Below, one piece after another: positions 1-64,000 of a DNA stretch of 64,000 nt. This DNA comes from Deltaproteobacteria bacterium. Its GTDB lineage: Bacteria; Desulfobacterota; Binatia; HRBIN30; JACQVA1. How positions within the stretch are numbered: position 1 is the stretch's first letter; the number at the start of each line of letters is the position of its first letter. Below the pieces are notes generated by a model. It made no database searches and was not told the DNA's origin. It worked only from the letters and a program-made list of their open reading frames with translations. The position numbers and the translations under genes are program-made. The stretch is taken from assembly GCA_016178705.1 (NCBI GenBank), contig JACOST010000028.1:704951-768950 (forward strand), written 5' to 3'.

Positions 1-141
1 TTCCTGATCATCGCCTGGGCGATGTTCATGGTGGTGAAGGTGATCAACGCGCTCAAGAAGGAACCGCCACCCGCCGCTGCTCCCTCGAACACTGAAGTGT
101 TGTTGGCGGAGATTCGCGATCTGCTGCGCCGTCAATCGTGA
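1..141 (+). CDS. mscL: Large-conductance mechanosensitive channel MscL, C-terminal fragment
   Basis: The reading frame is open from the first base of the window and ends in TGA at 139-141. It encodes the last 46 residues: a hydrophobic stretch ([20 protein letters not shown]), a Pro/Ala linker, and a charged helix ending [10 protein letters not shown]. This is the typical end of MscL: second transmembrane helix, then the cytoplasmic bundle helix. MscL is an inner-membrane homopentamer that opens under high membrane tension to release solutes after hypo-osmotic shock. The start lies outside the window. The next gene begins 6 bases after the stop, so the two are probably co-transcribed. Confidence 0.85.
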
Positions 142-147
142 CGGGCG

Positions 148-1056
148 ATGCGGGTTGAGACCGCAGGGCAACGCAGGCTTGCGATCGTGCTGGAATCGAT
201 CGGGAACTTTCTCAACGAGGTCTACAGCGAGTGGCGCCGCGACAACGCGCTGACTCACGGGGCGGCGCTGGCGTACTACACGCTGTTCTCGATGGCGCCG
301 CTGCTGGTGCTCATCATCGCGATTGCCGGTCTGGCGCTCGGCCGTGCGGTGGCGGAGGGCGAACTGGTCGCCAAGATCAAAGATCTCATCGGGCCCGACA
401 GTGCGCGAACCGTTGAAGGGATGATCAGCGAGGTCAGCTCGCCGGCGACGGGGATCATCGCCACCGCGGTGAGCTTGGCCACGATGCTGTTCGGCGCGTC
501 CGGCGTGTTCGGTCAGTTGCAGAGTTCGCTCAATCAGATCTGGGACACGATCGTCGCCGATGGCACACCGCCGCGTGGTGTGGTGCGGCGGCGCTTGGCT
601 TCCTTCGGCCTCATCCTCGGCATCGGGATGTTGCTGTTCTTGTCGTTGATGGTGAGTGCCGCCCTGGCGGCGCTGCACGACCTGCTCGCCCGTCACCTGC
701 CGCAGTTGAGCGGCGCGTTGCCGCTGCTCAACACCGCGCTCTCGTTTGTCCTGACGACCTCGCTGTTCGCGATGATCTACAAGGTGCTGCCCGACGTCGA
801 ACTGCATTGGCGCGACGTGTGGGTCGGTGCCGCGGTCACCGCAGTGCTCTTCAGCGTCGGCCGCACGCTGATCGGGGTGTACCTGGGACGTGCCGGCACC
901 GCATCGGTCTACGGCGCGGCCGGATCGTTGGTCGTGCTGTTGCTGTGGATCTACTACTCGGCGCAGATTCTATTCATCGGCGCCGAGTTCACCGAGGTCT
1001 ACTCGCGCCGCTACGGTTCGCGCCGCGCAGCGGCGGAGCCGGTCCCCCGTATCTGA
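148..1056 (+). CDS. YihY/BrkB-family inner membrane protein
   Basis: A 302-residue protein with about six hydrophobic segments. Near residues 30-60 is the family-typical [22 protein letters not shown] region, followed by a segment starting near residue 100 with the [22 protein letters not shown] motif. Further membrane spans follow, with [15 protein letters not shown] close to the end. Length and order match the YihY/UPF0761 (formerly 'ribonuclease BN' or BrkB) family. The molecular role of the family is unsettled; the tRNA-nuclease name is a historical error. ATG at 148 follows the mscL stop by 6 bases, so both genes likely share a transcript. Confidence 0.85.
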
Positions 1057-1080
1057 AATCGTGCTTGCCCAAGGAAGAGC

Positions 1081-1213
1081 CCCTCGATACGCAACGCTTC
1101 GATACGAAGCCTGCGGCTTCTACTCAGCGCCGCTACTCGGGGAACCGGATGTTCTTCTCGCTTCGTCTCAAATCCGTTTGCCCGAGTAGATCGCGAAGCG
1201 ATCGTATCGAGGG
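1081..1213. repeat. 133-bp inverted-repeat element, copy 1 (MITE-like)
   Basis: A non-coding element bounded by 11-bp terminal inverted repeats, CCCTCGATACG at 1081-1091 and CGTATCGAGGG at 1203-1213. Inside are two small hairpins: GAAGCC-TGC-GGCTTC near the left end and GATCGC-GAA-GCGATC near the right end. A CTACTCGGG/CCCGAGTAG pair brackets the middle. A second, clearly related copy lies at 36779-36910. The right hairpin is changed in a base-pair-preserving way between copies (C:G here, T:A there), which suggests the folded form matters. It lies between the YihY gene and the 3' end of the P450 gene. Confidence 0.8.
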
Positions 1214-1250
1214 CCTTCGTGTAAAGAACCTTGTGCTCCTGCCTGCGCCG

Positions 1251-2438
1251 CTAGCCCCGCCACTCGACCGGGAGCGATTCGATGCCGGTGATGAAGTTGG
1301 ATTCGCGCATCGGCGGCGGAGCATCGGTCGTGAGTTCGAGCGTGGGCATTCGCGCCAGCAACTCTTCGAACAGCACGCGCAGCTCGAGCCGCGCCAGACT
1401 CGCGCCCAGACAGTAGTGCGCGCCGAAGCCGAAGGCCACGTGGTCGTTCGGCGTCCGCGCGACGTTGAAAGTGAGCGGCAGGCCGAAGACGGCGGCATCG
1501 CGATTGGCCGAAGGGTAGAGCAACAGCAGCTTGTCGCCCTGGCGGATGCGCTGGCCGTGCAGCATGACATCGCGCGTTGCGGTGCGCGCCATGTTCTGGA
1601 TCGGGCTGACCCAGCGCAGCATCTCTTCGACGGCGGTCGGAATCTTCGTCGGAACCTGCGCCAACGTGCGGCGCTGCTCGGGGTGGTGGAAGAGCTGATA
1701 CATGCCGCCGCTGATGACGTGGCGCGTGGTCTCGTCGCCGCCGATCAAGATCAATAGCGACTCCATCACCAGGGCGTCATCGTCGAGCTTCGCGCCGTCG
1801 ATCTCGGCGTGCACGAGGACGCTGACGAGATCATCTTGCGGCGGCCGCGCGCGGCGATCGGCGATCACGCGCATCTGATACTCGCGATACTCGAGGAAGG
1901 CCTGCTGCGCGCGATCGAGTCGTTCGGGGATCATCACCCCCGAGGAGCTGAGCATGTCGTCGGACCAGCGCAGGAGATCGGCGTAGGCGTCAGGCTGCAC
2001 GCCGAGCATGTCGCCGATCACGATCAGCGGTAGCCAGGCGGCGAGGTCGCGCACGAAATCGAAGCAGCCACGCGCTTTGGCGCGCTCGATGAGGTCGACG
2101 CAAATCTCGCGCAAGCGCGGCTCGCGTTCGGCGACGCGACGCACGGTGAAGCCCTTGTTGACCAGCGCGCGGCGCTGGCGGTGCAGCGGATCATCGAGGT
2201 TGACCATGTAGGGCATCGACGGTGTATCGGGCCGCATCCCTTGGCTGCTGCAAAACGTGGGTGGGTCTTTTGAGACCGTCATCACATCGGCGTACGACGC
2301 GATGCCCCAGACTTGTCCAGCCTCGTCCCAGTATACCGGCGCGTGCTCACGCATCCAGTGGAAGTGCGTGTGTGCGTCGCCCGCGTAGAAGGCGCCATCA
2401 ATGAGTCGGATGTTTGGATTCTGCGGATGTGTGATCAC
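1251..2438 (-). CDS. Cytochrome P450
   Basis: A 395-residue soluble bacterial P450. The heme-binding loop FGFGAHYCLGASLAR places the axial thiolate at about Cys343. The I-helix oxygen-activation motif GGDETTRH sits near residue 235, and an EEMLRW K-helix motif follows near 275. The start is probably the GTG at 2436-2438 with a GAGAG stretch upstream. It lies 21 bases after the acetoacetate-decarboxylase-like gene, so the two form an operon read on the minus strand. Class I P450s need a ferredoxin: none is adjacent, but one is at 27710 downstream of a matching operator. The P450 subfamily and substrate cannot be told from motifs alone. Confidence 0.95.
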   Translation of the reverse strand: MITHPQNPNIRLIDGAFYAGDAHTHFHWMREHAPVYWDEAGQVWGIASYADVMTVSKDPPTFCSSQGMRPDTPSMPYMVNLDDPLHRQRRALVNKGFTVRRVAEREPRLREICVDLIERAKARGCFDFVRDLAAWLPLIVIGDMLGVQPDAYADLLRWSDDMLSSSGVMIPERLDRAQQAFLEYREYQMRVIADRRARPPQDDLVSVLVHAEIDGAKLDDDALVMESLLILIGGDETTRHVISGGMYQLFHHPEQRRTLAQVPTKIPTAVEEMLRWVSPIQNMARTATRDVMLHGQRIRQGDKLLLLYPSANRDAAVFGLPLTFNVARTPNDHVAFGFGAHYCLGASLARLELRVLFEELLARMPTLELTTDAPPPMRESNFITGIESLPVEWRG

Positions 2439-2459
2439 GATGCCTGCAACTCTCTTCGC

Positions 2460-3182
2460 TCACAGCTTGCGCGGCGCACCGAACGAGCCGTGCATGTGTT
2501 CCATCCACGTGCTCATCATCGGTGCGGTTGGTAGACCGAGGCTGCGCAGTTCGTCGGCGATCGGATGCGAACCGAGCGTGAGCGCCACGCCGTCGGCACC
2601 CGACGATACCGCCGCCGCGCCGCCGGTGATGAACTGCAGCGCGGTGGGTCCATCGAGATACGTGTAGGTGGTCATCTCCATGTCCGGCGCTCCGGCATCG
2701 GCGGCGATCGTGCGTGGTACCGTCAGTGTGAAGACGTGTTGGCCGCCCATCACCAGCGTGCAGGTCGCGCGATCGCTGTGGTACTCGATATCGATCTGCT
2801 CGACGCTCTTTGGAAAACCCCAGATCGTGCAGCCGGCTTCGCAGGTGAACGACTGATTCACCGGCAGTTTGTAGATGAACGTTCCGGCAGTTTCGGGCGG
2901 CGCGCCTCTCGGACGCACCATGAAGATGATCATTACTTCGTTGTAGTCGCCGAGATCGTTGTCGCGGTAGTCGACGAATCCAAGGATGAGTTGGGTCAGG
3001 CCCGGAGCCATCTCGACCACTTCGAAGCCCTCGCCGACTAGGCCCTGTGCGGCCGACGCAGGCACCATGAAGATCGCGTTGCCGGTGCTGGCATCACGCA
3101 CGATGGCGGGCAGCGTGATCGTGCGGCCTTGGATCACGTAGCGCCGTGAGGACGCGGGGGTTGTGTCGATAGCAGCCTGCAT
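2460..3182 (-). CDS. Acetoacetate decarboxylase-family protein
   Basis: A 240-residue protein of the acetoacetate decarboxylase (ADC) superfamily. The segment CTIWGFPKSVEQIDIEY carries Lys125 at the position of the Schiff-base lysine in the family's G-F/Y-P-K-K motif; the second lysine is Ser here. Many ADC-like proteins outside clostridia are not true acetoacetate decarboxylases, so the reaction is open: decarboxylase, or aldolase/dehydratase-like chemistry on a keto compound. It is the first gene of an operon with the downstream P450. The start ATG (3180-3182) lies inside a 16-bp perfect inverted repeat, and a TetR-type operator is 40-60 bases upstream. Confidence 0.85.
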   Translation of the reverse strand: MQAAIDTTPASSRRYVIQGRTITLPAIVRDASTGNAIFMVPASAAQGLVGEGFEVVEMAPGLTQLILGFVDYRDNDLGDYNEVMIIFMVRPRGAPPETAGTFIYKLPVNQSFTCEAGCTIWGFPKSVEQIDIEYHSDRATCTLVMGGQHVFTLTVPRTIAADAGAPDMEMTTYTYLDGPTALQFITGGAAAVSSGADGVALTLGSHPIADELRSLGLPTAPMMSTWMEHMHGSFGAPRKL

Positions 3183-3219
3183 AGCCAGTCTCCCTCGGGA
3201 CGCGGGAGACTGGCTATGC
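3179..3219 (-). promoter_or_regulatory. 16-bp perfect inverted repeat covering the RBS and start codon
   Basis: GCATAGCCAGTCTCCC at 3179-3194 and GGGAGACTGGCTATGC at 3204-3219 are exact reverse complements separated by 9 bases. Read on the minus strand, the second arm contains both the GGGAGA ribosome-binding site and the ATG of the decarboxylase-like gene. If transcription starts upstream of it, the hairpin would bury both. If transcription starts inside it, as the best -10 guess suggests, it is instead a DNA operator or palindrome. The sequence does not decide between these. Confidence 0.75.
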
Positions 3220-3242
3220 CAAAACTAACGTTCGTTAGTCAA
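3213..3242 (-). promoter_or_regulatory. Putative promoter with TetR-type operator upstream of the ADC-like/P450 operon
   Basis: ACTAACG (3224-3230) and CGTTAGT (3233-3239) form a 7-bp perfect inverted repeat with a TT centre, the size and shape of a TetR-family operator. On the minus strand the same stretch begins TTGACT, a good -35 hexamer. A weak CATAGC lies 18 bases further as a possible -10. Operator and -35 overlap, which is the classic repression layout. Seventeen of 20 bases match the stretch at 21223-21242. Confidence 0.6.
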
Positions 3243-3320
3243 GGACGCGCCGATCGAATCGAGACGGCGCGGCTGGCTTTGCACAGGGAGTTCATACGAG
3301 CGCTTCGACGTGACCGCGCA

Positions 3321-3462
3321 GCGGTTGAAACCGCGCCCTACAAAATGCGCCAAGCCTGCCTTCGCAGGCTCCCCAACCACCGCGGCTGCTGTTCGGGTGG
3401 GGTGGGGAGTCGCCGAAGGGCGACTTGGTGTTCCTTGTAGCGCGCAAATTCATTTGCCGCGC
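3321..3462. repeat. Intergenic compound inverted repeat
   Basis: The 331-base gap between the ADC-like gene start and the lipoprotein stop holds, besides the operator, a nested repeat. CCCTACAA near 3336 is answered by TTGTAG near 3435. Between them GCCAAGCCTGCC...GGCTCCCC is partly complementary to GGTGGGGAGTCGCC...GGCGACTTGG. The right end carries the near-palindrome GCGCGCAAATTCATTTGCCGCGC at 3440-3462 (positions approximate). No convincing gene lies in this gap on either strand. Confidence 0.5.
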
Positions 3463-3513
3463 CCGCCGCCGGTCGAGCCTTGCGACTCTGGGTACAAAGC
3501 CGCACGCGGACCG

Positions 3514-4272
3514 TCAGCCGGGCGGCGACAGGCGTCGGAGCGCAACGAACCCGACGCTGCTCAAGAACACGACGAGCGCCAGCAACGCCAACGGCGACGC
3601 GGCCGGCGTCGCCGCGTTGAGGCCGACCGTAATCCGATCCGTGCAGGCGACGGCGTCGGCAAATCCGCTCGACTTCACGTCCGGATCGCTGCACATGGTT
3701 TTATCGACCGCTCTCGCAACGGGCATGATGATGCCGCGGAATACACCGTTGTGTTGCGGGGCCAGCGCCACGGTCCCTTGCGCCATCTGCCCGTTGCTCC
3801 ACGTGCTGCCGGGCAGTTGCAACAGGCAGAAGAAGAATTGGACATCGGACATCGTGACGGGAACGCATCCGGTCACGTCGCTCGCGGCTTGCTGGATGAG
3901 GTTGGGCAGTTGCTGCTGCGATGACTGCATGAACGAATCCAACATCGCTTGTCCCTGCGCAATCTGGCCAGGGGTGAAGTTGCCGTTGCACGCCCGGTTC
4001 AAGTCGTCAGTGATCGGCACAAAGGGAATGAAGAGAAAGAACAACTGGTCCGGGGGAATTAAAATCGGAAACGGACTGAGATCGCTGGTCAGGTCACAAC
4101 CGGCGGTGTTCGTAACCTTGATGTTGAAAGTGTGGTTCTGGCCGACCGCACCCACGGGACCGGCGGTCAGCGTGGCGGAGATACCGGTGAGGTTGCCGCA
4201 GCCACTTGCCATCATCAACAGGCCGATGGCGGCAACCAGCGCGCGAGCGGATCTACACGTCGTTCGTGTCAT
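3514..4272 (-). CDS. Lipoprotein with C-terminal membrane anchor, unknown function
   Basis: A 252-residue protein starting at the ATG 4270-4272, preceded by a strong GGGGGAGGG ribosome-binding site. The N-terminus has a hydrophobic core ending in a lipobox-like MMASGC, so it is probably a lipoprotein. The C-terminus has PAASPLALLALVVFLSSVG followed by FVALRR, a hydrophobic span with a basic tail like the sorting tails seen in IPTL-type or other CTERM proteins. Several cysteines (CDLTSD, CNGNF, CVPVT, FFFC) suggest disulfides outside the cytoplasm. No family is recognised. It is divergent from bpt, 142 bases away. Confidence 0.7.
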   Translation of the reverse strand: MTRTTCRSARALVAAIGLLMMASGCGNLTGISATLTAGPVGAVGQNHTFNIKVTNTAGCDLTSDLSPFPILIPPDQLFFLFIPFVPITDDLNRACNGNFTPGQIAQGQAMLDSFMQSSQQQLPNLIQQAASDVTGCVPVTMSDVQFFFCLLQLPGSTWSNGQMAQGTVALAPQHNGVFRGIIMPVARAVDKTMCSDPDVKSSGFADAVACTDRITVGLNAATPAASPLALLALVVFLSSVGFVALRRLSPPG

Positions 4273-4414
4273 ATTACCCTCCCCCAAGGCCGGCTCCGAA
4301 ACGGTCTCAGTCTTTGCCAGTAACACAGGGGGGCTCAGCCGCACAATTGCGAGCGCCGAGGAGCCAGCCGTCGGCGCGCTTGCACCGACCGACCGATCGG
4401 GCAATGAGACTTCC

Positions 4415-5185
4415 ATGATGGATCCGCGTGCCGGCGTCTCGCCAACATCGGGTGGCCAGCGATTGGGCCTGGTCACGCCGCGCGAGCAGGTCGTGCACGA
4501 CGGACCGTTGCGATGTCCGTACCTCCCAAACGAGATCGCGCGCTTGCCGCTGCGGCTGCCGGCGCGCGCGCTTTCGCACGAAGAGTTCGCGCAACGTTTG
4601 CGCTCGGGCGATCGCCGCCAGGGGGTGTTGCTGTATCGGCCGACGTGCCCCACCTGCCGGGCGTGCGAGCCGATCCGCATCGATGTGCCGGCGTTCACGC
4701 CGAGCAAGACTCAGCGGCGCATCCTTCGCCGCGGCCAGACGCAACTGCAGACCGCGATCGGAACGCCGACGCTGACGCGCGAGAAGCTGACGCTCTACAA
4801 CCGCCACAAGATCGAGCGCGGCTTGCGCCGCGGCGAGGAGCTGCTCGACGCGGACGGGTACGAACAGTTCCTCGTCGACACCTGCACCGACACGATCGAG
4901 TTGACCTACCGCTATCAGGGCGCGCTGGTCGGCGTGGCGATCGCCGATCGTGCCGCCGACGCGCTGTCGGCCGTGTACTGTTTCTTCGATCCGGCGTACG
5001 AGCGCTTGAGCCCCGGTGCGTACTCGATTCTCGAACAGGTCGAGCTGTGTAAAGAGTGGGGCCTGGGCTACCTCTACCTCGGCCTCTACGTCGGCGCCTG
5101 TGCGTCGATGTCGTACAAAGCGAACTACTTGCCGCACGAGCGGCTGATCGCCGGCGAGTGGAGGCGGTTTATTCGTGAACCGTGA
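4415..5185 (+). CDS. bpt: Bacterial aspartate/glutamate leucyltransferase (arginyl-tRNA-protein transferase family)
   Basis: About 256 residues if translation starts at ATG 4415 or 4418. Family hallmarks are present: an N-terminal region with CPYLPNE, the cysteine cluster RPTCPTCRACEPIRIDV, the central YNRHKIERG, and the C-terminal LYLGLYVGACASMSYKANYLPHE. These proteins transfer leucine (or arginine) from tRNA to an N-terminal acidic residue, marking the protein for ClpAP degradation by the N-end rule. Length fits the family (about 235-255). The stop codon lies inside an 18-bp arm of an inverted repeat shared with the convergent DUF72 gene. Confidence 0.9.
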   Translation: MMDPRAGVSPTSGGQRLGLVTPREQVVHDGPLRCPYLPNEIARLPLRLPARALSHEEFAQRLRSGDRRQGVLLYRPTCPTCRACEPIRIDVPAFTPSKTQRRILRRGQTQLQTAIGTPTLTREKLTLYNRHKIERGLRRGEELLDADGYEQFLVDTCTDTIELTYRYQGALVGVAIADRAADALSAVYCFFDPAYERLSPGAYSILEQVELCKEWGLGYLYLGLYVGACASMSYKANYLPHERLIAGEWRRFIREP

Positions 5186-5285
5186 ATCGTGAGTCGTGAA
5201 GGGTGACACGGGAGTCGTGAGTGCGGTTGACTACTGGTGTCGACACTTCGGTTTCACGATTCCCGACTCACGACTCACGATTCAC
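5182..5285. repeat. Inverted repeat spanning both stop codons of convergent genes
   Basis: GTGAATCGTGAGTCGTGA at 5182-5199 and its exact complement at 5268-5285 are 18-bp perfect arms built from short ATTCACGACTC-like units. The left arm contains the TGA of bpt (5183-5185). The right arm contains the stop of the minus-strand DUF72 gene (5268-5270). Similar unit arrays lie at about 33790-33830 and 46437-46522. The loop is too long for a simple terminator, but either arm could fold locally. Confidence 0.75.
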
Positions 5286-6176
5286 CAGCATCTGCTTCAT
5301 CGTGGTCGCGTTCATCACGCCGAAATTGGCGTAGCAGTTGTTGAAGACGGCGTGGACGGCGCGCGCGCCTTTGAGGTCGCGCAAACGCCCGGTCCATTCG
5401 GCCAACTCACGCTCGGCGTAGAGGTACTTGTAGCGCTCGGCGGCGGAAATGCCCTTCTGTTGCCACGCCTCCTTGTTGCGCCCGTGGAAACGCACGTAGC
5501 CGACATCGCTGGTGAGCGCGCACACCGGCGGCACAGAGTTGGCGACCTGCGGTTCGTCGACGATGACGTACGTGAGCCCGTGGTCGCGCAAGAAATCGAG
5601 CGTGCGTTCTTGCCGGGTCGGCGCGAGCCAACTGGCGTGGCGGAACTCGATCGCCAGCGCATCATCGGGCAGGCGGGCGCGGCAGTGCTCGATGTAGTCG
5701 GCGTTCTTGCGCGTCGCGGTGAACCACGGCGGAAATTGAAACACCATCTGCCCGAGCTTGCCGGCGGCGCGCAACGGTTCGAGCGCCCGCGTGAACATGT
5801 CGAAGGCCAAGTCGCGCACCTCGTCGCGCGGCCGCGTCAGGCGCGGCTGGGCGAGTTCCGCCGGCGACAGCAATGCTTTGATCGCGCGCGGTAGCCGCTT
5901 GGTGTCGGCGGCGTGCGTGGTCAGTAACGCGAATGCTTTGACATGAAACGTGAAGTCACTCGGCGTCCGTTCGGCCCACAGCGTCGCGTTGCGTTCCGCT
6001 AGCAGCGCGTAATACGTCGCGTCGACTTCCACAGTGTCGAACTGCGCGGCGTAGAATCGCAGCCGATCCTCCGCACTCGTCACGTCGGGCGGATAGAAAG
6101 CAGCGGACGCGATCAGACTCGGATCCGTCCACGACGCGGTCCCGACGTGAAAGGTTGCGCTGTGTGGTGCGGTCAA
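5268..6176 (-). CDS. DUF72 domain-containing protein
   Basis: A 302-residue protein of the DUF72 (YecE-like) TIM-barrel family. Recognisable segments are the N-terminal FHVGTASWTDPSLI, the FDTVEVDATYYAL strand near residue 50, the FTFHVKAF strand near 75, the FQFPPWF segment, and VRFHGRNKE near residue 235. The family has no established reaction, though it resembles metal-dependent TIM-barrel enzymes. It is convergent with bpt, and its stop lies in the shared repeat. No operon partner. Confidence 0.9.
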   Translation of the reverse strand: MTAPHSATFHVGTASWTDPSLIASAAFYPPDVTSAEDRLRFYAAQFDTVEVDATYYALLAERNATLWAERTPSDFTFHVKAFALLTTHAADTKRLPRAIKALLSPAELAQPRLTRPRDEVRDLAFDMFTRALEPLRAAGKLGQMVFQFPPWFTATRKNADYIEHCRARLPDDALAIEFRHASWLAPTRQERTLDFLRDHGLTYVIVDEPQVANSVPPVCALTSDVGYVRFHGRNKEAWQQKGISAAERYKYLYAERELAEWTGRLRDLKGARAVHAVFNNCYANFGVMNATTMKQMLVNRES

Positions 6177-6203
6177 GTGCGGCTACCTTGCTTCAGAAAA
6201 ACC

Positions 6204-6319
6204 TTCACCACGAAGAGCACGAAGCACACGAAGAGGGCAGCCGAAGGAAAGATTTGTGAACCCTCAGCGTTAGAGCATTTTCGACATCCGCCCTTCGTAC
6301 TTCGTGCCTTCGTGGTGAA
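6204..6319. repeat. Intergenic inverted repeat, ACGAAG-type
   Basis: TTCACCACGAAG at 6204-6215 and CTTCGTGGTGAA at 6308-6319 are perfect 12-bp arms. Next to each arm are tandem variants of ACGAAG(A)GCACGAAG. It fills the gap between the DUF72 start and the DUF255 gene. A half copy lies at about 16176-16206, inside the start of the aminotransferase gene. A sister family (ACAGAGG type) is at 36025-36110. Confidence 0.75.
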
Positions 6320-6434
6320 CTCCCGTGTGCGGCCTCGGGAATCCACTACCTGAGAACCGATGCGCGCTTCAAGGCACGCGACCTTGACCCGTGCGGATGC
6401 AAAGCGGATGGTGGCGTTTCGCGAAGGAGCACCT

Positions 6435-8480
6435 GTGCCGCAACACACCAATCGTCTCATCCACGAATCCAGTCCGTACTTGCGCCAGCACGCGCACAAC
6501 CCGGTCGACTGGTATGCGTGGGGGGCGGAGGCGTTCGACACGGCGCGCCGCGACCGCAAACCGATCCTGCTCAGCGTCGGCTACTCCGCGTGTCACTGGT
6601 GTCACGTGATGGAGCACGAGTCGTTTGAAGACGAGGCGACCGCGGCGCTGATGAATCAACACTTCGTGAACATCAAAGTCGATCGCGAAGAGCGGCCCGA
6701 CGTCGATCACATCTACATGAACGCGGTGCAACTGCTCACCGGCCGCGGCGGTTGGCCGATGACCGTGTTCCTCACGCCCGACGGCAAGCCGTTCTACGGC
6801 GGCACCTACTTTCCGCCCGACGATCGTCACGGTCTGCCGGGGTTCAAGCGCTTGCTGCTCGCGCTCGCCGATGCTTACCGCAACAAGCCCGAGGATGTGC
6901 AGAAGAACGTCGGGCAGCTCATGGACGCGATGAAGGCGACCGAGGTGAGCCAATCGACGAATCAGTTGCCCGACGCGGCGTTGTTGCCGCAAGCCGCGGC
7001 GGCGTTGGCGCGCGCCTACGACGAGACCCACGGCGGCATCGGCCAAGCGCCGAAGTTTCCCAACGAAGCGGTGTTCGAATTATTCTTGCGCGTCCACCGC
7101 ACCAGCGGCGACGTGCGGTACCTCGAGATGGTCCTGCACACGCTGCGCGCGATGGCGCGCGGCGGCATCTACGATCAGCTCGGCGGCGGCTTCCATCGCT
7201 ACTCGGTCGACCAGCGCTGGCTGGTGCCGCACTTCGAAAAGATGCTGTACGACAACGCCCAGCTCGTGCCGCTCTACCTCGCCGCGTTTCAACTGACCGG
7301 CGACGCGTTCTTCGCCACCATCGCCCGCGAGACGCTCGACTATGTGATCCGCGAGATGCGCGATCCGGCCGGCGGCTTCTACTCGACGCAAGATGCCGAC
7401 AGCGAAGGGGTCGAAGGCAAGTTCTTCGTCTGGGATGTCGCCGAGGTGAGCCGTCTGGTCGGCGAGGAGAACGCCGAGATCGTCTGCCGCTACTGGGACG
7501 TCACCGACGCGGGCAACTTCGAGGATCGCAACATCCTGCACGTCACGCTGGAGATCGAGCAGCTAGCTAAATTGTTCCGGCGCGATGCCGGCGAGGTCCG
7601 ACAACTGCTCGCCGATAGCCGTGACAAATTGTTCGCGGCGCGCGAGCAGCGGATCAAGCCCGCGCGTGACGAGAAAGTGCTCACGGCCTGGAACGCGCTG
7701 ATGATCAGCGCGTTCGCCAAGGCCGCCGAGGTGTTCGACGACTCGAACTATCGCCGCGTCGCAGTGGACGCCGTCGCGTTCATCGAGTCGGCGCTGGCGC
7801 GTGGCGATCGCCTGCTCAGCACGTACAAGGACGGCGTTGCCAAACTCAACGGCTACCTCGATGACTACGCGTTCTTCGTCGCCGCGTTACTCGACGTGTT
7901 CGAAGCGACCCAAAATCGGCGCTACCTTGATCGCGCCGCCGCGCTCACCGCGTCGATGCTCGCGCACTTCTGGGACGACGCGGCCGGTGGGTTCTTCTTC
8001 ACCAGCGACGATCACGAAGCGCTGATCGTGCGTAGCAAGCCGGTGTTCGACGGCTCGATTCCGTCGGGCAACTCGGTCGCGGTGCGCAACCTGCTGCGCC
8101 TCTATCACTACACCGAGCAGCGCGAGTATCTCGACCGCGCCGAAGCGATGCTGCAAATTTTCGGTGCGCAAATGCGCGAGCAACCGTTCGGCTTCGCGAA
8201 CATGCTCGGCGCGCTCGATTTCTACACCCAGCAACCCCACGAGATCGTCGTCGTTACGCCAGCCGACGCAGGTGACGAACTGCTACGAAAAATCCGAGGC
8301 ACGTATCTGCCGAACCGCACGCTGACGGTTGTCGATCCCACGCACAGCGCGTCGTTGCCGACACAGTTTGCCGGCAAGACGCAACGCGACGGCAAGTCGA
8401 CGGTGTACGTCTGCCGCCGTATGACCTGTTCCGCGCCGGCGACCGAATGGAGCGAAGTGGAAGCTCTGCTCGACGCGTAG
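6435..8480 (+). CDS. DUF255 thioredoxin-domain protein (YyaL/SPATA20-like)
   Basis: A 681-residue protein. I chose the GTG at 6435: AAGGAG lies 5 bases upstream, and the following [29 protein letters not shown] is the conserved N-terminus of the family. An in-frame ATG at 6360 would add an atypical leader. The N-terminal thioredoxin-like domain carries [14 protein letters not shown] with the CxxC pair at about Cys53 and Cys56. The rest is an alpha/alpha-barrel domain like N-acylglucosamine epimerases ([31 protein letters not shown]). The cellular role is not established; a redox or sugar-related function is usually suggested. Confidence 0.9.
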
Positions 8481-8506
8481 GCCACGTTTACTCCCGACAA
8501 GGACGC

Positions 8507-8563
8507 GTCCGCGCAGCGGACTCTACGGGAGAGACGTGCAGACGTAGGGTCCGCTGCGCGGAC
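8507..8563. repeat. REP pair, family A (upstream of RAYT 1)
   Basis: Two REP units in inverted orientation: GTCCGCGCAGCGGACTCTAC starting at 8507, and its near complement with GTAGGGTCCGCTGCGCGGAC ending at 8563. Each unit is itself a small palindrome (GTCCGC..GCGGAC). The same pair occurs on the other side of the RAYT gene at 9201-9256, giving the usual REP-RAYT-REP arrangement. Confidence 0.85.
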
Positions 8564-8616
8564 CATCCCCCCATCGCTGTGCGGACCGTGCGCATCGCTT
8601 GTGCTACGCTCCGGCC

Positions 8617-9189
8617 ATGCCCAGGTATCGCCGCGCCGTTGTGCCTGGTGGAACCTTCTTCTTCACGTTGGTGACGGAGCACCGCGCCGGCTTCCTGTGT
8701 GACCAGGTGTCGCGTCGATGTTTGCGCGAAGCCCTTCACGGGTGCCAGCAGCGCTGGCCGTTTCACATCGAGGCGTTCGTACTTCTGCCCGACCATCTGC
8801 ACGCGATCTGGTCGCTGCCGCACGGCGACTCGGACTTCTCCAAACGATGGGCACTGGTGAAGAAGCGTTTCACTCAGGCATGGCTCGCCGCGGGTGGCGT
8901 CGAACAGCAGCAGAGTGCGTCGCATCAACGAGATCGCCGACGCGGGGTTTGGCAACGGCGGTTTTGGGAGCACGCGATCCGCGACGACACGGACCTGGCG
9001 CGGCACTTCGACTACATCCACTACAATCCCGTGAAGCACGGACTGGTGCGCTGTCCGCATGCCTGGCCGCACTCGTCGTTTCATCGCAAGGTGCGTCTAC
9101 AAGTGTATCGCGCCAACTGGGCTTGCGCCTGCGAGCGACCGGCAACACCGCTGCGATTCGACGATCTTGATGAGACCGCGATGGAGTAA
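8617..9189 (+). mobile_element. REP-associated tyrosine transposase (RAYT) 1
   Basis: A 190-residue Y1-transposase-superfamily (IS200-like) protein. The N-terminal PRYRRAVVPGGTFFFTLV, the metal-binding HxH (LLPDHLHAIWSLP), and the DYIHYNPVKHGL helix with the candidate catalytic tyrosine are all present, as is WQRRFWEHAIRD. ATG at 8617 is the natural start. RAYTs are single-copy domesticated relatives of IS200 transposases that nick and move REP sequences rather than themselves. Family-A REP pairs flank the gene directly. A second RAYT of the same length (190 residues) lies at 60298-60870 with a different REP family. Confidence 0.92.
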
Positions 9190-9200
9190 GAGTGAATCGC

Positions 9201-9256
9201 GTCCGCGCAGCGGACCCTACGAAGAGGCGTTCCATTGAGGGTCTGCTGTGCGGACC
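9201..9256. repeat. REP pair, family A (downstream of RAYT 1)
   Basis: GTCCGCGCAGCGGACCCTAC at 9201-9220 is followed by the inverted unit GGGTCTGCTGTGCGGAC, ending about 9255. The second unit carries substitutions (C to T) that spoil its own palindrome, so it looks like an ageing copy. The rest of the gap up to 9427 shows nothing I can assign. Confidence 0.8.
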
Positions 9257-9427
9257 GTATACACGCAGCACACTCGCAACCGGGCGCTCCGCCGCCGCTT
9301 CCGACCAAGTCGCTATCAAGCCAGCAACCCGCATCTGTTTGTCGTCGAAACCGTGGCGATGCTAGGCTGACCGCCGCTGGATGAAGACAACTAGGCCGAC
9401 CGGCCGAATCGTTGTTAGAGGAATTGC

Positions 9428-10036
9428 ATGCGCGTCCAACTCACATTCACTACACTTTTCGTCGTCGCGGTTTCAGGTTGTGCCCTCTGGTCTCCGCGCC
9501 TGCGCAGCTCCGTCGTTGACGGAAATTGCATGCGCGCATGGCGCATCTCGTTTCCCGAAGTGCGATTAGATGTGAACGAGCGCATCTTGGCACTGCAGCT
9601 CACCATCACGAGGGGGCGAGTCGCTGCAATCAATCACATACCCACGGATTGGTCGATGACTGTGGACGCCGGGTACGCCGATCGACCGTCGGTTTCCGGC
9701 AGCGCTGCGCATGGTGCAGGTTCCTTGCTCTCGACAGAGGAACTCCGCTGGTTTGTGACTGTGTGCGAGGTAGGCTCGATGCCGGTAGTAGGGGATCTGC
9801 CGTTCACTGTTGAGGGCACGCTCGCCACGAGCACCGATTTCGAGACAACACGTGACCGGACGTTCACAATGCGCGAACTGATCCTCCAAGAGAGCGCTTC
9901 TAACAACGCCCCTGCAGACCCACGGTGGGGACGAACCATTGTCGCGAGGTCGAGGCTGGGCTATCCGGCTGAGCCACCTCCGGTGATCTCGACCAATTTC
10001 TCTCTGCTTGAAGCAGGCCGTGAGCGGATTTGGTAG
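9428..10036 (+). CDS. Lipoprotein, unknown function
   Basis: A 202-residue protein with a short signal peptide ending FVVAVSGCALW, a lipobox-type cleavage site before Cys18. The start ATG follows AGAGGAATTGC, an acceptable ribosome-binding site. The mature protein is rich in beta-type sequence and shows no motif I know. It ends 56 bases before the LOG-family gene, so the two may be co-transcribed. Family-A REP units lie upstream. A cell-envelope location is inferred only from the lipobox. Confidence 0.65.
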   Translation: MRVQLTFTTLFVVAVSGCALWSPRLRSSVVDGNCMRAWRISFPEVRLDVNERILALQLTITRGRVAAINHIPTDWSMTVDAGYADRPSVSGSAAHGAGSLLSTEELRWFVTVCEVGSMPVVGDLPFTVEGTLATSTDFETTRDRTFTMRELILQESASNNAPADPRWGRTIVARSRLGYPAEPPPVISTNFSLLEAGRERIW

Positions 10037-10092
10037 TCGCAGACGAGATTGCGCCGTGTCCTGCCGGGTGCCGATTCTGCTAGAGTTCGCTT

Positions 10093-11088
10093 ATGCGTGC
10101 CCAACCTCCACTCACTCCGCGTGTCGACTCTGCGCAACGTTACGTCGATGAGCTGATCGCTACCGCGCAGCGTTTGCTCGCTGACGGTGCGAGTATCGGT
10201 GATCTCAAGATCGCCAGCGCCGCGCTGAGCGAGATGCGCGAGGCGTTTCGTGTGTTCGCGCCGTATCGTGGCGTGCGCAAGGTCAGCACCTTCGGTTCGG
10301 CGCGCACGCAGGCCGGCGATCCTACGTTTCGCCTCGCCGAAGAATTCGCGCGCCGCATCGCGGATGCCGGCTTCATGGTCATCACCGGCGCCGGCGGCGG
10401 CATTATGGAAGCGTGTCAGCGCGGCGCCGGGCGCGAGCGCAGCTTCGGCATCAACATCCAGCTCCCGTTCGAGCAGCACGCCAACCCACACATCGAAGGC
10501 GATCCCAAGCTGATCCAGTTCCGCTACTTCTTCACCCGCAAACTCTTCTTCCTCAAGGAAGCACATGCGGTCGTGCTCTTCGCCGGCGGTTTTGGAACCC
10601 ACGACGAAGGGTTCGAAACGCTCACATTGATGCAAACAGGGAAAACCGTGCCCATCCCGCTGGTGCTGCTCGACCGCAAACGTGGCACGTACTGGAAGAC
10701 GTGGCAGCGCTACGTCGAAGAACACATCTTGCAACGCGGCATGATCGCGAAGGAGGATCTCGCGCTCTACAAAGTCACCGACAGTGTCGATGCCGCGGTC
10801 GCGGAGATCACGAACTTCTATCGTGTGTATCACTCCTCGCGCTACGTGCGCGATCGCCTGGTGCTCCGCCTCAATGCCCCGCTGCCGGCGGATTCCCTCG
10901 CGGCTCTTGCGGCCGAGTTCGGCGACATCATCGTCGACGGCGGCATCGAACAGCGCCGCGCCTTATCGGTGGAACGCAACGAGCCGGAGATCCTGCACCT
11001 GCCGCGGCTGGTGTTTCGCTTCGATCGGATGCACTACGGCCGCCTGCGCATGCTGATCGATCGCGTCAATCAGGCGCCGGTGGAATGA
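10093..11088 (+). CDS. LOG/TIGR00730-type Rossmann-fold protein
   Basis: A 331-residue protein of the LOG ('lysine decarboxylase-like') superfamily. Seen are STFGSARTQ near residue 75, MVITGAGGGIMEACQRGA near 95-112, and VVLFAGGFGTHDEGFETLTL near 160-180, which corresponds to the PGGxGTxxE phosphoribohydrolase motif with the first Pro replaced by Ala. Canonical LOG enzymes release cytokinin-type bases from nucleotides. This longer form has extra N- and C-terminal regions, so the substrate may be another nucleotide. It is convergent with the next minus-strand gene, 9 bases apart. Confidence 0.85.
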   Translation: MRAQPPLTPRVDSAQRYVDELIATAQRLLADGASIGDLKIASAALSEMREAFRVFAPYRGVRKVSTFGSARTQAGDPTFRLAEEFARRIADAGFMVITGAGGGIMEACQRGAGRERSFGINIQLPFEQHANPHIEGDPKLIQFRYFFTRKLFFLKEAHAVVLFAGGFGTHDEGFETLTLMQTGKTVPIPLVLLDRKRGTYWKTWQRYVEEHILQRGMIAKEDLALYKVTDSVDAAVAEITNFYRVYHSSRYVRDRLVLRLNAPLPADSLAALAAEFGDIIVDGGIEQRRALSVERNEPEILHLPRLVFRFDRMHYGRLRMLIDRVNQAPVE

Positions 11089-11097
11089 TCTTCACGT

Positions 11098-13545
11098 TCA
11101 ATTCGCCGGGCACAGCGCCGCCAGCAATTCGACACAGCTCTGGAACATGTGATCGATCGTCGCGTCGTCGCCCAGATCGATGTTGACTCCGCCGGTGCCG
11201 GTGTAGATGACGGCATCGGTCGCGTCGCCGAAAGACACATTCACCGTGCCGCCGGTCGGGCACGCGGCGGTGCTGGCGAGCACCAGTGCCATCGGCGTGC
11301 TGAACGTGATTGTTCCGCCGAAGCACGCCGAGGTCATGCCGCCGGAGATCTCGATCATGTTAGTCCCGGATGACGCGTCGTCGTGCAGTGCGTACGAGTC
11401 GAACGTGGCGTCGAAACTGGTGCCCCCACTGCTGAACATGACGCCGCCATTGACTGTCGTCGTGTAACTCGTCGGGACACACTGCGCGCCGTAGGTATCA
11501 ACGGCGATCTCGATGCTGCTACCGCTCTCGAATATGGCGGTGCTCGACGTGATCGGCTCGCCCAGCGAGTCTTTCGTGATCACACCGATGGAGCCGGTGA
11601 GTTCCAGGATGAGATCGTCGTATCGACAGTCATTGTCGAAGCCCGACAGCGACAGGGTGCCGCTGACGTCCGTGAACGTCGCCACCGTGCTGCCGGTCTG
11701 GCTCTGTGTGGTGATCGTCAAGCTGTGAATGGTGACGCTCGCATCGGTGGGGATGTCGATGCCGCAGAAGTCGCCCTGTTGACCCATTGCCGTCACACTC
11801 CCGTTGATCGTAATCGTAGAGCCGCCGGTGCCGGTCACGGCGCAATTGGTCAGCGTGATGGCATAACTCGGCGGCCCGAAGTTTGCCGGTGGGCTGAAGC
11901 TTTGGCTGCAACCGATCTGGCCGCCATTGCCACCCGGGCAAGTGAATGGGATCGGTCCTAGTGAAATGGCGGCGGCACCCGCACCCGCCATCGGCAAATG
12001 ACCGAGCAACGCGGACAGCACGTTCGGCAGCACCAGCAGCGCGCTCGAGGTGCTGTCGATGGCTGCGCCCGCGCGGCGTGCGACGCTTCCGACGCCCATA
12101 GTTGTTGCAGTCGGCGTGGTGGTGCGCGTCGGCGTTCGGCTCGGTGTCGCGGTCACGCCAAAGAGAAGCGTGGGTGTGGACGACGGAACCGGAGACGCTG
12201 ACCGCGTTGCGGTGACGGTTGGAGTGGAATGCGTGGCTGTGGGCGGAACAGTCGCGGCGGTGCCGACGCACTGTCCGGATTGGCAGTGATCGTTGCTGGT
12301 GCAGGCGTTGCCATCGTCGCACACGGTGGTGCCGGGCTTGTTCTGGGGGTTGATGCACTCGCCGGTGCTCGGATCACACTGTGCGGTCGAACAGTCGCTG
12401 TCGCAGTCGGTCGGAAACTGCGTGCACTGCCCGCTCAGCGGGTTGCAGAGGTTGGGCGCACATTTGTTGCCGCTGTCGGGACACGGCTTGAGCTGCGGCA
12501 AGCAAAAACCAAACTGGCATTGCGCGCTCAGGATGCACAGATCGAGTCCGGGAAGCGTACACGCCGTGCCGTCTTGGGCCGTCGTGCCGCCAACGCAGTG
12601 ACCAGCTTGGCAGTGATCGCTGAGCGTGCACGGATCGTGATCGTCGCACACCGTGCCGTTGTCTTTCGGCGTGCCCTTGCACGTCCCGTCGGCTTGGCAA
12701 GTATCCATCACCGTACATTCGTCGAAGTCGTCGCACGAACCGATGACAGTCGGCGCGACACTAGGCGAACCGGTGGGTGTGCGAGTAGCCGTTGCAGCGC
12801 CCGCGGGCGTGAGCGTGATTGTCGGTGTGTTGGTACGCGTCACCGTGCGCGTCGATGTCGGGGTTCCTGTGGCAGTAATTGTCGTCATGAACGTCAACGT
12901 CGGGGTCATCGTGGCAGTGCTCGTCGGGGCGGTGGCCGTTGGTGTTCGCGTCGGCGTGGACGTTACCCCCGAGCCCGTCACGGTCGGGGTTGGTGTCGCC
13001 GTCACTGGCTGGCACGAACAGCACGAGCCAATTGACTGACACACTCGCGTCTCGCCTTCCGGACACGTACTCGGATTCGGAATACACGCACCGCACGCGT
13101 TGGCGTAGCAACCCGCGCGAATGGTGGGGCACGGCTGGCATTGGTCGGCACAGTACGGCGTGCCTGTGGGTGCGCAGGTTGCCGTCAGTGTCGGACTCTC
13201 GGTTGGCGTAGGGGTGAATACACCCGAATGTTCCGTCGCGGTGGGAGTCGGTTCGTCAACGCAGCTGTTGAGCGCGGCGTTTACGCCTTTGATCAACTCT
13301 TCGACGGTCACCGAGTGACTGTCGTCGGTGTCGAAGGGCTCGCACGCCTCGATCTGCGCTATGCCGAGGGCGATGTTGACACCAACAATCAACTCCTCGA
13401 CCGTCACCGCGCCGTCGTGACTGCAATCCCCGACGCATGGCAGTGCGGCCGCGCTGTTTGCACAGACGGCCAGCAGGAGCAGGGCACACGCACTCGCGCG
13501 CAGCGAGCATGACAAGGCAGCAAGGACCGCATGGTGGCGTAGCAT
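11098..13545 (-). CDS. Large secreted Pro/Thr- and Cys-rich protein with dockerin-like EF-hand pair
   Basis: A protein of about 815 residues; ATG 13545 follows GGGGAG. Order: signal peptide (about 1-35); two EF-hand/dockerin-like units, GDCSHDGAVTVEELIVGVN and DTDDSHSVTVEELIKGVN (about 38-95); Pro/Thr linkers of the TPTPTxTxT type; a Cys module CADQCQPCPTIRAGCYANAC; more Pro/Thr linker; then repeated modules CDDHDPCTLSDHCQAGHCVG and CDDGNACTSNDHCQSGQCVG. It ends in a beta-rich domain of about 320 residues. This architecture suggests a cell-surface or exported protein with calcium-binding and disulfide-rich parts. The function is unknown. The two calcium-loop repeats are a signature I associate with Binatia-type genomes. 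Confidence 0.85.
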   Translation of the reverse strand: MLRHHAVLAALSCSLRASACALLLLAVCANSAAALPCVGDCSHDGAVTVEELIVGVNIALGIAQIEACEPFDTDDSHSVTVEELIKGVNAALNSCVDEPTPTATEHSGVFTPTPTESPTLTATCAPTGTPYCADQCQPCPTIRAGCYANACGACIPNPSTCPEGETRVCQSIGSCCSCQPVTATPTPTVTGSGVTSTPTRTPTATAPTSTATMTPTLTFMTTITATGTPTSTRTVTRTNTPTITLTPAGAATATRTPTGSPSVAPTVIGSCDDFDECTVMDTCQADGTCKGTPKDNGTVCDDHDPCTLSDHCQAGHCVGGTTAQDGTACTLPGLDLCILSAQCQFGFCLPQLKPCPDSGNKCAPNLCNPLSGQCTQFPTDCDSDCSTAQCDPSTGECINPQNKPGTTVCDDGNACTSNDHCQSGQCVGTAATVPPTATHSTPTVTATRSASPVPSSTPTLLFGVTATPSRTPTRTTTPTATTMGVGSVARRAGAAIDSTSSALLVLPNVLSALLGHLPMAGAGAAAISLGPIPFTCPGGNGGQIGCSQSFSPPANFGPPSYAITLTNCAVTGTGGSTITINGSVTAMGQQGDFCGIDIPTDASVTIHSLTITTQSQTGSTVATFTDVSGTLSLSGFDNDCRYDDLILELTGSIGVITKDSLGEPITSSTAIFESGSSIEIAVDTYGAQCVPTSYTTTVNGGVMFSSGGTSFDATFDSYALHDDASSGTNMIEISGGMTSACFGGTITFSTPMALVLASTAACPTGGTVNVSFGDATDAVIYTGTGGVNIDLGDDATIDHMFQSCVELLAALCPAN

Positions 13546-13708
13546 AGACAATCTCCCCGCGCGCGAACTTTCGTGCGGTCTCTAACAGACGCGGGCGGAA
13601 GGTCAACGTCTCCCCCCGACGCTAGCGCGCCGACGCCGCGCTCTGCTATGCAGCAAACCCATCTGTTGTCGTTCACCCGCGCAACGGCGCAGTTGAAAGG
13701 AGAGCACC

Positions 13709-14560
13709 ATGGCCTTTCCCATCATTCTGGCTCACGGTATCTGTCGCTTCGACATCCTACTCGGCGGCGGCGAGACTGAAGACAATCGCGACGACGACTC
13801 GCGGCACTACTTCAAGAACATTCGCAGCACGCTGCGCAACGAAGGCGGCTTCACCGTGTATCACACGCGCGTGAACTGGGCCGGCAGCGCCGACGAACGC
13901 GCCGCCGACTTGAAGCCACAGGTCGAACGCGTGCTGCGCGAAACCGGGGCCGCCAAGGTGAACATCATCGCCCACAGCATGGGCGGGCTCGACGTGCGTC
14001 ACCTGCTCTTCAATTGTCGTAACGAGCGGCTGCACGAGCGGGTCGCGTCGGTGACCACCATCGGCACGCCGCACCGCGGCACGCGCTTCGCCGACTGGGG
14101 CATCGAGCACTTCGGCGAGTTGCAGAAGTTTCTCGACGCGGCGCGGGTCGATGTGAAGGGGTTCCGCGATCTGACCACCGTCGAATGCGCGAAGTTCAAT
14201 CATCGCCGTGAAGTGATCGCGTTCGAAGCGATCTACAAGTTCGAGGCCCACAATCCCGGTGACGTGCAGTTCCGAACCTACGCCGGGGCGCAGCCGCTGG
14301 CGCGCGTCTTTGCTCCGTTGAAGGCTCCCTTCGAGTACATCTTAGTGAACGATGGCGACAACGACGGGCTGGTCTCGGTCGCCTCAGCGACGTGGGACCA
14401 CCAGTATTTCGTGCCGCCGGTCCTCAACGCCGATCATCTCAACGAGATCGGCTGGTGGGATGAGGATGAGGAATTTCTGCTGGTCTTCGGCGAGAAGCGC
14501 GCGCACCTGGAGCGGCGCGTGCAAGATTTCTATCTCACCATCGCGCGCAGCTTGCCTTAG
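13709..14560 (+). CDS. Triacylglycerol lipase-like alpha/beta hydrolase
   Basis: A 283-residue protein starting at ATG 13709 with AAAGGAGAGCACC just before it. It begins PIILAHGICRFD, the oxyanion-hole His-Gly of bacterial lipases. The nucleophile elbow AHSMGGLD lies near residue 93, and a TIGTPHRGT segment near 118 is typical of Burkholderia/Pseudomonas-type lipases. The acid and histidine are probably in the NDGDNDGLVS and YFVPPVLNADHLNEIGWW segments. No clear signal peptide, so it may be cytoplasmic or need another export route. It hydrolyses ester bonds, probably of lipids. Confidence 0.88.
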   Translation: MAFPIILAHGICRFDILLGGGETEDNRDDDSRHYFKNIRSTLRNEGGFTVYHTRVNWAGSADERAADLKPQVERVLRETGAAKVNIIAHSMGGLDVRHLLFNCRNERLHERVASVTTIGTPHRGTRFADWGIEHFGELQKFLDAARVDVKGFRDLTTVECAKFNHRREVIAFEAIYKFEAHNPGDVQFRTYAGAQPLARVFAPLKAPFEYILVNDGDNDGLVSVASATWDHQYFVPPVLNADHLNEIGWWDEDEEFLLVFGEKRAHLERRVQDFYLTIARSLP

Positions 14561-14561
14561 C

Positions 14562-14772
14562 CCTGATGTGACAGAACATGCGCGGCGGGGTTGCGGTTTG
14601 CCCGCACCAGTTGCGCGGCTGGGCAAGGTTTCCCCTGCCATTCTTAACGTCATTGAAGATGAGGTCTTGGGAGGGCGAGGCTCCCGCCGAGCCGCCGCAC
14701 GATCGCCACACCGGCGGCTCGCCGGAAGGCTCGCCCTCCCAGATTCGCCCACCGATCTATTGTCACATCAGG
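14562..14772. repeat. 211-bp element with 12-bp terminal inverted repeats and a long GC-rich hairpin
   Basis: CCTGATGTGACA at 14562-14573 and TGTCACATCAGG at 14761-14772 are perfect complements. Inside, 14669-14740 folds into a long hairpin with arms of nearly 30 bases (GGGAGGGCGAGGCTCCC... against ...CTCGCCCTCCC) and a few mismatches. The left end starts 2 bases after the lipase stop. The right end covers the stop of the aminotransferase gene (14768-14770). It looks like a MITE-type insertion between two convergent genes; no coding content. Confidence 0.7.
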
Positions 14773-16222
14773 ATTGGGTAGGCGCGGGCTCGCGGAGTTC
14801 GGCGCTCACCTCTTCGATTGCCTCGCGCAACGTAGTCGCGATCACGTCGATCTGTTGCGGGGTAATGATCAGCGGCGGACACACCACGACGGTGTCGACA
14901 CTGGCGCGCACGATCACGCCGCGGCGCAAGGCCGCGCTGCGGATGCGCCACGGAACCTTCAACGGCTCGGGGAACGGCGTCTTGCTCACCTTGTCCTGTA
15001 CCAACTCGACGGCCGCCATCAATCCGGCGCAGCGCACCTCGCCGACGATCGCCAGTGTGGCGAGTGATTGGAGCCGCTTCTTGAAGGATGGCGCCTTGCG
15101 GCGCGCGGCCGGAATCAAGCGCTCGCGCTCGATGATGTCGAGGTTGGCCAGCGCCGCCGCACACGCCGCCGGATGCCCGGAGTAAGTGAACCCTTGATGG
15201 AGTGTGAAACTCGGCCCCGCTTGCAGCAGGGTTTGGTACAGCGGCTCGCGCACGATCACACCGCCGAGCGGCAGATAGCCACTGGTCACCGCTTTGGCGA
15301 ACACCAACATGTCGGGGATCGCCTTCCAGCGTTGAATCCCGAATGGCGTGCCGAGTCGTCCGAAGCCGGTGATCACCTCATCGACGATCATCAGAATGTT
15401 GTAGCGATCGCAGATAGCGCGAATGCGTTCGAAGTAACCAGGCGGCGGCTCGACCACGCCACCGACGCCTTGCACCGGCTCGGCGATGAACGCGCCGATG
15501 GTGTCGGCGCCTTCGCGCTCGATGATGCGCTCGAGTTCATCGGCACAGGCCAAACCGCATTGCGGGTACGTGAGCCCGAGTTCGCAGCGATAGCAAAACG
15601 GGCGCGCCATCCGCACGACGCCGGGCATCATCGGCTCGTAGTATTGATGGAACGCGGGCAACCCCGTGAGGCTCGCCGCCCCGGTCGAGGAGCCATGATA
15701 GGCGCGATTGAGCGCGACGAACTTGATCTTGTCCGGTTGCTGGCGCAGCCGCCAGTAGAGCCGCACCAAGCGGATGACGGTCTCGTTCGACTCCGAGCCG
15801 CCGGAGGTGAACACGACACGCGTCAGCCCCTTCGGCGCCATGCGGGCGAGGCGCGCGGCGAGCCGGATCGCCGGCTCCGAGGAGAAGCCGAGCAACGTCG
15901 GCACGTACTCGATCGCGCGCATCTGTTTGGCAACCGCGCGGGCGATTTCGCTGCGGCCGTGTCCGACCGCCACGTTCCACAGCGACGCCAACCCATCGAT
16001 GTAGCGCCGCCCCTTACTGTCCCACACGTACACACCGCGGCCCTTGACCAAGCGTACGGTGCCTTCGCTCTCGATGGTCGCCGGCGATCCGAAGCCGTGG
16101 ATCAAGTGGGCGCGATCCGCGCGCGCAAGTTGAGCGTCAGTGCGATCGACGACGACGCGAGCGCGCCGTGATGATGCGCTCTTCGTGCCCTTCGTGTCTT
16201 CGTGGTGCAGTCTTTGTCTCAT
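14768..16222 (-). CDS. Class III pyridoxal-phosphate aminotransferase
   Basis: A 484-residue class III (omega-type) aminotransferase. Family signs: RGVYVWDSKGRRYIDGLASLW near the start, TSGGSESNETVIRL (cofactor phosphate binding), NRAYHGSSTGAASLTG, IVDEVITGFGRLG (the Asp that binds the pyridine nitrogen) and FAKAVTSGYLPLGG (the Schiff-base Lys). The first residues, MRQRLHHEDTKGTK, are read straight through half of an ACGAAG-type intergenic repeat, so the natural start may have been altered. It starts 5 bases after the stop of the parvulin gene, implying one transcript. Substrates cannot be deduced; beta-alanine/pyruvate- or polyamine-type donors are common in the family. Confidence 0.9.
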   Translation of the reverse strand: MRQRLHHEDTKGTKSASSRRARVVVDRTDAQLARADRAHLIHGFGSPATIESEGTVRLVKGRGVYVWDSKGRRYIDGLASLWNVAVGHGRSEIARAVAKQMRAIEYVPTLLGFSSEPAIRLAARLARMAPKGLTRVVFTSGGSESNETVIRLVRLYWRLRQQPDKIKFVALNRAYHGSSTGAASLTGLPAFHQYYEPMMPGVVRMARPFCYRCELGLTYPQCGLACADELERIIEREGADTIGAFIAEPVQGVGGVVEPPPGYFERIRAICDRYNILMIVDEVITGFGRLGTPFGIQRWKAIPDMLVFAKAVTSGYLPLGGVIVREPLYQTLLQAGPSFTLHQGFTYSGHPAACAAALANLDIIERERLIPAARRKAPSFKKRLQSLATLAIVGEVRCAGLMAAVELVQDKVSKTPFPEPLKVPWRIRSAALRRGVIVRASVDTVVVCPPLIITPQQIDVIATTLREAIEEVSAELREPAPTQS

Positions 16223-16227
16223 CAAGG

Positions 16228-17241
16228 TCAGTGTTTCGCCTTCTTCGGCGCCGGCGTGGGTTGCAGCAGCGGTAGAATAGACACCTGTGCTTGCTTCTTC
16301 AGCGTCGCGACGAACTCGTCTTGCTTTTGGCGCTTCTCTTCGTCGCGCAGCAGCGCGGTAATGCTGTCCTGCACATCGGCAAGCGGCGCGTAGCCGGCGG
16401 CGCGCTGATCGGTCTGCTTGATGATGTGAAACCCGTAGCGGGTGTGTACCACGCCGCTGACACCACCAGACTTGAGCGCGAACGCCGCCTGTTCGAAGGC
16501 GGGCTCCATGGTCCCACGCGCGAAGAAACCGAGGTCGCCACCCTTGCTCGCCGTGACGGGGTCTTGTGAATGTTGCCGCGCCAACTCCGCGAAGTCGCCC
16601 CCCGCTTGAATCTGACCGAGCAGCACCTCCGCCTGCTGCTGCGCTTGGGCACGTTGTGGCGCCGTTGCGTCGGGGCCCGCGCGCAGCAGGATGTGGCTGC
16701 AGCGGATCTCGGCGTCCCGTTTGAATTGCTGGCGGTTGTCTTCGTAGAAGCGTTTGACGCGATCGGGCGCGACTTGGATGTTCTGCCACGCGGTCTGTTC
16801 GAGCAGGTGATTGACGGCCAGCGTTTTGCGGGTGTCGCGACGCACGTCGTCGAGGGTCATGCCGCGCTGCGCCAGCGCCGCGGCGTAGGCGTCGGGATCA
16901 CCGAAGCGCGCCTTGGTGCGGGCGATGTCGCCATCGATCTCGGCATCGCTCACGACTACGTTGCGTCGTTGGCTTTCTTGGTAGAGCAACTCGAACGCGA
17001 TCAGCGAGTCGAGCGCGTCGCGGGTGATTTGCTCGACCTGCTTGGCATCCGGCGGCGTGTCCTGCTCGGCGGCGAGGGCTTGCACGATCGCGCGCACCGC
17101 CTGCCGATTGATCACCGTGCCGTTGACGCGCGCAGCCACTTCGTCGGCGGCGAGATCGGCCGCCTGCGCCCGGCATGCGACGAGCATCAGGGCCATCGCC
17201 ACGACGATCCCACCCTCGCCGACGCGCAGAGACGACTTCAT
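16228..17241 (-). CDS. Periplasmic parvulin-type peptidyl-prolyl isomerase (SurA/PpiC-like)
   Basis: A 337-residue protein from ATG 17241. A signal sequence (VVAMALMLVACRAQAA, possibly a lipobox at the Cys) is followed by a SurA N-terminal-type helical domain. The parvulin domain is at about 185-280: IRCSHILLRAGPDA, FAELARQHSQDPVTASKGGDLGFFARGTM, FALKSGGVSGVVHTRYGFHIIK. A Lys-rich tail ends the protein. Such foldases help outer-membrane and periplasmic proteins fold. The gene is immediately upstream of the aminotransferase, and divergent from the next lipase-like gene by 162 bases. Confidence 0.92.
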   Translation of the reverse strand: MKSSLRVGEGGIVVAMALMLVACRAQAADLAADEVAARVNGTVINRQAVRAIVQALAAEQDTPPDAKQVEQITRDALDSLIAFELLYQESQRRNVVVSDAEIDGDIARTKARFGDPDAYAAALAQRGMTLDDVRRDTRKTLAVNHLLEQTAWQNIQVAPDRVKRFYEDNRQQFKRDAEIRCSHILLRAGPDATAPQRAQAQQQAEVLLGQIQAGGDFAELARQHSQDPVTASKGGDLGFFARGTMEPAFEQAAFALKSGGVSGVVHTRYGFHIIKQTDQRAAGYAPLADVQDSITALLRDEEKRQKQDEFVATLKKQAQVSILPLLQPTPAPKKAKH

Positions 17242-17403
17242 GCGGTTTCCGTACCCCAGCGGTCGGGGCCGATCAAGGAACGCGAGTGACCGCTCCGCTG
17301 TGTCGTCAGCGCGTGCCGCTTCCGCTTGCCGCAGGGACAGATCTGCGGGTACAAGGGGCGCAGACCGCCCGCGATCAATGCGCGAAGCGAGAGGTAGGAG
17401 CGG

Positions 17404-18888
17404 ATGGAACCTATCGTCTTGATTCACGGATACAGCGCCGAAAGCAAGGAGTCGACGCCGGCCGCTATAGCGAAGATCTACGGCACGCTGCCGGAGGCGT
17501 TGCGTGCGGCCTACGGCAGCGAGGCGGTTGTCGAGATCGACCTGAGCCGCTACGTGTCGCTTGAAGACGGCGTCACGCTCGACGACATCTCGCGCGCACT
17601 CGACCGAGCACTGACCACGGACTTTGCACACCTCGTGCCCGGTCCGTTTCACGTCATCACGCACAGCACGGGAGCACTCGTGATTCGCAACTGGATTCGC
17701 ATGGCAGGCCGTAAGCCGTCGCCGATCCGCAACTTGATTCACTTGGCCGGTGCGCACCTCGGCAGCGGCTGGGCGCATATTGGAAAGGGGCAGCTCGCAA
17801 AGTGGGCGCGGATGGTGTTTCAGGCGGGTGCCGAGCGCGGGGTCCAGGTACTCGACGCGCTCGAATTTGGATCGGATCGCACACTCGATCTCCATCTCCA
17901 CTTCTTGCACTCCGAAACGGCCATGGCGTCCGTCTATGGCGTCCGCGAATACAGCATCGTCGGCTCGCAACCCGCCGTCGAGTGGTACCCGATCCCGATT
18001 CGATATGCGAAGGAGGATGGTTCCGATGGCGTGGTGCGCGTCGCGGCCAGCAATCTCAATATGCACTACTTGCGGTTCGGGCCGACCGCCGCCGCGCTAG
18101 CCCTTGCCTGGAAGGATGCGTCGGGAGAACTCGGCAAGCACCTGCGCCGGCGCGGCGCGCGGCAGAGTCTCTACGAGCTCAAGGACAGCTCCCTGCCCGG
18201 CGAAGGCGAGCGACCGGAGATTCCGTTCGCAATCCCCTACGAGTGTGCACACACCGGCAAGGATCTGGGTATTGTGGTGGGGACGCACCCGCGCGACCAA
18301 GTGCTCCGCCTCGTCCGCCAAGCGCTCGAAACCCCGGCCGCTGAGTGGAGCAGCCGTGTCGCGGACTTCCGCACTGAACTCGATGCGACCTATCAGAAGG
18401 TTCTCACACAGCAGGCGCCGTCATGGTGGAAGAAGTGGATCGAGGAGCCGCGCGCTCAGTACGACCGGCACGCACAATTGATTTTTCGCATCCGCGATCA
18501 GGATGGACGACCGGTGTTGCACCACGACATCTTTCTCGATTCGGTGCAGGGCAAGGGCGATCCGTCGCTTCCAGTGGGCAGTCTGTTCGAAGATAAACAC
18601 GTGAACGAAACGTCGCCCCACATCATCGCGTTCTATCTGCGCGCCGACGCCTTCTCCGCTTCCGACGAGACGTGGGTGCCGCGGATCCCTCAAGTCAACG
18701 GTTGCTTCTTTGAAGTGACCGCCACCGAGCCCGAGACGGACGAGGTGCTCTATCTGCCGATGCGATTTGAATTCAGCAAGGATGACTTGATCGGGTGGGT
18801 GCGGGGGCATCGCACGACTATTGTCGACGTGGAACTGTTGCGCCTGCCCTCGCCGAATGTCTACCGTATGGTCCGCTTCGCGGGATAG
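17404..18888 (+). CDS. Lipase-like alpha/beta hydrolase with extra C-terminal domain
   Basis: A 494-residue protein. It opens with EPIVLIHGYSAES (oxyanion hole), and FHVITHSTGALVIRNWI near residue 88 is the GxSxG-type elbow with His-Ser-Thr-Gly around the nucleophile Ser. The hydrolase part spans about 1-260. The remaining 230 residues contain QLIFRIRDQDGRPVLHHDIFLDS and FEFSKDDLIGW, a beta-sandwich-like region I cannot name. GGTAGGAGCGG gives a good ribosome-binding site for ATG 17404. No signal peptide is seen. Activity on lipids or phospholipids is inference. Confidence 0.75.
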   Translation: MEPIVLIHGYSAESKESTPAAIAKIYGTLPEALRAAYGSEAVVEIDLSRYVSLEDGVTLDDISRALDRALTTDFAHLVPGPFHVITHSTGALVIRNWIRMAGRKPSPIRNLIHLAGAHLGSGWAHIGKGQLAKWARMVFQAGAERGVQVLDALEFGSDRTLDLHLHFLHSETAMASVYGVREYSIVGSQPAVEWYPIPIRYAKEDGSDGVVRVAASNLNMHYLRFGPTAAALALAWKDASGELGKHLRRRGARQSLYELKDSSLPGEGERPEIPFAIPYECAHTGKDLGIVVGTHPRDQVLRLVRQALETPAAEWSSRVADFRTELDATYQKVLTQQAPSWWKKWIEEPRAQYDRHAQLIFRIRDQDGRPVLHHDIFLDSVQGKGDPSLPVGSLFEDKHVNETSPHIIAFYLRADAFSASDETWVPRIPQVNGCFFEVTATEPETDEVLYLPMRFEFSKDDLIGWVRGHRTTIVDVELLRLPSPNVYRMVRFAG

Positions 18889-18899
18889 CGCCGCCCACT

Positions 18900-19637
18900 T
18901 TAGAACCCAATGCGCCGCATCACGGCACGCGGGAGAAACCGAATTACCAGCATTACCCAGCGCCACATCGCCGGGGCGAAGACCACCGGCGTGCCGCGAT
19001 CGATGGCTTTGAGAACCGTCCGCGCGACCGCTTCGGGTTCACCGGCGAACGGGGGCGGGGGCAGACCGGCGGTCATGGCAGTTTTGACGAAGCCGGGTTT
19101 CACCAAGACGACGCGCAAGCCGTGCGCATGGAACTTGTGATCGAGTCCGTTCAGATAGTGTGACAGCCCCGCCTTGGCGGCACCATAGAGGATCACCGGC
19201 TTGCGCGCGCGTTCGCCGGCGACCGAGCTGAACACGCACAACGTGCCGCCACCGGCGGCGAGCAATCGCGTGCGGGCCGCCTCGCAGAAGTGAATCGTGT
19301 TGGTGAAGTCGGCGGTGAGCACTCGATCGCGCAGCGCAGTGTCGCGCTCCAACTCGTCTTCGCCGGCGAACAGGCCGGCGGTGACGACGACCGTGTCGAA
19401 GCCGCCGAGCGTGGTGCTCGCTTGATCGAGCGCGGGTGCAAAGGTCTCGGGCTTGAGCAAATCGCAGTACGCCGTGCCGACCTCGCCGCGCGCACCGTGA
19501 ATCTGCAAGTCGGCGGCACTGCGCGCGAGATCATCAATGTTGCGGCCAAGCAGGAACAGATCGTCGCCGCGTTGAGCCATCAGGCGGGCGAGCGCGCGGC
19601 CCATCCCCTGGGTCGCGCCGAAGCAAACAATTTTCAC
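18900..19637 (-). CDS. dprE2: Short-chain dehydrogenase, DprE2-like (decaprenylphosphoryl-2-keto-erythropentose reductase family)
   Basis: A 245-residue SDR: KIVCFGATQGMGRALA at the N-terminus (TGxxxGxG variant, NAD(P) binding), VVVTAGLFAG, then Ser in CVFSSVAGERARKPVILYGAAKAGL with the catalytic YxxxK. It starts with GTG at 19637, overlapping by 4 bases the stop of the upstream DprE1-like oxidase, a translationally coupled pair as in mycobacteria. Together the two enzymes would epimerise polyprenyl-phospho-ribose to the arabinose form, the donor for cell-surface arabinan. The pairing is the main evidence; the SDR alone would not be specific. Confidence 0.75.
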   Translation of the reverse strand: MKIVCFGATQGMGRALARLMAQRGDDLFLLGRNIDDLARSAADLQIHGARGEVGTAYCDLLKPETFAPALDQASTTLGGFDTVVVTAGLFAGEDELERDTALRDRVLTADFTNTIHFCEAARTRLLAAGGGTLCVFSSVAGERARKPVILYGAAKAGLSHYLNGLDHKFHAHGLRVVLVKPGFVKTAMTAGLPPPPFAGEPEAVARTVLKAIDRGTPVVFAPAMWRWVMLVIRFLPRAVMRRIGF

Positions 19638-21040
19638 GGAGTGTCACCGAACACGCGCACCGACTGCGCGCTGCGCAGCGTGCCGTGCGGATCCCACTGA
19701 CGGCGGACGCGTTGCCACGCTTCGAGGCGCGGCTCCATGCGGCGAAAATCCTCCGCGCGGGTGAAGGCGTCCTTGGCGAGGTACACGCGTCCGCCTCCGG
19801 CGATCACCACTTCGTTGAGCGCGTCGACCAACGCTTGGGTCTGCGCACTCACGGGCATATCGATGGCATACGAAATACCCGGCTTCGGAAACGACAGCAT
19901 GCCTTTGCCCTCGGCGCCGCAGTCCTTGATGACCACCACGAACGACGGCGCGCGCCAACGGCGCAGGACGTCGAGCAGACGATGGTGCGCCGCGTAGCCG
20001 TCAGTCGTTGGAAGCAGGCACTGGTACTGAGTAAACCCGCGTCGACCGTAGAGGCGGTTCCAATCGCGGACGATGTCGAGCGGGTAGAAGAAGCTCTCCG
20101 GATGCACGATGCCGTGCGGCGGGCGCGCCGACATTGCGGCGTACACGAAGCGGTTGAACAGTCGACCCATCCACGGTTGCAGAAACCAATCTGGGAACAC
20201 GGGTGGAACCGGCACCGGCTCGCGGAAGCGCGGCAGCCGCGGCGGCGCCTCACTCGGCTCGGCCCAGCGGCCTTTGTTGAGCAAGCCGCGGCCCATGCGC
20301 GGGCCGAAGTCGAGAAAGTCGGCCCAACTCACTGTCAGTGGCCACTTGGTGCTCGCGGCGCGCACGGCGTCGAGCAACGCGTCGAACGTCGGACAAACTT
20401 CAGTCTCCTGCCAGATCCACGGCGACGGGATGCGTCGCATGCGGAACTCGACCTCGAGAATGTGACCGGTCAGCCCCATGCCGCCCAGGGTTGCGCGGAA
20501 CAGCTCGGGCTCTTGGGTGTCGGAGCATTCGACTACGCGTCCGTCGGCAACCCGCAAGAGCAGACGGGTCACGTGCTCGCCGAAGCAGCCGTCGACGTGA
20601 TGCATCTTGCCGTGCACGTCCGCCGCCACCATGCCGCCGAGCGTGACGAATTGCGTACCCGGTGTGACCGGGGTGAACCACCCGCGCGGCATCGACCATT
20701 GCTTCAGCGCCCGCAGCGACAGCCCCGCTTCGGCGCGAAGGATGCCGGTGGCGGGATCGAAGTGAAGCAGGCGATCCGCTAACACCGAGCCGGCCAGCAC
20801 ATCGCGTTCGACGGCGGGCAAGGACGCGTCGCCATACGATCGGCCGAGTCCGCGGCTGAGCGCGGCGCCGTCGGTGATCGCGGCAAGATCCGCGGAACGC
20901 CGCTCGCGCCCGCGTGCCACGGGATAGCGTCCCCAGCCGCTCAGTTCGGAGAGTGGAACCTCGGCAGTCGCTGGTGCCGTCGCTGGCTCGCGCTGGGTCT
21001 CGGCTTGGCGGTCGCGGATCGAAGTGACGCGCGCGGTCAT
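19634..21040 (-). CDS. dprE1: FAD-dependent oxidase, DprE1-like (decaprenylphosphoryl-ribose 2'-oxidase family)
   Basis: A 468-residue FAD-binding oxidoreductase of the vanillyl-alcohol-oxidase fold, from ATG 21040. Features: LSGWGRYPVARG, RGLGRSYGDASLP, TPGTQFVTLGGMVAADVHGKMHHVDGCFGEHV (FAD-binding core, including the HVDG segment), FRATLGGMGLTGHIL, and a C-terminal substrate domain with FYPLDIVRDWNRLYGRRGFTQYQC and KDCGAEGKGMLSFP. Length and motif order match DprE1. Downstream, overlapping by 4 bases, is the SDR partner. The conserved cysteine targeted by benzothiazinones in mycobacteria needs an alignment to place, although a Cys occurs in the QYQC segment. Confidence 0.82.
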   Translation of the reverse strand: MTARVTSIRDRQAETQREPATAPATAEVPLSELSGWGRYPVARGRERRSADLAAITDGAALSRGLGRSYGDASLPAVERDVLAGSVLADRLLHFDPATGILRAEAGLSLRALKQWSMPRGWFTPVTPGTQFVTLGGMVAADVHGKMHHVDGCFGEHVTRLLLRVADGRVVECSDTQEPELFRATLGGMGLTGHILEVEFRMRRIPSPWIWQETEVCPTFDALLDAVRAASTKWPLTVSWADFLDFGPRMGRGLLNKGRWAEPSEAPPRLPRFREPVPVPPVFPDWFLQPWMGRLFNRFVYAAMSARPPHGIVHPESFFYPLDIVRDWNRLYGRRGFTQYQCLLPTTDGYAAHHRLLDVLRRWRAPSFVVVIKDCGAEGKGMLSFPKPGISYAIDMPVSAQTQALVDALNEVVIAGGGRVYLAKDAFTRAEDFRRMEPRLEAWQRVRRQWDPHGTLRSAQSVRVFGDTP

Positions 21041-21104
21041 GCCTGCACTAGATACCGAATCACTGCGTTGAGTGCCACTGGTTTGCAGCGTGTCCCCTCC
21101 GACC

Positions 21105-21185
21105 TGTAGGGGCGACGCATGCGTCGCCCGCGGATGACACGCGCTAGCACGAACAGCGGAGGACGATGCATGCATCGCCCCTACA
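21105..21185. repeat. REP-like inverted pair, family C
   Basis: TGTAGGGGCGACGCATGCGTCGCCC (21105-21129) and, inverted, GATGCATGCATCGCCCCTACA (21165-21185). Each unit is a palindrome around GCATGC, and the outer ends TGTAGGGGCGA/TCGCCCCTACA also pair. It lies in the 301-base gap between the dprE1-like start and the DUF35 gene. It resembles the other TAGGG-headed repeats in this window but has its own core. No matching RAYT is present. Confidence 0.65.
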
Positions 21186-21222
21186 TCGGAGAACGCCCAA
21201 GGGAGACAGGTCGGCCCCCTTC

Positions 21223-21242
21223 TTGACTAACAAACGTTCATT
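21223..21242 (+). promoter_or_regulatory. Putative -35/TetR-type operator in front of the DUF35/thiolase cluster
   Basis: TTGACTAACAAACGTTCATT matches the minus-strand stretch at 3242-3223 at 17 of 20 positions. It begins with a -35-like TTGACT, and a GATACA 16 bases later is a plausible -10. The right half-site is less symmetric than in the P450 copy. The ATG of the first gene is 119 bases downstream of the TTGACT. A TetR-family gene at 26994 in the same cluster is the natural candidate regulator. No function has been shown; this is pattern matching. Confidence 0.55.
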
Positions 21243-21341
21243 GGGATACAGGCTCGCGAGTTTCATGAAGCTGCGAAGAGTCATCGGTCCCGCCGCCGGC
21301 GTGTTGTTGGGCGGAGCGAGGGACGAATCATTGGAGAGCGC

Positions 21342-21836
21342 ATGAGCACTGCAACCCGCGAATCGTCCCACGAATCATCCCACGAATCGTCCATCGCGCC
21401 GCTGAGCCAGAAGCAAGTGATGGAGTTTCCCTACAAGCACTCGACCGGCGAAACCGTAGGCCGTTTTCTCGCCGGCCTGAAGTCGCAGAAAAAGATTTGG
21501 GGTCAGCGAGTGAGCGGCCAGGGTGTCGTCGTCCCGCCGACCGGATACTCAGAAATCGACGCGTCAGCCGGCGGCGAGTGGGTCGAGGTCAAAGAGACGG
21601 GGACAGTCACCGCCGTTGCCAAGGTGCACAAACCAGTTGACGCCTTGCACCCGTCGACGACGCCGTTTGCGTTCGTGCTGGTGAAGCTCGACGGCGCGGA
21701 CACAGCGCTCGCGCACATTGTGCGGGACGACCTCGCCAAGCTCCGCGTCGGTACGCGCGTGCAAGCGGTGTGGCAAGCGGACGATCAACGTTGCGGTTCG
21801 ATCCGCGACATCGACTGTTTTCGCGTGATCGCCTGA
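21342..21836 (+). CDS. DUF35 / OB-fold protein, lacking clear zinc cysteines
   Basis: A 164-residue protein, ATG at 21342 with TTGGAGAGCGC before it. FPYKHSTGETVGRFLAGLKSQKKIWGQRV is the N-terminal helix and rubredoxin-like region of DUF35 proteins. The OB-fold follows with VEVKETGTVTAVAKVHKP and FAFVLVKLDGADTALAHIV. The usual zinc-ribbon cysteines (CxxC..CxxC) are missing: GQRVSGQGVVVPPTGY stands in their place. DUF35 proteins partner with thiolase-like proteins as acyl-CoA-binding subunits. The N-terminus carries a threefold ESSH repeat coded by near-identical 12-base units. Confidence 0.8.
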   Translation: MSTATRESSHESSHESSIAPLSQKQVMEFPYKHSTGETVGRFLAGLKSQKKIWGQRVSGQGVVVPPTGYSEIDASAGGEWVEVKETGTVTAVAKVHKPVDALHPSTTPFAFVLVKLDGADTALAHIVRDDLAKLRVGTRVQAVWQADDQRCGSIRDIDCFRVIA

Positions 21837-21856
21837 CGGATCAAGAGGGACCAATC

Positions 21857-22357
21857 ATGAACGAACCGCCGCAGGAACCCGTCAAGTACGTCGAATCCAA
21901 AGTCTACCTGCCGTACGACTACATCGCCGGCGACTACAAGGCGCGTTACCTGGCCGCGCTCAAGGACAAGCGCATCCTCGGCTCGAAGTGCTCGCAGACC
22001 GGCAAGGTGTTCGTTCCGCCGCTGATTTGTTCGCCGGAGAGCTTCGCGCCGTGCACCGAGTTCGTCGACGTTCCGGACCGCGGCGTCATTACCACCTTCT
22101 GCACGGTCAACATCCCGGTGATCGGTCGCGACATCGAGCTGCCGTACGTCGCCGCGTCGGTGGCGCTCGACGGCGCGGCAATTTCGATCTTCGCGCTGAT
22201 CCAAGAGTGCAAACCCGCCGACGTGCGCATGGGCATGCGGGTCGAGGCGGTGTGGAGACCCGATGGCGAGCGCCACGGCGATCACCAGGACATTCTCTAC
22301 TTCCGACCCACGGGCGAGCCGGACGAGCGGCCCGAGTCGTACATCAATCGACTGTGA
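21857..22357 (+). CDS. DUF35 / OB-fold protein with zinc-ribbon cysteines
   Basis: A 166-residue DUF35 protein, ATG 21857 after GAGGGACCAATC. The N-terminal helix YDYIAGDYKARYLAALKDKRILGSKCSQTGKVFVPP and the following PLICSPESFAPC give cysteines in the rubredoxin-like zinc-ribbon arrangement. The OB-fold contains FVDVPDRGVITTFCTVNIP and FALIQECKP. It sits 20 bases after the other DUF35 gene and 7 bases before the first thiolase-like gene. By analogy with ChsH2 and other DUF35 subunits it likely forms a complex with one of the two thiolase-like proteins and holds the CoA ester. Confidence 0.88.
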   Translation: MNEPPQEPVKYVESKVYLPYDYIAGDYKARYLAALKDKRILGSKCSQTGKVFVPPLICSPESFAPCTEFVDVPDRGVITTFCTVNIPVIGRDIELPYVAASVALDGAAISIFALIQECKPADVRMGMRVEAVWRPDGERHGDHQDILYFRPTGEPDERPESYINRL

Positions 22358-22364
22358 GACCAGC

Positions 22365-23486
22365 ATGAGTACCCTGCGCAACGTTGCCATCGTCGGCTTC
22401 GCGCAATTGCCGGTGGTCGCGCGCGACGAGCACCGCATCTCGACCGAGATGCTGTACCCGGTCGTGCGCCAAGCCCTGGCCGATTGCGGTGTCGAGCGCG
22501 ACGCCATCGACTACCAGATCGCCGGCTCCGTCGATTACATGGATGGGCGGCCGTTCGGCTTCGTCAGTGCCCTCGACGTGATGGGCTCGTGGCCGCCGCG
22601 CCAAGATCTCCATCTCGAAATGGACGCCGCGTTCTGCGCCTACTACGCGTGGCTGCGGATGCAAACGGGCGACTGCGACTCCGCACTCGTCGTCGGCCAT
22701 GGCAAGACGTCCGAAGGCGAGCCGGATCGCGTGCTGAATCTACAGCTCGATCCGTACTACCAAGCGCCGATTGGTCTCGACCCCACGTCGAGCTGTGCAC
22801 TGCAGGCGAGCGCGTACATGGCGCGCACGGGCGCGACCGACACCGACCTCGCTGCCATCGCCGCGCGCAACCGTGCCGCCGGCGCGCGCAATTCGGACAA
22901 CCAAGTGCGCAGCGCGGCCTCCGCGACCGAGTTGCAGAAAACGCCGTGGGCGGTCGAGCCGTTGCGCAAAGGCTATCTCCCGCCGGTGGGCGAAAGTGCG
23001 ACGTGCATGATCCTCGCGGCCGAAGGCAAAGCGGAGAAGCTGTGCGATCGCCCGGTGTGGATTCACGGCACGGATCATCGAACGGAGATGCAAACCCTCG
23101 GCGCCCGCGACCTCTCGCGCAGCGCCAGCGCGAAGTTGGCGGGTGAGAAGGCGCTGGCGATGGCCGGCTTGTCGCGGGCGAGCGACGCCGACGTGGTCGA
23201 ACTCTACGCCACCACGCCGGTCGAAGAACTGATCGTGTGCGAAGCTCTCGGGCTGGATGCGAAGGCGGCGCGCCCGGTGATCAATCCATCCGGTGGTCCG
23301 TTATGCGCTCACCCGATCATGAGTACTGGCCTTGTCCGCATGGGAGAAATTTTCCGTCAGCTCTCCGGACGCGCCGGCGACCGGGCGGTAGCCAACGCGC
23401 GGCGCGGCATCGCGCACGCAATGCAAGGGCATTGCTTGCAACAGAATTTGGTCTGGGTTCTCGGGACCGAGCGGAGGTGGTCATGA
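22365..23486 (+). CDS. Thiolase-like lipid-transfer (SCP2-thiolase-type) protein 1
   Basis: A 373-residue protein of the thiolase superfamily: STLRNVAIVGFAQLPV at the start, SALVVGHGKTSEG at the nucleophile-domain end, and C-terminal INPSGGPLCAHPIMSTGLVRMGEIFRQLSG. The usual nucleophile motif (ACASG or similar) is not recognisable before TGDCDSALVVG, so ordinary thiolysis is doubtful. In bacterial steroid degraders, Ltp2-type members with DUF35 partners act as retro-aldolases instead. ATG 22365 is 7 bases after the DUF35 stop. It overlaps the next thiolase-like gene by 4 bases (ATGA). Confidence 0.85.
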   Translation: MSTLRNVAIVGFAQLPVVARDEHRISTEMLYPVVRQALADCGVERDAIDYQIAGSVDYMDGRPFGFVSALDVMGSWPPRQDLHLEMDAAFCAYYAWLRMQTGDCDSALVVGHGKTSEGEPDRVLNLQLDPYYQAPIGLDPTSSCALQASAYMARTGATDTDLAAIAARNRAAGARNSDNQVRSAASATELQKTPWAVEPLRKGYLPPVGESATCMILAAEGKAEKLCDRPVWIHGTDHRTEMQTLGARDLSRSASAKLAGEKALAMAGLSRASDADVVELYATTPVEELIVCEALGLDAKAARPVINPSGGPLCAHPIMSTGLVRMGEIFRQLSGRAGDRAVANARRGIAHAMQGHCLQQNLVWVLGTERRWS

Positions 23487-24634
23487 AGCGCCCGGTCGCA
23501 GTGGTCGGGGTCGGGCAGACCCATCACACGACGCGCCGCTCCGATGTGAACATCGCGGGCTTGGTGCGCGAGGCCGTCGATCTGGCGTTGCGCGATGCCG
23601 GGCTCGAACACAAGGACATCGACGCGATCGTCATCGGCAAGGCGCCGGACATGCTCGAAGGCGTGGCGCAGCCGGAGCAGTTTCTCGCCAGCGCCGTTGG
23701 CGCGCACATGAAGCCGATGCTGCGCGTGCACACAGCCGGATCAGTCGGCGCATCGACCGCGCTCACCGCGGTGACGCACGTGGCATCCGGACTGTACGAT
23801 CGCGTGCTCACCATCGCCTTCGAAAAGCAGTCGGAAGGCAACGCGATGTGGGCGCTGTCGCCGAACATGCCGTTCGTCGCGCCGCTGGTCGCCGGCGCCG
23901 GCGGGTTCTTCGCGCCGTATTGTCGCGCGTACATCGCCAAGACGAACTGCCCGCCGCACATTGGCCCGATGGTGGCCGCCAACGCGCGCGACAACGCCAC
24001 GCGCAACGAGTACGCGCACCTTCGCGAGCCGATGACGGTCGACGACGTGCTGAATTCGCCGATGCTGTGGGACCCCATCCGCTTCGGCGAAACCTGTCCG
24101 TCGTCGGACGGCGCGATCGCGATGGTGGTGGCGTCGGAGGCGACTGCGAAGAAGGGCCCGCGCAAGCCGGCGTGGATCAAGTCGGGGTACTCGTACGCGG
24201 AGGCGATGTGGGTGCCGGGGCGCGATCAAGTCAGTCCGCGCGCCGGCCGGGTGTGTTCGCAGGCGGTCTACGACAAGGCCGGCATCACCGATCCGTGGAA
24301 TCAGATCGACGTGGCCGAGATCTACGTACCGTTCGCCTGGTTCGAACCGATGTGGCTCGAGAACCTCGGATTCTGTGCGGTCGGCGAAGGCTGGAAGATC
24401 GTCGATCGTGGCGAGCAGAAGTTCGGGGCGCACTTGCCGATCAATCCCTCCGGCGGGGTGTTGTGTTCGAATCCGATCGGCGCGTCGGGGATGATTCGAT
24501 TGGGCGAAGCCGCGCTACAGGTGATGGGCCGCGCCGGCGCGCATCAAGTCGAGGGCGCCAAGACCGCGCTCGGTCACGCCTACGGCGGCGGCGCGCAATA
24601 CTTCGCGATGTGGATCGTCAGCAGCGAGCTGTAG
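23483..24634 (+). CDS. Thiolase-like lipid-transfer (SCP2-thiolase-type) protein 2
   Basis: A 383-residue thiolase-superfamily protein: KRPVAVVGVGQTHH at the start, a core segment VHTAGSVGASTALTAVTHVASG in which Gly86 stands where the nucleophile Cys belongs, and C-terminal INPSGGVLCSNPIGASGMIRLGEAALQVMGRAG. A HP-to-NP change is also visible in the C-terminal loop that normally supplies a catalytic His. It therefore cannot be a classical thiolase. A lyase or aldolase role with DUF35 partners fits better, by analogy with Ltp2/ChsH2. Its ATG overlaps the stop of the preceding thiolase-like gene, and GGAGG lies just upstream. Confidence 0.88.
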   Translation: MKRPVAVVGVGQTHHTTRRSDVNIAGLVREAVDLALRDAGLEHKDIDAIVIGKAPDMLEGVAQPEQFLASAVGAHMKPMLRVHTAGSVGASTALTAVTHVASGLYDRVLTIAFEKQSEGNAMWALSPNMPFVAPLVAGAGGFFAPYCRAYIAKTNCPPHIGPMVAANARDNATRNEYAHLREPMTVDDVLNSPMLWDPIRFGETCPSSDGAIAMVVASEATAKKGPRKPAWIKSGYSYAEAMWVPGRDQVSPRAGRVCSQAVYDKAGITDPWNQIDVAEIYVPFAWFEPMWLENLGFCAVGEGWKIVDRGEQKFGAHLPINPSGGVLCSNPIGASGMIRLGEAALQVMGRAGAHQVEGAKTALGHAYGGGAQYFAMWIVSSEL

Positions 24635-24696
24635 AAAGCAGTAGGCGGTCGGCAGGGGGCGGTAGGCAGCAACCCCGCCTTCCCCAAAAAACAATC

Positions 24697-24717
24697 GTAG
24701 GGTGGGCATCGCCCACC
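24697..24717. repeat. Orphan REP unit, family B
   Basis: GTAGGGTGGGCATCGCCCACC, a palindromic REP whose closest relatives flank the RAYT at 60298-60870, about 36 kb away. It differs only at the centre. Upstream, 24640-24670 carries short tandem variants of GTAGGCGGTCGGCAG. It lies between the second thiolase-like gene and the enoyl-CoA hydratase gene. Confidence 0.7.
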
Positions 24718-24738
24718 AATTGATTGATGAGGAGTGAA

Positions 24739-25551
24739 ATGTCTGAGCCAGCAATCTTGTACGAGAAGCGCGACGGCATTGCTGTCGTGACGATGAATCG
24801 TCCGGAATTTCGCAACGCGATCAATCCCGAGATGTTGTGCCGCCTCGCCGATGCGTGGCAGGACATCAACGACGATCCGACCGTGCGCGTCGCCATTCTC
24901 ACCGGCGCTGGCGACAAGGCCTTCTGCGCCGGCGCCGATCTCGATCGCCTCGTGCGCATGATGCAGGGCTTGCGTCCGCCCGAGAGCGAGTACGACGAAC
25001 GTCTCAAGAACGACGTCAGCATCATCTACAAGGGGTTGTTGCGAAACTACCGCGTCACCAAGCCGCTGATCGCCGCGGTGCGCGGCTTCTGCGTTGCCGG
25101 GGGCACCGAGCTGCTCACCACCACCGACATTCGGATCGCCGGCGACGATGCTCGCTTCGGTCTCGCCGAGGTGAAGTGGAGCCTGTTCCCGATGGGTGGC
25201 TCGACCGTGCGCTTACCGCGGCAGATCTCGTACTGCAACGCGATGGAGATCCTGCTCACCGGCGAGCAACTCTCCGCCGAGCGCGCGCTGCAGATGGGAT
25301 TGATCAATAAGGTCGTCGCACCCGAGCAAGTCATGCCGGAAGCGCTGCGCTACGCCCGCATCATGAATGAGGCGGGCCCGCTCGCCGTCCAAGCCGTGAA
25401 GCGCTCGGTGGTGGAAGGGATCGGCCTCTCGCCGGAACAGGCTTTGGAGAAGGAACTCGAGATCGGCATCCCGGTCTCGATGTCGGAAGATTGTCGCGAA
25501 GGCACCAAGGCCTTCAAGGAAAAACGCAAGCCGATTTTCAAGGGACGGTGA
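24739..25551 (+). CDS. Enoyl-CoA hydratase/isomerase family protein
   Basis: A 270-residue crotonase-superfamily protein, ATG 24739 after GATGAGGAGTGAA. The CoA-binding and oxyanion-hole segments are typical: VVTMNRPEFRNAINPEM, KAFCAGADLDRLV and VRGFCVAGGTELLTTTDIRIA. The region AEVKWSLFPMGGSTVRLPR replaces the usual EVxxGLxP-GG motif: the first Glu is present but the second catalytic Glu position is not obvious. Hydratase, isomerase or another acyl-CoA reaction are all possible. It follows the DUF35/thiolase block and probably belongs to the same pathway. Confidence 0.9.
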   Translation: MSEPAILYEKRDGIAVVTMNRPEFRNAINPEMLCRLADAWQDINDDPTVRVAILTGAGDKAFCAGADLDRLVRMMQGLRPPESEYDERLKNDVSIIYKGLLRNYRVTKPLIAAVRGFCVAGGTELLTTTDIRIAGDDARFGLAEVKWSLFPMGGSTVRLPRQISYCNAMEILLTGEQLSAERALQMGLINKVVAPEQVMPEALRYARIMNEAGPLAVQAVKRSVVEGIGLSPEQALEKELEIGIPVSMSEDCREGTKAFKEKRKPIFKGR

Positions 25552-25594
25552 AACGTCCACACCCAAATCGACTCGCCACGAACTGAGGTACCGC

Positions 25595-26941
25595 ATGAGA
25601 AGCCACATCTTGACCCCTGTCGCGCTTGCGCTCTTGCTTGGCGCGTTCACCCCAAGTCGATCCGCGCAGGCGGCGGGCGAAGAAATCGCTCCCGGGTTGC
25701 ACGTCGGCGACACGTTGGATCAAAGCAATGCCGACCTCGCCAAGGATCTGCTGCCGCCGGAGATTTTGAAGCACTACAAGAATGGCGACTACCGCAACAA
25801 GATCGTGGCGTACCCAACCGGCAACGCGCATTGGGAGAAAGCGTTCACGGAAGCGACCGAGAAGAACGCGGCCCAGCTCGACGTCGACGTGCGCGGAACG
25901 ATCGTCGAGAAGGGCACCGGCAAGCAGCCGGCGTACTACTACGGTCTGCCGTTCCCCATCATCGACGAGAAGGATCCCAAGGCCGCGGTCAAGATCGTCT
26001 GGAATCAGTTTCTGGCCTACTGGGCGGGTGGTAACTCGTACAACAAAACGCTGGTGGTCATGCTCAATCCGAAGAGTACCGACCGGACCCTCGGCGCCAA
26101 CGGCTGGTTCAATTTCCTCGATGGGCAGAGCGTCAAATACCGCCAACCGAATCCGATGAACTTGCAGAGCCAGTTTCTCGGCGTGACGACGATGCCGGCC
26201 GATCTGCAAGGCACCGCGTCGCTCTCGTGGCGCTATCGCGACGCCGACAAGCGCGATTCGGTGTGGGCCTTCATCCCCGCGTTGCGCCGCGTGCGCGCGG
26301 TCAGTCCCGCCAATCGTTCCGATGGCTATCTGGGGTCGGACATCAGCGGCGACGACGGCTTCTTCTTCGACGGCAAACCGGAGGACTTCGAGTGGAAGCT
26401 GGTCGGCAAACGCGACGGGCTCCGCTTGGTCGATCCCAACGCGATCGCGGGTCCGTTGAATATTCCGCCGGCACCGGGTGGTGGCTGGAGCACGCTCAGC
26501 GCGATCAACCCGCCGACGCTGGGATACGTCACGCCAGGCTGGACGGGCATCACCTGGGCGCCGGTCGATTTGATGTTGGCTAAGCGACAGTTTTGGATCA
26601 TCGAGGCCATCCCGCACGACAAGTACTACCTCTACGGCCGCCTGCAGTTGTGGATCGATGCCGAGACCTGGGACGGCGCATGGAATAGCAAGTTCAACTG
26701 GACCGGCGAGCAAGTCCATACCTACCAACTCACCGCACGCGTGAATCACAAGGCGGGAGATGGCGCTGACCCCGAGTGGCTCCCGGCTGGCACCATGGTG
26801 TACGCCTGTGCCGAGAATACGAAGATGAACCGCGCCACGTGCAGCGGGATGCGCGCCGATGCCCAGTCGCCGTTCTATCGCCGCGTGCCGTTGGAACCCG
26901 AACTATTCGACTCGACCGCGCTGACGCGCTTCGGAAAATAG
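25595..26941 (+). CDS. DUF1329 domain-containing exported protein 1
   Basis: A 448-residue protein with a clear signal peptide (about 1-28, ...SAQAAGEE). The DUF1329 body shows PAYYYGLPFPIIDEKDPKAAVKIVWN, SWRYRDADKRDSVWAFIPALRRVRAV and YLGSDISGDDGFFFDGK near the middle, and a C-terminal beta-rich region with RLQLWIDAETWDG. DUF1329 proteins resemble LolA/LolB-type lipid carriers in fold and often sit in gene clusters for sterol or hydrophobic-compound breakdown. A role in moving a hydrophobic substrate across the envelope is inference. A second family member lies at 54043-55338. Confidence 0.9.
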   Translation: MRSHILTPVALALLLGAFTPSRSAQAAGEEIAPGLHVGDTLDQSNADLAKDLLPPEILKHYKNGDYRNKIVAYPTGNAHWEKAFTEATEKNAAQLDVDVRGTIVEKGTGKQPAYYYGLPFPIIDEKDPKAAVKIVWNQFLAYWAGGNSYNKTLVVMLNPKSTDRTLGANGWFNFLDGQSVKYRQPNPMNLQSQFLGVTTMPADLQGTASLSWRYRDADKRDSVWAFIPALRRVRAVSPANRSDGYLGSDISGDDGFFFDGKPEDFEWKLVGKRDGLRLVDPNAIAGPLNIPPAPGGGWSTLSAINPPTLGYVTPGWTGITWAPVDLMLAKRQFWIIEAIPHDKYYLYGRLQLWIDAETWDGAWNSKFNWTGEQVHTYQLTARVNHKAGDGADPEWLPAGTMVYACAENTKMNRATCSGMRADAQSPFYRRVPLEPELFDSTALTRFGK

Positions 26942-26993
26942 TCGCGGACGAAACTTCCACGATGACGCGCGAGACGCGGCGGCGCGGTAGTCA

Positions 26994-27713
26994 ATGAGCC
27001 GGCGCACCGCAACCGCGGGCAACGGCGGAAATGGCGCCGGGGAAGGTCGCGCGACCCGCGACCTTATTCTCGATGCCGCCGAGCAGCACTTCGCTGCGCG
27101 CGGCTTCGCCGGCGTGTCGCTGCGTGCGATCGCCACCGACGCTGGTCTGAAGAATCCGGCCAGCCTCTATACGCACTTCCGCAACAAGCGCGCGCTCTAC
27201 GAGTCGGTCTTGGCGCGTGGCCTCGATCCGATCAGCCGCGTCATCGCCCTGAGCGGGCGCGGCGGGCAGGCACCGAGCCTGTTTCTCGATCGCGTGTTCG
27301 ACTGTTTGATTGCGCATCCGCACTTGCCCCGCTTGATTCAACGCGCGGCGCTCGATGACGGCGCGCACTTGCGCACGGCCCTGACCGCGCAACTGCGCCC
27401 GCTATACGGCACGGGCATGCGCGTGCTGGCGGGCACGACGCGTGGCTGGCCACGCGCGGACTTGCCGCATGTCGCCGCCGGTCTGTATCAGCTCATCTTC
27501 GGCTACTTCGCCAACGCGACGCTACTGGCCGCGGTTGCCCACGGCGATCCGCTCAGCCCGGCGGCCCTCGCGCGGCAACGCCGCTTTCTCAAGCGCGCGG
27601 TCGCGCAGTTGCTGGGCGCGAACGGTGCGGGTAAACGTGGCGCGAATGACTTGACAGCCGACGCGGCCGCAGCGCAAGGTGCCGCAGACATCCGAACTCG
27701 TGCGAGGGAATGA
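26994..27713 (+). CDS. TetR-family transcriptional regulator
   Basis: A 239-residue TetR regulator. The N-terminal helix-turn-helix domain reads RATRDLILDAAEQHFAARGFAGVSLRAIATDAGLKNPASLYTHFRNKRALYESVL (about residues 18-70). The C-terminal ligand domain is unassigned. Its stop overlaps the ATG of the ferredoxin gene. It is the best candidate to bind the TTGACTAAC(A/G)AACGTT operators at 3224-3242 and 21223-21242, because it lies in the second operator's cluster; this is not shown by the sequence itself. Confidence 0.92.
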   Translation: MSRRTATAGNGGNGAGEGRATRDLILDAAEQHFAARGFAGVSLRAIATDAGLKNPASLYTHFRNKRALYESVLARGLDPISRVIALSGRGGQAPSLFLDRVFDCLIAHPHLPRLIQRAALDDGAHLRTALTAQLRPLYGTGMRVLAGTTRGWPRADLPHVAAGLYQLIFGYFANATLLAAVAHGDPLSPAALARQRRFLKRAVAQLLGANGAGKRGANDLTADAAAAQGAADIRTRARE

Positions 27714-27904
27714 TGAAAGTTCTGGTCAACTACGATCTCTGCGAAGGCAACGCCGTGTGCGTGAAGGTATGCCCCGAAGTGTTCACCCTCGGCGATGACG
27801 ATCGCGCCTATCTGGTGAACAAGAGCCCAGGCGACGACGTTCGCGCCAAGGTCGAAGCGGCCGTGCGCCGCTGCCCGCGGCAAGCGCTGTCGATCGAAGG
27901 CTGA
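27710..27904 (+). CDS. Small ferredoxin, 3Fe-4S P450-partner type
   Basis: A 64-residue ferredoxin with Cys11-x5-Cys17-x3-Cys21-Pro and a distant Cys55-Pro. The missing cysteine in the first cluster motif (C-x5-C instead of C-x2-C-x2-C) marks the single [3Fe-4S] type that usually reduces bacterial cytochrome P450s. ATG at 27710 (or 27713) overlaps the TetR stop, so the two are co-expressed. The only P450 in the window is at 1251-2438, behind a near-identical operator, which makes it the likely partner. Confidence 0.9.
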   Translation: MMKVLVNYDLCEGNAVCVKVCPEVFTLGDDDRAYLVNKSPGDDVRAKVEAAVRRCPRQALSIEG

Positions 27905-27939
27905 CTCCGTCGCTTCATCGACGGGTCGGAAACCAATCG

Positions 27940-28857
27940 ATGGAGAAAATCCACGCGCTGGCGAAGCAGGTCTCCAACTGGGGGCGCTGGGGTGCCGACG
28001 ACGAACGCGGCACGGTCAACTTCATTACACCCGACGTCGTGATGCGTGCCGCCGCGTGCGTGCGGCGCGGCCAGGTGTTCAGTCTCGCTTTGCCGTTCAA
28101 CGCCGACGGGCCGCAGATCGGCCAGGGCGGGCGCGTCAATCCCATCCATGTGATGAGCGCGGTCAACAGCGGTTACGGACCCGAGGGCGGTTTTCGTTTC
28201 GCCGACGACTTGGTGGTCATGCCGCTGCAATGCGCGACGCAGTGGGACAGCCTGGCGCACGTCCACTATGGCGGCCAGCTCTACAATGGATTTCCCGCGT
28301 CGACGACGACCTCGGCGGGCGCTGCGCGCAACTCGATCGACAAGCAAGCCGCCGGCATCGTCTCGCGTGGGGTGCTGCTCGATCTCGCGCGATTGCACCA
28401 GGTGGATCGGTTGCCGGTCGGCCGCGCCATCACGCCCGACGACCTCGAAGCCGCCGAGCGCGCCCAACACGTGCGCGTCAGCAGCGGCGACGTGTTGCTG
28501 CTGCGCACGGGCCACATCACTGTCTTTACCAAAGACGGCGACAAGACCGCGTACATGAAACAGATGCCCGGCCTCGGCATGGCGTCGGTCGAATGGCTGC
28601 ACGCGCGCGAAGTGGCAGCGGTCGCCACCGACACCAGCGCGGTCGAAGTGATCCCGTTCGAAGATCCGACGACGCCACTGCCGGTCCACATGCTGTGCAT
28701 CCGCGACATGGGCCTGACGCTCGGCGAGATGTTCAACCTCGAAGCCCTCGCCGCCGATTGCGCGCAGGATGGAGTGTACGAGTTCCTCTTCACCGCGCCG
28801 CCGTTAACCGTCACCGGCGCAGTCGGCTCGCCGCTCAATCCGTTGGCGGTGAAGTGA
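27940..28857 (+). CDS. Cyclase-family protein (kynurenine-formamidase-like)
   Basis: A 305-residue protein of the 'putative cyclase' metal-hydrolase family. The N-terminal NWGRWGADDERGTVNFITPDVV is typical of the long-form family. The metal-binding motif appears as TQWDSLAHVHYGG near residue 110, in place of HxGTHxDxPxH. Further conserved parts are RGVLLDLARLHQVDRLP, DVLLLRTGH and PGLGMASVEWLH. Family members hydrolyse amides, lactones or related bonds; the substrate here is unknown. It lies 35 bases after the ferredoxin and could be the last gene of the cluster. Confidence 0.88.
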   Translation: MEKIHALAKQVSNWGRWGADDERGTVNFITPDVVMRAAACVRRGQVFSLALPFNADGPQIGQGGRVNPIHVMSAVNSGYGPEGGFRFADDLVVMPLQCATQWDSLAHVHYGGQLYNGFPASTTTSAGAARNSIDKQAAGIVSRGVLLDLARLHQVDRLPVGRAITPDDLEAAERAQHVRVSSGDVLLLRTGHITVFTKDGDKTAYMKQMPGLGMASVEWLHAREVAAVATDTSAVEVIPFEDPTTPLPVHMLCIRDMGLTLGEMFNLEALAADCAQDGVYEFLFTAPPLTVTGAVGSPLNPLAVK

Positions 28858-28900
28858 AGCGGTCGATTGCCGCGCACGATTCAGCTACGCTCTCGTTCGC

Positions 28901-29209
28901 ATGTCGCTCACCGATCGCCAGCGCCGGGTACGCACTGCGACGACGCGAGTCGTTCGACCTGACACCGCGGCGGCGCGGGATCTCTCTGCCGCCGATGATG
29001 CGTATTGGGAGCACATTCCGTTGGACCAGCGATTCGCTTTCGCGTTCGAATTGAGTATGCAGCAATGGCGGCTGCACGGGTGGGATGGCGATTCGGCTAG
29101 CCAAAGACTTTCGCGATCTGTTACGCGAGTTCGTCGACCAGCGGGTGCGCTTCCTCGTCGTCGGCGCCTACGCCCTGGCGGTGTTGGGAAGACCGCGGGC
29201 GACCGGTGA
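28901..29209 (+). CDS. Small protein upstream of, and overlapping, a nucleotidyltransferase gene
   Basis: About 102 residues: MSLTDRQRRVR at the start, then PLDQRFAFAFELSMQQWRLHGWDGD and LSRSVTRVRRP. I recall similar small proteins directly upstream of minimal nucleotidyltransferases, where the pair behaves like a two-gene toxin-antitoxin module; that link is from memory of gene layout, not from a domain. The last 125 bases overlap the next reading frame, and the Arg-rich tail may be an extension beyond the true family length. Moderate confidence that it is translated. Confidence 0.55.
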   Translation: MSLTDRQRRVRTATTRVVRPDTAAARDLSAADDAYWEHIPLDQRFAFAFELSMQQWRLHGWDGDSASQRLSRSVTRVRRPAGALPRRRRLRPGGVGKTAGDR

Positions 29210-29573
29210 TCTCGATGTCTGGGTTGAGCCAACGGTCAGCAACGCTCGCCGGGTCCGCAAGGCGCTCGTAAACTTCGGCGCCCCGCTGCATGACTTAACA
29301 GCGAAGGATCTCGCGACTCCAGGCGTGGTGTTCCAGATCGGGCTGCCACCGCTCCGAATCGACATTCTGACGCAACTCACCGGACTCGACTTTCTCGCGG
29401 CCTGGGGGCGTCGCATGGAGGCCGACTTTGATGGCGTTCGAGTCGATATCATCGGTCGCGACGACTTCCTGCTCAACAAACGCACGATAGGACGGACGAA
29501 GGATCTAGCAGACGTTGAGCAGTTGGAACCGCGGAAACGTCCTCGACGTGTAAAGCCGGCGCGCCCCACTTGA
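29085..29573 (+). CDS. Minimal nucleotidyltransferase (MNT/DUF6036-like)
   Basis: A 162-residue protein with the polymerase-beta-type signature FLVVGAYALAVLGRPRATGDLDVWVEP: a G-x-Y/S helix-1 motif followed by DLD as metal-binding acids, and a later RIDILTQLTG supplying a third acidic residue. RDDFLLNKRTIGRTKDLADVEQL is typical of the C-terminal helix. Such proteins adenylylate partner proteins or tRNA and often act as the toxin or antitoxin in two-gene modules. It overlaps the preceding small gene by 125 bases. It is convergent with the next gene, 12 bases apart. Confidence 0.8.
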   Translation: MAIRLAKDFRDLLREFVDQRVRFLVVGAYALAVLGRPRATGDLDVWVEPTVSNARRVRKALVNFGAPLHDLTAKDLATPGVVFQIGLPPLRIDILTQLTGLDFLAAWGRRMEADFDGVRVDIIGRDDFLLNKRTIGRTKDLADVEQLEPRKRPRRVKPARPT

Positions 29574-29585
29574 CCGACTGTCGGC

Positions 29586-30197
29586 TCACTCCGGAATGGG
29601 CACGCAGGTACCGAGCTCGCTGTAACACTCTCCCTTGACGCACGAACCACCGAGACACGGCGCGTCAGTCGTACAACCAGTTCGCTCGCAGCTCTTTGGA
29701 GTCGAGCCCGTAAAGCTGAAGCAGGCAAAGTACTGCGGGCAATCGGAATCAAGTGAGCACGGACGGCGAACGCAGTGATGCGATGAGGCACATGCTTCCC
29801 CCGGGGGACATTCCTTGTCGCGCATGCATCCGCGAAGACAAAGTCGCGAGAGGCTGCCGTAGCACTCATGGGGATCGGGATATTCGCAGACGAAGAGATC
29901 GCCGTAGCTGGCACAATCCGAATCTGAGTTGCATCCCCCTGTTGTCGGCGTCGCCCTGATGATTCCGCAACCCGCGAAGCCACCAGGCTCCAAACACCTT
30001 TCAAAGCCGATGCTGCAATCACCAGAGCCCCGGCAGCGACCCGGCGGCAACGTCGGTGTGGGGGTCGGAGTCGGGCTCGTTGTTGGCGCCGGGATTGTAA
30101 GGGTTGCAGTCGGTCCGACGGATCGGTTGTCGCTGTTGCCGCAGGCGCTGACCGCCAATGTCGCCAGTGCGACGATCGCGGCCCCGAATCCACGCAT
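29586..30197 (-). CDS. Cysteine-rich lipoprotein
   Basis: About 203 residues from ATG 30197. The signal peptide ends LATLAVSACGN, a lipobox before Cys. A short Pro/Thr linker (TTSPTPTPTPTLPPG) follows, then a Cys-rich region with CRGSGDCSIGFERC, CNSDSDCASYGDLFVC, CMRDKECPPGEAC, CSLDSDCPQYFAC and CTTDAPCLGGSCVKGEC. These are repeated modules of about 25-30 residues with paired cysteines, resembling those of the 815-residue secreted protein at 11098-13545. A surface-exposed disulfide-rich lipoprotein of unknown role. GC content looks lower than that of its neighbours. Confidence 0.75.
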   Translation of the reverse strand: MRGFGAAIVALATLAVSACGNSDNRSVGPTATLTIPAPTTSPTPTPTPTLPPGRCRGSGDCSIGFERCLEPGGFAGCGIIRATPTTGGCNSDSDCASYGDLFVCEYPDPHECYGSLSRLCLRGCMRDKECPPGEACASSHHCVRRPCSLDSDCPQYFACFSFTGSTPKSCERTGCTTDAPCLGGSCVKGECYSELGTCVPIPE

Positions 30198-30239
30198 GCC
30201 GCGACGATAGACCACCATCGCGCGCGGAGTCCAGCGTCG

Positions 30240-30926
30240 CTACTTCTTCGAAGCCCTCGCTCCTCGCGCTCTCGGTAGCTTCGTCGTGGTTACGCAGAAC
30301 GTGCGATCGACCAGCTGCTGCAAGCGTTCGACGAGCGCCGTACGATCGGCCTTCATGCCGCCGGCGACCCAATCAGCCAAGAGAACCTGATCCATCGCGC
30401 TGAATAGCTTGGCGAGATAGCCTGGATCTTCGTCGACGAACACGCCGGCTTTGATGCCACGCTTGAACACTCCGGCTTGCAGCGCATGAATCTCGCGCCA
30501 CAGTTGCATGCGCGTGTCCTCGCTCGGCGTGGGTCCGAGCACCCAGGACGAGCCGTGGCGCAGATGCATGCGCAAGAAATCCGGGTGCGCGAGAAAGTAG
30601 CCGATGTACGCGTCGGCCAGGTTGCGCAGCGCCGCGCGTGGCGCCGCGTCACGCCCCAGTACATCGCGGACGAGCTCCAGCAGCTCTTCGCCGCGGGCTT
30701 CGAGGATAGCGCGGAACAGATCGTCCTTGCTCGGGAAGATCGCGTAGATCGTGCCCATCGACAGCCCGGCCAGTGCGGAGATCTCCTGCACCTTGGCGGT
30801 CTCGAAGCCGCGATCGGCGAATACCTTCTCGGCCATGTCGAAGATGTGCTGGCGATAGAGATCGGTGCGGGCTCTGCGTGCCTCCAGGCGTGGCTGGCGC
30901 GCCTCCCCGCGGGGCTTGCGACGCAT
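30240..30926 (-). CDS. TetR-family transcriptional regulator
   Basis: A 228-residue TetR regulator with a basic N-terminal arm (MRRKPRGEARQPRLEARRAR) and a helix-turn-helix domain DLYRQHIFDMAEKVFADRGFETAKVQEISALAGLSMGTIYAIFPSKDDLFRAIL. It is divergent from the LLM oxidoreductase gene at 31018, with 91 bases between. That gap carries a CGAAT-GCTA-ATTCG inverted repeat over the LLM promoter, the expected site for local control. The ligand is unknown. Confidence 0.92.
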   Translation of the reverse strand: MRRKPRGEARQPRLEARRARTDLYRQHIFDMAEKVFADRGFETAKVQEISALAGLSMGTIYAIFPSKDDLFRAILEARGEELLELVRDVLGRDAAPRAALRNLADAYIGYFLAHPDFLRMHLRHGSSWVLGPTPSEDTRMQLWREIHALQAGVFKRGIKAGVFVDEDPGYLAKLFSAMDQVLLADWVAGGMKADRTALVERLQQLVDRTFCVTTTKLPRARGARASKK

Positions 30927-30954
30927 GCCCAGCTCATAGCACTCGAAAAAAGGA

Positions 30955-30985
30955 TTGACAACTCGTATTTCCGAATGCTAATTCG
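30955..30985 (+). promoter_or_regulatory. Promoter with overlapping inverted-repeat operator for the LLM gene
   Basis: A perfect -35 hexamer TTGACA (30955-30960) is followed after 16 bases by GCTAAT (30977-30982), a good -10 match. CGAAT (30972-30976) and ATTCG (30981-30985) form an inverted repeat with a 4-base centre covering the -10. A further CCGAAT follows at 30991-30996. The divergent TetR gene next door is the likely repressor. GGAGG at 31009-31013 is the ribosome-binding site of the LLM gene. Confidence 0.65.
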
Positions 30986-31017
30986 ATAAACCGAATCACG
31001 TCACACACGGAGGCCTT

Positions 31018-32142
31018 ATGGAGTTTGGGATCTTCTCGCAGATGCACGTGCCGCCTTGGGACGACGAACACTCGCGCTACTTGCGCGAGCTGGAAGTCTC
31101 GCAGGCGGTGGACGCCGTCGGGTTCAAGTACGATTGGGCACCCGAGCATCACTTCCTGCAGCACTACTCGCACCAACCGGCCCCTGAAGTCTTCCTGAGT
31201 TGGGTGGCGGCGCGCACCACGCGCATTCACGTCGGCACCGCGATCACCAACATCACCGCGGCGGTGAATCATCCAGCGCGTGTCGCCGAACGCATCGCGA
31301 CGATGGATCATCTGTCCGAAGGCCGCGTCGAGTTCGGCACCGGCCGCGGTTCGTCGTCGGCCGAGTGGGGCGGCTTTGCGATCCCGTCAGCAGCCGAGAC
31401 CAAGCCGATGTGGCGCGAGTCGCTCGAACAAATTCCGCTCATGTGGCGCGACGAGCCGTACGCGTTCGAGGGCAAGTACTTCCGCATGCCCGAGCGCAAC
31501 GTCCTTCCCAAACCGTACACCCGGCCGCATCCGCCGATGTGGCTGGCGTGCTCGAGCCCCAACACGTTCGCCGAATGCGGCGAACTTGGCCTGGGTTGCC
31601 TGTGCTTCACCTTTGGCACGCCGACGGAAATTGCCGCGCACGTGCGCGCGTACAAGGACGGCATCAAGCGCTGCAAGCAGCCGGTCGGCGCATACATCAA
31701 CGACAACATCGCGGTGACGACGAACATGTTCTGCCTCGAAGACGGCGACGAAGCGCGCCGGCTGTACGCCGACGCCAAGGTGGAACGTTTCACCGAATAC
31801 TTCCTTCAGTGGCTCGACTCGATCCCGCGTCCGAAGGGACTGCCGCCGACCGGGCCGGTCGGTCCCTTGCCGCAGTCGACCCCCGAGCAACTCAAGGCCG
31901 GCCTCGCCGCCGGCGGTCGCCAGATCGGTTCGCCGGAAGAGATCGCCAAGGTGGTCAAGATGTACGACGACATCGGCGTCGATCAGCTCATCTACGCGCC
32001 GCTGACGTTGACCCTCGATCAGAAGCACGTGCTGCGCTCGATCGAAGCCTTCGGCAAGCACGTCTTGCCGAAGTTTGATAAGGATCCGGTGCATAGCACG
32101 CGCCGGCAACGCGAGGCGCAGTTGGCAGCGAAGGCGGCGTGA
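31018..32142 (+). CDS. LLM-class flavin-dependent oxidoreductase
   Basis: A 374-residue luciferase-like (F420 or FMN dependent) oxidoreductase. Recognisable are EFGIFSQMHVPPWDDEHSRY at the start, FKYDWAPEHHFLQHYSHQPAPEVFLSWVAART, HVGTAITNITAAVNHPARVAERIATMDHLSEGRVEFGTGRG and the C-terminal QIGSPEEIAKVVKMYDDIGVDQLIYAPL. The family covers alkanesulfonate, alkane and other monooxygenases. The strong promoter and the operator shared with a TetR gene suggest substrate induction. It is the first gene of a run with ALDH, ADH and amidohydrolase. Confidence 0.92.
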   Translation: MEFGIFSQMHVPPWDDEHSRYLRELEVSQAVDAVGFKYDWAPEHHFLQHYSHQPAPEVFLSWVAARTTRIHVGTAITNITAAVNHPARVAERIATMDHLSEGRVEFGTGRGSSSAEWGGFAIPSAAETKPMWRESLEQIPLMWRDEPYAFEGKYFRMPERNVLPKPYTRPHPPMWLACSSPNTFAECGELGLGCLCFTFGTPTEIAAHVRAYKDGIKRCKQPVGAYINDNIAVTTNMFCLEDGDEARRLYADAKVERFTEYFLQWLDSIPRPKGLPPTGPVGPLPQSTPEQLKAGLAAGGRQIGSPEEIAKVVKMYDDIGVDQLIYAPLTLTLDQKHVLRSIEAFGKHVLPKFDKDPVHSTRRQREAQLAAKAA

Positions 32143-32184
32143 ACGCGCGGAGGTCAGAGCAAAGTGATGAGCGACAAGACCTTC

Positions 32185-32260
32185 CGTCATACCGGCGAAA
32201 GCCGGTATCCAGGAGGGGTGTGGGGCTCGATCCTGGATTCCGGCTTTCGCCGGAATGACG
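32185..32260. repeat. Intergenic repeat of the GTCAT...CCGGCGAAAGCCGG type
   Basis: Two hairpins in inverted order: ACCGGCGAAAGCCGGT (32191-32206) after GTCAT, and ATTCCGGCTTTCGCCGGAAT (32237-32256) before GACG. The outer sequences CCGTCAT/ATGACG also pair, as do ATCCAGGA/TCCTGGAT. It closely resembles the common bacterial dispersed repeat with an ATTCCCGC-TTTC-GCGGGAAT core known from Neisseria (dRS3-like) and many environmental genomes. It occupies the gap between the LLM and ALDH genes. Confidence 0.8.
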
Positions 32261-32324
32261 AGTGGCGAGATCGCTCCAGATGCGGGCAAATCCTCTGCGA
32301 GCGGGGGCGAACTGAGTCGACACG

Positions 32325-33782
32325 ATGAGCGCACCGGTCTTCGATAAAGTCCTCATCGGCGGCGAATGGGTCGCCGCGGCCAACGGGACCTATCAAATCA
32401 CTAACCCGGCGACGGAAGCGCCGGCGGGCTTTGCCCCCGAGTGCTCGGTCGCTCAAGTGCAGGCGGCCGCGCACGCTGCGCGTGACGCGTTCGAGCGCGG
32501 GCCGTGGCGCACGATGAGCGGCGCCGAACGCGGCGCGTTGCTCTTCAAGGCGGCGGAGAAGTTCAAGGCCGAGATGGCGGGACTCGTCGATCTGACCATC
32601 GCCGAGACCGGCGCGCTCAAACCGGTTGCGGTGTCGCAGCAAGTCGGCGCGGTCCCCCTGCGTTTGGCGAAGAATGCCGAACTCGCCACGGCGCCGATCG
32701 AGGAAGCGCTGGCGCCGCGCGATCTCGCGGGGCGCGGCATCGCTGCCGGCCTCGTCGTGCGCGAGCCGATCGGCGTGGTCGCCTGCATCACTCCGTTCAA
32801 TTTTCCGATGACCAATTGCGCCGGTAAAATCGGACCGGCGCTCGCTTGCGGCAACACCGTGGTGGTGAAGCCGTCGCCGGTCGATCCGCTCGGCGTCGCC
32901 GAGCTGTGTCGCATAGTCGATTCGGTGCTACCGCCGGGCGTCGTCAACTTCGTTTCGGGTTCCGGGGCGGACATCGGCGAAGCGCTGACCACCTCACCGG
33001 ATGTCGACATGATCTCGTTCACCGGCAGCACAGTGGTCGGCCGGATGATTCAGGCCAGCGCGGCGGCGCGCTTCAAGCGCACGTTGATGGAACTCGGCGG
33101 CAAATCCGCCAACATCATCTTCGCCGACGCGGATCAAGCCAAGGCGCTCGCCAGCGCGATGCAAGTGTGGACGTTTCACAGCGGCCAGATCTGCATTGCC
33201 GGCACGCGCGTGCTGATTGAGCAATCGATCTACGACGAGTTCACCAAGAAGCTGGCCGCCGCGGGAACGACGCTGAAGATCGGCGATCCCAACGAGCCAG
33301 GCGTCGTTGTCGGACCGCTGGTGTCGGCGACGCAGCGCGAACGAGTTGAGCGCTGCATCGCCACCGGAATCGCCGAAGGAGCAACGCTCGCTTGCGGCGG
33401 TAAGCGGCCCGTACATTTGCCGCGCGGCTACTACGTCGAGCCGACGCTGTTCACGCAGGTCCGCAACATCATGACCATCGCGCGCGAAGAGATCTTCGGC
33501 CCGGTGATCACCGCGATCCCATTTCGCGACGAAGCCGACGCCATCGCCATCGCCAACGATTCCGAATACGGTCTCTACGGCTACGTCTGGACCGGCGACA
33601 GCGCGCGCGGCTTACGCGTGGCGCGCCAACTGCGCACCGGCACCGTGCAAATCAACGGCAGCGGCATGAACCCCGACGCGCCGTTCGGCGGCTACAAACA
33701 AAGCGGCATCGGCCGCGACGGCGGACGCTACGCGCTCAACACTTACAGCGAACTGAAATACATCGGGTACACGGCGGCGTGA
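32325..33782 (+). CDS. NAD(P)-dependent aldehyde dehydrogenase
   Basis: A 485-residue ALDH superfamily protein: PFNFPMTNCAGKIGPALACGNTVVVKPSP (cofactor binding), ISFTGSTVVGR, MELGGKSANIIFADAD (general-base Glu in the ELGGKS motif), HSGQICIAGTRVLIE (nucleophile Cys) and EEIFGPVITAIPFRDEADAIAIAND. All catalytic residues look intact. It oxidises an aldehyde to the acid. The next gene is an alcohol dehydrogenase, so an alcohol-aldehyde-acid sequence is suggested. A dispersed repeat separates it from the LLM gene upstream. Confidence 0.93.
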   Translation: MSAPVFDKVLIGGEWVAAANGTYQITNPATEAPAGFAPECSVAQVQAAAHAARDAFERGPWRTMSGAERGALLFKAAEKFKAEMAGLVDLTIAETGALKPVAVSQQVGAVPLRLAKNAELATAPIEEALAPRDLAGRGIAAGLVVREPIGVVACITPFNFPMTNCAGKIGPALACGNTVVVKPSPVDPLGVAELCRIVDSVLPPGVVNFVSGSGADIGEALTTSPDVDMISFTGSTVVGRMIQASAAARFKRTLMELGGKSANIIFADADQAKALASAMQVWTFHSGQICIAGTRVLIEQSIYDEFTKKLAAAGTTLKIGDPNEPGVVVGPLVSATQRERVERCIATGIAEGATLACGGKRPVHLPRGYYVEPTLFTQVRNIMTIAREEIFGPVITAIPFRDEADAIAIANDSEYGLYGYVWTGDSARGLRVARQLRTGTVQINGSGMNPDAPFGGYKQSGIGRDGGRYALNTYSELKYIGYTAA

Positions 33783-33831
33783 TCCGACTGGTGATTCGTG
33801 ACTGGTGACTCGTGAACGGTAACTGGGGAAG

Positions 33832-34917
33832 ATGATGAAAGCTGCAGTGTTCTACGGCGTCAATCGGCCGGTGGTTGTCGAAGAGGTGAGCGTGCGCGAT
33901 CCGGGGCCCGGCGAAGTCCGCGTCGCGCTCAAAGCCGCCGGCCTTTGTCACTCCGACCTCAGTGTGATCGACGGCACCATCCCGTACCCGACGCCGGTGG
34001 TGTTGGGGCACGAGGGCGCAGGAGTGATCGACGCGGTCGGCACTGGCGTAGTGTCGGTGAAGGAAGGCGATGCGGTGATCGTCTCGACGCTGTCGCATTG
34101 CGGGCGCTGCCGCGCTTGCGAAGTCGGCCGGCCGACCGAGTGCCGCAACGCACCAAGTCCGAAGGATGCCAAGCCGTTCACCGTCGACGGCCAACCAGCC
34201 TATCAGTTCGCCAACGGCTCGGTGTTCGCCGAGTACACGGTAGTGCGTGAGCAGGGTGCGATTCCGATCGATCCGCGCGTGCCGTTCGACCGCGCGTGCC
34301 TCATTGGTTGCGGGATCATGACCGGCTTCGGCGCGGTGGTGAACCGCGCGCGGGTGGAAACCGGCGCGACGATGGCGGTGTTCGGCGTCGGCGGCATCGG
34401 CCTGAATTGCGTGCAAGGCGGCGTGATGTCAGGCGCTGCGAAGATCATCGCAGTCGATGTGATGCCGCAGAAGCTCGAATGGGCGAAGCGCTTCGGCGCG
34501 ACGCACGTGATCGACAGCTCGAAGGACGATCCGGTCGCCGCGATCAAAGCGCTCACCGACGGTGGCGCCGACTACACCTTCGAGGCGGTCGGCAACATCG
34601 CCGTCATCAAGCAAGCGCTCGAAGCGCTCGGCCCCGGCGGCGCGCTTACAATCGTCGGCGTGCCGAAGCTCGGCACCAGTTTGGATTTCGTCGTCCACGC
34701 GCTCTATCAGAACAAGGCGATTCTCGGCTGCCGCTACGGCACCGCGCGGCCACGGGTCGATTTTCCGATGCTGGCCGAACTCTATCTCAGCGGCCGGCTG
34801 AAGATCGATGAATTGATTACGCATCATTACGCACTCGATGATTTCCATCATGCGCTCGATGATCTGCGGCAAGGACAGCTCGCGCGCGGCGTGTTCGATT
34901 TGGATGCGCGCGCGTAA
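33832..34917 (+). CDS. Zinc-dependent alcohol dehydrogenase (class III-like MDR)
   Basis: A 361-residue medium-chain dehydrogenase. Catalytic zinc residues appear in AAGLCHSDLSVIDG and VVLGHEGAGVIDAVG. The structural-zinc cysteines are in CGRCRACEVGRPTEC. The Rossmann motif VFGVGGIGLNCVQGGVMSGA is followed by IIAVDVMPQKLEWAKRFGATHVID. It oxidises a primary alcohol or glutathione/mycothiol adduct to an aldehyde. ATGATG at 33832 gives two possible starts. The 49-base gap upstream carries a short GATTCGTGACTGGTGACTCGTGAAC repeat of the same style as at 5182. Confidence 0.93.
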   Translation: MMKAAVFYGVNRPVVVEEVSVRDPGPGEVRVALKAAGLCHSDLSVIDGTIPYPTPVVLGHEGAGVIDAVGTGVVSVKEGDAVIVSTLSHCGRCRACEVGRPTECRNAPSPKDAKPFTVDGQPAYQFANGSVFAEYTVVREQGAIPIDPRVPFDRACLIGCGIMTGFGAVVNRARVETGATMAVFGVGGIGLNCVQGGVMSGAAKIIAVDVMPQKLEWAKRFGATHVIDSSKDDPVAAIKALTDGGADYTFEAVGNIAVIKQALEALGPGGALTIVGVPKLGTSLDFVVHALYQNKAILGCRYGTARPRVDFPMLAELYLSGRLKIDELITHHYALDDFHHALDDLRQGQLARGVFDLDARA

Positions 34918-34943
34918 CGGCAAATTGGCAAGGAGGACATCTC

Positions 34944-36014
34944 ATGGGTAAGTTCGGGCACTATGTCATCGATGCGGATGGGCACGGCGGCGATCAGCCG
35001 AATTGGCAGGCGCGCATCCCGGCCCAGTTCCAACCCAAGTGGGAAGAGCGTCGCGAGAAGATCAAGAAGCAGTTCGCCAATCTTCCCGGTGTCGGCGTCA
35101 AAACCACGCAGGGCAAGGCCAAGCTCGACAGCCTCGAACGTCCGGGGATGACCGACCCCAAGGCACGCCTCGAAGACATGGACCTCGAAGGCATTGATCA
35201 AACGATCATGTTCCCCGGCGGCGCCGGCGAGGAGTGGGCCGGCCTCGATCGCGATTTCGCCATGGCGCTGTGTCGCACGCTCAACGATTGCCGCGCCGAG
35301 TACACCGCTCACAATCGCAAGCGGCTCATGACGGTGGCCAAGCTTCCGTTGATCGATCCGGAGGCCGCCGTCGCCGAGTTGCGCCGCGCGGTGACCGAAC
35401 ACGGTATGGTCGGCATGGTGGCGCCGCAGCATGTGCGCGACAAGAACCTCGATCATCCGAGTTTCGACATCGTCTGGCGCGAAGCCGAGCGGCTCGGCGT
35501 CGCGGTGTGCATTCATGGTGGCGGGCAGGCGATCGATCAGGTGCCGATCGGTGTCGATCGCTTCTCGACCCGCCTCGAGACGCACGCGTTCACCCATCCG
35601 GTCGGTCAGATGCTGGCCGTGATGTCGTTCACCGTCGGCGGCATTCTGCATCGCTTCCCGAAATTGCGCGTGGCCTTCCTCGAAGCCAACGTCGGGTGGC
35701 TGCCGTTCTGGCTCGATCGCCTCGACGAGCACTGGGAACTCACGCCGGAACAAGCGCCGCACATCGATCGCAAGCCGAGCGAATATTTTCTCTCGGGTCG
35801 CTGCTTCATCGGTTGCGACCCGGACGAGCGACAGATCCCGAACGTGATCAACTCGCTGGGCGAAGGTGTCGTGGTGTACGCCTCCGACTACTGCCACTGG
35901 GATTGCAGCTTCCCCGACACGGTGAAGATCATCGAAGAGCGCAGCGATCTGTCCGCGAACAGCAAGGAACACATCTTCCACAAAAACCCGGCGCGACTGT
36001 ACGGATTGTCGTGA
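34944..36014 (+). CDS. Amidohydrolase-2 family metal-dependent hydrolase
   Basis: A 356-residue protein of the ACMSD-like amidohydrolase family; ATG 34944 follows AAGGAGGACATCTC. FGHYVIDADGHGGDQPNW replaces the usual DxHxH at strand 1, so the first metal site is changed (ADGH). Later metal or acid residues are visible in AVCIHGGGQAID, VAFLEANVGWLPFWLDRLDEHW and VVYASDYCHWDCSFPDTVKII. Members of this subgroup cluster with lipid, steroid and aromatic degradation genes and act on carboxylated or cyclic intermediates. It starts 26 bases after the ADH. Confidence 0.88.
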   Translation: MGKFGHYVIDADGHGGDQPNWQARIPAQFQPKWEERREKIKKQFANLPGVGVKTTQGKAKLDSLERPGMTDPKARLEDMDLEGIDQTIMFPGGAGEEWAGLDRDFAMALCRTLNDCRAEYTAHNRKRLMTVAKLPLIDPEAAVAELRRAVTEHGMVGMVAPQHVRDKNLDHPSFDIVWREAERLGVAVCIHGGGQAIDQVPIGVDRFSTRLETHAFTHPVGQMLAVMSFTVGGILHRFPKLRVAFLEANVGWLPFWLDRLDEHWELTPEQAPHIDRKPSEYFLSGRCFIGCDPDERQIPNVINSLGEGVVVYASDYCHWDCSFPDTVKIIEERSDLSANSKEHIFHKNPARLYGLS

Positions 36015-36024
36015 GGAGGGTTTC

Positions 36025-36110
36025 ACCACAGAGGCACAGAGGTCACAGAGGTCGGGCCACAGGGCGGGTTCCTCTCAAGGTCTCCTCGGTGTTCTCGGTG
36101 CCTCTGTGGT
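36025..36110. repeat. Intergenic inverted repeat, ACAGAGG-type
   Basis: ACCACAGAGGCAC (36025-36037) and GTGCCTCTGTGGT (36098-36110) are perfect 13-bp arms. Each is continued inward by tandem CACAGAGG or CTC(C)TCGGTG variants. It fills the gap between the amidohydrolase and the isochorismatase-like gene. It is a sister family of the ACGAAG-type element at 6204-6319, which has the same layout but a different unit. Confidence 0.75.
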
Positions 36111-36124
36111 AGGCCTCTATTCCC

Positions 36125-36748
36125 ATGCCAGTTGACTTGAAGGAGCTGCTCAATCCCGCGCACAGTGCGCTGCTGCTGATGGAATGCCAAGAGGGCGTCA
36201 TCGGCAGCGGCGGAGCTGGGCGGTTGAATGCGCTCGCCGATGCGGTGGCGCGCCACGGCACGATCGCGCAGATTGCGCGCGTGCTCGCCGCGGCGCGCGC
36301 GGCCAAGGTGCCGGTCTTCTATCTCACCATCGCGCGGCGCGCCGACAACGCGGGCGCGACGGCGAATTGTTTGTTGCTGGCGTTGGGCCGCAAGGGTGAT
36401 CCGCTGCTGCCCGGCTCACCGCGGCAAGCGATCGTGAACGCGCTGGCGCCGATCGATGGCGAGTTCGTGCTCAATCGCTTCCACGGCGTCACGCCCTTTC
36501 ACGCCGGCGAACTCGATCAGTTGCTGCGCAACTTGGGCGTGAAGACCGTGGTCGCCACCGGCGTATCGATGAACATCGGCATCCCCGGGATGACGATCGA
36601 AGCCGTCAACTGCGGCTATCAAGTCGTGATCCCGCGCGGAGCGGTGACCGGTACGCCGGATGAGTACGTCGACGCTGTTTTCGAACACACGTTGCGCTTG
36701 CTGGCGACGATCACGACGGTGGATGAGGTCGTGGCGGCGTGGCGATAG
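36125..36748 (+). CDS. Isochorismatase-fold protein without catalytic residues (pseudoenzyme)
   Basis: A 207-residue protein with the overall order of cysteine hydrolases: SALLLMECQEGVI, a central helix region with KVPVFYLTIARR, DGEFVLNRFHGVTPF and TVVATGVSMNIGIPGMTIEAVNCGY. The three catalytic positions are changed: Asp becomes Glu20, Lys becomes Asn117, and the nucleophile Cys becomes Gly152. The fold residues are otherwise well kept and the frame is intact, so it is probably a maintained non-catalytic or newly adapted protein rather than a decaying gene. It lies downstream of the amidohydrolase, after a repeat element. Confidence 0.82.
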   Translation: MPVDLKELLNPAHSALLLMECQEGVIGSGGAGRLNALADAVARHGTIAQIARVLAAARAAKVPVFYLTIARRADNAGATANCLLLALGRKGDPLLPGSPRQAIVNALAPIDGEFVLNRFHGVTPFHAGELDQLLRNLGVKTVVATGVSMNIGIPGMTIEAVNCGYQVVIPRGAVTGTPDEYVDAVFEHTLRLLATITTVDEVVAAWR

Positions 36749-36778
36749 GTTGGTTCGAATGAAGGTTCCGTCTGTGGC

Positions 36779-36910
36779 CCCTCGATACGCCGCCCTTCGA
36801 TACGAAGCCTTCGGCTTCTACTCAGTGCGGCTACTCGGGGAAGCGGTTTTTTCCTCGGCGAGCCCAATCCCCGTTTGCCCGACTAGATTGCGAAGCAATC
36901 GTATCGAGGG
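36779..36910. repeat. 132-bp inverted-repeat element, copy 2 (MITE-like)
   Basis: Second copy of the element at 1081-1213. The terminal repeats CCCTCGATACG (36779-36789) and CGTATCGAGGG (36900-36910) are identical to those of copy 1. The left hairpin is GAAGCC-TTC-GGCTTC (only the loop differs). The right hairpin is GATTGC-GAA-GCAATC (one pair swapped from C:G to T:A). The middle section between the CTACTCGGGG and CCCGACTAG segments is diverged. It lies between the isochorismatase-like gene and the SDR gene. No coding content. Confidence 0.8.
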
Positions 36911-36949
36911 CCGGCTTCCTGTTGAGAGAGGGTGAGGGCAAGGCGAAGG

Positions 36950-37714
36950 ATGTCGGCCGATCGCTTTCACAATCGCATCGTCTACATCACCGGCGCCGGC
37001 TCCGGCGTTGGCCGCGCGACGGCCGCGCGTTTCGCGAACGAAGGCGCGCAGGTATTCGCGGCCGATGTGAACGAAGACGGCATACGGGAGACGGTCGCGG
37101 CGATCCGCCAGTCCGGCGGCGTCGCCGAGGGCGGGTTGTGCGACGTCGCGAAGATGGAATCCGTGCGCGCGTCGATCGCCGCCGCGGTGAAGACATTCGG
37201 CGGCCTCAACGTGCTGGTCAATGCCGCCGGCGTCGGCAAGAGCGCGCGCTTGGAAGAGATCGACGAAGCCGAGTGGCAGCGGGTGATCGGCGTGAATCTC
37301 AACGGCGTGTTTCACACCACGAAGACCGCCGTCGAGCATCTCTTGAAGCAACCGGGTGGCAGCATCGTGAGCATCTCCTCGATCGCCGGCCTGCGCGGGC
37401 AAGCGTACAACTCGCACTACTGCGCCTCGAAGGCCGGGTTGCTGAATTTCACCCGCTCGATCGCGTTGGAGTTCGCCAGCCGTGGGCTGCGAGCGAACTG
37501 CGTCTGCCCCGGCGGCGTCAACACGCCGTTGATCCGCAACTTCATCCCGCGCGAAGATTTCGAGCCGCAGCTCATGGCCTACTACGGACCGCCGACGGCG
37601 CAGCGGCTCGGCGCGCCGGAAGACATCGCCGCGATCATCACGTTCCTCGCCTCCGACGACGCGCGCATGATCAACGGCGCGGCTGTGGTCGCGGATTTCG
37701 GAACCATGGCGTAG
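36950..37714 (+). CDS. Short-chain dehydrogenase/reductase
   Basis: A 254-residue classical SDR from ATG 36950. VYITGAGSGVGRATAARFA is the TGxxxGxG cofactor motif. NVLVNAAGVG is the NAG-type motif. SIVSISSIAGLRGQAYNSHYCASKAGLLNF supplies the catalytic Ser and YxxxK, and CPGGVNTPLIRNF follows. It probably interconverts a hydroxyl and a keto group, with NAD suggested by the acidic residue in FAADVNEDG. It ends 17 bases before the acyl-CoA synthetase, so the two form a unit. Upstream is copy 2 of the 132/133-bp element. Confidence 0.92.
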   Translation: MSADRFHNRIVYITGAGSGVGRATAARFANEGAQVFAADVNEDGIRETVAAIRQSGGVAEGGLCDVAKMESVRASIAAAVKTFGGLNVLVNAAGVGKSARLEEIDEAEWQRVIGVNLNGVFHTTKTAVEHLLKQPGGSIVSISSIAGLRGQAYNSHYCASKAGLLNFTRSIALEFASRGLRANCVCPGGVNTPLIRNFIPREDFEPQLMAYYGPPTAQRLGAPEDIAAIITFLASDDARMINGAAVVADFGTMA

Positions 37715-37731
37715 GCCAGCGCGGAATCTTG

Positions 37732-39252
37732 ATGGATTCGCCATTGACCATCCTCGATGTGCTCACGCTGCACGCCGCGACGCGCGGCGCGCACCCGTTC
37801 ATCTTTCACGCCGGGCGGCGGGTGACCTATCGGCAATTCGATCGGTTAACAAACCAAGCCGCGCACGCGCTGCGCTCGCTCGGCGTCAGTAAGGGCGATC
37901 GCGTCACGCTGGCGATGGGCAACTCGGTCGACTTTCTCGTCGGCGCGTTCGGAATCATGAAGGCCGGGGCGGTTTACAATCCGGTCAATCCCGCGCTTGG
38001 CGCGAAGGAGCTGGCGTACATCCTGTCGCACGCCGCGCCGAAAGTGATCGTCACGGACATCGCGAACGCGCCGCACATCGTGTCGCCGCAGTTGCCGCTG
38101 CCGCCGGGAGCCACCGTGGCCGTGTTCGGCGCGTACGAAGGCACCGTCGCATTCGATCAACTGCTGGCGCGGAGTTCGGACGACGCGGTGCCGATCACGC
38201 TCGGCGCCAGCGATCCATCGACGTTGCTGTACACCTCGGGCACCACCGGCAATCCGAAGGGCGTGGTGTTTCACCACGGCAGCACCGGCGCGGCGGGCAA
38301 ACACTTCTTGCAATGCCTTGGCATCAACGGCGACGACACGATCGTCGCCGTCACGCCGCTGTTTCACGGCAACGCGTGGGGCGCCACGGTGACTGCGCTG
38401 CAAGCCGGCGGCACGGTGGCCTTTCCCGCTGCTTTTCACGTCTCCGGGTTCTGGCCGCTCGTCCACGCCAGCCACGCCACCGTGCTCTACACCCTCGGCA
38501 CCGTGCTTGCGATGTTGCTGACCCGCGAACCGAGCGAGCTCGAACGGACAAGTAAGTTGCGCGTCATTCTCGGTTTGGGGAGCGCGCCGATTCGCGACCG
38601 CATCATTGAACGCTTCGGCGTGCGGCATGTGGCCGAATGTTTCGGATCGACCGACGCCGGCGTGGTGACCATCGAGCCGATGGGGCACCCGCCGCGCGCC
38701 GGCTCCGCCGGGCCGCCGGTGCCCGGCGTGGCGATTCGCATCTGCGACGATGCCGGCCAGCCGCTCAAACCGCGGGAGGTCGGCGAGATCACGATTCACT
38801 CGCCGCACCACATGGCCGAGTACCTCCACGATCCCGAACAAACGGCGCTGACGCTGCGCGACGGTTGGTTCTTCACCGGCGATCTCGGCTACCTCGACGA
38901 GGACGGTTGGCTCTACTTCGTCGATCGTAAACGCGACGTGATTCGCCGCGGCGGCGAGAACATCTCGTCGGTGCTGATCGAGAAAACCTTGCGCGAACAT
39001 CCGCGCGTCGTCGAGGCCGCGGTCATCGGCATCCCCGATCCGGTGCTGGGTCAGGAAGTGAAAGCGTTCGTCGTCCTCAACGGCCCGGCGACCGCCGACG
39101 AACTACGCGCGTTTGCCGCTGAACGGCTGGCCAAATTCCAAGTGCCGCGGCTGTGGGAATTCCGCGACTCGTTGCCGAAGACCCCATCGCAGCGCGTCGA
39201 GAAGTACAAGCTGCGGCAGGAGTCCGGCACCAGCAAGCCGTTGCTCGGCTGA
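37732..39252 (+). CDS. Acyl-CoA synthetase (AMP-dependent ligase)
   Basis: A 506-residue ANL-superfamily enzyme. STLLYTSGTTGNPKGVVFHHG is the P-loop (A3). VAECFGSTDAGVVTIEP is the A5-type motif. GWFFTGDLGYLDEDGWLYFVDRKRDVIRRGGENISSVLIEKTL covers A7/A8, and LPKTPSQRVEKYKLR carries the region of the A10 catalytic Lys. The usual SGKI is replaced by SQRV, so the exact Lys needs alignment. It activates a carboxylic acid to its CoA ester through an acyl-adenylate. It would feed beta-oxidation-type enzymes elsewhere in the window. Confidence 0.93.
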   Translation: MDSPLTILDVLTLHAATRGAHPFIFHAGRRVTYRQFDRLTNQAAHALRSLGVSKGDRVTLAMGNSVDFLVGAFGIMKAGAVYNPVNPALGAKELAYILSHAAPKVIVTDIANAPHIVSPQLPLPPGATVAVFGAYEGTVAFDQLLARSSDDAVPITLGASDPSTLLYTSGTTGNPKGVVFHHGSTGAAGKHFLQCLGINGDDTIVAVTPLFHGNAWGATVTALQAGGTVAFPAAFHVSGFWPLVHASHATVLYTLGTVLAMLLTREPSELERTSKLRVILGLGSAPIRDRIIERFGVRHVAECFGSTDAGVVTIEPMGHPPRAGSAGPPVPGVAIRICDDAGQPLKPREVGEITIHSPHHMAEYLHDPEQTALTLRDGWFFTGDLGYLDEDGWLYFVDRKRDVIRRGGENISSVLIEKTLREHPRVVEAAVIGIPDPVLGQEVKAFVVLNGPATADELRAFAAERLAKFQVPRLWEFRDSLPKTPSQRVEKYKLRQESGTSKPLLG

Positions 39253-39312
39253 GCGCGTCCGCTTGCGAAACCTGTCGCCATGAGCGCCCCGCCCGTCGCG
39301 CTCATCAGCTGG

Positions 39313-39552
39313 TCAGGCAACGTGTTGCATCTTGTTCGCGAAATCGCGCCCAGATGTCGGAGGAGGCAGCGGCTTCTGGTCGGTCTTGTAGAGCGCGATC
39401 GCTTCCTCCACGATTCTGCAGAGCTCGTCGAACACTTCGCGTTCGTTGTCGCCGTGGCATCCCCCGTAGATCAAGCCGGGCGCGCTGCCGACGTAGGCCT
39501 GATCTTCGTCCGACCACTCCACGATCTTTGCGTAACGGGCACTCTCTTTCAT
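39313..39552 (-). CDS. hicB: HicB-family antitoxin
   Basis: A 79-residue protein with the HicB partial RNase-H fold: RYAKIVEWSDEDQAYVGSAPGLIYGGCHGDNEREVFDELCRIVEEAIALY. No obvious C-terminal DNA-binding domain; the tail PLPPPTSGRDFANKMQHVA is short. It starts at 39552, overlapping by 4 bases the stop of the toxin gene, so toxin comes first and antitoxin second, the usual hicAB order. HicB neutralises HicA and normally represses the operon. Just after the stop, TGAGCGC/GCGCTCA can form a terminator-like stem. Confidence 0.85.
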   Translation of the reverse strand: MKESARYAKIVEWSDEDQAYVGSAPGLIYGGCHGDNEREVFDELCRIVEEAIALYKTDQKPLPPPTSGRDFANKMQHVA

Positions 39553-39746
39553 TTCTTTGACTCCTCAAGCGCAAGCCGCACCGCCCGAACTTGGTAGTGC
39601 TTCGCATCATCGCCCAAATTGCCGGATATGACCACAGGTTTGGCGACGTTCGGATGGACGTAGTTTCGATGACTTCCCTTGCCTCCCCGGTCGGCAAAGC
39701 CCGCTCGTTGGAGGTCAGCGATGAGTTCTCTCACCTTCGCTGGCAC
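39549..39746 (-). CDS. hicA: HicA-family mRNA interferase toxin
   Basis: A 65-residue protein starting at GTG 39746: PAKVRELIADLQRAGFADRGGKGSHRNYVHPNVAKPVVISGNLGDDAK. The double-stranded-RNA-binding-like fold with the essential His in GKGSHRNY is intact. HicA cleaves mRNA when free of HicB. The region is AT-richer than its surroundings, as expected for a mobile toxin-antitoxin module. Confidence 0.9.
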   Translation of the reverse strand: MPAKVRELIADLQRAGFADRGGKGSHRNYVHPNVAKPVVISGNLGDDAKHYQVRAVRLALEESKK

Positions 39747-39770
39747 TTGTTTGTCCCCTGTTCGTCGCTC

Positions 39771-39811
39771 GCATAACGTCCATCCTTCAGCGGCCGCCGA
39801 AGGCGTTGGAC
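39771..39811. other. Short attC-like hairpin between hicA and the unknown two-gene pair
   Basis: Read on the minus strand: GTCCAAC, then CTTCGGC-GGCC-GCTGAAG, then TGGAC and GTTATGC, 41 bases in all. GTCCAAC fits the RYYYAAC left core and GTTATGC is close to the GTTRRRY right core of integron attC sites; CTTCGGC and GCTGAAG pair as L boxes would. It lies directly downstream of the two-gene pair, where a cassette attC would be. It is shorter than known attC sites (about 57 bases and up), so this may be a coincidental hairpin or a shortened site. Confidence 0.3.
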
Positions 39812-39854
39812 GGCACCTGACAGCGCACGTGATCGCCCCTACTTCAGGTCTGGA

Positions 39855-40214
39855 TCATGTATCCGAGATGATGTCGTCGAGCACCTCATTCATCCCGTAT
39901 ATTCGCTCCTTTAGGATTCCGTACAGCTCCGCAAAGCTCGCCTGGGCTTCCTTGGTGCCGATATCGGACGTCTTGTAGGTAACAATTGGCGTGTGCCCCC
40001 AGTCGGGATCATCATAGGCAGCAAGGTCAGCTAGCTCTGCGTCGCCGGGGTAGTACCAAAGGTAGTATTCGCCCGAATGGTCCACTCGGATCGACCACTT
40101 GTGCTTGCCTTTGTAGAGGAAGAATAGCTCTCCCCGATCCTGACCCTGAATCACGCCGGTGATAAGGTCGGCATGGATAATCATCGCATTGACTGCTTGG
40201 ACAACCTTGCTCAT
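39855..40214 (-). CDS. Unknown cytosolic protein, second gene of a two-gene pair
   Basis: A 119-residue acidic protein from ATG 40214 (an upstream ATG at 40226 is inside the previous gene). It begins MSKVVQAVNAMIIHADLITGV and contains ELFFLYKGKHKWSIRVDHSGEYYLWYYPGD, an aromatic-rich beta-hairpin-like stretch, and ends in a helical region with EVLDDIISDT. No family recognised. It starts one base after the stop of the membrane-protein gene, so the two are translationally coupled. The pair lies between hicAB and an antitoxin relic in an AT-richer islet. A conflict or stress-response role is only guessed from the neighbourhood. Confidence 0.6.
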   Translation of the reverse strand: MSKVVQAVNAMIIHADLITGVIQGQDRGELFFLYKGKHKWSIRVDHSGEYYLWYYPGDAELADLAAYDDPDWGHTPIVTYKTSDIGTKEAQASFAELYGILKERIYGMNEVLDDIISDT

Positions 40215-40215
40215 T

Positions 40216-40650
40216 TCACGCTCCACTCTCGGAGTTCATGTTTCGGACCTGAAGATTGCGTACAACCTCTCTGATCTCGGCGACCATAGAACGCTTGCTT
40301 GGTTCCGCGAGTCGTTTGCCGGAGGCGAAAGCTTCGACCCTTTCGGGCATTGTCGGGGCTGCGCTCAGCAGCCGGGTGTTACCACGAATCTGCCCAGCAA
40401 TCTCGTGAAGGATGTTCTTGATCTCGGGAATGTCGGTTGGCTCGTTCGCGTTGTACTCGCTCAATCTATCCAGCTTTCCGACAATGTCTGAAAGCGTCGT
40501 CTGGTAGGACCAGTTGAGCAGCAGCGAAAGGGCTGTCGAGAGCTCCTTACGCTTTGCGAAGAACACCACGATCGCAATCGCGGACGCAACGATGGTGAAC
40601 AGGTTTGAGATGAGCGAAACCGAATCAATGATCATTCGAAATGTGTCCAT
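40216..40650 (-). CDS. Unknown small membrane protein, first gene of a two-gene pair
   Basis: A 144-residue protein from ATG 40650. One N-terminal transmembrane helix (about residues 10-28, LISNLFTIVASAIAIVVFF) is followed by a positive KRK and a soluble helical part, LSLLLNWSYQTTLSDIVGKLDRLSEYNANEPTDIPEIKNILHEIAGQIRGNTRLL, and a basic tail with VREVVRNL-type helices. No known domain. The layout, a membrane anchor plus helical cytosolic domain followed by a coupled cytosolic partner, is like some defence or effector pairs, but I have no motif to prove it. Codon usage and base composition are AT-richer than in the flanking catabolic genes. Confidence 0.6.
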   Translation of the reverse strand: MDTFRMIIDSVSLISNLFTIVASAIAIVVFFAKRKELSTALSLLLNWSYQTTLSDIVGKLDRLSEYNANEPTDIPEIKNILHEIAGQIRGNTRLLSAAPTMPERVEAFASGKRLAEPSKRSMVAEIREVVRNLQVRNMNSESGA

Positions 40651-40909
40651 GAGTGCGGTGTAGGGGATGACGTTGGTTTGGTGCCATCTAACTACAATTC
40701 GCCCCCTCCGAACAAACTCCGCAACCCCAGCGAGCCCCGCAGCATAGCGTCCCACCGCGGCGACCCTTCATGCATCACGAGTTGTTTGGAAGTCAAATCG
40801 CTACAAGACGGAAGGTCGTCCTCCCTTATCTGGTGGCGAATAGGATGCACCTCTTGCGGGCTCACGCCCCTTCGACTCATCCGGCAGCAGCCATGCGGAC
40901 ATCGAGCCA
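40651..40909. other. Gap upstream of the two-gene pair; no gene assigned
   Basis: This stretch lies between the membrane-protein start and the PIN relic. It must hold the promoter of the two-gene pair on the minus strand, but no convincing -35/-10 pair stands out. A minus-strand frame of 75 codons (40692-40919) is open but looks unlike a protein and has no ribosome-binding site. The composition is AT-richer than the window average. Confidence 0.4.
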
Positions 40910-41175
40910 TCACGGCCACGCGTGCCTGTCGAGCAGTGGCGCTACCGTCACCGCAACGCCCGAATCTCCAAGTCGCTGACGACCGGCTCGATCACGTTGC
41001 CCATGCGCGAGACACTGCAACGCAGTCGGCGCCACGGCGCGGTCTGCTCCTCGGGAGGTGGCACGAGCTGTGCGATTGCGCGTCCGCGTTTGGTGATCAG
41101 CACCGGCTTCCTGGTTTTTCGCATCGTTCCATTTGGCACTCGGGGTGCGCTGACAGCGCACAACGAGACCGCTTG
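40910..41175 (-). pseudogene. Decayed Phd/YefM antitoxin plus truncated PIN toxin start
   Basis: On the minus strand, TRKPVLITKRGRAIAQLVPPPEEQ (about 41110-41040) is a clear Phd/YefM antitoxin core, ending in TGA at 40948-40950. The expected N-terminal DNA-binding part is not recognisable in the same frame. Overlapping the stop (GTGA) a PIN-domain start follows, VTVAPLLDRHAWP, matching the usual LLLDTHAWLW opening, but it stops after 13 residues at 40910. No further PIN sequence continues. This is a toxin-antitoxin module in which the toxin has been lost. Confidence 0.6.
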
Positions 41176-41251
41176 AGATTTTTCGATCGACCAGCCTACA
41201 TTCCCGACGCAACTCAACCGAGACGAGCCAGACGAACGAGGTGTGCGATTG

Positions 41252-42574
41252 ATGAGCGAGCCTGTTGCGATGACTGACTACCGCGGCCGTTTCGATCCGG
41301 AGTTTCACCTCGGGATGCTCTCGCGCCAGGCGCTGGCGGTGCTCGGGCGCGAGTATCAGCTCGCCGCGCACTTGCAGGACCGCGCCGGCATCCCGCAGGT
41401 GCTCGCGCGCTACGGCGCCACCGCGATGCGCGAAGTCGCCATCGCCGAGTGGATGGGCGCGAGCCCGGTCTACACGCAGCGCATGCAGCAGGCGCTGCGC
41501 TTTCACGGCGACGACGTCGCGACGATCTTCAAGGGCATGCAGTTCGACGTCGGCGCCCCGCACGGCTTTCTCGATTTTCGCTTCCGCATCAACGACGACG
41601 GCAGCGGGGAGTTTTGGCTGCCCTACTGCGGCGCGTTGATGGACGTCGAGCCGATGGGCGAGGAGTTCGTCGTCGGCATGTGTCATCACATCGAGGACCC
41701 CACCTTCGACGCCACCGCAGTGGCGACCAATCCGCGCGCGCAGGTGCGGCCGATTCATCGGCCGCCGCGCGTGCCGGCGGATCGCGCGCCGCACTGCCAT
41801 TGGCGCGTGCGCATCGAGCCGCAGGCGACTCCTGTGGTGGAGATCGCGTTGACCGCGAAGGTGCGTCAGTCGCGCCTCGCCCGCCTCGCGCTCGCGCCGC
41901 CGCCGCCCAAGCTCGGTGAGTCTGGTGGCGAGCAAGGTGGCAATCAAGGCGGATGGACTGACTACTCGGGTCCGTTCGACCCCGACTTTCAACTCGAAGA
42001 TCTCGCGCATCCCGCGCTCGTCACGGTCAACCAAGAATTCTGCGTGCAGGGACACCTGCTGGTGCGCGCGTTCATGACAACGCTCGCCGAGCGCTGGGGC
42101 GACGACGTCGCGCGTGAGATCGCATCGCAGCAGTGGGTCGGCATCGCCGGCCTGGCCGCGGAGCGAGTCGCCGCCGCGATGAGTATCGAGGGCGACGACT
42201 TGGACGCGATCGCTAAACTCCTTCAACTCCATCCCGCGTTCCATCCGCGTGCGTACGTCGACTTCCGCGTGCAGCGCGTTGGCGATGCCGTGCACTGTTG
42301 GATCGGCGAATGCGCCGCGCTGTCCGAGGGCGATGCCTACTCGTGGTTTGCGCTGCTCGGATCGCAGCCGCACCGCGCGCTCGACGCGATTGTGCGGACC
42401 GTGAACCCACGCGCGCGCTGCCGGCCGCTGCACGTCACCGGCGCGCGTGTTGCGTGGTCGATCGTGATCGATCCGAATGCCGAGCCCGCAGCCGAGCCAC
42501 CCGAGGTCACGCTCACCAAGTTCAGCAAAGGGGCGCGCTTCCAATTCGTCCAGCGCCGTGCGCTGCGCCCGTAA
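41252..42574 (+). CDS. Unknown protein made of two tandem copies of one domain
   Basis: About 440 residues from ATG 41252 (GAGG 10 bases upstream). Two copies of a domain of about 175 residues can be aligned by eye: TDYRGRFDPEFHLGMLSRQAL (near residue 8) and TDYSGPFDPDFQLEDLAHPAL (near 235). Later pairs are FHGDDVATIFKGMQ/IEGDDLDAIAKLLQ, FLDFRFRI/YVDFRVQR and ATNPRAQVRPIHR/TVNPRARCRPLHV. A Pro/Gly-rich linker with repeated GG joins them. No catalytic motif recognised; Cys and His in the second half of each copy (CHHIEDP; CWIGEC) could bind a ligand. It stands alone before a repeat region and the epoxide hydrolase. Confidence 0.7.
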   Translation: MSEPVAMTDYRGRFDPEFHLGMLSRQALAVLGREYQLAAHLQDRAGIPQVLARYGATAMREVAIAEWMGASPVYTQRMQQALRFHGDDVATIFKGMQFDVGAPHGFLDFRFRINDDGSGEFWLPYCGALMDVEPMGEEFVVGMCHHIEDPTFDATAVATNPRAQVRPIHRPPRVPADRAPHCHWRVRIEPQATPVVEIALTAKVRQSRLARLALAPPPPKLGESGGEQGGNQGGWTDYSGPFDPDFQLEDLAHPALVTVNQEFCVQGHLLVRAFMTTLAERWGDDVAREIASQQWVGIAGLAAERVAAAMSIEGDDLDAIAKLLQLHPAFHPRAYVDFRVQRVGDAVHCWIGECAALSEGDAYSWFALLGSQPHRALDAIVRTVNPRARCRPLHVTGARVAWSIVIDPNAEPAAEPPEVTLTKFSKGARFQFVQRRALRP

Positions 42575-42581
42575 CAACCTA

Positions 42582-42716
42582 TTGAAAGGTGCGGCGCCCT
42601 TCGAGACGGCGCTGCACGCCTCCTCAGGACGAGCGGAAGAGCGTTGTGGCAGAAGGGGAGAACCGTTCATGCTGAGGAGCGCCGCGACAGGCGCGTCTAG
42701 AAGCATGCGGGGTCTT
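42582..42716. repeat. Intergenic repeat region with CCTCAGGACGAGC/GCTGAGGAG hairpin
   Basis: Between the tandem-domain gene and the epoxide hydrolase. GAAAGGTGCGGCGCCC at the left and GGGGTCTTTC at the right partly pair (AAAG/CTTT). Inside, CTCCTCAGGACGAGCGG is answered by CGTTCATGCTGAGGAG. This resembles a dispersed repeat of environmental bacteria often read as short ORFs. No gene seen here. Confidence 0.5.
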
Positions 42717-42755
42717 TCAACGGGCTGTTGACCCGTCACACCACGCACGGGGCGA

Positions 42756-42779
42756 CAACGGGTGCATCGAAACCCGTTG
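42756..42779 (+). promoter_or_regulatory. Inverted repeat just upstream of the epoxide hydrolase gene
   Basis: CAACGGGT (42756-42763) and ACCCGTTG (42772-42779) are 8-bp perfect arms with an 8-base centre. A related CAACGGGC...GACCCGT lies immediately upstream (about 42718-42735). The start codon is 40 bases downstream. It could be an operator or an mRNA hairpin; no regulator gene is adjacent. Confidence 0.4.
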
Positions 42780-42818
42780 CCGTGTATAGTTCCGCGCCGT
42801 CATCACTTGGAGGACTCC

Positions 42819-43970
42819 ATGGCCATCGAACCGTTTCGTATCAACGTGCCCGACCACGTCCTCGACGATCTCAAGCAGCGGTTGGCGCGCACGCGTTTCC
42901 CCGACGAGGTGAACGACGCCGACTGGAGCTACGGGACCGACCTGGCGTACTTGAAGGAACTCGTCGAGTACTGGCGCACGCGCTACGACTGGCGCGCCGC
43001 CGAGCGCGCGCTCAACCAGCTCCATCACTTCCGCAGCGACATCGAGGGACTCGGTGTCCATTTCATTCACGAGCGCGGGGTGGGGCCGAAGCCGCTGCCG
43101 CTGCTGATTAGCCACGGCTGGCCGGGATCGGTGGTTGAGTTCCTGAAGATCATCGGCCCGCTGACTGATCCCGCGCGACACGGGGGTGATGCGGCGGACG
43201 CCTTCGATGTGGTCGCGCCATCGCTGCCGGGCTACGGGTTCTCCGATCATCCTCGCTCGCCCGGCATGCATCCCGGGAAAATGGCCGACGTGTTCGCCGC
43301 GCTGATGGCGCAACTCGGCTACACGCGCTACGGCGCACAAGGCGGCGACTGGGGCGCGATCATCACCACCTGCCTCGGCTCGCAGCACGCCAAGCAACTG
43401 GCCGGCATTCACCTCAACATGGTGGTGGCGTTCCCGCCCGATGAAGCCAATCCGGGCGACGGGCTGAACGAAGCGGAGATCGTCCGGTTGATGGAGATGC
43501 AGCGCTTCATGCGCGAAGAAACCGGCTATCAGCAGATCCAGGGCACCAAGCCGCAGACGCTCGGCTATGCGCTCAACGACTCGCCCGCCGGGCTCGCCGC
43601 CTGGATCGTCGAGAAGTTTCGCACCTGGACCGATTGCAATGGCAACGTCGAGAGCCGTCTCAGCAAAGACGAGATGCTCACCAACATCACCATCTATTGG
43701 GTGACCGAGACCGCACCGTCGTCGATCCGCTTGTACTGCGAGGCGATGCGCTCCGGGTTATTCCCGCCGCGCGGCATTCGCATCGACGTGCCGACTGGCT
43801 GCGCGATCTTTCCGAAAGAATTGTTCAAGCCGCCGCGCGCGTGGGCGGAGAAAGTTTACGACGTGCAGCGATGGACCGAGTTCGAATCGGGCGGACACTT
43901 CGCTGCGATGGAAGAGCCGCAGGCGCTGGTCGATGACATTCGCGCGTTCTTCCGCCCGTTGCGCGGTTGA
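42819..43970 (+). CDS. Epoxide hydrolase (alpha/beta-hydrolase type)
   Basis: A 383-residue epoxide hydrolase; ATG 42819 follows TTGGAGGACTCC. The N-terminal EHN domain (FRINVPDHVLDDLKQRLARTRFPDEV..WSYGTDLAYLKELVEYW) is complete. HGWPGSVVEF forms the oxyanion loop, YGAQGGDWGAIITT carries the nucleophile Asp, and a lid region with YALNDSPAGLAAWIVEKFRTW follows. Near the end, ESGGHFAAMEEP supplies the catalytic His. It opens epoxides to diols through a covalent ester. Epoxides could come from the P450 or flavin oxygenases in this window, but no operon link exists. Confidence 0.93.
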   Translation: MAIEPFRINVPDHVLDDLKQRLARTRFPDEVNDADWSYGTDLAYLKELVEYWRTRYDWRAAERALNQLHHFRSDIEGLGVHFIHERGVGPKPLPLLISHGWPGSVVEFLKIIGPLTDPARHGGDAADAFDVVAPSLPGYGFSDHPRSPGMHPGKMADVFAALMAQLGYTRYGAQGGDWGAIITTCLGSQHAKQLAGIHLNMVVAFPPDEANPGDGLNEAEIVRLMEMQRFMREETGYQQIQGTKPQTLGYALNDSPAGLAAWIVEKFRTWTDCNGNVESRLSKDEMLTNITIYWVTETAPSSIRLYCEAMRSGLFPPRGIRIDVPTGCAIFPKELFKPPRAWAEKVYDVQRWTEFESGGHFAAMEEPQALVDDIRAFFRPLRG

Positions 43971-44003
43971 GCGGCGCGGCGGCGGTTGATCGCGCGGGCC
44001 GGC

Positions 44004-45311
44004 ATGCGACGGGGCGGAGTCGAATGGCTGGTGCCGGCGGCGCTGGCCGCCGCGATGCTGGCGTTCACCGCGCTTTACGCTGCCGACGTGCCGTTCTCCG
44101 ATTCGTGGGATCACACCGAGCTGATCGCGGGCATTCGTCCGCTCACGCTCGAATACCTGTGGCAGCAACACAACGAGCATCGCTTGATCTACGAGAAGCT
44201 GCTGCTCGCCGCCGGCTGGTGCCGGGCGACGCATTGGAACGAGTACGGCGCCGCGTTCGGTTGCACCATTCTCCTCGTACTCGGCGGATTCGTGTTCCTG
44301 CGCGGCGCGCTCCGCGAACGGCCGCAGCTCAGCGCAACCGTACGCGTGCTGCTCGTGGCCAGTCTCGCCGGCTGGTTGTTCACGCTGCGGCAGTGGGAAC
44401 ACATGGTGTGGAGCAGCGGCTTTTCATGGGGCGTGTTGTATCTGTTCATCGTCCTGTTCGGCGAAGCATTCCGCCGCTACGTCGACACCGGCCGCGGCGG
44501 ATGGCGAGTCGCGGTGTTGGTGGTGGCCACGCCGCTCGGGCTGATTCACGGTCTGGCCCTCTCGCTGTTCGTGCTTGTATTCGGTGCGCTGACACTCGCC
44601 GCCCGCGAGTCACTGCCGCGCGGCTATCTCGGGCTCTGTGTGGTGGCCGGGCTGGTGCTGGCGACGTACTTCATCGGCTACGAAAAACCCGCCGGCCATC
44701 CCGATATGCTGGCGGCGCTGGTGGATCCGCTCGCCACGCTCAAGTACGTGCTGATCTGGCTCGGCAGTCCGTTCTTCCCCCGGCCATGGGGCGCCGGCGT
44801 GTCGGGGATCGCTCTCGTACTGGCGGTGCTGGCCTGCCTCGTCCGCACGATGGCGATGAGTGATCCGCTCCGCGCGCTGCGTGATGTCGCGCGGCGCTAT
44901 CCGCTGATGATCGTCGGCGCGATCATCCTGGCGATGACGATGGTTGGCCGCGTCGGGTATGGCTACACGCAAGCGATCACGCCGCGCTACGTTCACCTCT
45001 CGCTCCTCATCGTGGCCAGCGCGAGCTTGTTCGTCTTCGACTGCGCCCGCAATTGGCCGCGCCGCGCGCGCACGGCGCTCGTACTCGTGCTGCTGTTGGT
45101 CTCCGCCCGAAGTTGGGTGGCGGGATCCGCCAACGCCGCGATCGATGCCGCGACGCTGCGCGCCGCGCGCCTCAACTATCGCGACTGCGTGCTCGCGCAC
45201 GGCGACGACTTCTCCGGTTGCGATCCAACCGCCCTGTATCCCGGCGGCCACCGGGTGCACGAGCGCACCGCCATTTTGCGCGAACACGGACTCAGTTTCT
45301 TCCGGCGTTGA
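44004..45311 (+). CDS. Multi-pass membrane protein, GT-C-like, unknown function
   Basis: About 435 residues from ATG 44004 (an in-frame TTG at 43986 is an alternative), with roughly ten hydrophobic spans. After the first span comes DVPFSDSWDHTELIAGI, with acidic residues in the first periplasmic loop as in GT-C glycosyltransferases, and QQHNEHRLIYEKLLL. The C-terminal part has RYVHLSLLIVASASLFVFDCARNWP and a short soluble tail with two Cys (YRDCVLAHGDDFSGC). A polyprenyl-sugar glycosyltransferase is possible but unproven. A second protein of this style is at 56407-57918. Confidence 0.65.
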   Translation: MRRGGVEWLVPAALAAAMLAFTALYAADVPFSDSWDHTELIAGIRPLTLEYLWQQHNEHRLIYEKLLLAAGWCRATHWNEYGAAFGCTILLVLGGFVFLRGALRERPQLSATVRVLLVASLAGWLFTLRQWEHMVWSSGFSWGVLYLFIVLFGEAFRRYVDTGRGGWRVAVLVVATPLGLIHGLALSLFVLVFGALTLAARESLPRGYLGLCVVAGLVLATYFIGYEKPAGHPDMLAALVDPLATLKYVLIWLGSPFFPRPWGAGVSGIALVLAVLACLVRTMAMSDPLRALRDVARRYPLMIVGAIILAMTMVGRVGYGYTQAITPRYVHLSLLIVASASLFVFDCARNWPRRARTALVLVLLLVSARSWVAGSANAAIDAATLRAARLNYRDCVLAHGDDFSGCDPTALYPGGHRVHERTAILREHGLSFFRR

Positions 45312-45326
45312 CGCCGAGGGATCGTC

Positions 45327-46409
45327 CTACGGCCGCACTTCGTAGTACGCGTTGACCGGATTCTCGAAGTCGTGACGGGTGAAGCGGGTGAAGCCCGCGG
45401 CGGCCGTCATCTCGCGCGCCACTTGCTCGGTGAACCCGAGCGTGCCCAGTCCGGCGCCGCCAGGCTCCGACAAGGCCGACGACATGCAACTCATGATCGA
45501 GAAGCCGTACATCATCGCCACCATCGGATTGCGTTCGAGGTTCTCTTCGAACGTCGGCTTGCCGTTGATGTCGGCGATCAGCAAGGTGCCGTCGAGTTTG
45601 AGCGCCCGACGGATCGCGCCGATCGCCACGTCGGGATGTGCCATGTCGTGCAGGCAATCGAAGGTGGTGATGAAGTCGAAGCCGGCGTCGCCCGGCAACC
45701 CATCGGTACGCGCATCGTGAAACGTGGTGTTGGTGACGCCCGCCGCTTGCTGGTTCACCGCCGCGCGCGCCAAGGCGTGCTTGGAGATGTCGTAACCGTG
45801 AAAGGTGGACTTCGGATACGCCTTCGCCATCTCCAGCAACGCCACGCCGGCGCCGCAGCCGACGTCGGCGACGAGCGCGCCGCGCATCAGCTTGGCAACG
45901 ACACCATCCAACTTCGGCAAAGCCACCGGCACGAGGAACGTCCGGAACCACGGCGCGAGGAATCGTTCGATGCCAACCGCGCCTTCGGGGCCAAGCGCGT
46001 CGTAGGGCAAACCGACGCCCGTCTTGAATGCCTCGGGAAGCTTTTCGAGCACAGCGAACTGTTGCGGCAACGAGCAAAAGCCGCCGGCCGCAAATGCCGG
46101 GCTGTTCTCTTCAGCGAGTACGAAGGTCGCCTCGATGCCGAGTTCGAACCGACCATCTCCTTTGTACTCGATCAGATGCGCGCCGGCTTGCGCCCGGAGC
46201 CACTCCCTCACCCAGCGCTCGTTGAGCCCGGTCTTGCGCGCGAGCTCGTCGCTGGTTACCGCGCCCGCGCCTTGCAGCGCGCGATACAAGCCGAGCCGAT
46301 CGCCGAGATAGATCATCCCCGAAACCGTCGCCCCGCTGAGGAAGCCGAACACATGCTCGATGAAGGTTTTCACCTTTTCAAAATCAACCTGCTGCGAATC
46401 TGTGGCCAT
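45327..46409 (-). CDS. SAM-dependent methyltransferase with N-terminal winged helix
   Basis: A 360-residue protein, ATG 46409 after GGGGAGCGTTACAGCT. The N-terminal helical/winged-helix part (YLGDRLGLYRALQGAGAVTSDELARKTGLNERWVREWLRAQAG) is typical of O-methyltransferases and of the 'Rv2258c-like' group. The Rossmann domain has ALVADVGCGAGVALLEMAKAYP, FHGYDISKHAL and FDFITTFDCLHDMAHP. The substrate is unknown. It is convergent with the membrane-protein gene. A tandem ATTCACGACTC-type repeat lies upstream. Confidence 0.9.
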   Translation of the reverse strand: MATDSQQVDFEKVKTFIEHVFGFLSGATVSGMIYLGDRLGLYRALQGAGAVTSDELARKTGLNERWVREWLRAQAGAHLIEYKGDGRFELGIEATFVLAEENSPAFAAGGFCSLPQQFAVLEKLPEAFKTGVGLPYDALGPEGAVGIERFLAPWFRTFLVPVALPKLDGVVAKLMRGALVADVGCGAGVALLEMAKAYPKSTFHGYDISKHALARAAVNQQAAGVTNTTFHDARTDGLPGDAGFDFITTFDCLHDMAHPDVAIGAIRRALKLDGTLLIADINGKPTFEENLERNPMVAMMYGFSIMSCMSSALSEPGGAGLGTLGFTEQVAREMTAAAGFTRFTRHDFENPVNAYYEVRP

Positions 46410-46436
46410 AGCTGTAACGCTCCCCTTCTCTGGATT

Positions 46437-46522
46437 GACTCCGCCGATTCACGACTCCCGATTCACGACTCCCGATTCACGAACACGAGTCACGATTCAC
46501 GAACACGAGTCACGATTCACGA
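46437..46522. repeat. Tandem short repeat, ATTCACGA(CTCCCG/ACACGAGTC) type
   Basis: Six or so near-identical units, GATTCACGACTCCC (two or three times) followed by GATTCACGAACACGAGTCAC (twice) and GATTCACGACC, run head to tail. They are the same unit that makes up the 18-bp arms at 5182-5285. The array ends 2 bases before the stop of the TusA-like gene. The units are mutually complementary in part (GTGACTCGTG/CACGAGTCAC), so hairpins are possible. Confidence 0.75.
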
Positions 46523-46524
46523 CC

Positions 46525-46749
46525 TCACCGATGAATCACCAGCCGCCAGAGCGGTGGTGCGTGCTCCACCAGATCGACCGCGTAGCCTTCGGCCTCGGCT
46601 GCACGCGGGATGTCGCGCGCGCCCTTTTCGTCGTCTAGCACCAGCTCCAACGCGTCGCCGTGCGGCAGCGCCTCGAGGTGCACCTTGGCCTTGGCCCAAC
46701 TGAGAGGGCAACGCACTCCCCGCAGGTCAAGGTGCTTGGGCTCAGACAT
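46525..46749 (-). CDS. TusA-family sulfur-carrier-like protein
   Basis: A 74-residue protein from ATG 46749: KHLDLRGVRCPLSWAKAKVHLEALPHGDALELVLDDEKGARDIPRAAEAEGY. The TusA fold and the active Cys in RCPLS are present, but the second Pro of the CPxP motif is Ser. TusA-like proteins relay persulfide sulfur for tRNA thiolation, molybdenum-cofactor formation or sulfur oxidation. It is divergent from the ferredoxin-like protein gene, 80 bases apart. Confidence 0.85.
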   Translation of the reverse strand: MSEPKHLDLRGVRCPLSWAKAKVHLEALPHGDALELVLDDEKGARDIPRAAEAEGYAVDLVEHAPPLWRLVIHR

Positions 46750-46829
46750 GGGCTTCCGTACACGCATCACACAAAGCTACGGTGCGTTCTTTTGCCGCTG
46801 CGCCGCCGTTGCTATAGTTGAGCCGTCTC

Positions 46830-47660
46830 ATGTCTCTCATTGCCGCTGTGCGTGCCGCGCTGTTGCCGGCCGGCCTCAACTTGGTGGCGGCGCTGCCGGT
46901 CGAGCGCTACGACCGCGACGTACCGGAACGCTATCGTCTGCGCAAGCGCTATCCCACGAGCCAGTCGCTTATCGTCATCGGCAATGGCGGCGGGCCGTTC
47001 TGGGAGGGGTTTCGTCAGCATCGCGATGGGCGCGATGCGCAACCGCAAACCCAGGAACCGAATCCGCTCGATTGTTACGCGGCGACGATCATCGAGCGTG
47101 ATGTTCCTCCTGTGCTCGCTAGTATGGGGACCGCGGGGCGCTTCCTCTATCCGTTTCGGTTCGATGAAGAGCCGGTGTCGTTCATCCATCTCGGCGCGCT
47201 CGCCGGATTCGGAGCGCGCAGCCTGCTCGGCGTGTTGGTGCACCCGGAGTACGGGCCGTGGATCGCGCTACGCGCGGCGTTGCTGCTTGACGTCGCGATC
47301 GAGTCGACGCCGGTGACTCCGTTCGATCCGTGCGGAACATGCGCCGACAAGCCGTGCATCAGCGCCTGCCCGGGGGCGGCGATCAGCGAGCGCGGCTGGG
47401 ACGTGCCGGCGTGTACGGCATATCGCGCAGGTCTCCCGGTTCATCGAAGAGAGCGACAGGGTGAGCCGCGCAACGCACCGGCGCTCCACTCTAACCCTCA
47501 CCCAGGGGGAGAGGGGGCGGAGGTGCCAGGAAACTGCGCCGATCGTTGCCATGCTCGGTGGGAGTGCATCTATGGTCGCGCGCATCGCTATCCGGCGGAT
47601 GCGCTCGCGTACCATCAGCGCCGCGCGCTCGACGTCATGCGGGCCAGCGATGCCGCCTGA
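46830..47660 (+). CDS. Epoxyqueuosine-reductase-like iron-sulfur protein with an in-frame repeat insertion
   Basis: About 276 residues from ATG 46830. YPTSQSLIVIGNGGGPFWEGF near residue 45 and a single ferredoxin-type cluster motif PCGTCADKPCISACPGAAI (about 173-190) recall QueG-like proteins, and RYPADALAYHQRRALDVM is a typical end. Between YRAGLPVHRRE and NCADRCHARWEC, about 25 residues of low-complexity sequence (APALHSNPHPGGEGAEVPG) are encoded by a Gly/Pro-type genome repeat. The cluster cysteines lie before it and the C-terminal cysteines after it. The short length and missing second cluster make it a shortened relative, not QueG itself. It overlaps the helicase gene by 11 bases. Confidence 0.72.
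   Translation: MSLIAAVRAALLPAGLNLVAALPVERYDRDVPERYRLRKRYPTSQSLIVIGNGGGPFWEGFRQHRDGRDAQPQTQEPNPLDCYAATIIERDVPPVLASMGTAGRFLYPFRFDEEPVSFIHLGALAGFGARSLLGVLVHPEYGPWIALRAALLLDVAIESTPVTPFDPCGTCADKPCISACPGAAISERGWDVPACTAYRAGLPVHRRERQGEPRNAPALHSNPHPGGEGAEVPGNCADRCHARWECIYGRAHRYPADALAYHQRRALDVMRASDAA
47485..47524. repeat. Dispersed repeat inserted in frame in a coding sequence
   Basis: CTAACCCTCACCCAGGGGGAGAGGG and its flanks match a common intergenic repeat of environmental bacteria (the 'CCCTCTCCCTGAGGGAGAGGG' style). Here it lies inside the iron-sulfur protein gene and keeps the frame open, adding a low-complexity stretch (HSNPHPGGEG). The insertion boundaries are estimates by eye. Confidence 0.6.
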
Positions 47661-49653
47661 ACCGGAGAAATACACGTTGCGGCGCGGGCTGCTGCCGCCG
47701 CGCGAGCCCGAGTTTCGCATCGAGTATGCGCAGCAACTCAATCCGGCGCAGCACGACGCGGCGACTTCGCTCGACGGGCCGTTGCTGGTCATCGCCGGCG
47801 CCGGCACCGGGAAGACCCGCGCCCTCGTCTATCGGGTGGCGCGCTTGGTGGAGTCGGGCGTCGATCCGCACAACATCTTGCTGCTCACCTTTACGCGCCG
47901 CGCGGCCGCCGAGATGCTGCGCCGTGCCAGCCAACTGCTCGACGGGCGCTGCGAGCGGGTCGCCGGCGGCACGTTTCACTCGTTCGCCAACACTGTCCTG
48001 CGTCGCCACGGCACCGCGCTCGGCATCCCGTCGGCCTTCACCATTCTCGATCGTGGCGATTCGGAGGACGTGATCAACCTGCTGCGCGCGCAGCTCGGCT
48101 TCGACAAGAAGGAGAAGCGCTTCCCGCGTAAGCAGACCATCGCCGAGATCTACAGCATGGCGGTCAACAAGTCGGTGGCGTTGCCCGACTTGGTCGAGGG
48201 CGAGTATCCGCACCTCATCGAACTTTTGCCCGATCTGCTGGCGCTGCAGGAGCGCTACGCGATTTACAAACACGAGCGCTATCTGGTCGACTACGACGAT
48301 CTGCTGGTGAAGTTGCGCGATCTGCTCGCGCAGCACGACGACGTGCGCCTGCGTTTGTCGCAGCAGTACCGCTTCATCATGGTCGATGAGTACCAGGACA
48401 CCAACGCGATCCAAGCCGACATCGTCCGCTTGCTCGCCACCGCGCACGACAACGTGATGGTGGTCGGCGACGACGCGCAGAGCATCTATTCCTTCCGCGG
48501 CGCGGATTTCCGCAACATCATGGAATTCCCGACGCTGTTTCCGAGCGCGCGGCTGATCAAGCTGGAAGAGAACTACCGCAGCACGCAGTCAATCTTAAAC
48601 GTCACCAACGCCATCATCCGCCGCGCGCAGGTCGGCTACGCCAAGGAGCTGTTCACCAGCCGCACCGGCGGCGAGGCGCCGTTGCTGGTGGTCGCCGACA
48701 CCGAGCAGTTTCAGTCGCGCTTCGTCAGCCAACGCGTGCTCGAATTGCGCGAAGAGGGTGTCCCGCTGACCGACATCGCGGTGTTGTTTCGTTCGAGCTT
48801 CCATTCGTTCGATCTCGAAATCGAACTAGCGCGGGCGGAGATTCCGTTCGTGAAGCGCGGCGGCTTCAAGTTCATCGAGTCGGCGCACATCAAAGACGTG
48901 TTGGCGCACCTGCGCATCGTCGCGAACCCACGCGACGCGGTGTCGTGGCATCGCGTGCTATTGCTGCTCGAAGGCGTCGGCCCGCGCACCAGCGAAGAGA
49001 TCATCGATTGGGTCTTCGCAGGCGCCGATCCGGCGACACAGCTCGCCAGCTTTCCCAGGCGCAGCTTCTCCACCGATCTGCACGCGCTCGCCGGATTGCT
49101 GCGACGGCTCGCCGACGAAGGGCGCAAGCCCGCCGAGTTGCTCAACGAGGTGTGCAAGTACTACGAGCCGATTCTCAAGCGCGTCCACCGCGAAGACCAT
49201 CCGAAGCGGCAGAAGGACCTCGATCAATTTGGCGCGATCGCGATGCGGTTCGAGAGCCTGCAGTCGCTGCTCACCGACATGGCGCTCGAACCGCCGACCG
49301 ACGTGGTCGGCGACACGCTGGCGAGCGGCGAAGACGACGAGGGGTTGCTCACGCTGTCGACGATCCACTCGGCGAAGGGATTGGAGTGGCACAGCGTGTT
49401 CATCATTTGGGCCGTCGATGGCCGGTTTCCGTCGTTCTACAACGTCAACGACGAGAAGGATCTCGAAGAGGAGCGCCGCCTGATGTACGTCGCCGCCACG
49501 CGCGCCAAGCAGCAACTCTACTTCGTGCAGCCGGTGAACATTTACGACCGCGCGCTCGGCATGGTGTTGGGCAAACCATCACGCTTCATCGACGATCTGC
49601 CGCGCGAGTTGTTGCGCCCGGTAATGTTGGTCGACGATACCGCCGCGGTGTGA
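47650..49653 (+). CDS. UvrD/Rep-family superfamily-1A DNA helicase
   Basis: A 667-residue helicase from ATG 47650. Walker A LLVIAGAGTGKTRALVYR (about 51-66), motif Ia LLLTFTRRAAAEMLRRA, Walker B FIMVDEYQDTNAIQ, motif III VVGDDAQSIYSFRGA, motif IV ENYRSTQSIL, motif V STIHSAKGLEWHSVFII and motif VI RLMYVAATRAK are all present. Length is close to Rep/UvrD (about 670-720). It unwinds DNA 3' to 5' in repair or replication restart. Translation is coupled to the upstream iron-sulfur gene by an 11-base overlap. It is an ordinary chromosomal helicase by length; no extra nuclease domain. Confidence 0.95.
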   Translation: MPPEPEKYTLRRGLLPPREPEFRIEYAQQLNPAQHDAATSLDGPLLVIAGAGTGKTRALVYRVARLVESGVDPHNILLLTFTRRAAAEMLRRASQLLDGRCERVAGGTFHSFANTVLRRHGTALGIPSAFTILDRGDSEDVINLLRAQLGFDKKEKRFPRKQTIAEIYSMAVNKSVALPDLVEGEYPHLIELLPDLLALQERYAIYKHERYLVDYDDLLVKLRDLLAQHDDVRLRLSQQYRFIMVDEYQDTNAIQADIVRLLATAHDNVMVVGDDAQSIYSFRGADFRNIMEFPTLFPSARLIKLEENYRSTQSILNVTNAIIRRAQVGYAKELFTSRTGGEAPLLVVADTEQFQSRFVSQRVLELREEGVPLTDIAVLFRSSFHSFDLEIELARAEIPFVKRGGFKFIESAHIKDVLAHLRIVANPRDAVSWHRVLLLLEGVGPRTSEEIIDWVFAGADPATQLASFPRRSFSTDLHALAGLLRRLADEGRKPAELLNEVCKYYEPILKRVHREDHPKRQKDLDQFGAIAMRFESLQSLLTDMALEPPTDVVGDTLASGEDDEGLLTLSTIHSAKGLEWHSVFIIWAVDGRFPSFYNVNDEKDLEEERRLMYVAATRAKQQLYFVQPVNIYDRALGMVLGKPSRFIDDLPRELLRPVMLVDDTAAV

Positions 49654-49826
49654 GCGGGTTGCGGCAGCGGACTCAACTCCGATTTCCAGGCCGACTCCGT
49701 TTGCCCACTCTTCGCACACGCTGCTAGGCTGCCACCCGTTGCGAAGATTGTCGTCGGTTTCGATGGAGAATCCGATCCAGGCCAGCAAGTAGTTTGAGGC
49801 ACTCGAGCAAGTTCAGGTGCAACGCG

Positions 49827-50033
49827 GTGAAGGATCATTTCCGACGAGAGGCATATTGGATGGCGGTGCTCCCTCTGGCGCTGATCACCCTCGCGTTCTT
49901 CGTCGCGCTCCTGGCGCCCAGGCTCCTGCGCCAGGTTGCCATCGATCGTTGCCTCGATCGGGGCGGCAGGTTCGACTATACATCGAGCAAGTGCGAATCG
50001 ACGGCTCCCACGGCCGCTCCGTCTGCGGATTGA
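49827..50033 (+). CDS. Small single-span membrane protein
   Basis: About 68 residues if GTG 49827 is used (start uncertain; ATG 49860 is an alternative). A transmembrane helix, MAVLPLALITLAFFVALLAPRLL, is followed by RQVAIDRCLDRGGRFDYTSSKCES, a two-cysteine segment (CLDRGGRF....KC) of a type common in small hypothetical proteins of Gram-negative bacteria. Function unknown. It stands between the helicase and the enoyl-CoA hydratase gene. About 170 bases on either side hold nothing else I can assign. Confidence 0.55.
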   Translation: MKDHFRREAYWMAVLPLALITLAFFVALLAPRLLRQVAIDRCLDRGGRFDYTSSKCESTAPTAAPSAD

Positions 50034-50222
50034 TGAGAGGGCGTTCCACGACCTCTAACGCGCCGCCGGATCTGGCGGTGGGCGGGAGCCGGCATAGTTG
50101 TGCGAACTTCGCGTTTGCCTGCGGCAGCTCGACTCCATAGTGCAACTCTCCGACGATTCACAAGCCTCGTTCCGTCGGCTCGCGCTGGCGTGGTATGGTG
50201 CGCCCGATTCAGGAGGCTGACT

Positions 50223-50999
50223 GTGGCGTACCAACATCTCATCGCGGATTGTAGCGGCCCGATCGCGACCATCACGCTGAACCGGCCGGAGCGGCGCAAC
50301 GCGCTGTCGCTGGCACTGATGACCGAACTGATCGATTGCCTCACCGCCATCGGCGGCGCGCGGGACACACGCGCGGTGATTCTTGCCGGCAACGGTCCGG
50401 CGTTCTGCGCTGGACACGATCTGAGCGAGATGATCGATCGTGACATCAATGCCTATCGCCAGCTCTTCGACGTGTGTGCGCAGCTGATGCACACCGTGCA
50501 GGCGATCCCGCAGCCGGTGATCGCGCGCGTGCACGGCATCGCGACCGCGGCGGGCTGCCAATTGGTTGCGACCTGCGACCTCGCGATTTCCGCCGACACG
50601 GCGCGCTTCGCGACGCCGGGGGTGAAAATCGGGCTCTTCTGCACCACGCCGATGGTGGCCTTGTCGCGCGCCGTCGGCCGCAAGCGCGCGATGGAGATGC
50701 TGCTCACCGGCGAGATGATCGATGCGCCGACGGCAGCCGAGTGGGGGCTGATCAATCGCGTCGTGCCGGCCGCCACGCTCGACAGCGAAACGCGCGCCTT
50801 GGCCGAGAAGGTCGCCGGCGCTAGTTCGCTGACCGTGGCGATCGGCAAGCAAGCGTTCTACGCCCAGATCGACCTCGATCAGCCGAAAGCCTACGCCTAC
50901 GCGAAAGAGGTCATGAGCATGAACGCTCTGGCCGCCGACGCGCAGGAAGGCATGAGCGCGTTCGTCGAGAAGCGCACGCCGTGCTGGGTGGGACGGTAG
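50223..50999 (+). CDS. Enoyl-CoA hydratase family protein, ECHDC3-like
   Basis: A 258-residue crotonase-fold protein. GTG 50223 is the start: AGGAGG lies just upstream (50212-50217) and the family N-terminus follows directly. ITLNRPERRNALSLALM, PAFCAGHDLSEMID, VIARVHGIATAAGCQLVATCDLAISA and FATPGVKIGLFCTTPMVALSRAVGRKRAMEMLLTGEMIDA match the ECHDC3 group closely. In this group the usual catalytic glutamates are missing from the ATPGVKIGLFC region, so true hydratase activity is uncertain. It is followed by an MFS permease, which may be co-transcribed. Confidence 0.9.
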   Translation: MAYQHLIADCSGPIATITLNRPERRNALSLALMTELIDCLTAIGGARDTRAVILAGNGPAFCAGHDLSEMIDRDINAYRQLFDVCAQLMHTVQAIPQPVIARVHGIATAAGCQLVATCDLAISADTARFATPGVKIGLFCTTPMVALSRAVGRKRAMEMLLTGEMIDAPTAAEWGLINRVVPAATLDSETRALAEKVAGASSLTVAIGKQAFYAQIDLDQPKAYAYAKEVMSMNALAADAQEGMSAFVEKRTPCWVGR

Positions 51000-51008
51000 G
51001 TTCGATTG

Positions 51009-51082
51009 CGGAATGTGGATTGGGGAGTGCGGAATAGCGAATGCGGAATGTGGGCATCGTGAGCGCTCGTAGCCACATTCCG
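51009..51082. repeat. Short repeat GCGGAATGTGG with inverted copy at an MFS gene start
   Basis: GCGGAATGTGG occurs at about 51008-51018 and again at 51043-51053. Its complement CCACATTCCG is at 51073-51082. Further GCGGAATA and GCGAATGC variants lie between. The inverted copy overlaps the predicted N-terminal codons of the MFS permease, so the first residues may be coded by a repeat. Start candidates are ATG 51041, GTG 51059 and ATG 51101. Confidence 0.6.
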
Positions 51083-52354
51083 ACGCCCGAAGCCACCGAG
51101 ATGACGCCATACCTGTGGGCGTTGCTCGGCATGCTGGTGTCGGCGACCGTCTTTGACGCCTTCAACATTTCGATTCTCTCCACCGTCGCCCCGATCATTC
51201 AGGAGACCAATGGGCTGAGCAACACGCAGTGGGGACTGGTCAACATGGTGATCCGCGTCGGGGCGGTGTCATCGTTCTTCGTCCTCTCGCTCGCGGACCG
51301 CTACGGCCGCCGCCCGATGATCACGATCAGCGTGCTGGGCTACGCGGTGTTCACCGGCCTCACCGGGTTTTCGCGCTCGATTGAAGTGTTCACCTTCTAC
51401 CAGTTCTGTGCGCGCATCTTTCTCGCGGCGGAATTTGCGCTGGCGCTGATCATCATCGGCGAAGAGTACCCGACGCGCTGGCGCAGCGTCGGCATCTCGC
51501 TGCTGGCGGGCGTCGGCGCGCTCGGCACCATCGCCGCCTTTGTCACCGCGCGCTACGTGCTGGCGAGTTACGACTGGCGCACGATGTATTGGATCGGCCT
51601 GGCGCCGATCGCGTTGGTGCTGCTGGTGCGCTTGGGCATGCGCGAGACGCGGCGGTTCGCGCACGTGCAGCAGCGCGACGGGGCGATGTCGTTCCGCCAA
51701 CACCTCGCCAATATGCGCGTGCCGTTTCAACCGCGCTATCGCTTTCGCTCGCTCTTGGTCACGCTGATCTGGAACTGCAACCACTTCGTCACCGCGCCGG
51801 CGGTGACGTTCTGGACCATCCACGCCGCGCGCGATTTGCACTACACGCCGCAGCAGTACTCCGTCGTGGTGGCGGCTGGCTATCTGTTCGGCTTCCTGAC
51901 CGGAGCGCCGACGGCAGGGCTGCTGATGAATCGCTTTGGTCGCAAGCGCACCTGCGCCTTCTACTACATCGGCGCGGCGGTGGTGATCTTTGGTCTGTTC
52001 GCGTCGACCAGCACCTCGTTAGCGATACAGACCGCGCTGATGTCGGTGAACATATTCTTCTTCCTCGGCGCCGGCGCGTCGACCAACACCTTCGCCACGG
52101 AACTGTTCCCGACCGAGATCCGCGCCACCGGTTACAGTTGGACCACCAATCTGTTCGGCCGCTTCTCGGAGATCCTCACGCCATTCGCCATCGGCATTTT
52201 GGCTGATCGCATCGGCATCCCGTACGCCGTGGGTATCATGGCGATCGGGCCGATCGTCGGCGGACTGATCATCCTGCGCTACGCGCCCGAAACCAACAAC
52301 AAGACGCTGGAGGAAATCAGCGCCGAGTTGGACGGCGCGGCGACGGCCGCTTGA
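51041..52354 (+). CDS. Major facilitator superfamily permease
   Basis: A 437-residue transporter with twelve predicted hydrophobic spans in two halves. The loop 2-3 motif appears as LADRYGRRPMITISV (near 80), and the second-half equivalent is LLMNRFGRKRTCAFYY. The membrane part opens YLWALLGMLVSATVFDAFNISILSTVAPIIQ, typical of the metabolite:H+ symporter group with an Asp in helix 1. The first 20 residues are doubtful, because the best start could be ATG 51101 and the region is made of a repeat. The substrate is unknown, probably an organic anion. The 3' end overlaps the convergent flavin reductase gene by 38 bases. Confidence 0.9.
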   Translation: MRNVGIVSARSHIPTPEATEMTPYLWALLGMLVSATVFDAFNISILSTVAPIIQETNGLSNTQWGLVNMVIRVGAVSSFFVLSLADRYGRRPMITISVLGYAVFTGLTGFSRSIEVFTFYQFCARIFLAAEFALALIIIGEEYPTRWRSVGISLLAGVGALGTIAAFVTARYVLASYDWRTMYWIGLAPIALVLLVRLGMRETRRFAHVQQRDGAMSFRQHLANMRVPFQPRYRFRSLLVTLIWNCNHFVTAPAVTFWTIHAARDLHYTPQQYSVVVAAGYLFGFLTGAPTAGLLMNRFGRKRTCAFYYIGAAVVIFGLFASTSTSLAIQTALMSVNIFFFLGAGASTNTFATELFPTEIRATGYSWTTNLFGRFSEILTPFAIGILADRIGIPYAVGIMAIGPIVGGLIILRYAPETNNKTLEEISAELDGAATAA

Positions 52355-52835
52355 TGACTTTGCCGACGTAGACGTAGTCGAGATCGAGGGACGTCAGCGG
52401 GGCGTCGTCACGACGTAGCGTAACGCGCTCGATGTGGGCCACGAACAACGAGTGATCGCCGGCGGCGTATTGCGCGACGACCCGGCATTCGAACGTGGCG
52501 GTGGCGGCCGCAAGCAGCGGCAACCCCTTCTCACTGAGCGTGTGCGCGATGTCATCCAGGTTGTCAGGCCGCTGCGCGGCGGCGGAGTAGAAGTAATCTT
52601 CCAACTCGCGCCCGCGTTCGCCGACGACGTTGAGTGCGAACGCTCCCGTGCGTTCGATCAGACCGTGTGTGGCGTGCCGCTGATCCACCGCCGCCATCAG
52701 CAGCGGTGGGTCGCCCGACACTTGGGTCACCCACGACGCCGACATCCCGTGGCGTTGTCCGGCGGCGTCCGCAACGGTCAACACATAGATGCCGGTGGTG
52801 AGGAGAGCCAGGGCGTCAGCGAGGTCTGAGTCCAT
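52317..52835 (-). CDS. Flavin reductase family protein
   Basis: A 172-residue protein from ATG 52835. DALALLTTGIYVLTVADAAGQRHGMSASWVTQVSGDPPLLMAAV is the FMN-binding split-barrel of the HpaC/DIM6 family. FALNVVGERGRELEDYF and ATFECRVVAQYAAGDHSLFVAHIERV follow. Such enzymes reduce free FMN or FAD with NAD(P)H and supply flavin-dependent monooxygenases. It could serve the LLM oxidoreductase at 31018, although it is not adjacent. Its 3' end overlaps the MFS gene on the other strand. Confidence 0.9.
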   Translation of the reverse strand: MDSDLADALALLTTGIYVLTVADAAGQRHGMSASWVTQVSGDPPLLMAAVDQRHATHGLIERTGAFALNVVGERGRELEDYFYSAAAQRPDNLDDIAHTLSEKGLPLLAAATATFECRVVAQYAAGDHSLFVAHIERVTLRRDDAPLTSLDLDYVYVGKVIKRPSPRRPTRR

Positions 52836-52915
52836 GGTAACCGGATCGCGGGGCGCGACGATAGCGCTCGGCGTCGGTCCGCAGCAAGGTGAAGTACAAG
52901 AATTGTTAGGAGGGC

Positions 52916-52946
52916 GGACAGGGCCGGAGTTGCCCGGACCCTGTCC
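52916..52946 (-). terminator. GC-rich hairpin downstream of the 57-residue gene
   Basis: GGACAGGG-CCGG at the left pairs with CCGG-A-CCCTGTCC at the right: 8+4 base pairs with one bulge and a 6-base loop. On the minus strand it lies 26 bases after the stop of the small gene at 52972. No run of T follows, so it is a hairpin of terminator shape rather than a canonical terminator. Confidence 0.35.
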
Positions 52947-52971
52947 ATTCGGCGGGAGCTTGCAACCGCGG

Positions 52972-53145
52972 TTACGCGGCGAGGGCGTCGGCGATGTGCT
53001 TGTCGGCGAAGTTGCCGGTGAGCACAACGCGCTGCGTCTTCAGCATATGGGCGATGATCGCGACGACTTCCTCGTCTGTACCCGCGCAATCTTGAACCGT
53101 TTGCACCAGCTCCAGCATCGTGGAGCGACGTGTCTGTTTCTTCAT
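52972..53145 (-). CDS. Small protein of 57 residues, unknown function
   Basis: ATG 53145 is preceded by GAGGAGATCCGTC, an excellent ribosome-binding site. The product starts MKKQTRRSTMLELVQTVQDC, continues with EEVVAIIAHMLKTQRVVLTG and ends NFADKHIADALAA. It looks like a compact helical protein: a basic start, then two amphipathic helices. The codon pattern is like that of real genes here (G/C in third positions). The neighbouring flavin reductase is on the same strand 137 bases further on, so they may share a transcript. Function unknown. It is short enough to be missed by usual length cut-offs. Confidence 0.7.
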   Translation of the reverse strand: MKKQTRRSTMLELVQTVQDCAGTDEEVVAIIAHMLKTQRVVLTGNFADKHIADALAA

Positions 53146-53190
53146 GACGGATCTCCTCGGTACTCCTTCGATGCCGCGGCTGGACGTACG

Positions 53191-53313
53191 TTACGCGAAC
53201 TCCACCGCCGTGCGGAACGGCAGCGGGACCTTGCAACAGATCATACCGATGATCCGGCCGTTCCGTCTCACCGAGTACGCTCGCCAGCTGGGTAACCATG
53301 TCAGCTTGATCAT
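53191..53313 (-). CDS. Candidate 40-residue protein upstream of the 57-residue gene
   Basis: On the minus strand ATG 53313 opens MIKLTWLPSWRAYSVRRNGR and continues IIGMICCKVPLPFRTAVEFA before TAA at 53191-53193. A purine-rich AGAAGAGAGCGAG lies just upstream. It ends 45 bases before the start of the 57-residue gene, as if both were in one small operon. The sequence is compact and not low-complexity, but nothing else supports it, so the chance that it is an accidental frame remains high. Confidence 0.35.
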   Translation of the reverse strand: MIKLTWLPSWRAYSVRRNGRIIGMICCKVPLPFRTAVEFA

Positions 53314-53799
53314 GTGCTCGCTCTCTTCTGCTCACGGTAATGAGCAGGTGCCGTGCCAGGCCCAGGAATGGCCCACACAAACAAACCCGCTCGACATCTT
53401 CAGACACGAGTGCCGCAATGCGCTGCGGACAGAGCGTTTCAACATGCGGTAGAAGTGTCGCTGCGGCGAGAAATAGCCGGCACATGGCGCGGCACCTGCC
53501 ACGCGGCCCCGTTGATACCGCGAAGAGATGCCTCCTGCCTTATCGGCGCCGATCATCCCCTGCATTCGGTATCCCAGATTCGACGATTTCAGCGCGCCGT
53601 TCGCTTGCGAGCGCGGTTGTGGGGACGAAAACGGATTGGCCGCGTCGCGCGGCGGCCGAAGTCGCCTCGATCACTGACGCTTCCTCGGGCAAGTTGCCAC
53701 CACCACGGTCACTCTGGTAGGGTCCGCCGTGCGTTCGCGAGGGCAACGGCTCTGGAGTCGAGCGTGGCTCGACTCGCCGATTTTGAAAGGAGACCTCTC
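53314..53799. other. 486-base region without an assigned gene
   Basis: Open frames exist on both strands but none has a convincing start, ribosome-binding site or protein-like sequence. The codon third-position bias seen in real genes here is weak. It must hold the promoter of the small minus-strand genes and that of the basic protein at 53800. Directly before the latter, GAGTCGAGC-GTG-GCTCGACTC at about 53755-53775 is a perfect 9-bp hairpin. Confidence 0.4.
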
Positions 53800-53979
53800 A
53801 TGGCAGGCGGAAAAACATTCAAGCGCGATCAGAAACGCCGCAAAGAGATGGCCCGCAAGCTGAAGCAAGAAGAGAAGCTGCGCAAAAAAACCGAGCGCCG
53901 CGAGAACAAGACGGGAAGCGAGGACGACGTCGAGAACATGGAGCCGTTGACCGCGCCGATCCACATCATCGATAGCTGA
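53800..53979 (+). CDS. Small basic protein of 59 residues
   Basis: ATG 53800 follows GAAAGGAGACCTCTC, a strong ribosome-binding site. The N-terminal two-thirds is highly basic and helical (GGKTFKRDQKRRKEMARKLKQEEKLRKK), the remainder acidic then hydrophobic (NMEPLTAPIHIIDS). A nucleic-acid-binding or ribosome-associated role would fit the charge pattern but is inference. A 9-bp hairpin lies just upstream and an 8-bp perfect hairpin lies 40 bases downstream. Confidence 0.75.
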   Translation: MAGGKTFKRDQKRRKEMARKLKQEEKLRKKTERRENKTGSEDDVENMEPLTAPIHIIDS

Positions 53980-54018
53980 TCATCTGCTACGGCGGAGTGT
54001 TGCGCCGCGTCATCGAGT

Positions 54019-54038
54019 GTCGACTGAGCCCAGTCGAC
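54019..54038. terminator. Perfect hairpin between convergent genes
   Basis: GTCGACTG (54019-54026), AGCC, CAGTCGAC (54031-54038): an 8-bp perfect stem with a 4-base loop in the 63-base gap between the basic-protein gene (+) and the DUF1329 gene (-). Both genes end here, so it could act as a two-way transcription stop. There is no T-run. Confidence 0.45.
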
Positions 54039-54042
54039 GGGC

Positions 54043-55338
54043 CTACTCACTCAATTTGGTGAGGTGCTCGGGGCTGAACCACTCATCCGCAAAATCCCGC
54101 ACGAACGTCTCGCGGGTGTAACGTCCGGTGGGCGTGCCGCGATTCTCCCGTTCGTTGATCCCGGTCATCAGGAACGCCGTCGGGGCGGCGAACTGGCCGT
54201 CCGGCGTGCGCCCCCAGCCGGTGCCGCAGAAATTGGTTTGGAACTGGTCGCCGCCTTTCGAGTACCCGATCTTATAGTACGCGTGGTAGAGTTCGCGGTC
54301 GATGTACAGGATGACCTTGCCGAGGTCGTAGTATGGATCGCGCGGCTTGCCCTCCACGATCCACACCGGCCGCCGCACGAACACGTTGCCGAGCGTCAGC
54401 CACGGCGCGCCGGTTGCGCCCGGCACTTCGTAGACCGCGCGGTTGTATGGCACCTCCATGACCCAACGCTGACCCTTCTCGCGCTTGAGCGGGCGCGCGT
54501 ACGGCGAGTCGGTGCCGAGCGGCCCGATCACTTCGCCGCTGCCCACCAGTTTCCACTCGAAGTATTCGACCTTGCCGTCGTAGCAATCGGCGTCGTCGCC
54601 GTAGACTTCGAAGCCGGGGATGCGTTCACCACGCGTCGATGTGCGCACGCGCCGCACGCGGCGGATCGACGGCAGGTACGCCCACACTTGGTCCCACGTC
54701 GTCCAGTCGTTGAACCGCCAGGTCAGCACGCCGACGCCGGCCACGTCTTTCGGTTCGGTGGCCGCCGCGAGTTGGCGCGACTCGGTGTTGTCGGGCAGCG
54801 TCTTCGGAGGCACGCTGGTTGTCCCGAGATAAAATTTGTACGAGAGAAAAATCTGCACCGAGCGCAACACCTGGCTGTCGGCGGTGACGTCGGCGAGTGA
54901 GAAGTAGTGGATCGCACCGTCGCCCTGCATCTGGCGCAACCGATAGTTGTGCAGGATCTTGGCCCCGGAGAGCGGATCGCCGGCGTCGATCGTTGGGAAC
55001 GGCAAGCCGTACAGCGCCGTCGGACGCGCCTCGCCGCCGGCCTCCTTCAGCCCGCCGGTGACCACGTCGATGGCATACTTACCGGCGTTGTTTTCACTCG
55101 CCTTCCAAAACCGATCGGTGTAGTTCGCCCGGAACTTCTTCGCATCGACCGGGACGACTTTGAAGTAATACTCGCCTGCCTTGAGCCGGTGGTAGATCGG
55201 CTCGGGCAACAACTCTTTGTACTGCTCGGCGTTGTCCTTAGTCAGCATCCAGGCGCCGGCCGGGTCCGCCGCCGCCGCCGCGGAGCGGATCAACGTGGCG
55301 ACCAACAGCGTCGCGATCATTCCACCGGCGGCGCGCAT
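54043..55338 (-). CDS. DUF1329 domain-containing exported protein 2
   Basis: A 431-residue protein; ATG 55338 gives a tidy signal peptide (AAGGMIATLLVATLIRSAAAAADP). DUF1329 body: LTKDNAEQYKELLPEPIYHRLKAGEYYFKVVPV, TALYGLPFPTIDAGDPLSGAKILHN, LTWRFNDWTTWDQVWAYLPSIRRVRRV and RPVWIVEGKPRDPYYDLGKVILYIDREL. It shares the YGLPFP-(T/I)ID and W-(A/F)-(Y/F)-(L/I)-P-(A/S)-(L/I)-RRVR segments with the protein at 25595 but is clearly a separate branch. It probably handles a hydrophobic compound in the periplasm or outer membrane. It is divergent from sppA, 63 bases apart. Confidence 0.9.
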   Translation of the reverse strand: MRAAGGMIATLLVATLIRSAAAAADPAGAWMLTKDNAEQYKELLPEPIYHRLKAGEYYFKVVPVDAKKFRANYTDRFWKASENNAGKYAIDVVTGGLKEAGGEARPTALYGLPFPTIDAGDPLSGAKILHNYRLRQMQGDGAIHYFSLADVTADSQVLRSVQIFLSYKFYLGTTSVPPKTLPDNTESRQLAAATEPKDVAGVGVLTWRFNDWTTWDQVWAYLPSIRRVRRVRTSTRGERIPGFEVYGDDADCYDGKVEYFEWKLVGSGEVIGPLGTDSPYARPLKREKGQRWVMEVPYNRAVYEVPGATGAPWLTLGNVFVRRPVWIVEGKPRDPYYDLGKVILYIDRELYHAYYKIGYSKGGDQFQTNFCGTGWGRTPDGQFAAPTAFLMTGINERENRGTPTGRYTRETFVRDFADEWFSPEHLTKLSE

Positions 55339-55401
55339 GCCTTGCCTGTCTGCTGACGACACGACTATAGTTTCCGCGCTCGCAAGCCAAGAGGAGATCT
55401 C

Positions 55402-56403
55402 ATGCGTGTTCGTCTGATCGCTCGTTTCATGCCGCTGGTCCCGGTGCTCCTGGTTGGGCTCAGTGGTTGCGTGTTTGTTTCCGCCAACCTCAATCCCTTC
55501 GGCGGGAACATCGAACCTCTTGCCGAGCGCAAGGTCGCCGGTGAGGGCAAGGACAAGGTGCTGCTGGTGGACATCACCCGCACGATCACCGCCGACGAGC
55601 AGCCGGGTTCGTTCGGATTCAAGCGTCAGGAGAGCACGGTGGCGCGGCTCGAATCAGAGCTCCAGCAAGCGGGGGAAGACGAACGCGTCAAGGCCATCGT
55701 GTTGCGCATCAACAGCCCCGGCGGCACGGTGACCGCCAGCGACGTGATCTACCATCGCTTGATGGCCTTCAAAGCCGAGCACCACGTGCCGGTGATCGCC
55801 CACTTCGGCGATATGGCAACCTCGGGCGCATACTACGTTGCGCTCGCGGCGGATGAAATCGTCGCCAGCCCGACGAGCGTGACCGGCAGCATCGGGGTAA
55901 TTCTGTTCGGGCTCAACGTCAAGGGTCTCATGAGCAAGCTCGGCGTGACGGATCAGACGATCAAGTCGGGCGTGCACAAAGACATCGGCTCGCCGCTGCG
56001 CAAGATGACCCCGGAGGAAGAGGAGATCATGCAACGCGTGCTCGACGATATGCGCAACCGCTTCGTCGGGCTCGTGCGCGAGCGGCGGCCGCAGTTCGAT
56101 GGCACTGCCTCGTACATTGATGGCCGCATCCTCACCGCGTCGCAGGCGCTCGACGGCAAGCTGGTCGATCGCATCGGCTACCTCGACGACGCGATTGCCA
56201 CGGCGCGGCGACGCGCGCAGCTCGATCAGGCGAGCGTCGTGATGTACCGCCGCCCGGGCGAATTCGCTGAGAGCATCTACTCGAAGCCGGTGGTCGGCAG
56301 CGGCGCGACGCAAGTGAATCTCAACCTGCTCAACATTGATCTGGGTGGGCTGCTGCCGGGCGGGCCGCGTTTCATGTATCTCTGGCAGCCGGATGCCGAG
56401 TAG
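55402..56403 (+). CDS. sppA: Signal peptide peptidase SppA-type serine protease, lipoprotein form
   Basis: A 333-residue protein of the S49 peptidase family; ATG 55402 follows AAGAGGAGATCTC. The N-terminal signal ends VLLVGLSGCVF, a lipobox, so the enzyme is probably membrane-attached by lipid. The catalytic Ser lies in FGDMATSGAYYVALAADEIVASPTSVTGSIGV and the general-base Lys is likely in IKSGVHKDIGSPLRKM. VLRINSPGGTVTASDVIYHRL is typical. It is the short, single-domain type. It degrades leftover signal peptides or membrane fragments. The next gene starts 3 bases after the stop. Confidence 0.9.
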   Translation: MRVRLIARFMPLVPVLLVGLSGCVFVSANLNPFGGNIEPLAERKVAGEGKDKVLLVDITRTITADEQPGSFGFKRQESTVARLESELQQAGEDERVKAIVLRINSPGGTVTASDVIYHRLMAFKAEHHVPVIAHFGDMATSGAYYVALAADEIVASPTSVTGSIGVILFGLNVKGLMSKLGVTDQTIKSGVHKDIGSPLRKMTPEEEEIMQRVLDDMRNRFVGLVRERRPQFDGTASYIDGRILTASQALDGKLVDRIGYLDDAIATARRRAQLDQASVVMYRRPGEFAESIYSKPVVGSGATQVNLNLLNIDLGGLLPGGPRFMYLWQPDAE

Positions 56404-56406
56404 CGG

Positions 56407-57918
56407 GTGAGTCGGGGCACGATCGCACTGCGGCCGGCGCGCACCACCCGCGTGCTCACTGCCGCGTGGCTGCTGTTGCTCGCCAGCAGCGCCTTCTACT
56501 TTCTCTCCACCAACGAAGCCGACAACGATCTGTGGGGCCACGTGTACTTCGGCCGCGCGATCGTGCAGGCCGGCGACGTGATCCGTCACGACCCCTACAC
56601 GTACACCGCGCCGAACGCGCCGTGGATGAATCACGAGTGGCTCAGCCAGGTCCTGCTCTACGCCGCCTATGCGCGCGCCGGCGGACCGGGGCTGTGGGTC
56701 TTGAAGTTCGCCGTGACGCTGGCGACAGCTGCGCTGCTCTTCGCGCGCGTGCGGGCGGTCGCCATCCGCAACGCCGCCTCTCCATGGGTGTGGGGGCCGG
56801 TCGGGCTGTTGGCACTCGCGGTGTTGTCACGCGGCGGTGCGATCCGTCCACAGATGTTCAGCTACCTTGGATTCGCCGCGGTGCTGGCATGGTGCGATCG
56901 TGAGCACGCCCGCGGTGGATGGTGGCTGCCGCTTGCGTTTGTGGTCTGGGTCAATCTCCACGGTGGCTTTGTGCTCGGTCTGGGCGTGTTGGCACTATAC
57001 GCAATCGTTGCGATCACGACGGGTCCGACATCGCAGCGTGGTCGAACGCTGGTGCTGTTGATGCTCAGCCTCGCGGCGACGTTGGTGAACCCGTACGGCT
57101 GGCGCTTGCTAACGTATATCGCCGGCGAGCTGACGGTCGAGCATCCCATCACCGAGTGGCAAGCGGCGGCGGTCGGTGATGTGTCGCAGCAGACGTTCTT
57201 CGCACTGCTCGCACTGTACATCGTCACGCTGCCGTTCGCCCGCTGGCGCGAACAGTCGTGGCAAACGGTGCTCGCGATCGCCACGGCCGCGATGGCGTTG
57301 CAGCACCAGCGCCACACTCCAGTGTTTGCGATTGCCGCAGCGGCGCCCACCGCGGCGCAGATGGCCGCGGCGGTGCGATGGTGGCCGTGGCGCCGGTTCG
57401 TGTTCAGTGCCGGCGCGCAGCGTCTGCTCGGTGGCGCGTTGATCGCGCTTGCGCTTGCTCAAGTGACGCTGCAGGGTCGGCGACTGGTGGCCGATCGCTT
57501 CGCGGTCGTGTTCGATCCCAACGACTATCCGGTCGATGCCGTCCGCGCGTTGGCTGCAGACACCGGCGACCTCAACCTCGCGGTGCCGCTCGATTGGGGC
57601 GAGTACGTGCTGTGGCACGTCGCGCCGCGTGTGAAGGTGTCGCTCGATGGTCGCTTCGCCACGCTGTTCCCGCCGGCGGTGGTGCGCGACAACTTCAACT
57701 TCTTCGCCGGTGAAGGCGAGTGGACGCGCTTGCTCACCGCCTATCCGACCGAGGCCGCGCTTGTGCCCCGCGCCGCGCCGTGCCTCATCCGCCAACAGCC
57801 CGGCTGGCAGCGGGTCTACGTGGATAGCATCGCCGAGATCTACGTGCGCTCGGACCGCGTTGCTTCGGTGCACTTGGGCGCCACACTGCCGCAACCGACG
57901 TCAGGAATCTTTCCGTAG
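56407..57918 (+). CDS. Multi-pass membrane protein, GT-C-like, unknown function
   Basis: A 503-residue protein starting at GTG 56407, 3 bases after the sppA stop. About ten hydrophobic spans with short loops. After the first span comes STNEADNDLWGHVYFGRAI and HDPYTYTAPNAPWMNHEWLSQ, where acidic residues in a periplasmic loop recall GT-C glycosyltransferases. The soluble C-terminal part has DLNLAVPLDWGEYVLWHVAPRVKVSLDGRFATLFPPAVV, which resembles tails of uncharacterised membrane proteins of this kind. It probably acts in envelope polysaccharide or glycolipid building, since a sugar-nucleotide transferase follows directly. Confidence 0.7.
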   Translation: MSRGTIALRPARTTRVLTAAWLLLLASSAFYFLSTNEADNDLWGHVYFGRAIVQAGDVIRHDPYTYTAPNAPWMNHEWLSQVLLYAAYARAGGPGLWVLKFAVTLATAALLFARVRAVAIRNAASPWVWGPVGLLALAVLSRGGAIRPQMFSYLGFAAVLAWCDREHARGGWWLPLAFVVWVNLHGGFVLGLGVLALYAIVAITTGPTSQRGRTLVLLMLSLAATLVNPYGWRLLTYIAGELTVEHPITEWQAAAVGDVSQQTFFALLALYIVTLPFARWREQSWQTVLAIATAAMALQHQRHTPVFAIAAAAPTAAQMAAAVRWWPWRRFVFSAGAQRLLGGALIALALAQVTLQGRRLVADRFAVVFDPNDYPVDAVRALAADTGDLNLAVPLDWGEYVLWHVAPRVKVSLDGRFATLFPPAVVRDNFNFFAGEGEWTRLLTAYPTEAALVPRAAPCLIRQQPGWQRVYVDSIAEIYVRSDRVASVHLGATLPQPTSGIFP

Positions 57919-57926
57919 GTTCTCTG

Positions 57927-58937
57927 ATGAAGGCCGTCGTTTTGTGTGCCGGCTTCGGCACGCGCATGCGTCCGCTGACAGACCATGTCGCGAAGCACCT
58001 GATCCCGGTCGCGAACAAGCCGGTCCTGTTCTATGCGCTCGAGAACATCGTCGCGGCCGGCGCGCGTGACATTTGTATCGTCGTCAATCCGGCGACCCAC
58101 GAGCAGATCGAGGCGCAGGTTCACCGCGGCGAGCGCTTTGGGGCGCGCGTGCAGTACGTCGAGCAGCCCGAGCCGCTCGGCTTGGCGCACGCGGTACACT
58201 GCGCGCGCGAGTTCGCCAGTGACGAGCCGTTCGTGCTGTACCTCGCCGATACGCTGATCGACGAACCGATCGCCAACGCGACGGCGCGATTCGAGCGCGA
58301 GCATGCCCGCGCAGTGGTGATGCTCGCCGCGGTCGCCGACCCGCAGCGCTACGGCGTCGCCCAGGTCGACGGCGATCGCATCATCCTATTGGTCGAGAAG
58401 TCGGCCCAGCCGCCGTCGAATCTCGCCTTCATCGGCGCGTGCGTTCTCGATCGTCACATTTTCGAGGTGATCGAGAACCTGCAGCCCTCGGCCCGTGGCG
58501 AATACGAGATTACCGACGCGATTCAAGCGCTGGTGGCGCGCGGCCGACTCGTGTTGCCGCACGTAACGACGAGGTGGTGGAAGGATACCGGCACACCGGC
58601 CGCCCTGCTCGATGCGAACCGCGTATTGCTCGATCGCATCTCCCCCGACATTCGCGGCAGCCTCGACGCCGCCTCGAGCGTGACCGGCAAAGCGATCATC
58701 GGCGCCGGCACTGTCATCCAACGCAGCCGCGTCGTCGGGCCAGTCCTGATCGGCAACGACGTCCGCATCGACGATGCGACCATCGGTCCATACGCGTCGA
58801 TTGGCGACCGCTCCGATATCCGCCGGACGATCGTGGAAGACAGCATCGTCATGGACGGATCCATCTTGGATGGAGCGGAGAAGCGGGTCACCGGCAGCAT
58901 CGTCACTGCGGGCGTTCGTTTACGCGCACGACAGTAG
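57927..58937 (+). CDS. Sugar-1-phosphate nucleotidyltransferase with beta-helix tail
   Basis: A 336-residue protein. VVLCAGFGTRMRPLTDHVAKHLIPVANKPVLFYALENIVAAGA is the pyrophosphorylase signature (GxGxRxxPxT, then PKxxxP-type). A mannose/glucose-type catalytic domain of about 235 residues follows, then a left-handed-helix-like tail with VTGKAIIGAGTVIQRSRVVGPVLIGNDVRIDDATIGPYASIGDRSDI. It activates a sugar 1-phosphate with dTTP or another NTP. It starts 8 bases after the membrane-protein stop, so both belong to one operon. Confidence 0.9.
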   Translation: MKAVVLCAGFGTRMRPLTDHVAKHLIPVANKPVLFYALENIVAAGARDICIVVNPATHEQIEAQVHRGERFGARVQYVEQPEPLGLAHAVHCAREFASDEPFVLYLADTLIDEPIANATARFEREHARAVVMLAAVADPQRYGVAQVDGDRIILLVEKSAQPPSNLAFIGACVLDRHIFEVIENLQPSARGEYEITDAIQALVARGRLVLPHVTTRWWKDTGTPAALLDANRVLLDRISPDIRGSLDAASSVTGKAIIGAGTVIQRSRVVGPVLIGNDVRIDDATIGPYASIGDRSDIRRTIVEDSIVMDGSILDGAEKRVTGSIVTAGVRLRARQ

Positions 58938-58985
58938 AATCGTGGTCATTGCTCTCCCGGCGCTGCGCTAGTAAGGACGCGCGTG

Positions 58986-60260
58986 ATGCTGACGCGATGG
59001 ATTCGTGCGTGGTTGCTGGTGATGCTTCTTGCCACCAGCGTTCCGTCTCTTCTTCGCGCCGATGAGCGCCCCGACCACACCGTTGTGGTGCTGTTGTTCG
59101 ACGGCTGGGCGCCGTCGCTGGTGCAATCGATTCCCGCGCCCGCGCTCGATCGCATGCGCAAGCAAGGCGCGTGGACGCACCACATGCTGCCGGCGTTCCC
59201 GACCATCTCGCTGATCAATCAGACGACGATCTCGACCGGTTGTTGGCCGGAGCATCACGGCATCGTGACCAACGTGTTCCTCGATCCGCAACGTGGCGAG
59301 TACGATCACTCGCACGACGCCGATTGGCTCATCGGCTGCGAGCATTTGCATCAAGCGGCGGAACGCCAGGGCGTGCGATCGGCGGCGCTCGGTTGGGTTG
59401 GGCGCTACTCTACTGCGCGCGGAGATTTGGCGACCCACGCGTCTCCCGAGCGCGCCTTCGCGGAGTTTCCCACCGATCAAGAACGCACCGATCAGGTCGT
59501 CCGGCTGCTCCAGCTACCCGACGCCGACCGGCCGCGTCTGATTCTCGCCTACTTCAAGGGGCCCGACGGTGTGGAGCACTTCAAGGGCATGGATTCCGAC
59601 GCGACGCGCCAAGCCGCCATCGAGAGCGACGCGTGCGTCGGCAAGATCCTCGATACGATCGCGGCGCAGCCGTTCCACGATCGCGTAACCCTCATCGTCA
59701 CCACGGACCACGGCATGATTCCCGTGACCCACGACGTCAACATCAGCAAGATCCTGCTCAATCACAAGATCGACGCACAGTACCGCTCGACCGGCACGAC
59801 CTCGTTTCTGTACTTCGCCGACCGCGCGCAGGTCGACCGCGCCTTCACTGAGCTGTCCGGTTACAAGGAGTTCGACGTCGTGCGGAAAGACGCGCAGCCG
59901 GCCGATTGGCACATCGGCACAGGTCCGCGGGTTGGCGATCTGATCATCTCCACGCATCCGCCGTACTTCATCGAAGACATCAGCCGCTGGCCGAAGTGGG
60001 CGCACTGGCTCGGCACCTGGGGTCCCGAGTTTCTGCCGGCGACCTTCGCGCTCAAAGCCACCCACGGTTACCCCGCCGACACCCCGGGCGTCGCCGGCAT
60101 CTTCTACGCATGGGGCGCTGGTGTCGCCGCCGGACACGAAATCGAGAGCATTCGCGCGATCGACATTCACCCAACCGTCACGCACCTGCTCCGCATCGCG
60201 CCGGGGAAGCCAGTCGACGGACAGGTGGCGGAAGCGTTCTTGGTGCCGAAGCCGGATTGA
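58986..60260 (+). CDS. Alkaline phosphatase-superfamily nucleotide pyrophosphatase/phosphodiesterase
   Basis: A 424-residue exported enzyme; ATG 58986 (or GTG 58983). The signal peptide runs to about residue 26. VVVLLFDGWAPSLVQS carries the first metal-binding Asp. FPTISLINQTTISTGCWPEHHGIVTNVF contains the Thr nucleophile region of nucleotide pyrophosphatases, VTLIVTTDHGMIPVTHDVN supplies a metal-binding DH pair, and FALKATHGYPADTPGVAGIFYAWG a late metal His. It probably cleaves a phosphodiester or a sugar-nucleotide in the periplasm. Last gene of the sppA-led run. A family-B REP unit follows immediately. Confidence 0.9.
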   Translation: MLTRWIRAWLLVMLLATSVPSLLRADERPDHTVVVLLFDGWAPSLVQSIPAPALDRMRKQGAWTHHMLPAFPTISLINQTTISTGCWPEHHGIVTNVFLDPQRGEYDHSHDADWLIGCEHLHQAAERQGVRSAALGWVGRYSTARGDLATHASPERAFAEFPTDQERTDQVVRLLQLPDADRPRLILAYFKGPDGVEHFKGMDSDATRQAAIESDACVGKILDTIAAQPFHDRVTLIVTTDHGMIPVTHDVNISKILLNHKIDAQYRSTGTTSFLYFADRAQVDRAFTELSGYKEFDVVRKDAQPADWHIGTGPRVGDLIISTHPPYFIEDISRWPKWAHWLGTWGPEFLPATFALKATHGYPADTPGVAGIFYAWGAGVAAGHEIESIRAIDIHPTVTHLLRIAPGKPVDGQVAEAFLVPKPD

Positions 60261-60269
60261 GCCGAGTGT

Positions 60270-60290
60270 GTAGGGTGGGCACTGCCCACC
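60270..60290. repeat. REP unit, family B (3' side of RAYT 2)
   Basis: GTAGGGTGGGCACTGCCCACC, a perfect palindromic core GGTGGGCA/TGCCCACC with a TAGGG head. It lies between the phosphatase stop and the stop of the RAYT gene, 7 bases from the latter. The following ACCCGCTCTA is repeated after the unit at 60994-61014 (ATCCGCTCTA), so the unit has conserved flanks. Confidence 0.85.
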
Positions 60291-60297
60291 ACCCGCT

Positions 60298-60870
60298 CTA
60301 CTCACCGACGGTGTCGGAGATGTCGGAGAAATCAGGAGATGAAATCGTCCGCCCCTCGCACACGCAACACCAACTCGTCGTGTATGCACCACGCCGAACC
60401 CAACGCGCAAAGCTGGAGTATGGCCAGAGGTGCGGGCAGCTCACCAGCCCGTGTTTGACTGGGTTGTAGTGAAGGTAATCGATGTGTCGCTCCAGGTCTC
60501 GTTCGTCGCGGATCGCGTGCTCCCAGAAGCGGCGCTGCCAAATGTTCCGGTCACGATGCCGCAGCCGCGAACGCGAGTTACCGGGCTCCGTGTGCGATTC
60601 GCTGAGTGATCGGGTGAAGAGCACCTTCAATCGACCCACACGCGACGAAAAGTCTCCATCATCCTCGGGCAGCGCCCAAACGAAGTGAATGTGATCTGGC
60701 ATCACCGCTGCGGCGACAACCTGGAAGGGGCGTTCGCGCTTCACAGCCGCCAGGGCAAGCCGCAGGCGTGCTGCGTTGTCGGTCTCTGCCAGCAGGCGCT
60801 GGCGTTCGAACGTTACCAGTGTGAGGAAGAACGTGCCTCCCGGCACGTACGCTCTGCGGTACTCTGGCAT
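60298..60870 (-). mobile_element. REP-associated tyrosine transposase (RAYT) 2
   Basis: A 190-residue Y1-type protein from ATG 60870: PEYRRAYVPGGTFFLTLVTFERQRLLAE, metal-binding VMPDHIHFVWALPEDDGDFSSR, IWQRRFWEHAIRDERDLERHIDYLHYNPVKHGLVSCP with the likely catalytic Tyr. Same length and layout as RAYT 1 (8617-9189), but the middle third and the REP family differ. Family-B REP units lie on both sides, the right side with an inverted pair. It presumably recognises and processes only its own REPs. There is no sign of an IS-type end repeat or target duplication. Confidence 0.92.
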
Positions 60871-60938
60871 AGACACGACCAACTATTGGCTAGCGCAGAT
60901 GTGGCGCGTTGGACCAGCGATGACGCTCCCCTTCCGGT

Positions 60939-61014
60939 GGTGGGCAATGCCCACCCTACTGAGAACTGAGAACGACTGCATCTTGTCCAATGTGTAGGGT
61001 GGGCACTGCCCACC
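60939..61014. repeat. REP pair, family B (5' side of RAYT 2)
   Basis: GGTGGGCAATGCCCACCCTAC (60939-60959, inverted orientation) and GTAGGGTGGGCACTGCCCACC (60994-61014, direct orientation) form a BIME-like pair with about 34 bases between. With the unit at 60270 this brackets the RAYT gene. The unit at 24697 is the only other copy seen in the window. Confidence 0.85.
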
Positions 61015-61059
61015 ATCCGCTCTACGACACTAGGCGACGCACCTGAACGAGGATTGCCC

Positions 61060-61644
61060 TCACGAAGCTGGCTTGCCTCGCCGCGGACGTGCGGGCTTGC
61101 GCTTGAAGCTGGCGAGTTGGTGTTCGAGCCGTTTCACGCTGCGTTCGAGGCGGGCGATCTCATGTTGGATTGCGGGATGCGCGGTGAGGCGATCCACTGA
61201 CTCGCGCACTTGGGCGTCGACGCGTTTCTGTAGCTGATCGAGTTGCTTCTGCGGGGCTTCGAGAATCTCGCCGAGCAAGCCCTTGCCGCCCGGCCGCCCA
61301 CGACCCACCAGTTGCTGCACGCCCTTCTCCACCGACTCGCGCGCGCTGTCGAGCACCTCGCGGCCGCGATCGACCCGTTCCATCACTTCGTGCAGCGCTT
61401 CGCCGCCTTGGTGGATGATCCAGCGCAACACCGGCACCGACAGCAGACCGCTCTTGCGCTTCTCTTCCTCGAAGATGATCTGCGCGAAGGTGACGGCGGT
61501 GAGATCCTCGCCCGTATCGTTGTCGACCACCTGCAAATCGGTGCCCCGGCGCACGAGATCGCCGATCCCGTCGAGCGTGATGTAGACGCTGGCCTCAGTG
61601 TCGTAGAGTTTGCGATTGCCGTACCGCTTGATCACGTGCGCCAT
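61060..61644 (-). CDS. PhaR-type polyhydroxyalkanoate synthesis regulator
   Basis: A 194-residue protein from ATG 61644. HVIKRYGNRKLYDTEASVYITLDGIGDLVRRGTDLQVVDNDTGEDLTAVTFAQIIFEEEKRK is the PHB/PHA accumulation regulator DNA-binding domain. The C-terminal half is helical and charged with coiled-coil-like spacing (LLGEILEAPQKQLDQLQKRVDAQVRESVDRL...). In PHA-storing bacteria such proteins repress phasin and depolymerase genes. No pha genes are present here, so its targets lie elsewhere. It is divergent from the nitrilase gene, 83 bases apart. Confidence 0.85.
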   Translation of the reverse strand: MAHVIKRYGNRKLYDTEASVYITLDGIGDLVRRGTDLQVVDNDTGEDLTAVTFAQIIFEEEKRKSGLLSVPVLRWIIHQGGEALHEVMERVDRGREVLDSARESVEKGVQQLVGRGRPGGKGLLGEILEAPQKQLDQLQKRVDAQVRESVDRLTAHPAIQHEIARLERSVKRLEHQLASFKRKPARPRRGKPAS

Positions 61645-61727
61645 AAGCGGCGCGGGCGTACCACGCACCCGCCGCCGGAGCAAGGTTGACCCATCGGGAC
61701 CCCTTGGATAGCTTCGCGGCGTTCATC

Positions 61728-62546
61728 ATGACGCCCCGTCGCTTCCTCGCTGCCGCCGTGCAGCTCTGTGCTGGTTCCGACCAGCGCGTCAACCTCGATA
61801 AGGCCGAAGCCTTCGTGCGCGACGCCGCGAGACTGGGGGCGATGCTGGTGGCGCTGCCCGAGGTGTTCGCTTGGCGCGGACCGCGCGAGCAGGAAATCGA
61901 GGTCGCCGAGCCGATTCCTGGTCCCATCACCGACCGACTCGGCAATCTAGCGCGCGAACTCCGCATTCATTTGCTCGGCGGCTCGCTGCTCGAACGCGCG
62001 CCGGGCGCGACGAAAGCCTTCAATACCAGTTGCCTGTTCGATCCGCGCGGTGAGTTGATCGCTCGCTATCGCAAGACCCACCTGTTCGATGTCGACATTC
62101 CCGGCCATGTGACCATCCGCGAATCCGATACGCGCCAGAGCGGCAGCGATGTCGTCACCGCCGACACCGAGTGGGGACGCATCGGGCTTACGATCTGCTA
62201 CGACCTGCGCTTCCCCGAACTCTATCGCAAGTTAACCGCGTCCGGTGCACTCGTGATCACCATCCCGTCCGCGTTTACGTTTCCGACCGGCGCGGCGCAC
62301 TGGGAGATTCTGCTGCGCGCGCGCGCGATCGAGAACCAAGTGTACATCATCGCCCCCGATCAAATTGGCCGCAGCCCGAGCGGCGTCAACGACTTCGGCA
62401 ACTCGATGATCATCGATCCGTGGGGCAAGCCGCTCGCCCGCGCCGCCGATCGCGAGACGGTCATCGTCGCTGAAATTGACCTCGACTATCTCGACCGCGT
62501 GCGGCGAGAACTGCCATGCCTCGATCACGTCAAATTCGCGCAGTAG
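61728..62546 (+). CDS. Carbon-nitrogen hydrolase, Nit1/omega-amidase-like
   Basis: A 272-residue nitrilase-superfamily protein; ATG 61728 is preferred over an upstream TTG. AAVQLCAGSDQRVNLDKAE, MLVALPEVFAW (catalytic Glu), FDPRGELIARYRKTHLFDVD (catalytic Lys), RIGLTICYDLRFPELYRKL (catalytic Cys) and SAFTFPTGAAHWEILLRARAIENQVYIIAPDQIG match the Nit1 branch, which hydrolyses deaminated glutathione or omega-amides. It overlaps the moeA start by 31 bases, so the two are co-transcribed. Confidence 0.93.
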   Translation: MTPRRFLAAAVQLCAGSDQRVNLDKAEAFVRDAARLGAMLVALPEVFAWRGPREQEIEVAEPIPGPITDRLGNLARELRIHLLGGSLLERAPGATKAFNTSCLFDPRGELIARYRKTHLFDVDIPGHVTIRESDTRQSGSDVVTADTEWGRIGLTICYDLRFPELYRKLTASGALVITIPSAFTFPTGAAHWEILLRARAIENQVYIIAPDQIGRSPSGVNDFGNSMIIDPWGKPLARAADRETVIVAEIDLDYLDRVRRELPCLDHVKFAQ

Positions 62547-63796
62547 CCGCACGTCCGGTCAAGGCGTTCTTTCAAGTCGTGACCACCGACGAAGCACGCC
62601 GGTGCATCGCCGCGTTCGCGCCGGTCGGGACGGAAACGGTCGGCGTGGCCAAGGCGCTCGGCCGCGTGCTCGCGCGCGATCTCACCTCGCCGATCGATCT
62701 GCCGCACTTCCATCGCGCCAACATGGATGGTTTCGCCGTGCGCGCCGCCGACACGTTTGGAGCGACGGCCAGTATCCCGGCCTATCTGAAAATAGCGGGC
62801 ACGGTTGAGATGGGCGCAGATGCCAGCAAGCGCGCGCTCAAGAAGGCCGAGGCCATGCGTATCGCCACCGGCGGCATGCTGCCGCCTGCGGCCGATGCAG
62901 TGGTGATGATCGAGCACACCGACGAGGTCGGCGATGGGACGGTGGAGATCCATCGCGGCGTGTCGCCGTGGGAGCACGTTTTGCAAATCGGCGACGACGT
63001 CGCGCGCGGCGCGGCGATCTTCGCGCGCGGACGGCGCCTGCGCGCGCACGATCTCGGTGCGCTGACGGGGTTGGGCATCACCAAGGTGCCGGTGTTCAAG
63101 CGGCCGCGCGTCGGGTTGCTGTCGAGCGGCGATGAAATTGTCCCGCCGGAAACCACACCACGTCCGGGCCAGGTGCGCAACATCAACGAGTACGCGTTGG
63201 TGGCGATGGCCGGCGAAGCCGGCGCGGTGGTGACCGACTACGGCGTGGTGCGCGACCGCGCCGATGCGTTGCGCAAGACGCTTGCGCAGGCGCTAGCGCG
63301 CAACGACATCGTGCTGATCTCCGGCGGCAGCTCGGTCGGTACGAAAGACATTACGCTCGACGTGATCACGTCGTTCCCGCAATCGGAGATTCTCTTCCAC
63401 GGCATCGCGGTCGCACCCGGCAAACCGACGATTTTGGCGCGCGCGTTGAACAAGCCGGTGCTCGGCTTGCCGGGTCATCCCGTATCGGCGCTGGTCATCT
63501 TCGAACTGTTCGGTGCGCCGCTGTTGCGCGTGATCGGCGGAGAAGACAGCGGAACTGTTTTCTCCCCTCGCCATGTTGTCCGCGCCCGACTGGCAGAGAA
63601 CGTCGCCTCGCAACCCGGCCGTGAAGATCACGTGCGCGTCCAACTCGTGCGCGATGGCGACGCGCTGCTCGCACGTCCGCTACCCGGCAAGTCGGGCGCA
63701 ATCTTCAATCTGGTGCAAGCCGACGGTCTCGTCCGCGTCGATGCGTCCGCCGAAGGACTGGAAGCGGGCAGCGAAGTGGACGTGGTGGTGTTCTGA
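62516..63796 (+). CDS. moeA: Molybdopterin molybdenumtransferase MoeA
   Basis: A 426-residue MoeA. Seen: ALGRVLARDLTSPIDLPHFHRANMDGFAVRAADT (domain opening with substrate-binding Asp), RIATGGMLPPAADAVVMIEHTD, RVGLLSSGDEIVPPETTPRPGQVRNINEYAL, DIVLISGGSSVGTKDITLDVI (MoCF domain) and KPTILARALNKPVLGLPGHPVSALV. It inserts molybdenum into molybdopterin-AMP. ATG 62516 is inside the end of the nitrilase gene. A second moeA-like gene starts 90 bases downstream. Confidence 0.95.
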   Translation: MPRSRQIRAVAARPVKAFFQVVTTDEARRCIAAFAPVGTETVGVAKALGRVLARDLTSPIDLPHFHRANMDGFAVRAADTFGATASIPAYLKIAGTVEMGADASKRALKKAEAMRIATGGMLPPAADAVVMIEHTDEVGDGTVEIHRGVSPWEHVLQIGDDVARGAAIFARGRRLRAHDLGALTGLGITKVPVFKRPRVGLLSSGDEIVPPETTPRPGQVRNINEYALVAMAGEAGAVVTDYGVVRDRADALRKTLAQALARNDIVLISGGSSVGTKDITLDVITSFPQSEILFHGIAVAPGKPTILARALNKPVLGLPGHPVSALVIFELFGAPLLRVIGGEDSGTVFSPRHVVRARLAENVASQPGREDHVRVQLVRDGDALLARPLPGKSGAIFNLVQADGLVRVDASAEGLEAGSEVDVVVF

Positions 63797-63807
63797 AGGA
63801 TGGACAA

Positions 63808-63872
63808 CAACGGATTTGCGAGTTGCTCACTCAGCGAATCTCCGCAATCCGTTTAATCCGCTCAATCCGTTG
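63808..63872. repeat. Short tandem repeat AATCCGYTY with inverted partner
   Basis: CAACGGATT (63808-63816) and AATCCGTTG (63864-63872) are 9-bp perfect arms. The right arm is the last of three head-to-tail units AATCCGTTT, AATCCGCTC, AATCCGTTG. It fills the gap between the two moeA-type genes. It has the same unit-and-inverted-copy layout as the repeats at 5182, 6204 and 36025, but a different sequence. Confidence 0.65.
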
Positions 63873-63886
63873 TAAAGAACTCCTCG

Positions 63887-64000
63887 ATGGCCCGTACTCG
63901 CTACCTCAACAAGAAATCGCTGGCCGAGACGCTCGCGCTGTTCGTCGACGGTCTCGCCATTCAGCGGCGGCCCGCCGAGGACATTCCGGTCGAAGCGAGC
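63887..64000 (+). CDS. Second MoeA-like/molybdopterin biosynthesis protein, N-terminal fragment
   Basis: The frame opens at ATG 63887 and runs past the window end; 38 residues are visible: ARTRYLNKKSLAETLALFVDG then LAIQRRPAEDIPVEAS. The pattern YL-KKSL-E-L followed by (E)xxxPVEA(S/A) matches the start of MoeA-type proteins, in which the next residues would be GRVxA. In related genomes such a second copy is often fused to a periplasmic-binding-type domain, but nothing of that part is visible here. It is probably co-transcribed with moeA. Confidence 0.6.
   Translation, partial: MARTRYLNKKSLAETLALFVDGLAIQRRPAEDIPVEAS

Follow-up and report, generated by a model that had tools for sequence, protein, structure and literature searches.

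A Binatia-type variant of the Ltp4-Ltp3-double-DUF35 gene module with a putative retro-aldolase role

Analysis of the window (the whole 64,000-nucleotide stretch of DNA) revealed a set of five genes that is, on balance, best explained as the Binatia-type form of the Ltp4-Ltp3-double-DUF35 module together with an EchA19-type hydratase, serving the retro-aldol cut of a beta-branched 3-hydroxyacyl-CoA. The initial annotation had described two DUF35 and two thiolase-like genes in the order DUF35-DUF35-thiolase-thiolase, and all four were found on the same strand, followed by the hydratase gene:

21342..21836, + strand: DUF35a (P0001), OB-fold protein of 164 aa without zinc cysteines; PF01796, 43.1 bits
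21857..22357, + strand: DUF35b (P0002), OB-fold protein of 166 aa with a degenerate zinc ribbon; PF01796, 51.9 bits
22365..23486, + strand: Ltp4-like thiolase-fold subunit (alpha, P0003), 373 aa, without nucleophile Cys
23483..24634, + strand: Ltp3-like thiolase-fold subunit (beta, P0004), 383 aa; Gly86 replaces Cys, Tyr281 present
24739..25551, + strand: EchA19-type enoyl-CoA hydratase (crotonase family); PRK07799, 320.6 bits (cut-off 316)

The overlapping starts reported earlier exist for P0003 and P0004, which share 4 bases (ATGA), while the remaining genes are separated by spacers of 20 and 7 bases. The Pfam model OB_ChsH2_C (DUF35) matched P0001 (4e-11) and P0002 (7.2e-14), and Thiolase_C_1 matched both P0003 and P0004. 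The hydratase start is the ATG after AGGAG, chosen by eye; the open reading frame given by the program begins at TTG 24724.

Alignment of the thiolase-like pair bore out the earlier claim that both proteins lack the nucleophilic Cys: the column is occupied by Ala88 in P0003 and Gly86 in P0004, and neither carries the residue by which classical and SCP2 thiolases are recognised. Across the family the column holds Gly in 84/84 Ltp3-like sequences and Ala or Gly in 88/88 Ltp4-like sequences. The same alignment included six more proteins of this genome with a thiolase fold; Cys is found at the column in four (L011 NYCASG, L012 NYCASG, L014 NYCATG and L015 NNCATG), the Ltp2-like L016 lacks it and L013 is gapped there. 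Cys91 of P0003, three residues past Ala88, or a Cys elsewhere, was considered as a catalytic substitute and rejected because the two nearest orthologues carry Ala at position 91. In the beta-type proteins L042, L044 and L045 the nucleophile column itself holds Gly, and a Cys immediately precedes it.

Comparison with NCBIfam models placed P0004 in PRK08313 (604.5 bits, cut-off 514), while P0003 remained below the cut-off of its best model, PRK07937 (349.5 bits, cut-off 419; next model 136.9), as it also did in a genome-wide search. We take PRK08313 and PRK07937 to be the Ltp3 and Ltp4 families, respectively. Judged by that model, P0003 is a sister lineage of the PRK07937 family and not a member. 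A quick tree separated 15 Ltp4-like from 15 Ltp3-like rows by a branch labelled 100*, with one window protein inside each group and actinobacterial counterparts, taken from loci of the same order, sharing each clade with the window subunit; its rows included the window proteins and actinobacterial homologues, the genetically tested Ltp3 and Ltp4 standing outside this set. In four actinobacterial species of the plasmid collection, the best-matching place per species reached 51.0-63.4% to P0004. Single-chain AlphaFold2 predictions gave a pLDDT of 84.9 for P0003 and 89.6 for P0004. The predicted fold of P0003 matched 6et9 (Z 47.0) and that of P0004 matched 6esq (Z 54.1), 5m3k (PhlC, Z 49.1), 6ok1 (Z 46.5) and 9myr (Z 46.4), so that by Z the structures nearest to P0004 are thiolases, ahead of the aldolases; Foldseek's own list contained the same kinds of structures in another order.

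The order DUF35a-DUF35b-ltp4-ltp3 was found in 87/87 loci, picked by likeness to P0003, as far as the contigs reach, and it is therefore not due to chance. Four separate genes were present in 49 of these loci and a fused DUF35 in 33, and 5 were cut by contig ends (one of them fused), giving a fusion of DUF35a to DUF35b in 34/87 loci in total. One locus set comprised the best 80 of 360 and hence close relatives. Related Cys-free alpha/beta pairs occur in several phyla, mostly accompanied by two DUF35 genes. The annotated loci of S. clavuligerus and Tsukamurella carry one OB-fold protein and two thiolases, and in Tsukamurella a crotonase, an AMP-binding protein and an F420 oxidoreductase lie nearby. 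The published gene table of M. tuberculosis likewise lists echA19, Rv3520c, Rv3521, ltp4 and ltp3, and for Nocardioides simplex adjacent ltp4 and ltp3 are listed with echA19. A Rhodococcus plasmid locus (L161) departs from the two-plus-two rule, having a beta gene, one DUF35 gene and a neighbour with a weak match (79 bits) to the alpha model.

An EchA19-type gene lies directly downstream in 7/7 Binatia-like loci with enough sequence. The window hydratase scored 309.7 bits against the EchA19 model NF051848, below the cut-off of 400, and is the third-best PRK07799 match within its own genome. In M. smegmatis, echA19 is described as dispensable for sitosterol use. Other scanned neighbours included acyl-CoA synthetase-like, F420/PPOX, nitronate monooxygenase, P450 and housekeeping genes. 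For these neighbour clusters genes were chosen by GC3, as GC-rich DNA yields spurious long open reading frames; in the window this choice missed P0003 and took a reverse-strand frame instead, and the clusters are still usable.

The zinc ribbon that the initial annotation had assigned to one DUF35 protein is incomplete. P0002 has Cys45 as the sole zinc ligand in place; the second position is taken by Thr48, CxxC is absent, and the zf-ChsH2 model gave 22.0 bits, under its cut-off of 23.2; an intact ribbon in P0002 was rejected on these grounds. Neither DUF35 protein of the window keeps the full zinc motif. Among family sequences, the window's own counted, CxxC..C is present in 66/88 DUF35b and 0/85 DUF35a.

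The Ltp2 catalytic tyrosines were searched for in the window proteins and one of the two was found: the column of Tyr294, the proven base of Ltp2 in its YDHF motif, corresponds to Tyr281 of P0004, in a YVPF motif, whereas the acid Tyr344 has no counterpart in the Asn330-Pro331 region of P0004, where the alignment is gapped. P0004 has Pro283 in the column of the Ltp2 oxyanion His296, and Pro283 also replaces Cys304 of the Sal YDCY motif, in 83/83 sequences with that column. Membership of P0004 in either the Ltp2 or the Sal group was rejected on account of the missing second residues. Tyr281 is present in 83/83 Ltp3-like sequences having that column, while the column is variable in the Ltp4-like subunit, and the beta subunit P0004 is therefore probably the catalytic one, as far as residue conservation indicates. 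Gly86, Tyr281 and Asn330 of beta are kept in 29/29 beta rows. The alpha residue at the Tyr281 column was Gly in 5, Met in 2, Ala in 2, Tyr in 1, Cys in 1 and Phe in 1 of 12 Binatia-like sequences, and P0003 as a second catalytic subunit with its own Tyr281 was discarded, its Binatia-like relatives having Met, Cys, Gly, Ala or Phe.

From these data we infer a complex, a reaction, a substrate class and subunit roles as follows. The hydratase would add water to a 2-enoyl-CoA; with a branch at the beta carbon, the product would be a tertiary 3-hydroxyacyl-CoA, for which oxidation to a ketone, and hence cutting by a normal thiolase, would be impossible. An alpha/beta thiolase-fold heteromer docked to two OB-fold DUF35 proteins would instead perform a retro-aldol cut, in which Tyr281 of P0004 may accept the proton of the 3-hydroxyl, the oxygen may be held by backbone groups around Gly86, and protonation of the enolate of the departing acyl-CoA would follow. 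The predicted products are a ketone and acetyl- or propionyl-CoA, and P0003, its own site decayed, would serve as the partner subunit. The aldolase-type reading already proposed for these genes, and with it the notion that the two DUF35 and the two thiolase-like proteins form a module, is backed by homology, by the conserved gene order and by the base Tyr in P0004.

That module had been thought to lack described examples, but it corresponds to the ltp4-ltp3 pair of actinobacteria, which comes with a double DUF35 protein, and a review describes Ltp3-Ltp4 as a heteromeric aldol-lyase acting on C24-branched sterols. In the excerpts consulted Ltp3-Ltp4 is assigned by genetics, biochemistry being absent from them, and both proteins are stated to be essential for branched-chain sterols. 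No in vitro study of the large family of Cys-free thiolase-fold pairs was found in the literature. For the aldol-lyase statement the review cites Wilbrink 2012.

A complex of the same composition could trim sterols, or compounds resembling steroids, at the side chain, their rings not being degraded by the known aerobic route. This is suggested by the C24-branched sterols on which the genetically characterised relatives named in the papers act and by the Ltp2-like YDHF protein L016 of the genome, encoded beside a DUF35 gene (L005), and we regard it as unlikely. Ring degradation was checked with two enzyme models, KshA_C and TIGR03213. The profile search gave no KshA_C match in the genome, one match (108.9 bits) among nine Binatia-like genomes and 284.8-305.5 bits in seven Actinomycetes; the extradiol dioxygenase model TIGR03213 reached at most 26.5 bits in the genome, whereas three Actinomadura gave 349-357. 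Because of these two results the role known for sterols is not extended to this genome, and our best guess as to the substrate of the retro-aldol cut is a beta-branched 3-hydroxyacyl-CoA and not a sterol.

Two further readings are both improbable, to a similar degree. A complex that forms C-C bonds by acyl transfer or aldol addition would agree with the closest solved folds, which include the archaeal thiolase/HMG-CoA synthase complex (6esq) and PhlC (5m3k), both of which work with a DUF35 partner. Claisen chemistry or acyl transfer in the archaeal complex and PhlABC needs a Cys nucleophile, however, which the invariably Cys-free column of the Ltp3-like and Ltp4-like sequences does not offer, and the hydratase neighbour fits such a role poorly; an aldol addition in the reverse direction may still occur. 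Non-catalytic scaffolds or lipid carriers would account for the scattered alpha residues at the Tyr281 column and for the NCBIfam name 'lipid-transfer protein' of the family nearest to P0003, but not for the strict conservation of Gly86, Tyr281 and Asn330 in beta or for the stated requirement of Ltp3 and Ltp4 on branched-chain sterols.

The retro-aldolase module may, more tentatively, be one branch of an old and widespread superfamily in which a Cys-free thiolase-fold pair (catalytic beta, decayed alpha) and two DUF35 proteins act as general retro-aldolases by which acyl-CoA breakdown proceeds past beta branches, with sterols as just one substrate among others. The same kind of pair is present in genomes without a KshA match. 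The comparison points to the likely catalytic subunit and residue and includes the two DUF35 partners in the module, a thiolysis-independent route for the bacterial breakdown of beta-branched acyl chains becomes testable, and 'thiolase' or 'acetyl-CoA acetyltransferase' annotations on Cys-less proteins may be accounted for.

Among known systems, P0004 shares the thiolase fold with benzoylsuccinyl-CoA thiolase (Z 51.0), the archaeal thiolase/HMG-CoA synthase (54.1) and PhlABC (49.1), which likewise have a DUF35 partner. All three use a Cys nucleophile, which is absent from the window pair. The Ltp2-ChsH2(DUF35) aldolase (PDB 6ok1) has the thiolase fold, the DUF35 partner and the base Tyr column in common with the window, but it has one kind each of thiolase-like and DUF35 subunit where the window has two of each, and its His296 and Tyr344 are absent from P0004. 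The Sal-Shy(DUF35) aldolase (PDB 9myr) has Gly at the nucleophile column and a base Tyr, as P0004 does; Cys304 of its YDCY motif is Pro283 in P0004, and Shy joins DUF35 and MaoC in one chain, unlike the window proteins. Compared with the actinobacterial Ltp3-Ltp4 (Rv3523/Rv3522 type), the window has split DUF35 genes, a DUF35b that has lost its zinc ribbon, an alpha subunit with a decayed Tyr281 column and a genome without sign, by the two models, of known aerobic steroid ring degradation. With that system, its upstream OB-fold protein (Rv3521 type) and EchA19, the window shares homologous subunits in the same order, two DUF35 domains and an EchA19-type hydratase nearby.

The window carries the following features:

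21342-24634, plus strand: four genes coding for two DUF35 proteins (P0001, DUF35a; P0002, DUF35b) and two thiolase-fold proteins (P0003, alpha; P0004, beta)
24739-25551: crotonase-type hydratase, 104 bases past the four-gene set (start placed by eye)
18903-21175, minus strand: short-chain dehydrogenase adjoining an FAD/ALO-type oxidase, a pairing reminiscent of DprE2/DprE1
13709-14557 and 17404-18885: a lipase-like protein at each place, both matching palmitoyl-thioesterase weakly
25595-26941 and 54046-55362: a DUF1329 gene at each place; the former has relatives at loci L052-L054, there upstream of the module and on the opposite strand

Within the four-gene set the intergenic gaps measure 20 and 7 bases, and the pair of thiolase genes shares a four-base overlap. 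The genome (6.1 Mb) contains 18 DUF35 matches. Scanning named genomes with four aligned P0003-like proteins yielded 360 relatives, the best 80 of which were retained. They were joined by seven further loci, four from the plasmid collection and three found in genomes belonging to the same class as the window; the resulting set of 87 is uninformative on distant relatives since it was picked by resemblance to P0003. DUF35a, DUF35b, ltp4-like and ltp3-like were separate genes at 49 of the 87 loci, and the two DUF35 genes were fused at 33 and at one more that ends before ltp3-like; contig ends removed DUF35a in three cases and ltp3-like in two. The four-gene module is real and conserved, and its loci are labelled in the records as Binatia or Deltaproteobacteria, Actinomycetota, Chloroflexota, Myxococcota and a few others. 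Two metagenome-assembled genomes (MAGs) with the module, labelled Klebsiella pneumoniae (L057) and Bifidobacterium breve (L103), appear to be mislabelled bins.

P0004 matched PRK08313 above the NCBIfam cut-off, while the nearest model for P0003, PRK07937, scored below its cut-off; we take these models to be Ltp3 and Ltp4, respectively. The same pair, its beta member 51.0-63.4% identical to P0004 and preceded by a single protein with both DUF35 domains, was found in S. clavuligerus, Tsukamurella, Nonomuraea and Nocardia farcinica, so that the arrangement, for which the initial annotation knew no described example, is a variation on a kind already known. The vicinity of the Tsukamurella pair includes a crotonase, an AMP-binding protein and an F420-dependent oxidoreductase. 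In a published gene table of M. tuberculosis, echA19 (Rv3516) is listed along with the F420-dependent oxidoreductase Rv3520c, Rv3521 and ltp4 (Rv3522), with ltp3 (Rv3523) in a separate part, and in N. simplex ltp4 and ltp3 are adjacent by locus tag with echA19 in the same region. Confidence in the Ltp3/Ltp4 identity is lowered because the sequences compared include no genetically tested Ltp3 or Ltp4.

Alignment with other thiolase-fold proteins of the same genome placed Gly86 of P0004 and Ala88 of P0003 in the nucleophile column. Here L011, L012, L014 and L015 carry Cys, whereas the Ltp2-like L016 lacks it and L013 shows a gap. In the family sets, counting the window's proteins, Gly occupies this column in 84/84 Ltp3-like sequences and Ala or Gly in 88/88 Ltp4-like ones; the initial annotation was right that both proteins lack the nucleophile Cys. 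The claim that one DUF35 protein retains its zinc cysteines fails: the CxxC..C motif occurs in none of 85 DUF35a but in 66 of 88 DUF35b, and CxxC is missing from all 12 DUF35b rows listed for the window's genome and its nearest named relatives (a Candidatus Binatia record and others labelled Deltaproteobacteria or HRbin30, hereafter Binatia-like), P0002 among them; L018 is without the first Cys as well. This loss is peculiar to the branch, since all 35 DUF35 domains scoring at least 80 bits at other alpha/beta loci carry the full motif.

According to PMC12329534, Ltp2 uses Tyr294 (YDHF) as base, Tyr344 as acid and His296 for the oxyanion hole, while Sal has a Tyr302 and Cys304 pair and Gly at the former Cys position. 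The Ltp2 residues were mapped onto P0004 through L016, which scored 380.6 bits against 6ok1. Of the Ltp2 tyrosines that the initial annotation proposed to look for, Tyr294 has a counterpart in Tyr281 of P0004, conserved in 83/83 Ltp3-like sequences with the column and in 29/29 beta rows, but no Tyr equivalent to Tyr344 was found in beta by any reading of the alignment, which is gapped there. The P0004 motif is YVPF and thus lacks both the His of Ltp2 and the Cys of Sal. Asn330, close to the Tyr344 region, is invariant in beta (82/82 Ltp3-like sequences with the column, 29/29 beta rows), at a position that in thiolases is the His of GHP. Tyr367 (81/82 Ltp3-like sequences) is a candidate acid in the Ltp3-like branch only, since 15 of 29 beta rows carry Phe, Trp or Met. 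L016 itself (C29:22037-25480) overlaps the DUF35 locus L005 and keeps YDHF, with Phe replacing Tyr344.

The alpha line holds eight different residues among 29 rows at the Tyr281 column (Gly 5, Met 2, Ala 2, and Tyr, Cys and Phe once each in the 12 Binatia-like alpha proteins), and we infer from the alignments that beta is the catalytic subunit. The other 76 Ltp4-like sequences have His in 69, and outside Binatia the alpha site may also have a role. AlphaFold2 models, built from 30 of 84 sequences for P0004 and 30 of 88 for P0003, reached pLDDT 89.6 and 84.9. Among solved structures these predicted models were closest to the archaeal thiolase/HMG-CoA synthase complex (P0004 to 6esq, Z 54.1; P0003 to 6et9, Z 47.0); Ltp2 6ok1 scored 46.5 and 39.1 and Sal 9myr 46.4 and 40.2. 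The matches of the models point to fold rather than function, and the aldolases are not best-ranked.

The hydratase scored 320.6 bits with PRK07799 (cut-off 316) and 309.7 with the EchA19 model, below its cut-off of 400. A homologue lies directly downstream at 7/7 Binatia-like loci of sufficient length (L052, L053, L055-L059; L051 and L054 end too early to be counted), and in Actinomadura most homologues are found some 2.7 kb upstream, on the opposite strand. A tight link to the module is weakened because, while 36/84 loci have a homologue (1e-15), 48/84 have none within the available sequence, two further genes of the genome outscore the window hydratase with PRK07799, and M. smegmatis echA19, according to PMC6273163, is non-essential for sitosterol degradation, which its loss nonetheless partly inhibits. 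The best PRK07799 match in the genome, L131 (C28:96277-97077), has one in-frame TGA, either a broken gene or a sequencing error.

When P0003 was searched against 198 genomes from the phylum, 54 of them, including that of the window, contained matches at 1e-20, many being neighbouring gene pairs. A quick tree was built from 64 rows, with six further thiolase-fold proteins from this genome as outgroup; in it a 99* branch separated 15 Ltp4-like sequences and one partner from each of 14 distant pairs (A/B labels assigned by motif ahead of the tree); another side held 15 Ltp3-like sequences and the remaining partners. Since the tree splits into two lines, alpha and beta probably stem from one old duplication. 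Cys is absent from the nucleophile column in all 58 alpha and beta rows; beta-type L042, L044 and L045 have one a position earlier. Alpha and beta genes with at least two DUF35 domains, ordered D-A-B-D or A-B-D-D, occur in 17 of 20 regions read, the exceptions being L143 (alpha only), L157 (contig edge) and L158 (single DUF35). Two large Cupriavidus necator plasmids (L159, L160), one typed as conjugative, are both A-B-D-D, and a nearby SCP2-type thiolase that has the Cys serves as built-in control; one Rhodococcus plasmid breaks the rule. How widespread this Cys-free paired superfamily with two DUF35 partners is was unexpected.

No paper on the four-gene module or the superfamily appeared among the titles and abstract openings listed, which is not proof since most subscription journals lay outside the search scope. 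Of the papers searched, only PMC10398937, which treats another aldolase, mentions ltp3, ltp4 and DUF35 together, and ltp3 and ltp4 knock-outs there still formed the product under study. KshA_C had no match in the window's genome and one (108.9 bits) in nine Binatia-like genomes; it was found in 22 of 50 genomes surveyed among the 80 bearing the module, but with only seven at 284.8-305.5 bits, all of these labelled Actinomycetes. TIGR03213 (extradiol dioxygenase) stayed under its cut-off of 366 both in the window's genome, at 26.5 bits, and in three Actinomadura, at 349-357; many of the genomes are MAGs and may be incomplete. On this evidence the known sterol role is not transferable to the window's module, though a ring-degrading path using neither KshA nor the TIGR03213 dioxygenase is possible.

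The aldolase-like reading of the initial annotation is judged correct for this module. Hydration of a beta-branched enoyl-CoA would give a tertiary alcohol, which would then be split by a retro-aldol cut; such a cut would solve the block because a tertiary alcohol is not oxidisable for thiolysis. In PMC7807495 ltp3 and ltp4 are classed as aldol lyases, and PMC6678751, a review, describes C24-branched sterols as carboxylated, hydrated and then cleaved at C24-C25 by heteromeric Ltp3-Ltp4. By analogy the same reaction may extend from C24-branched sterols to other branched acids, and this chemistry could be common to the branches of the family.
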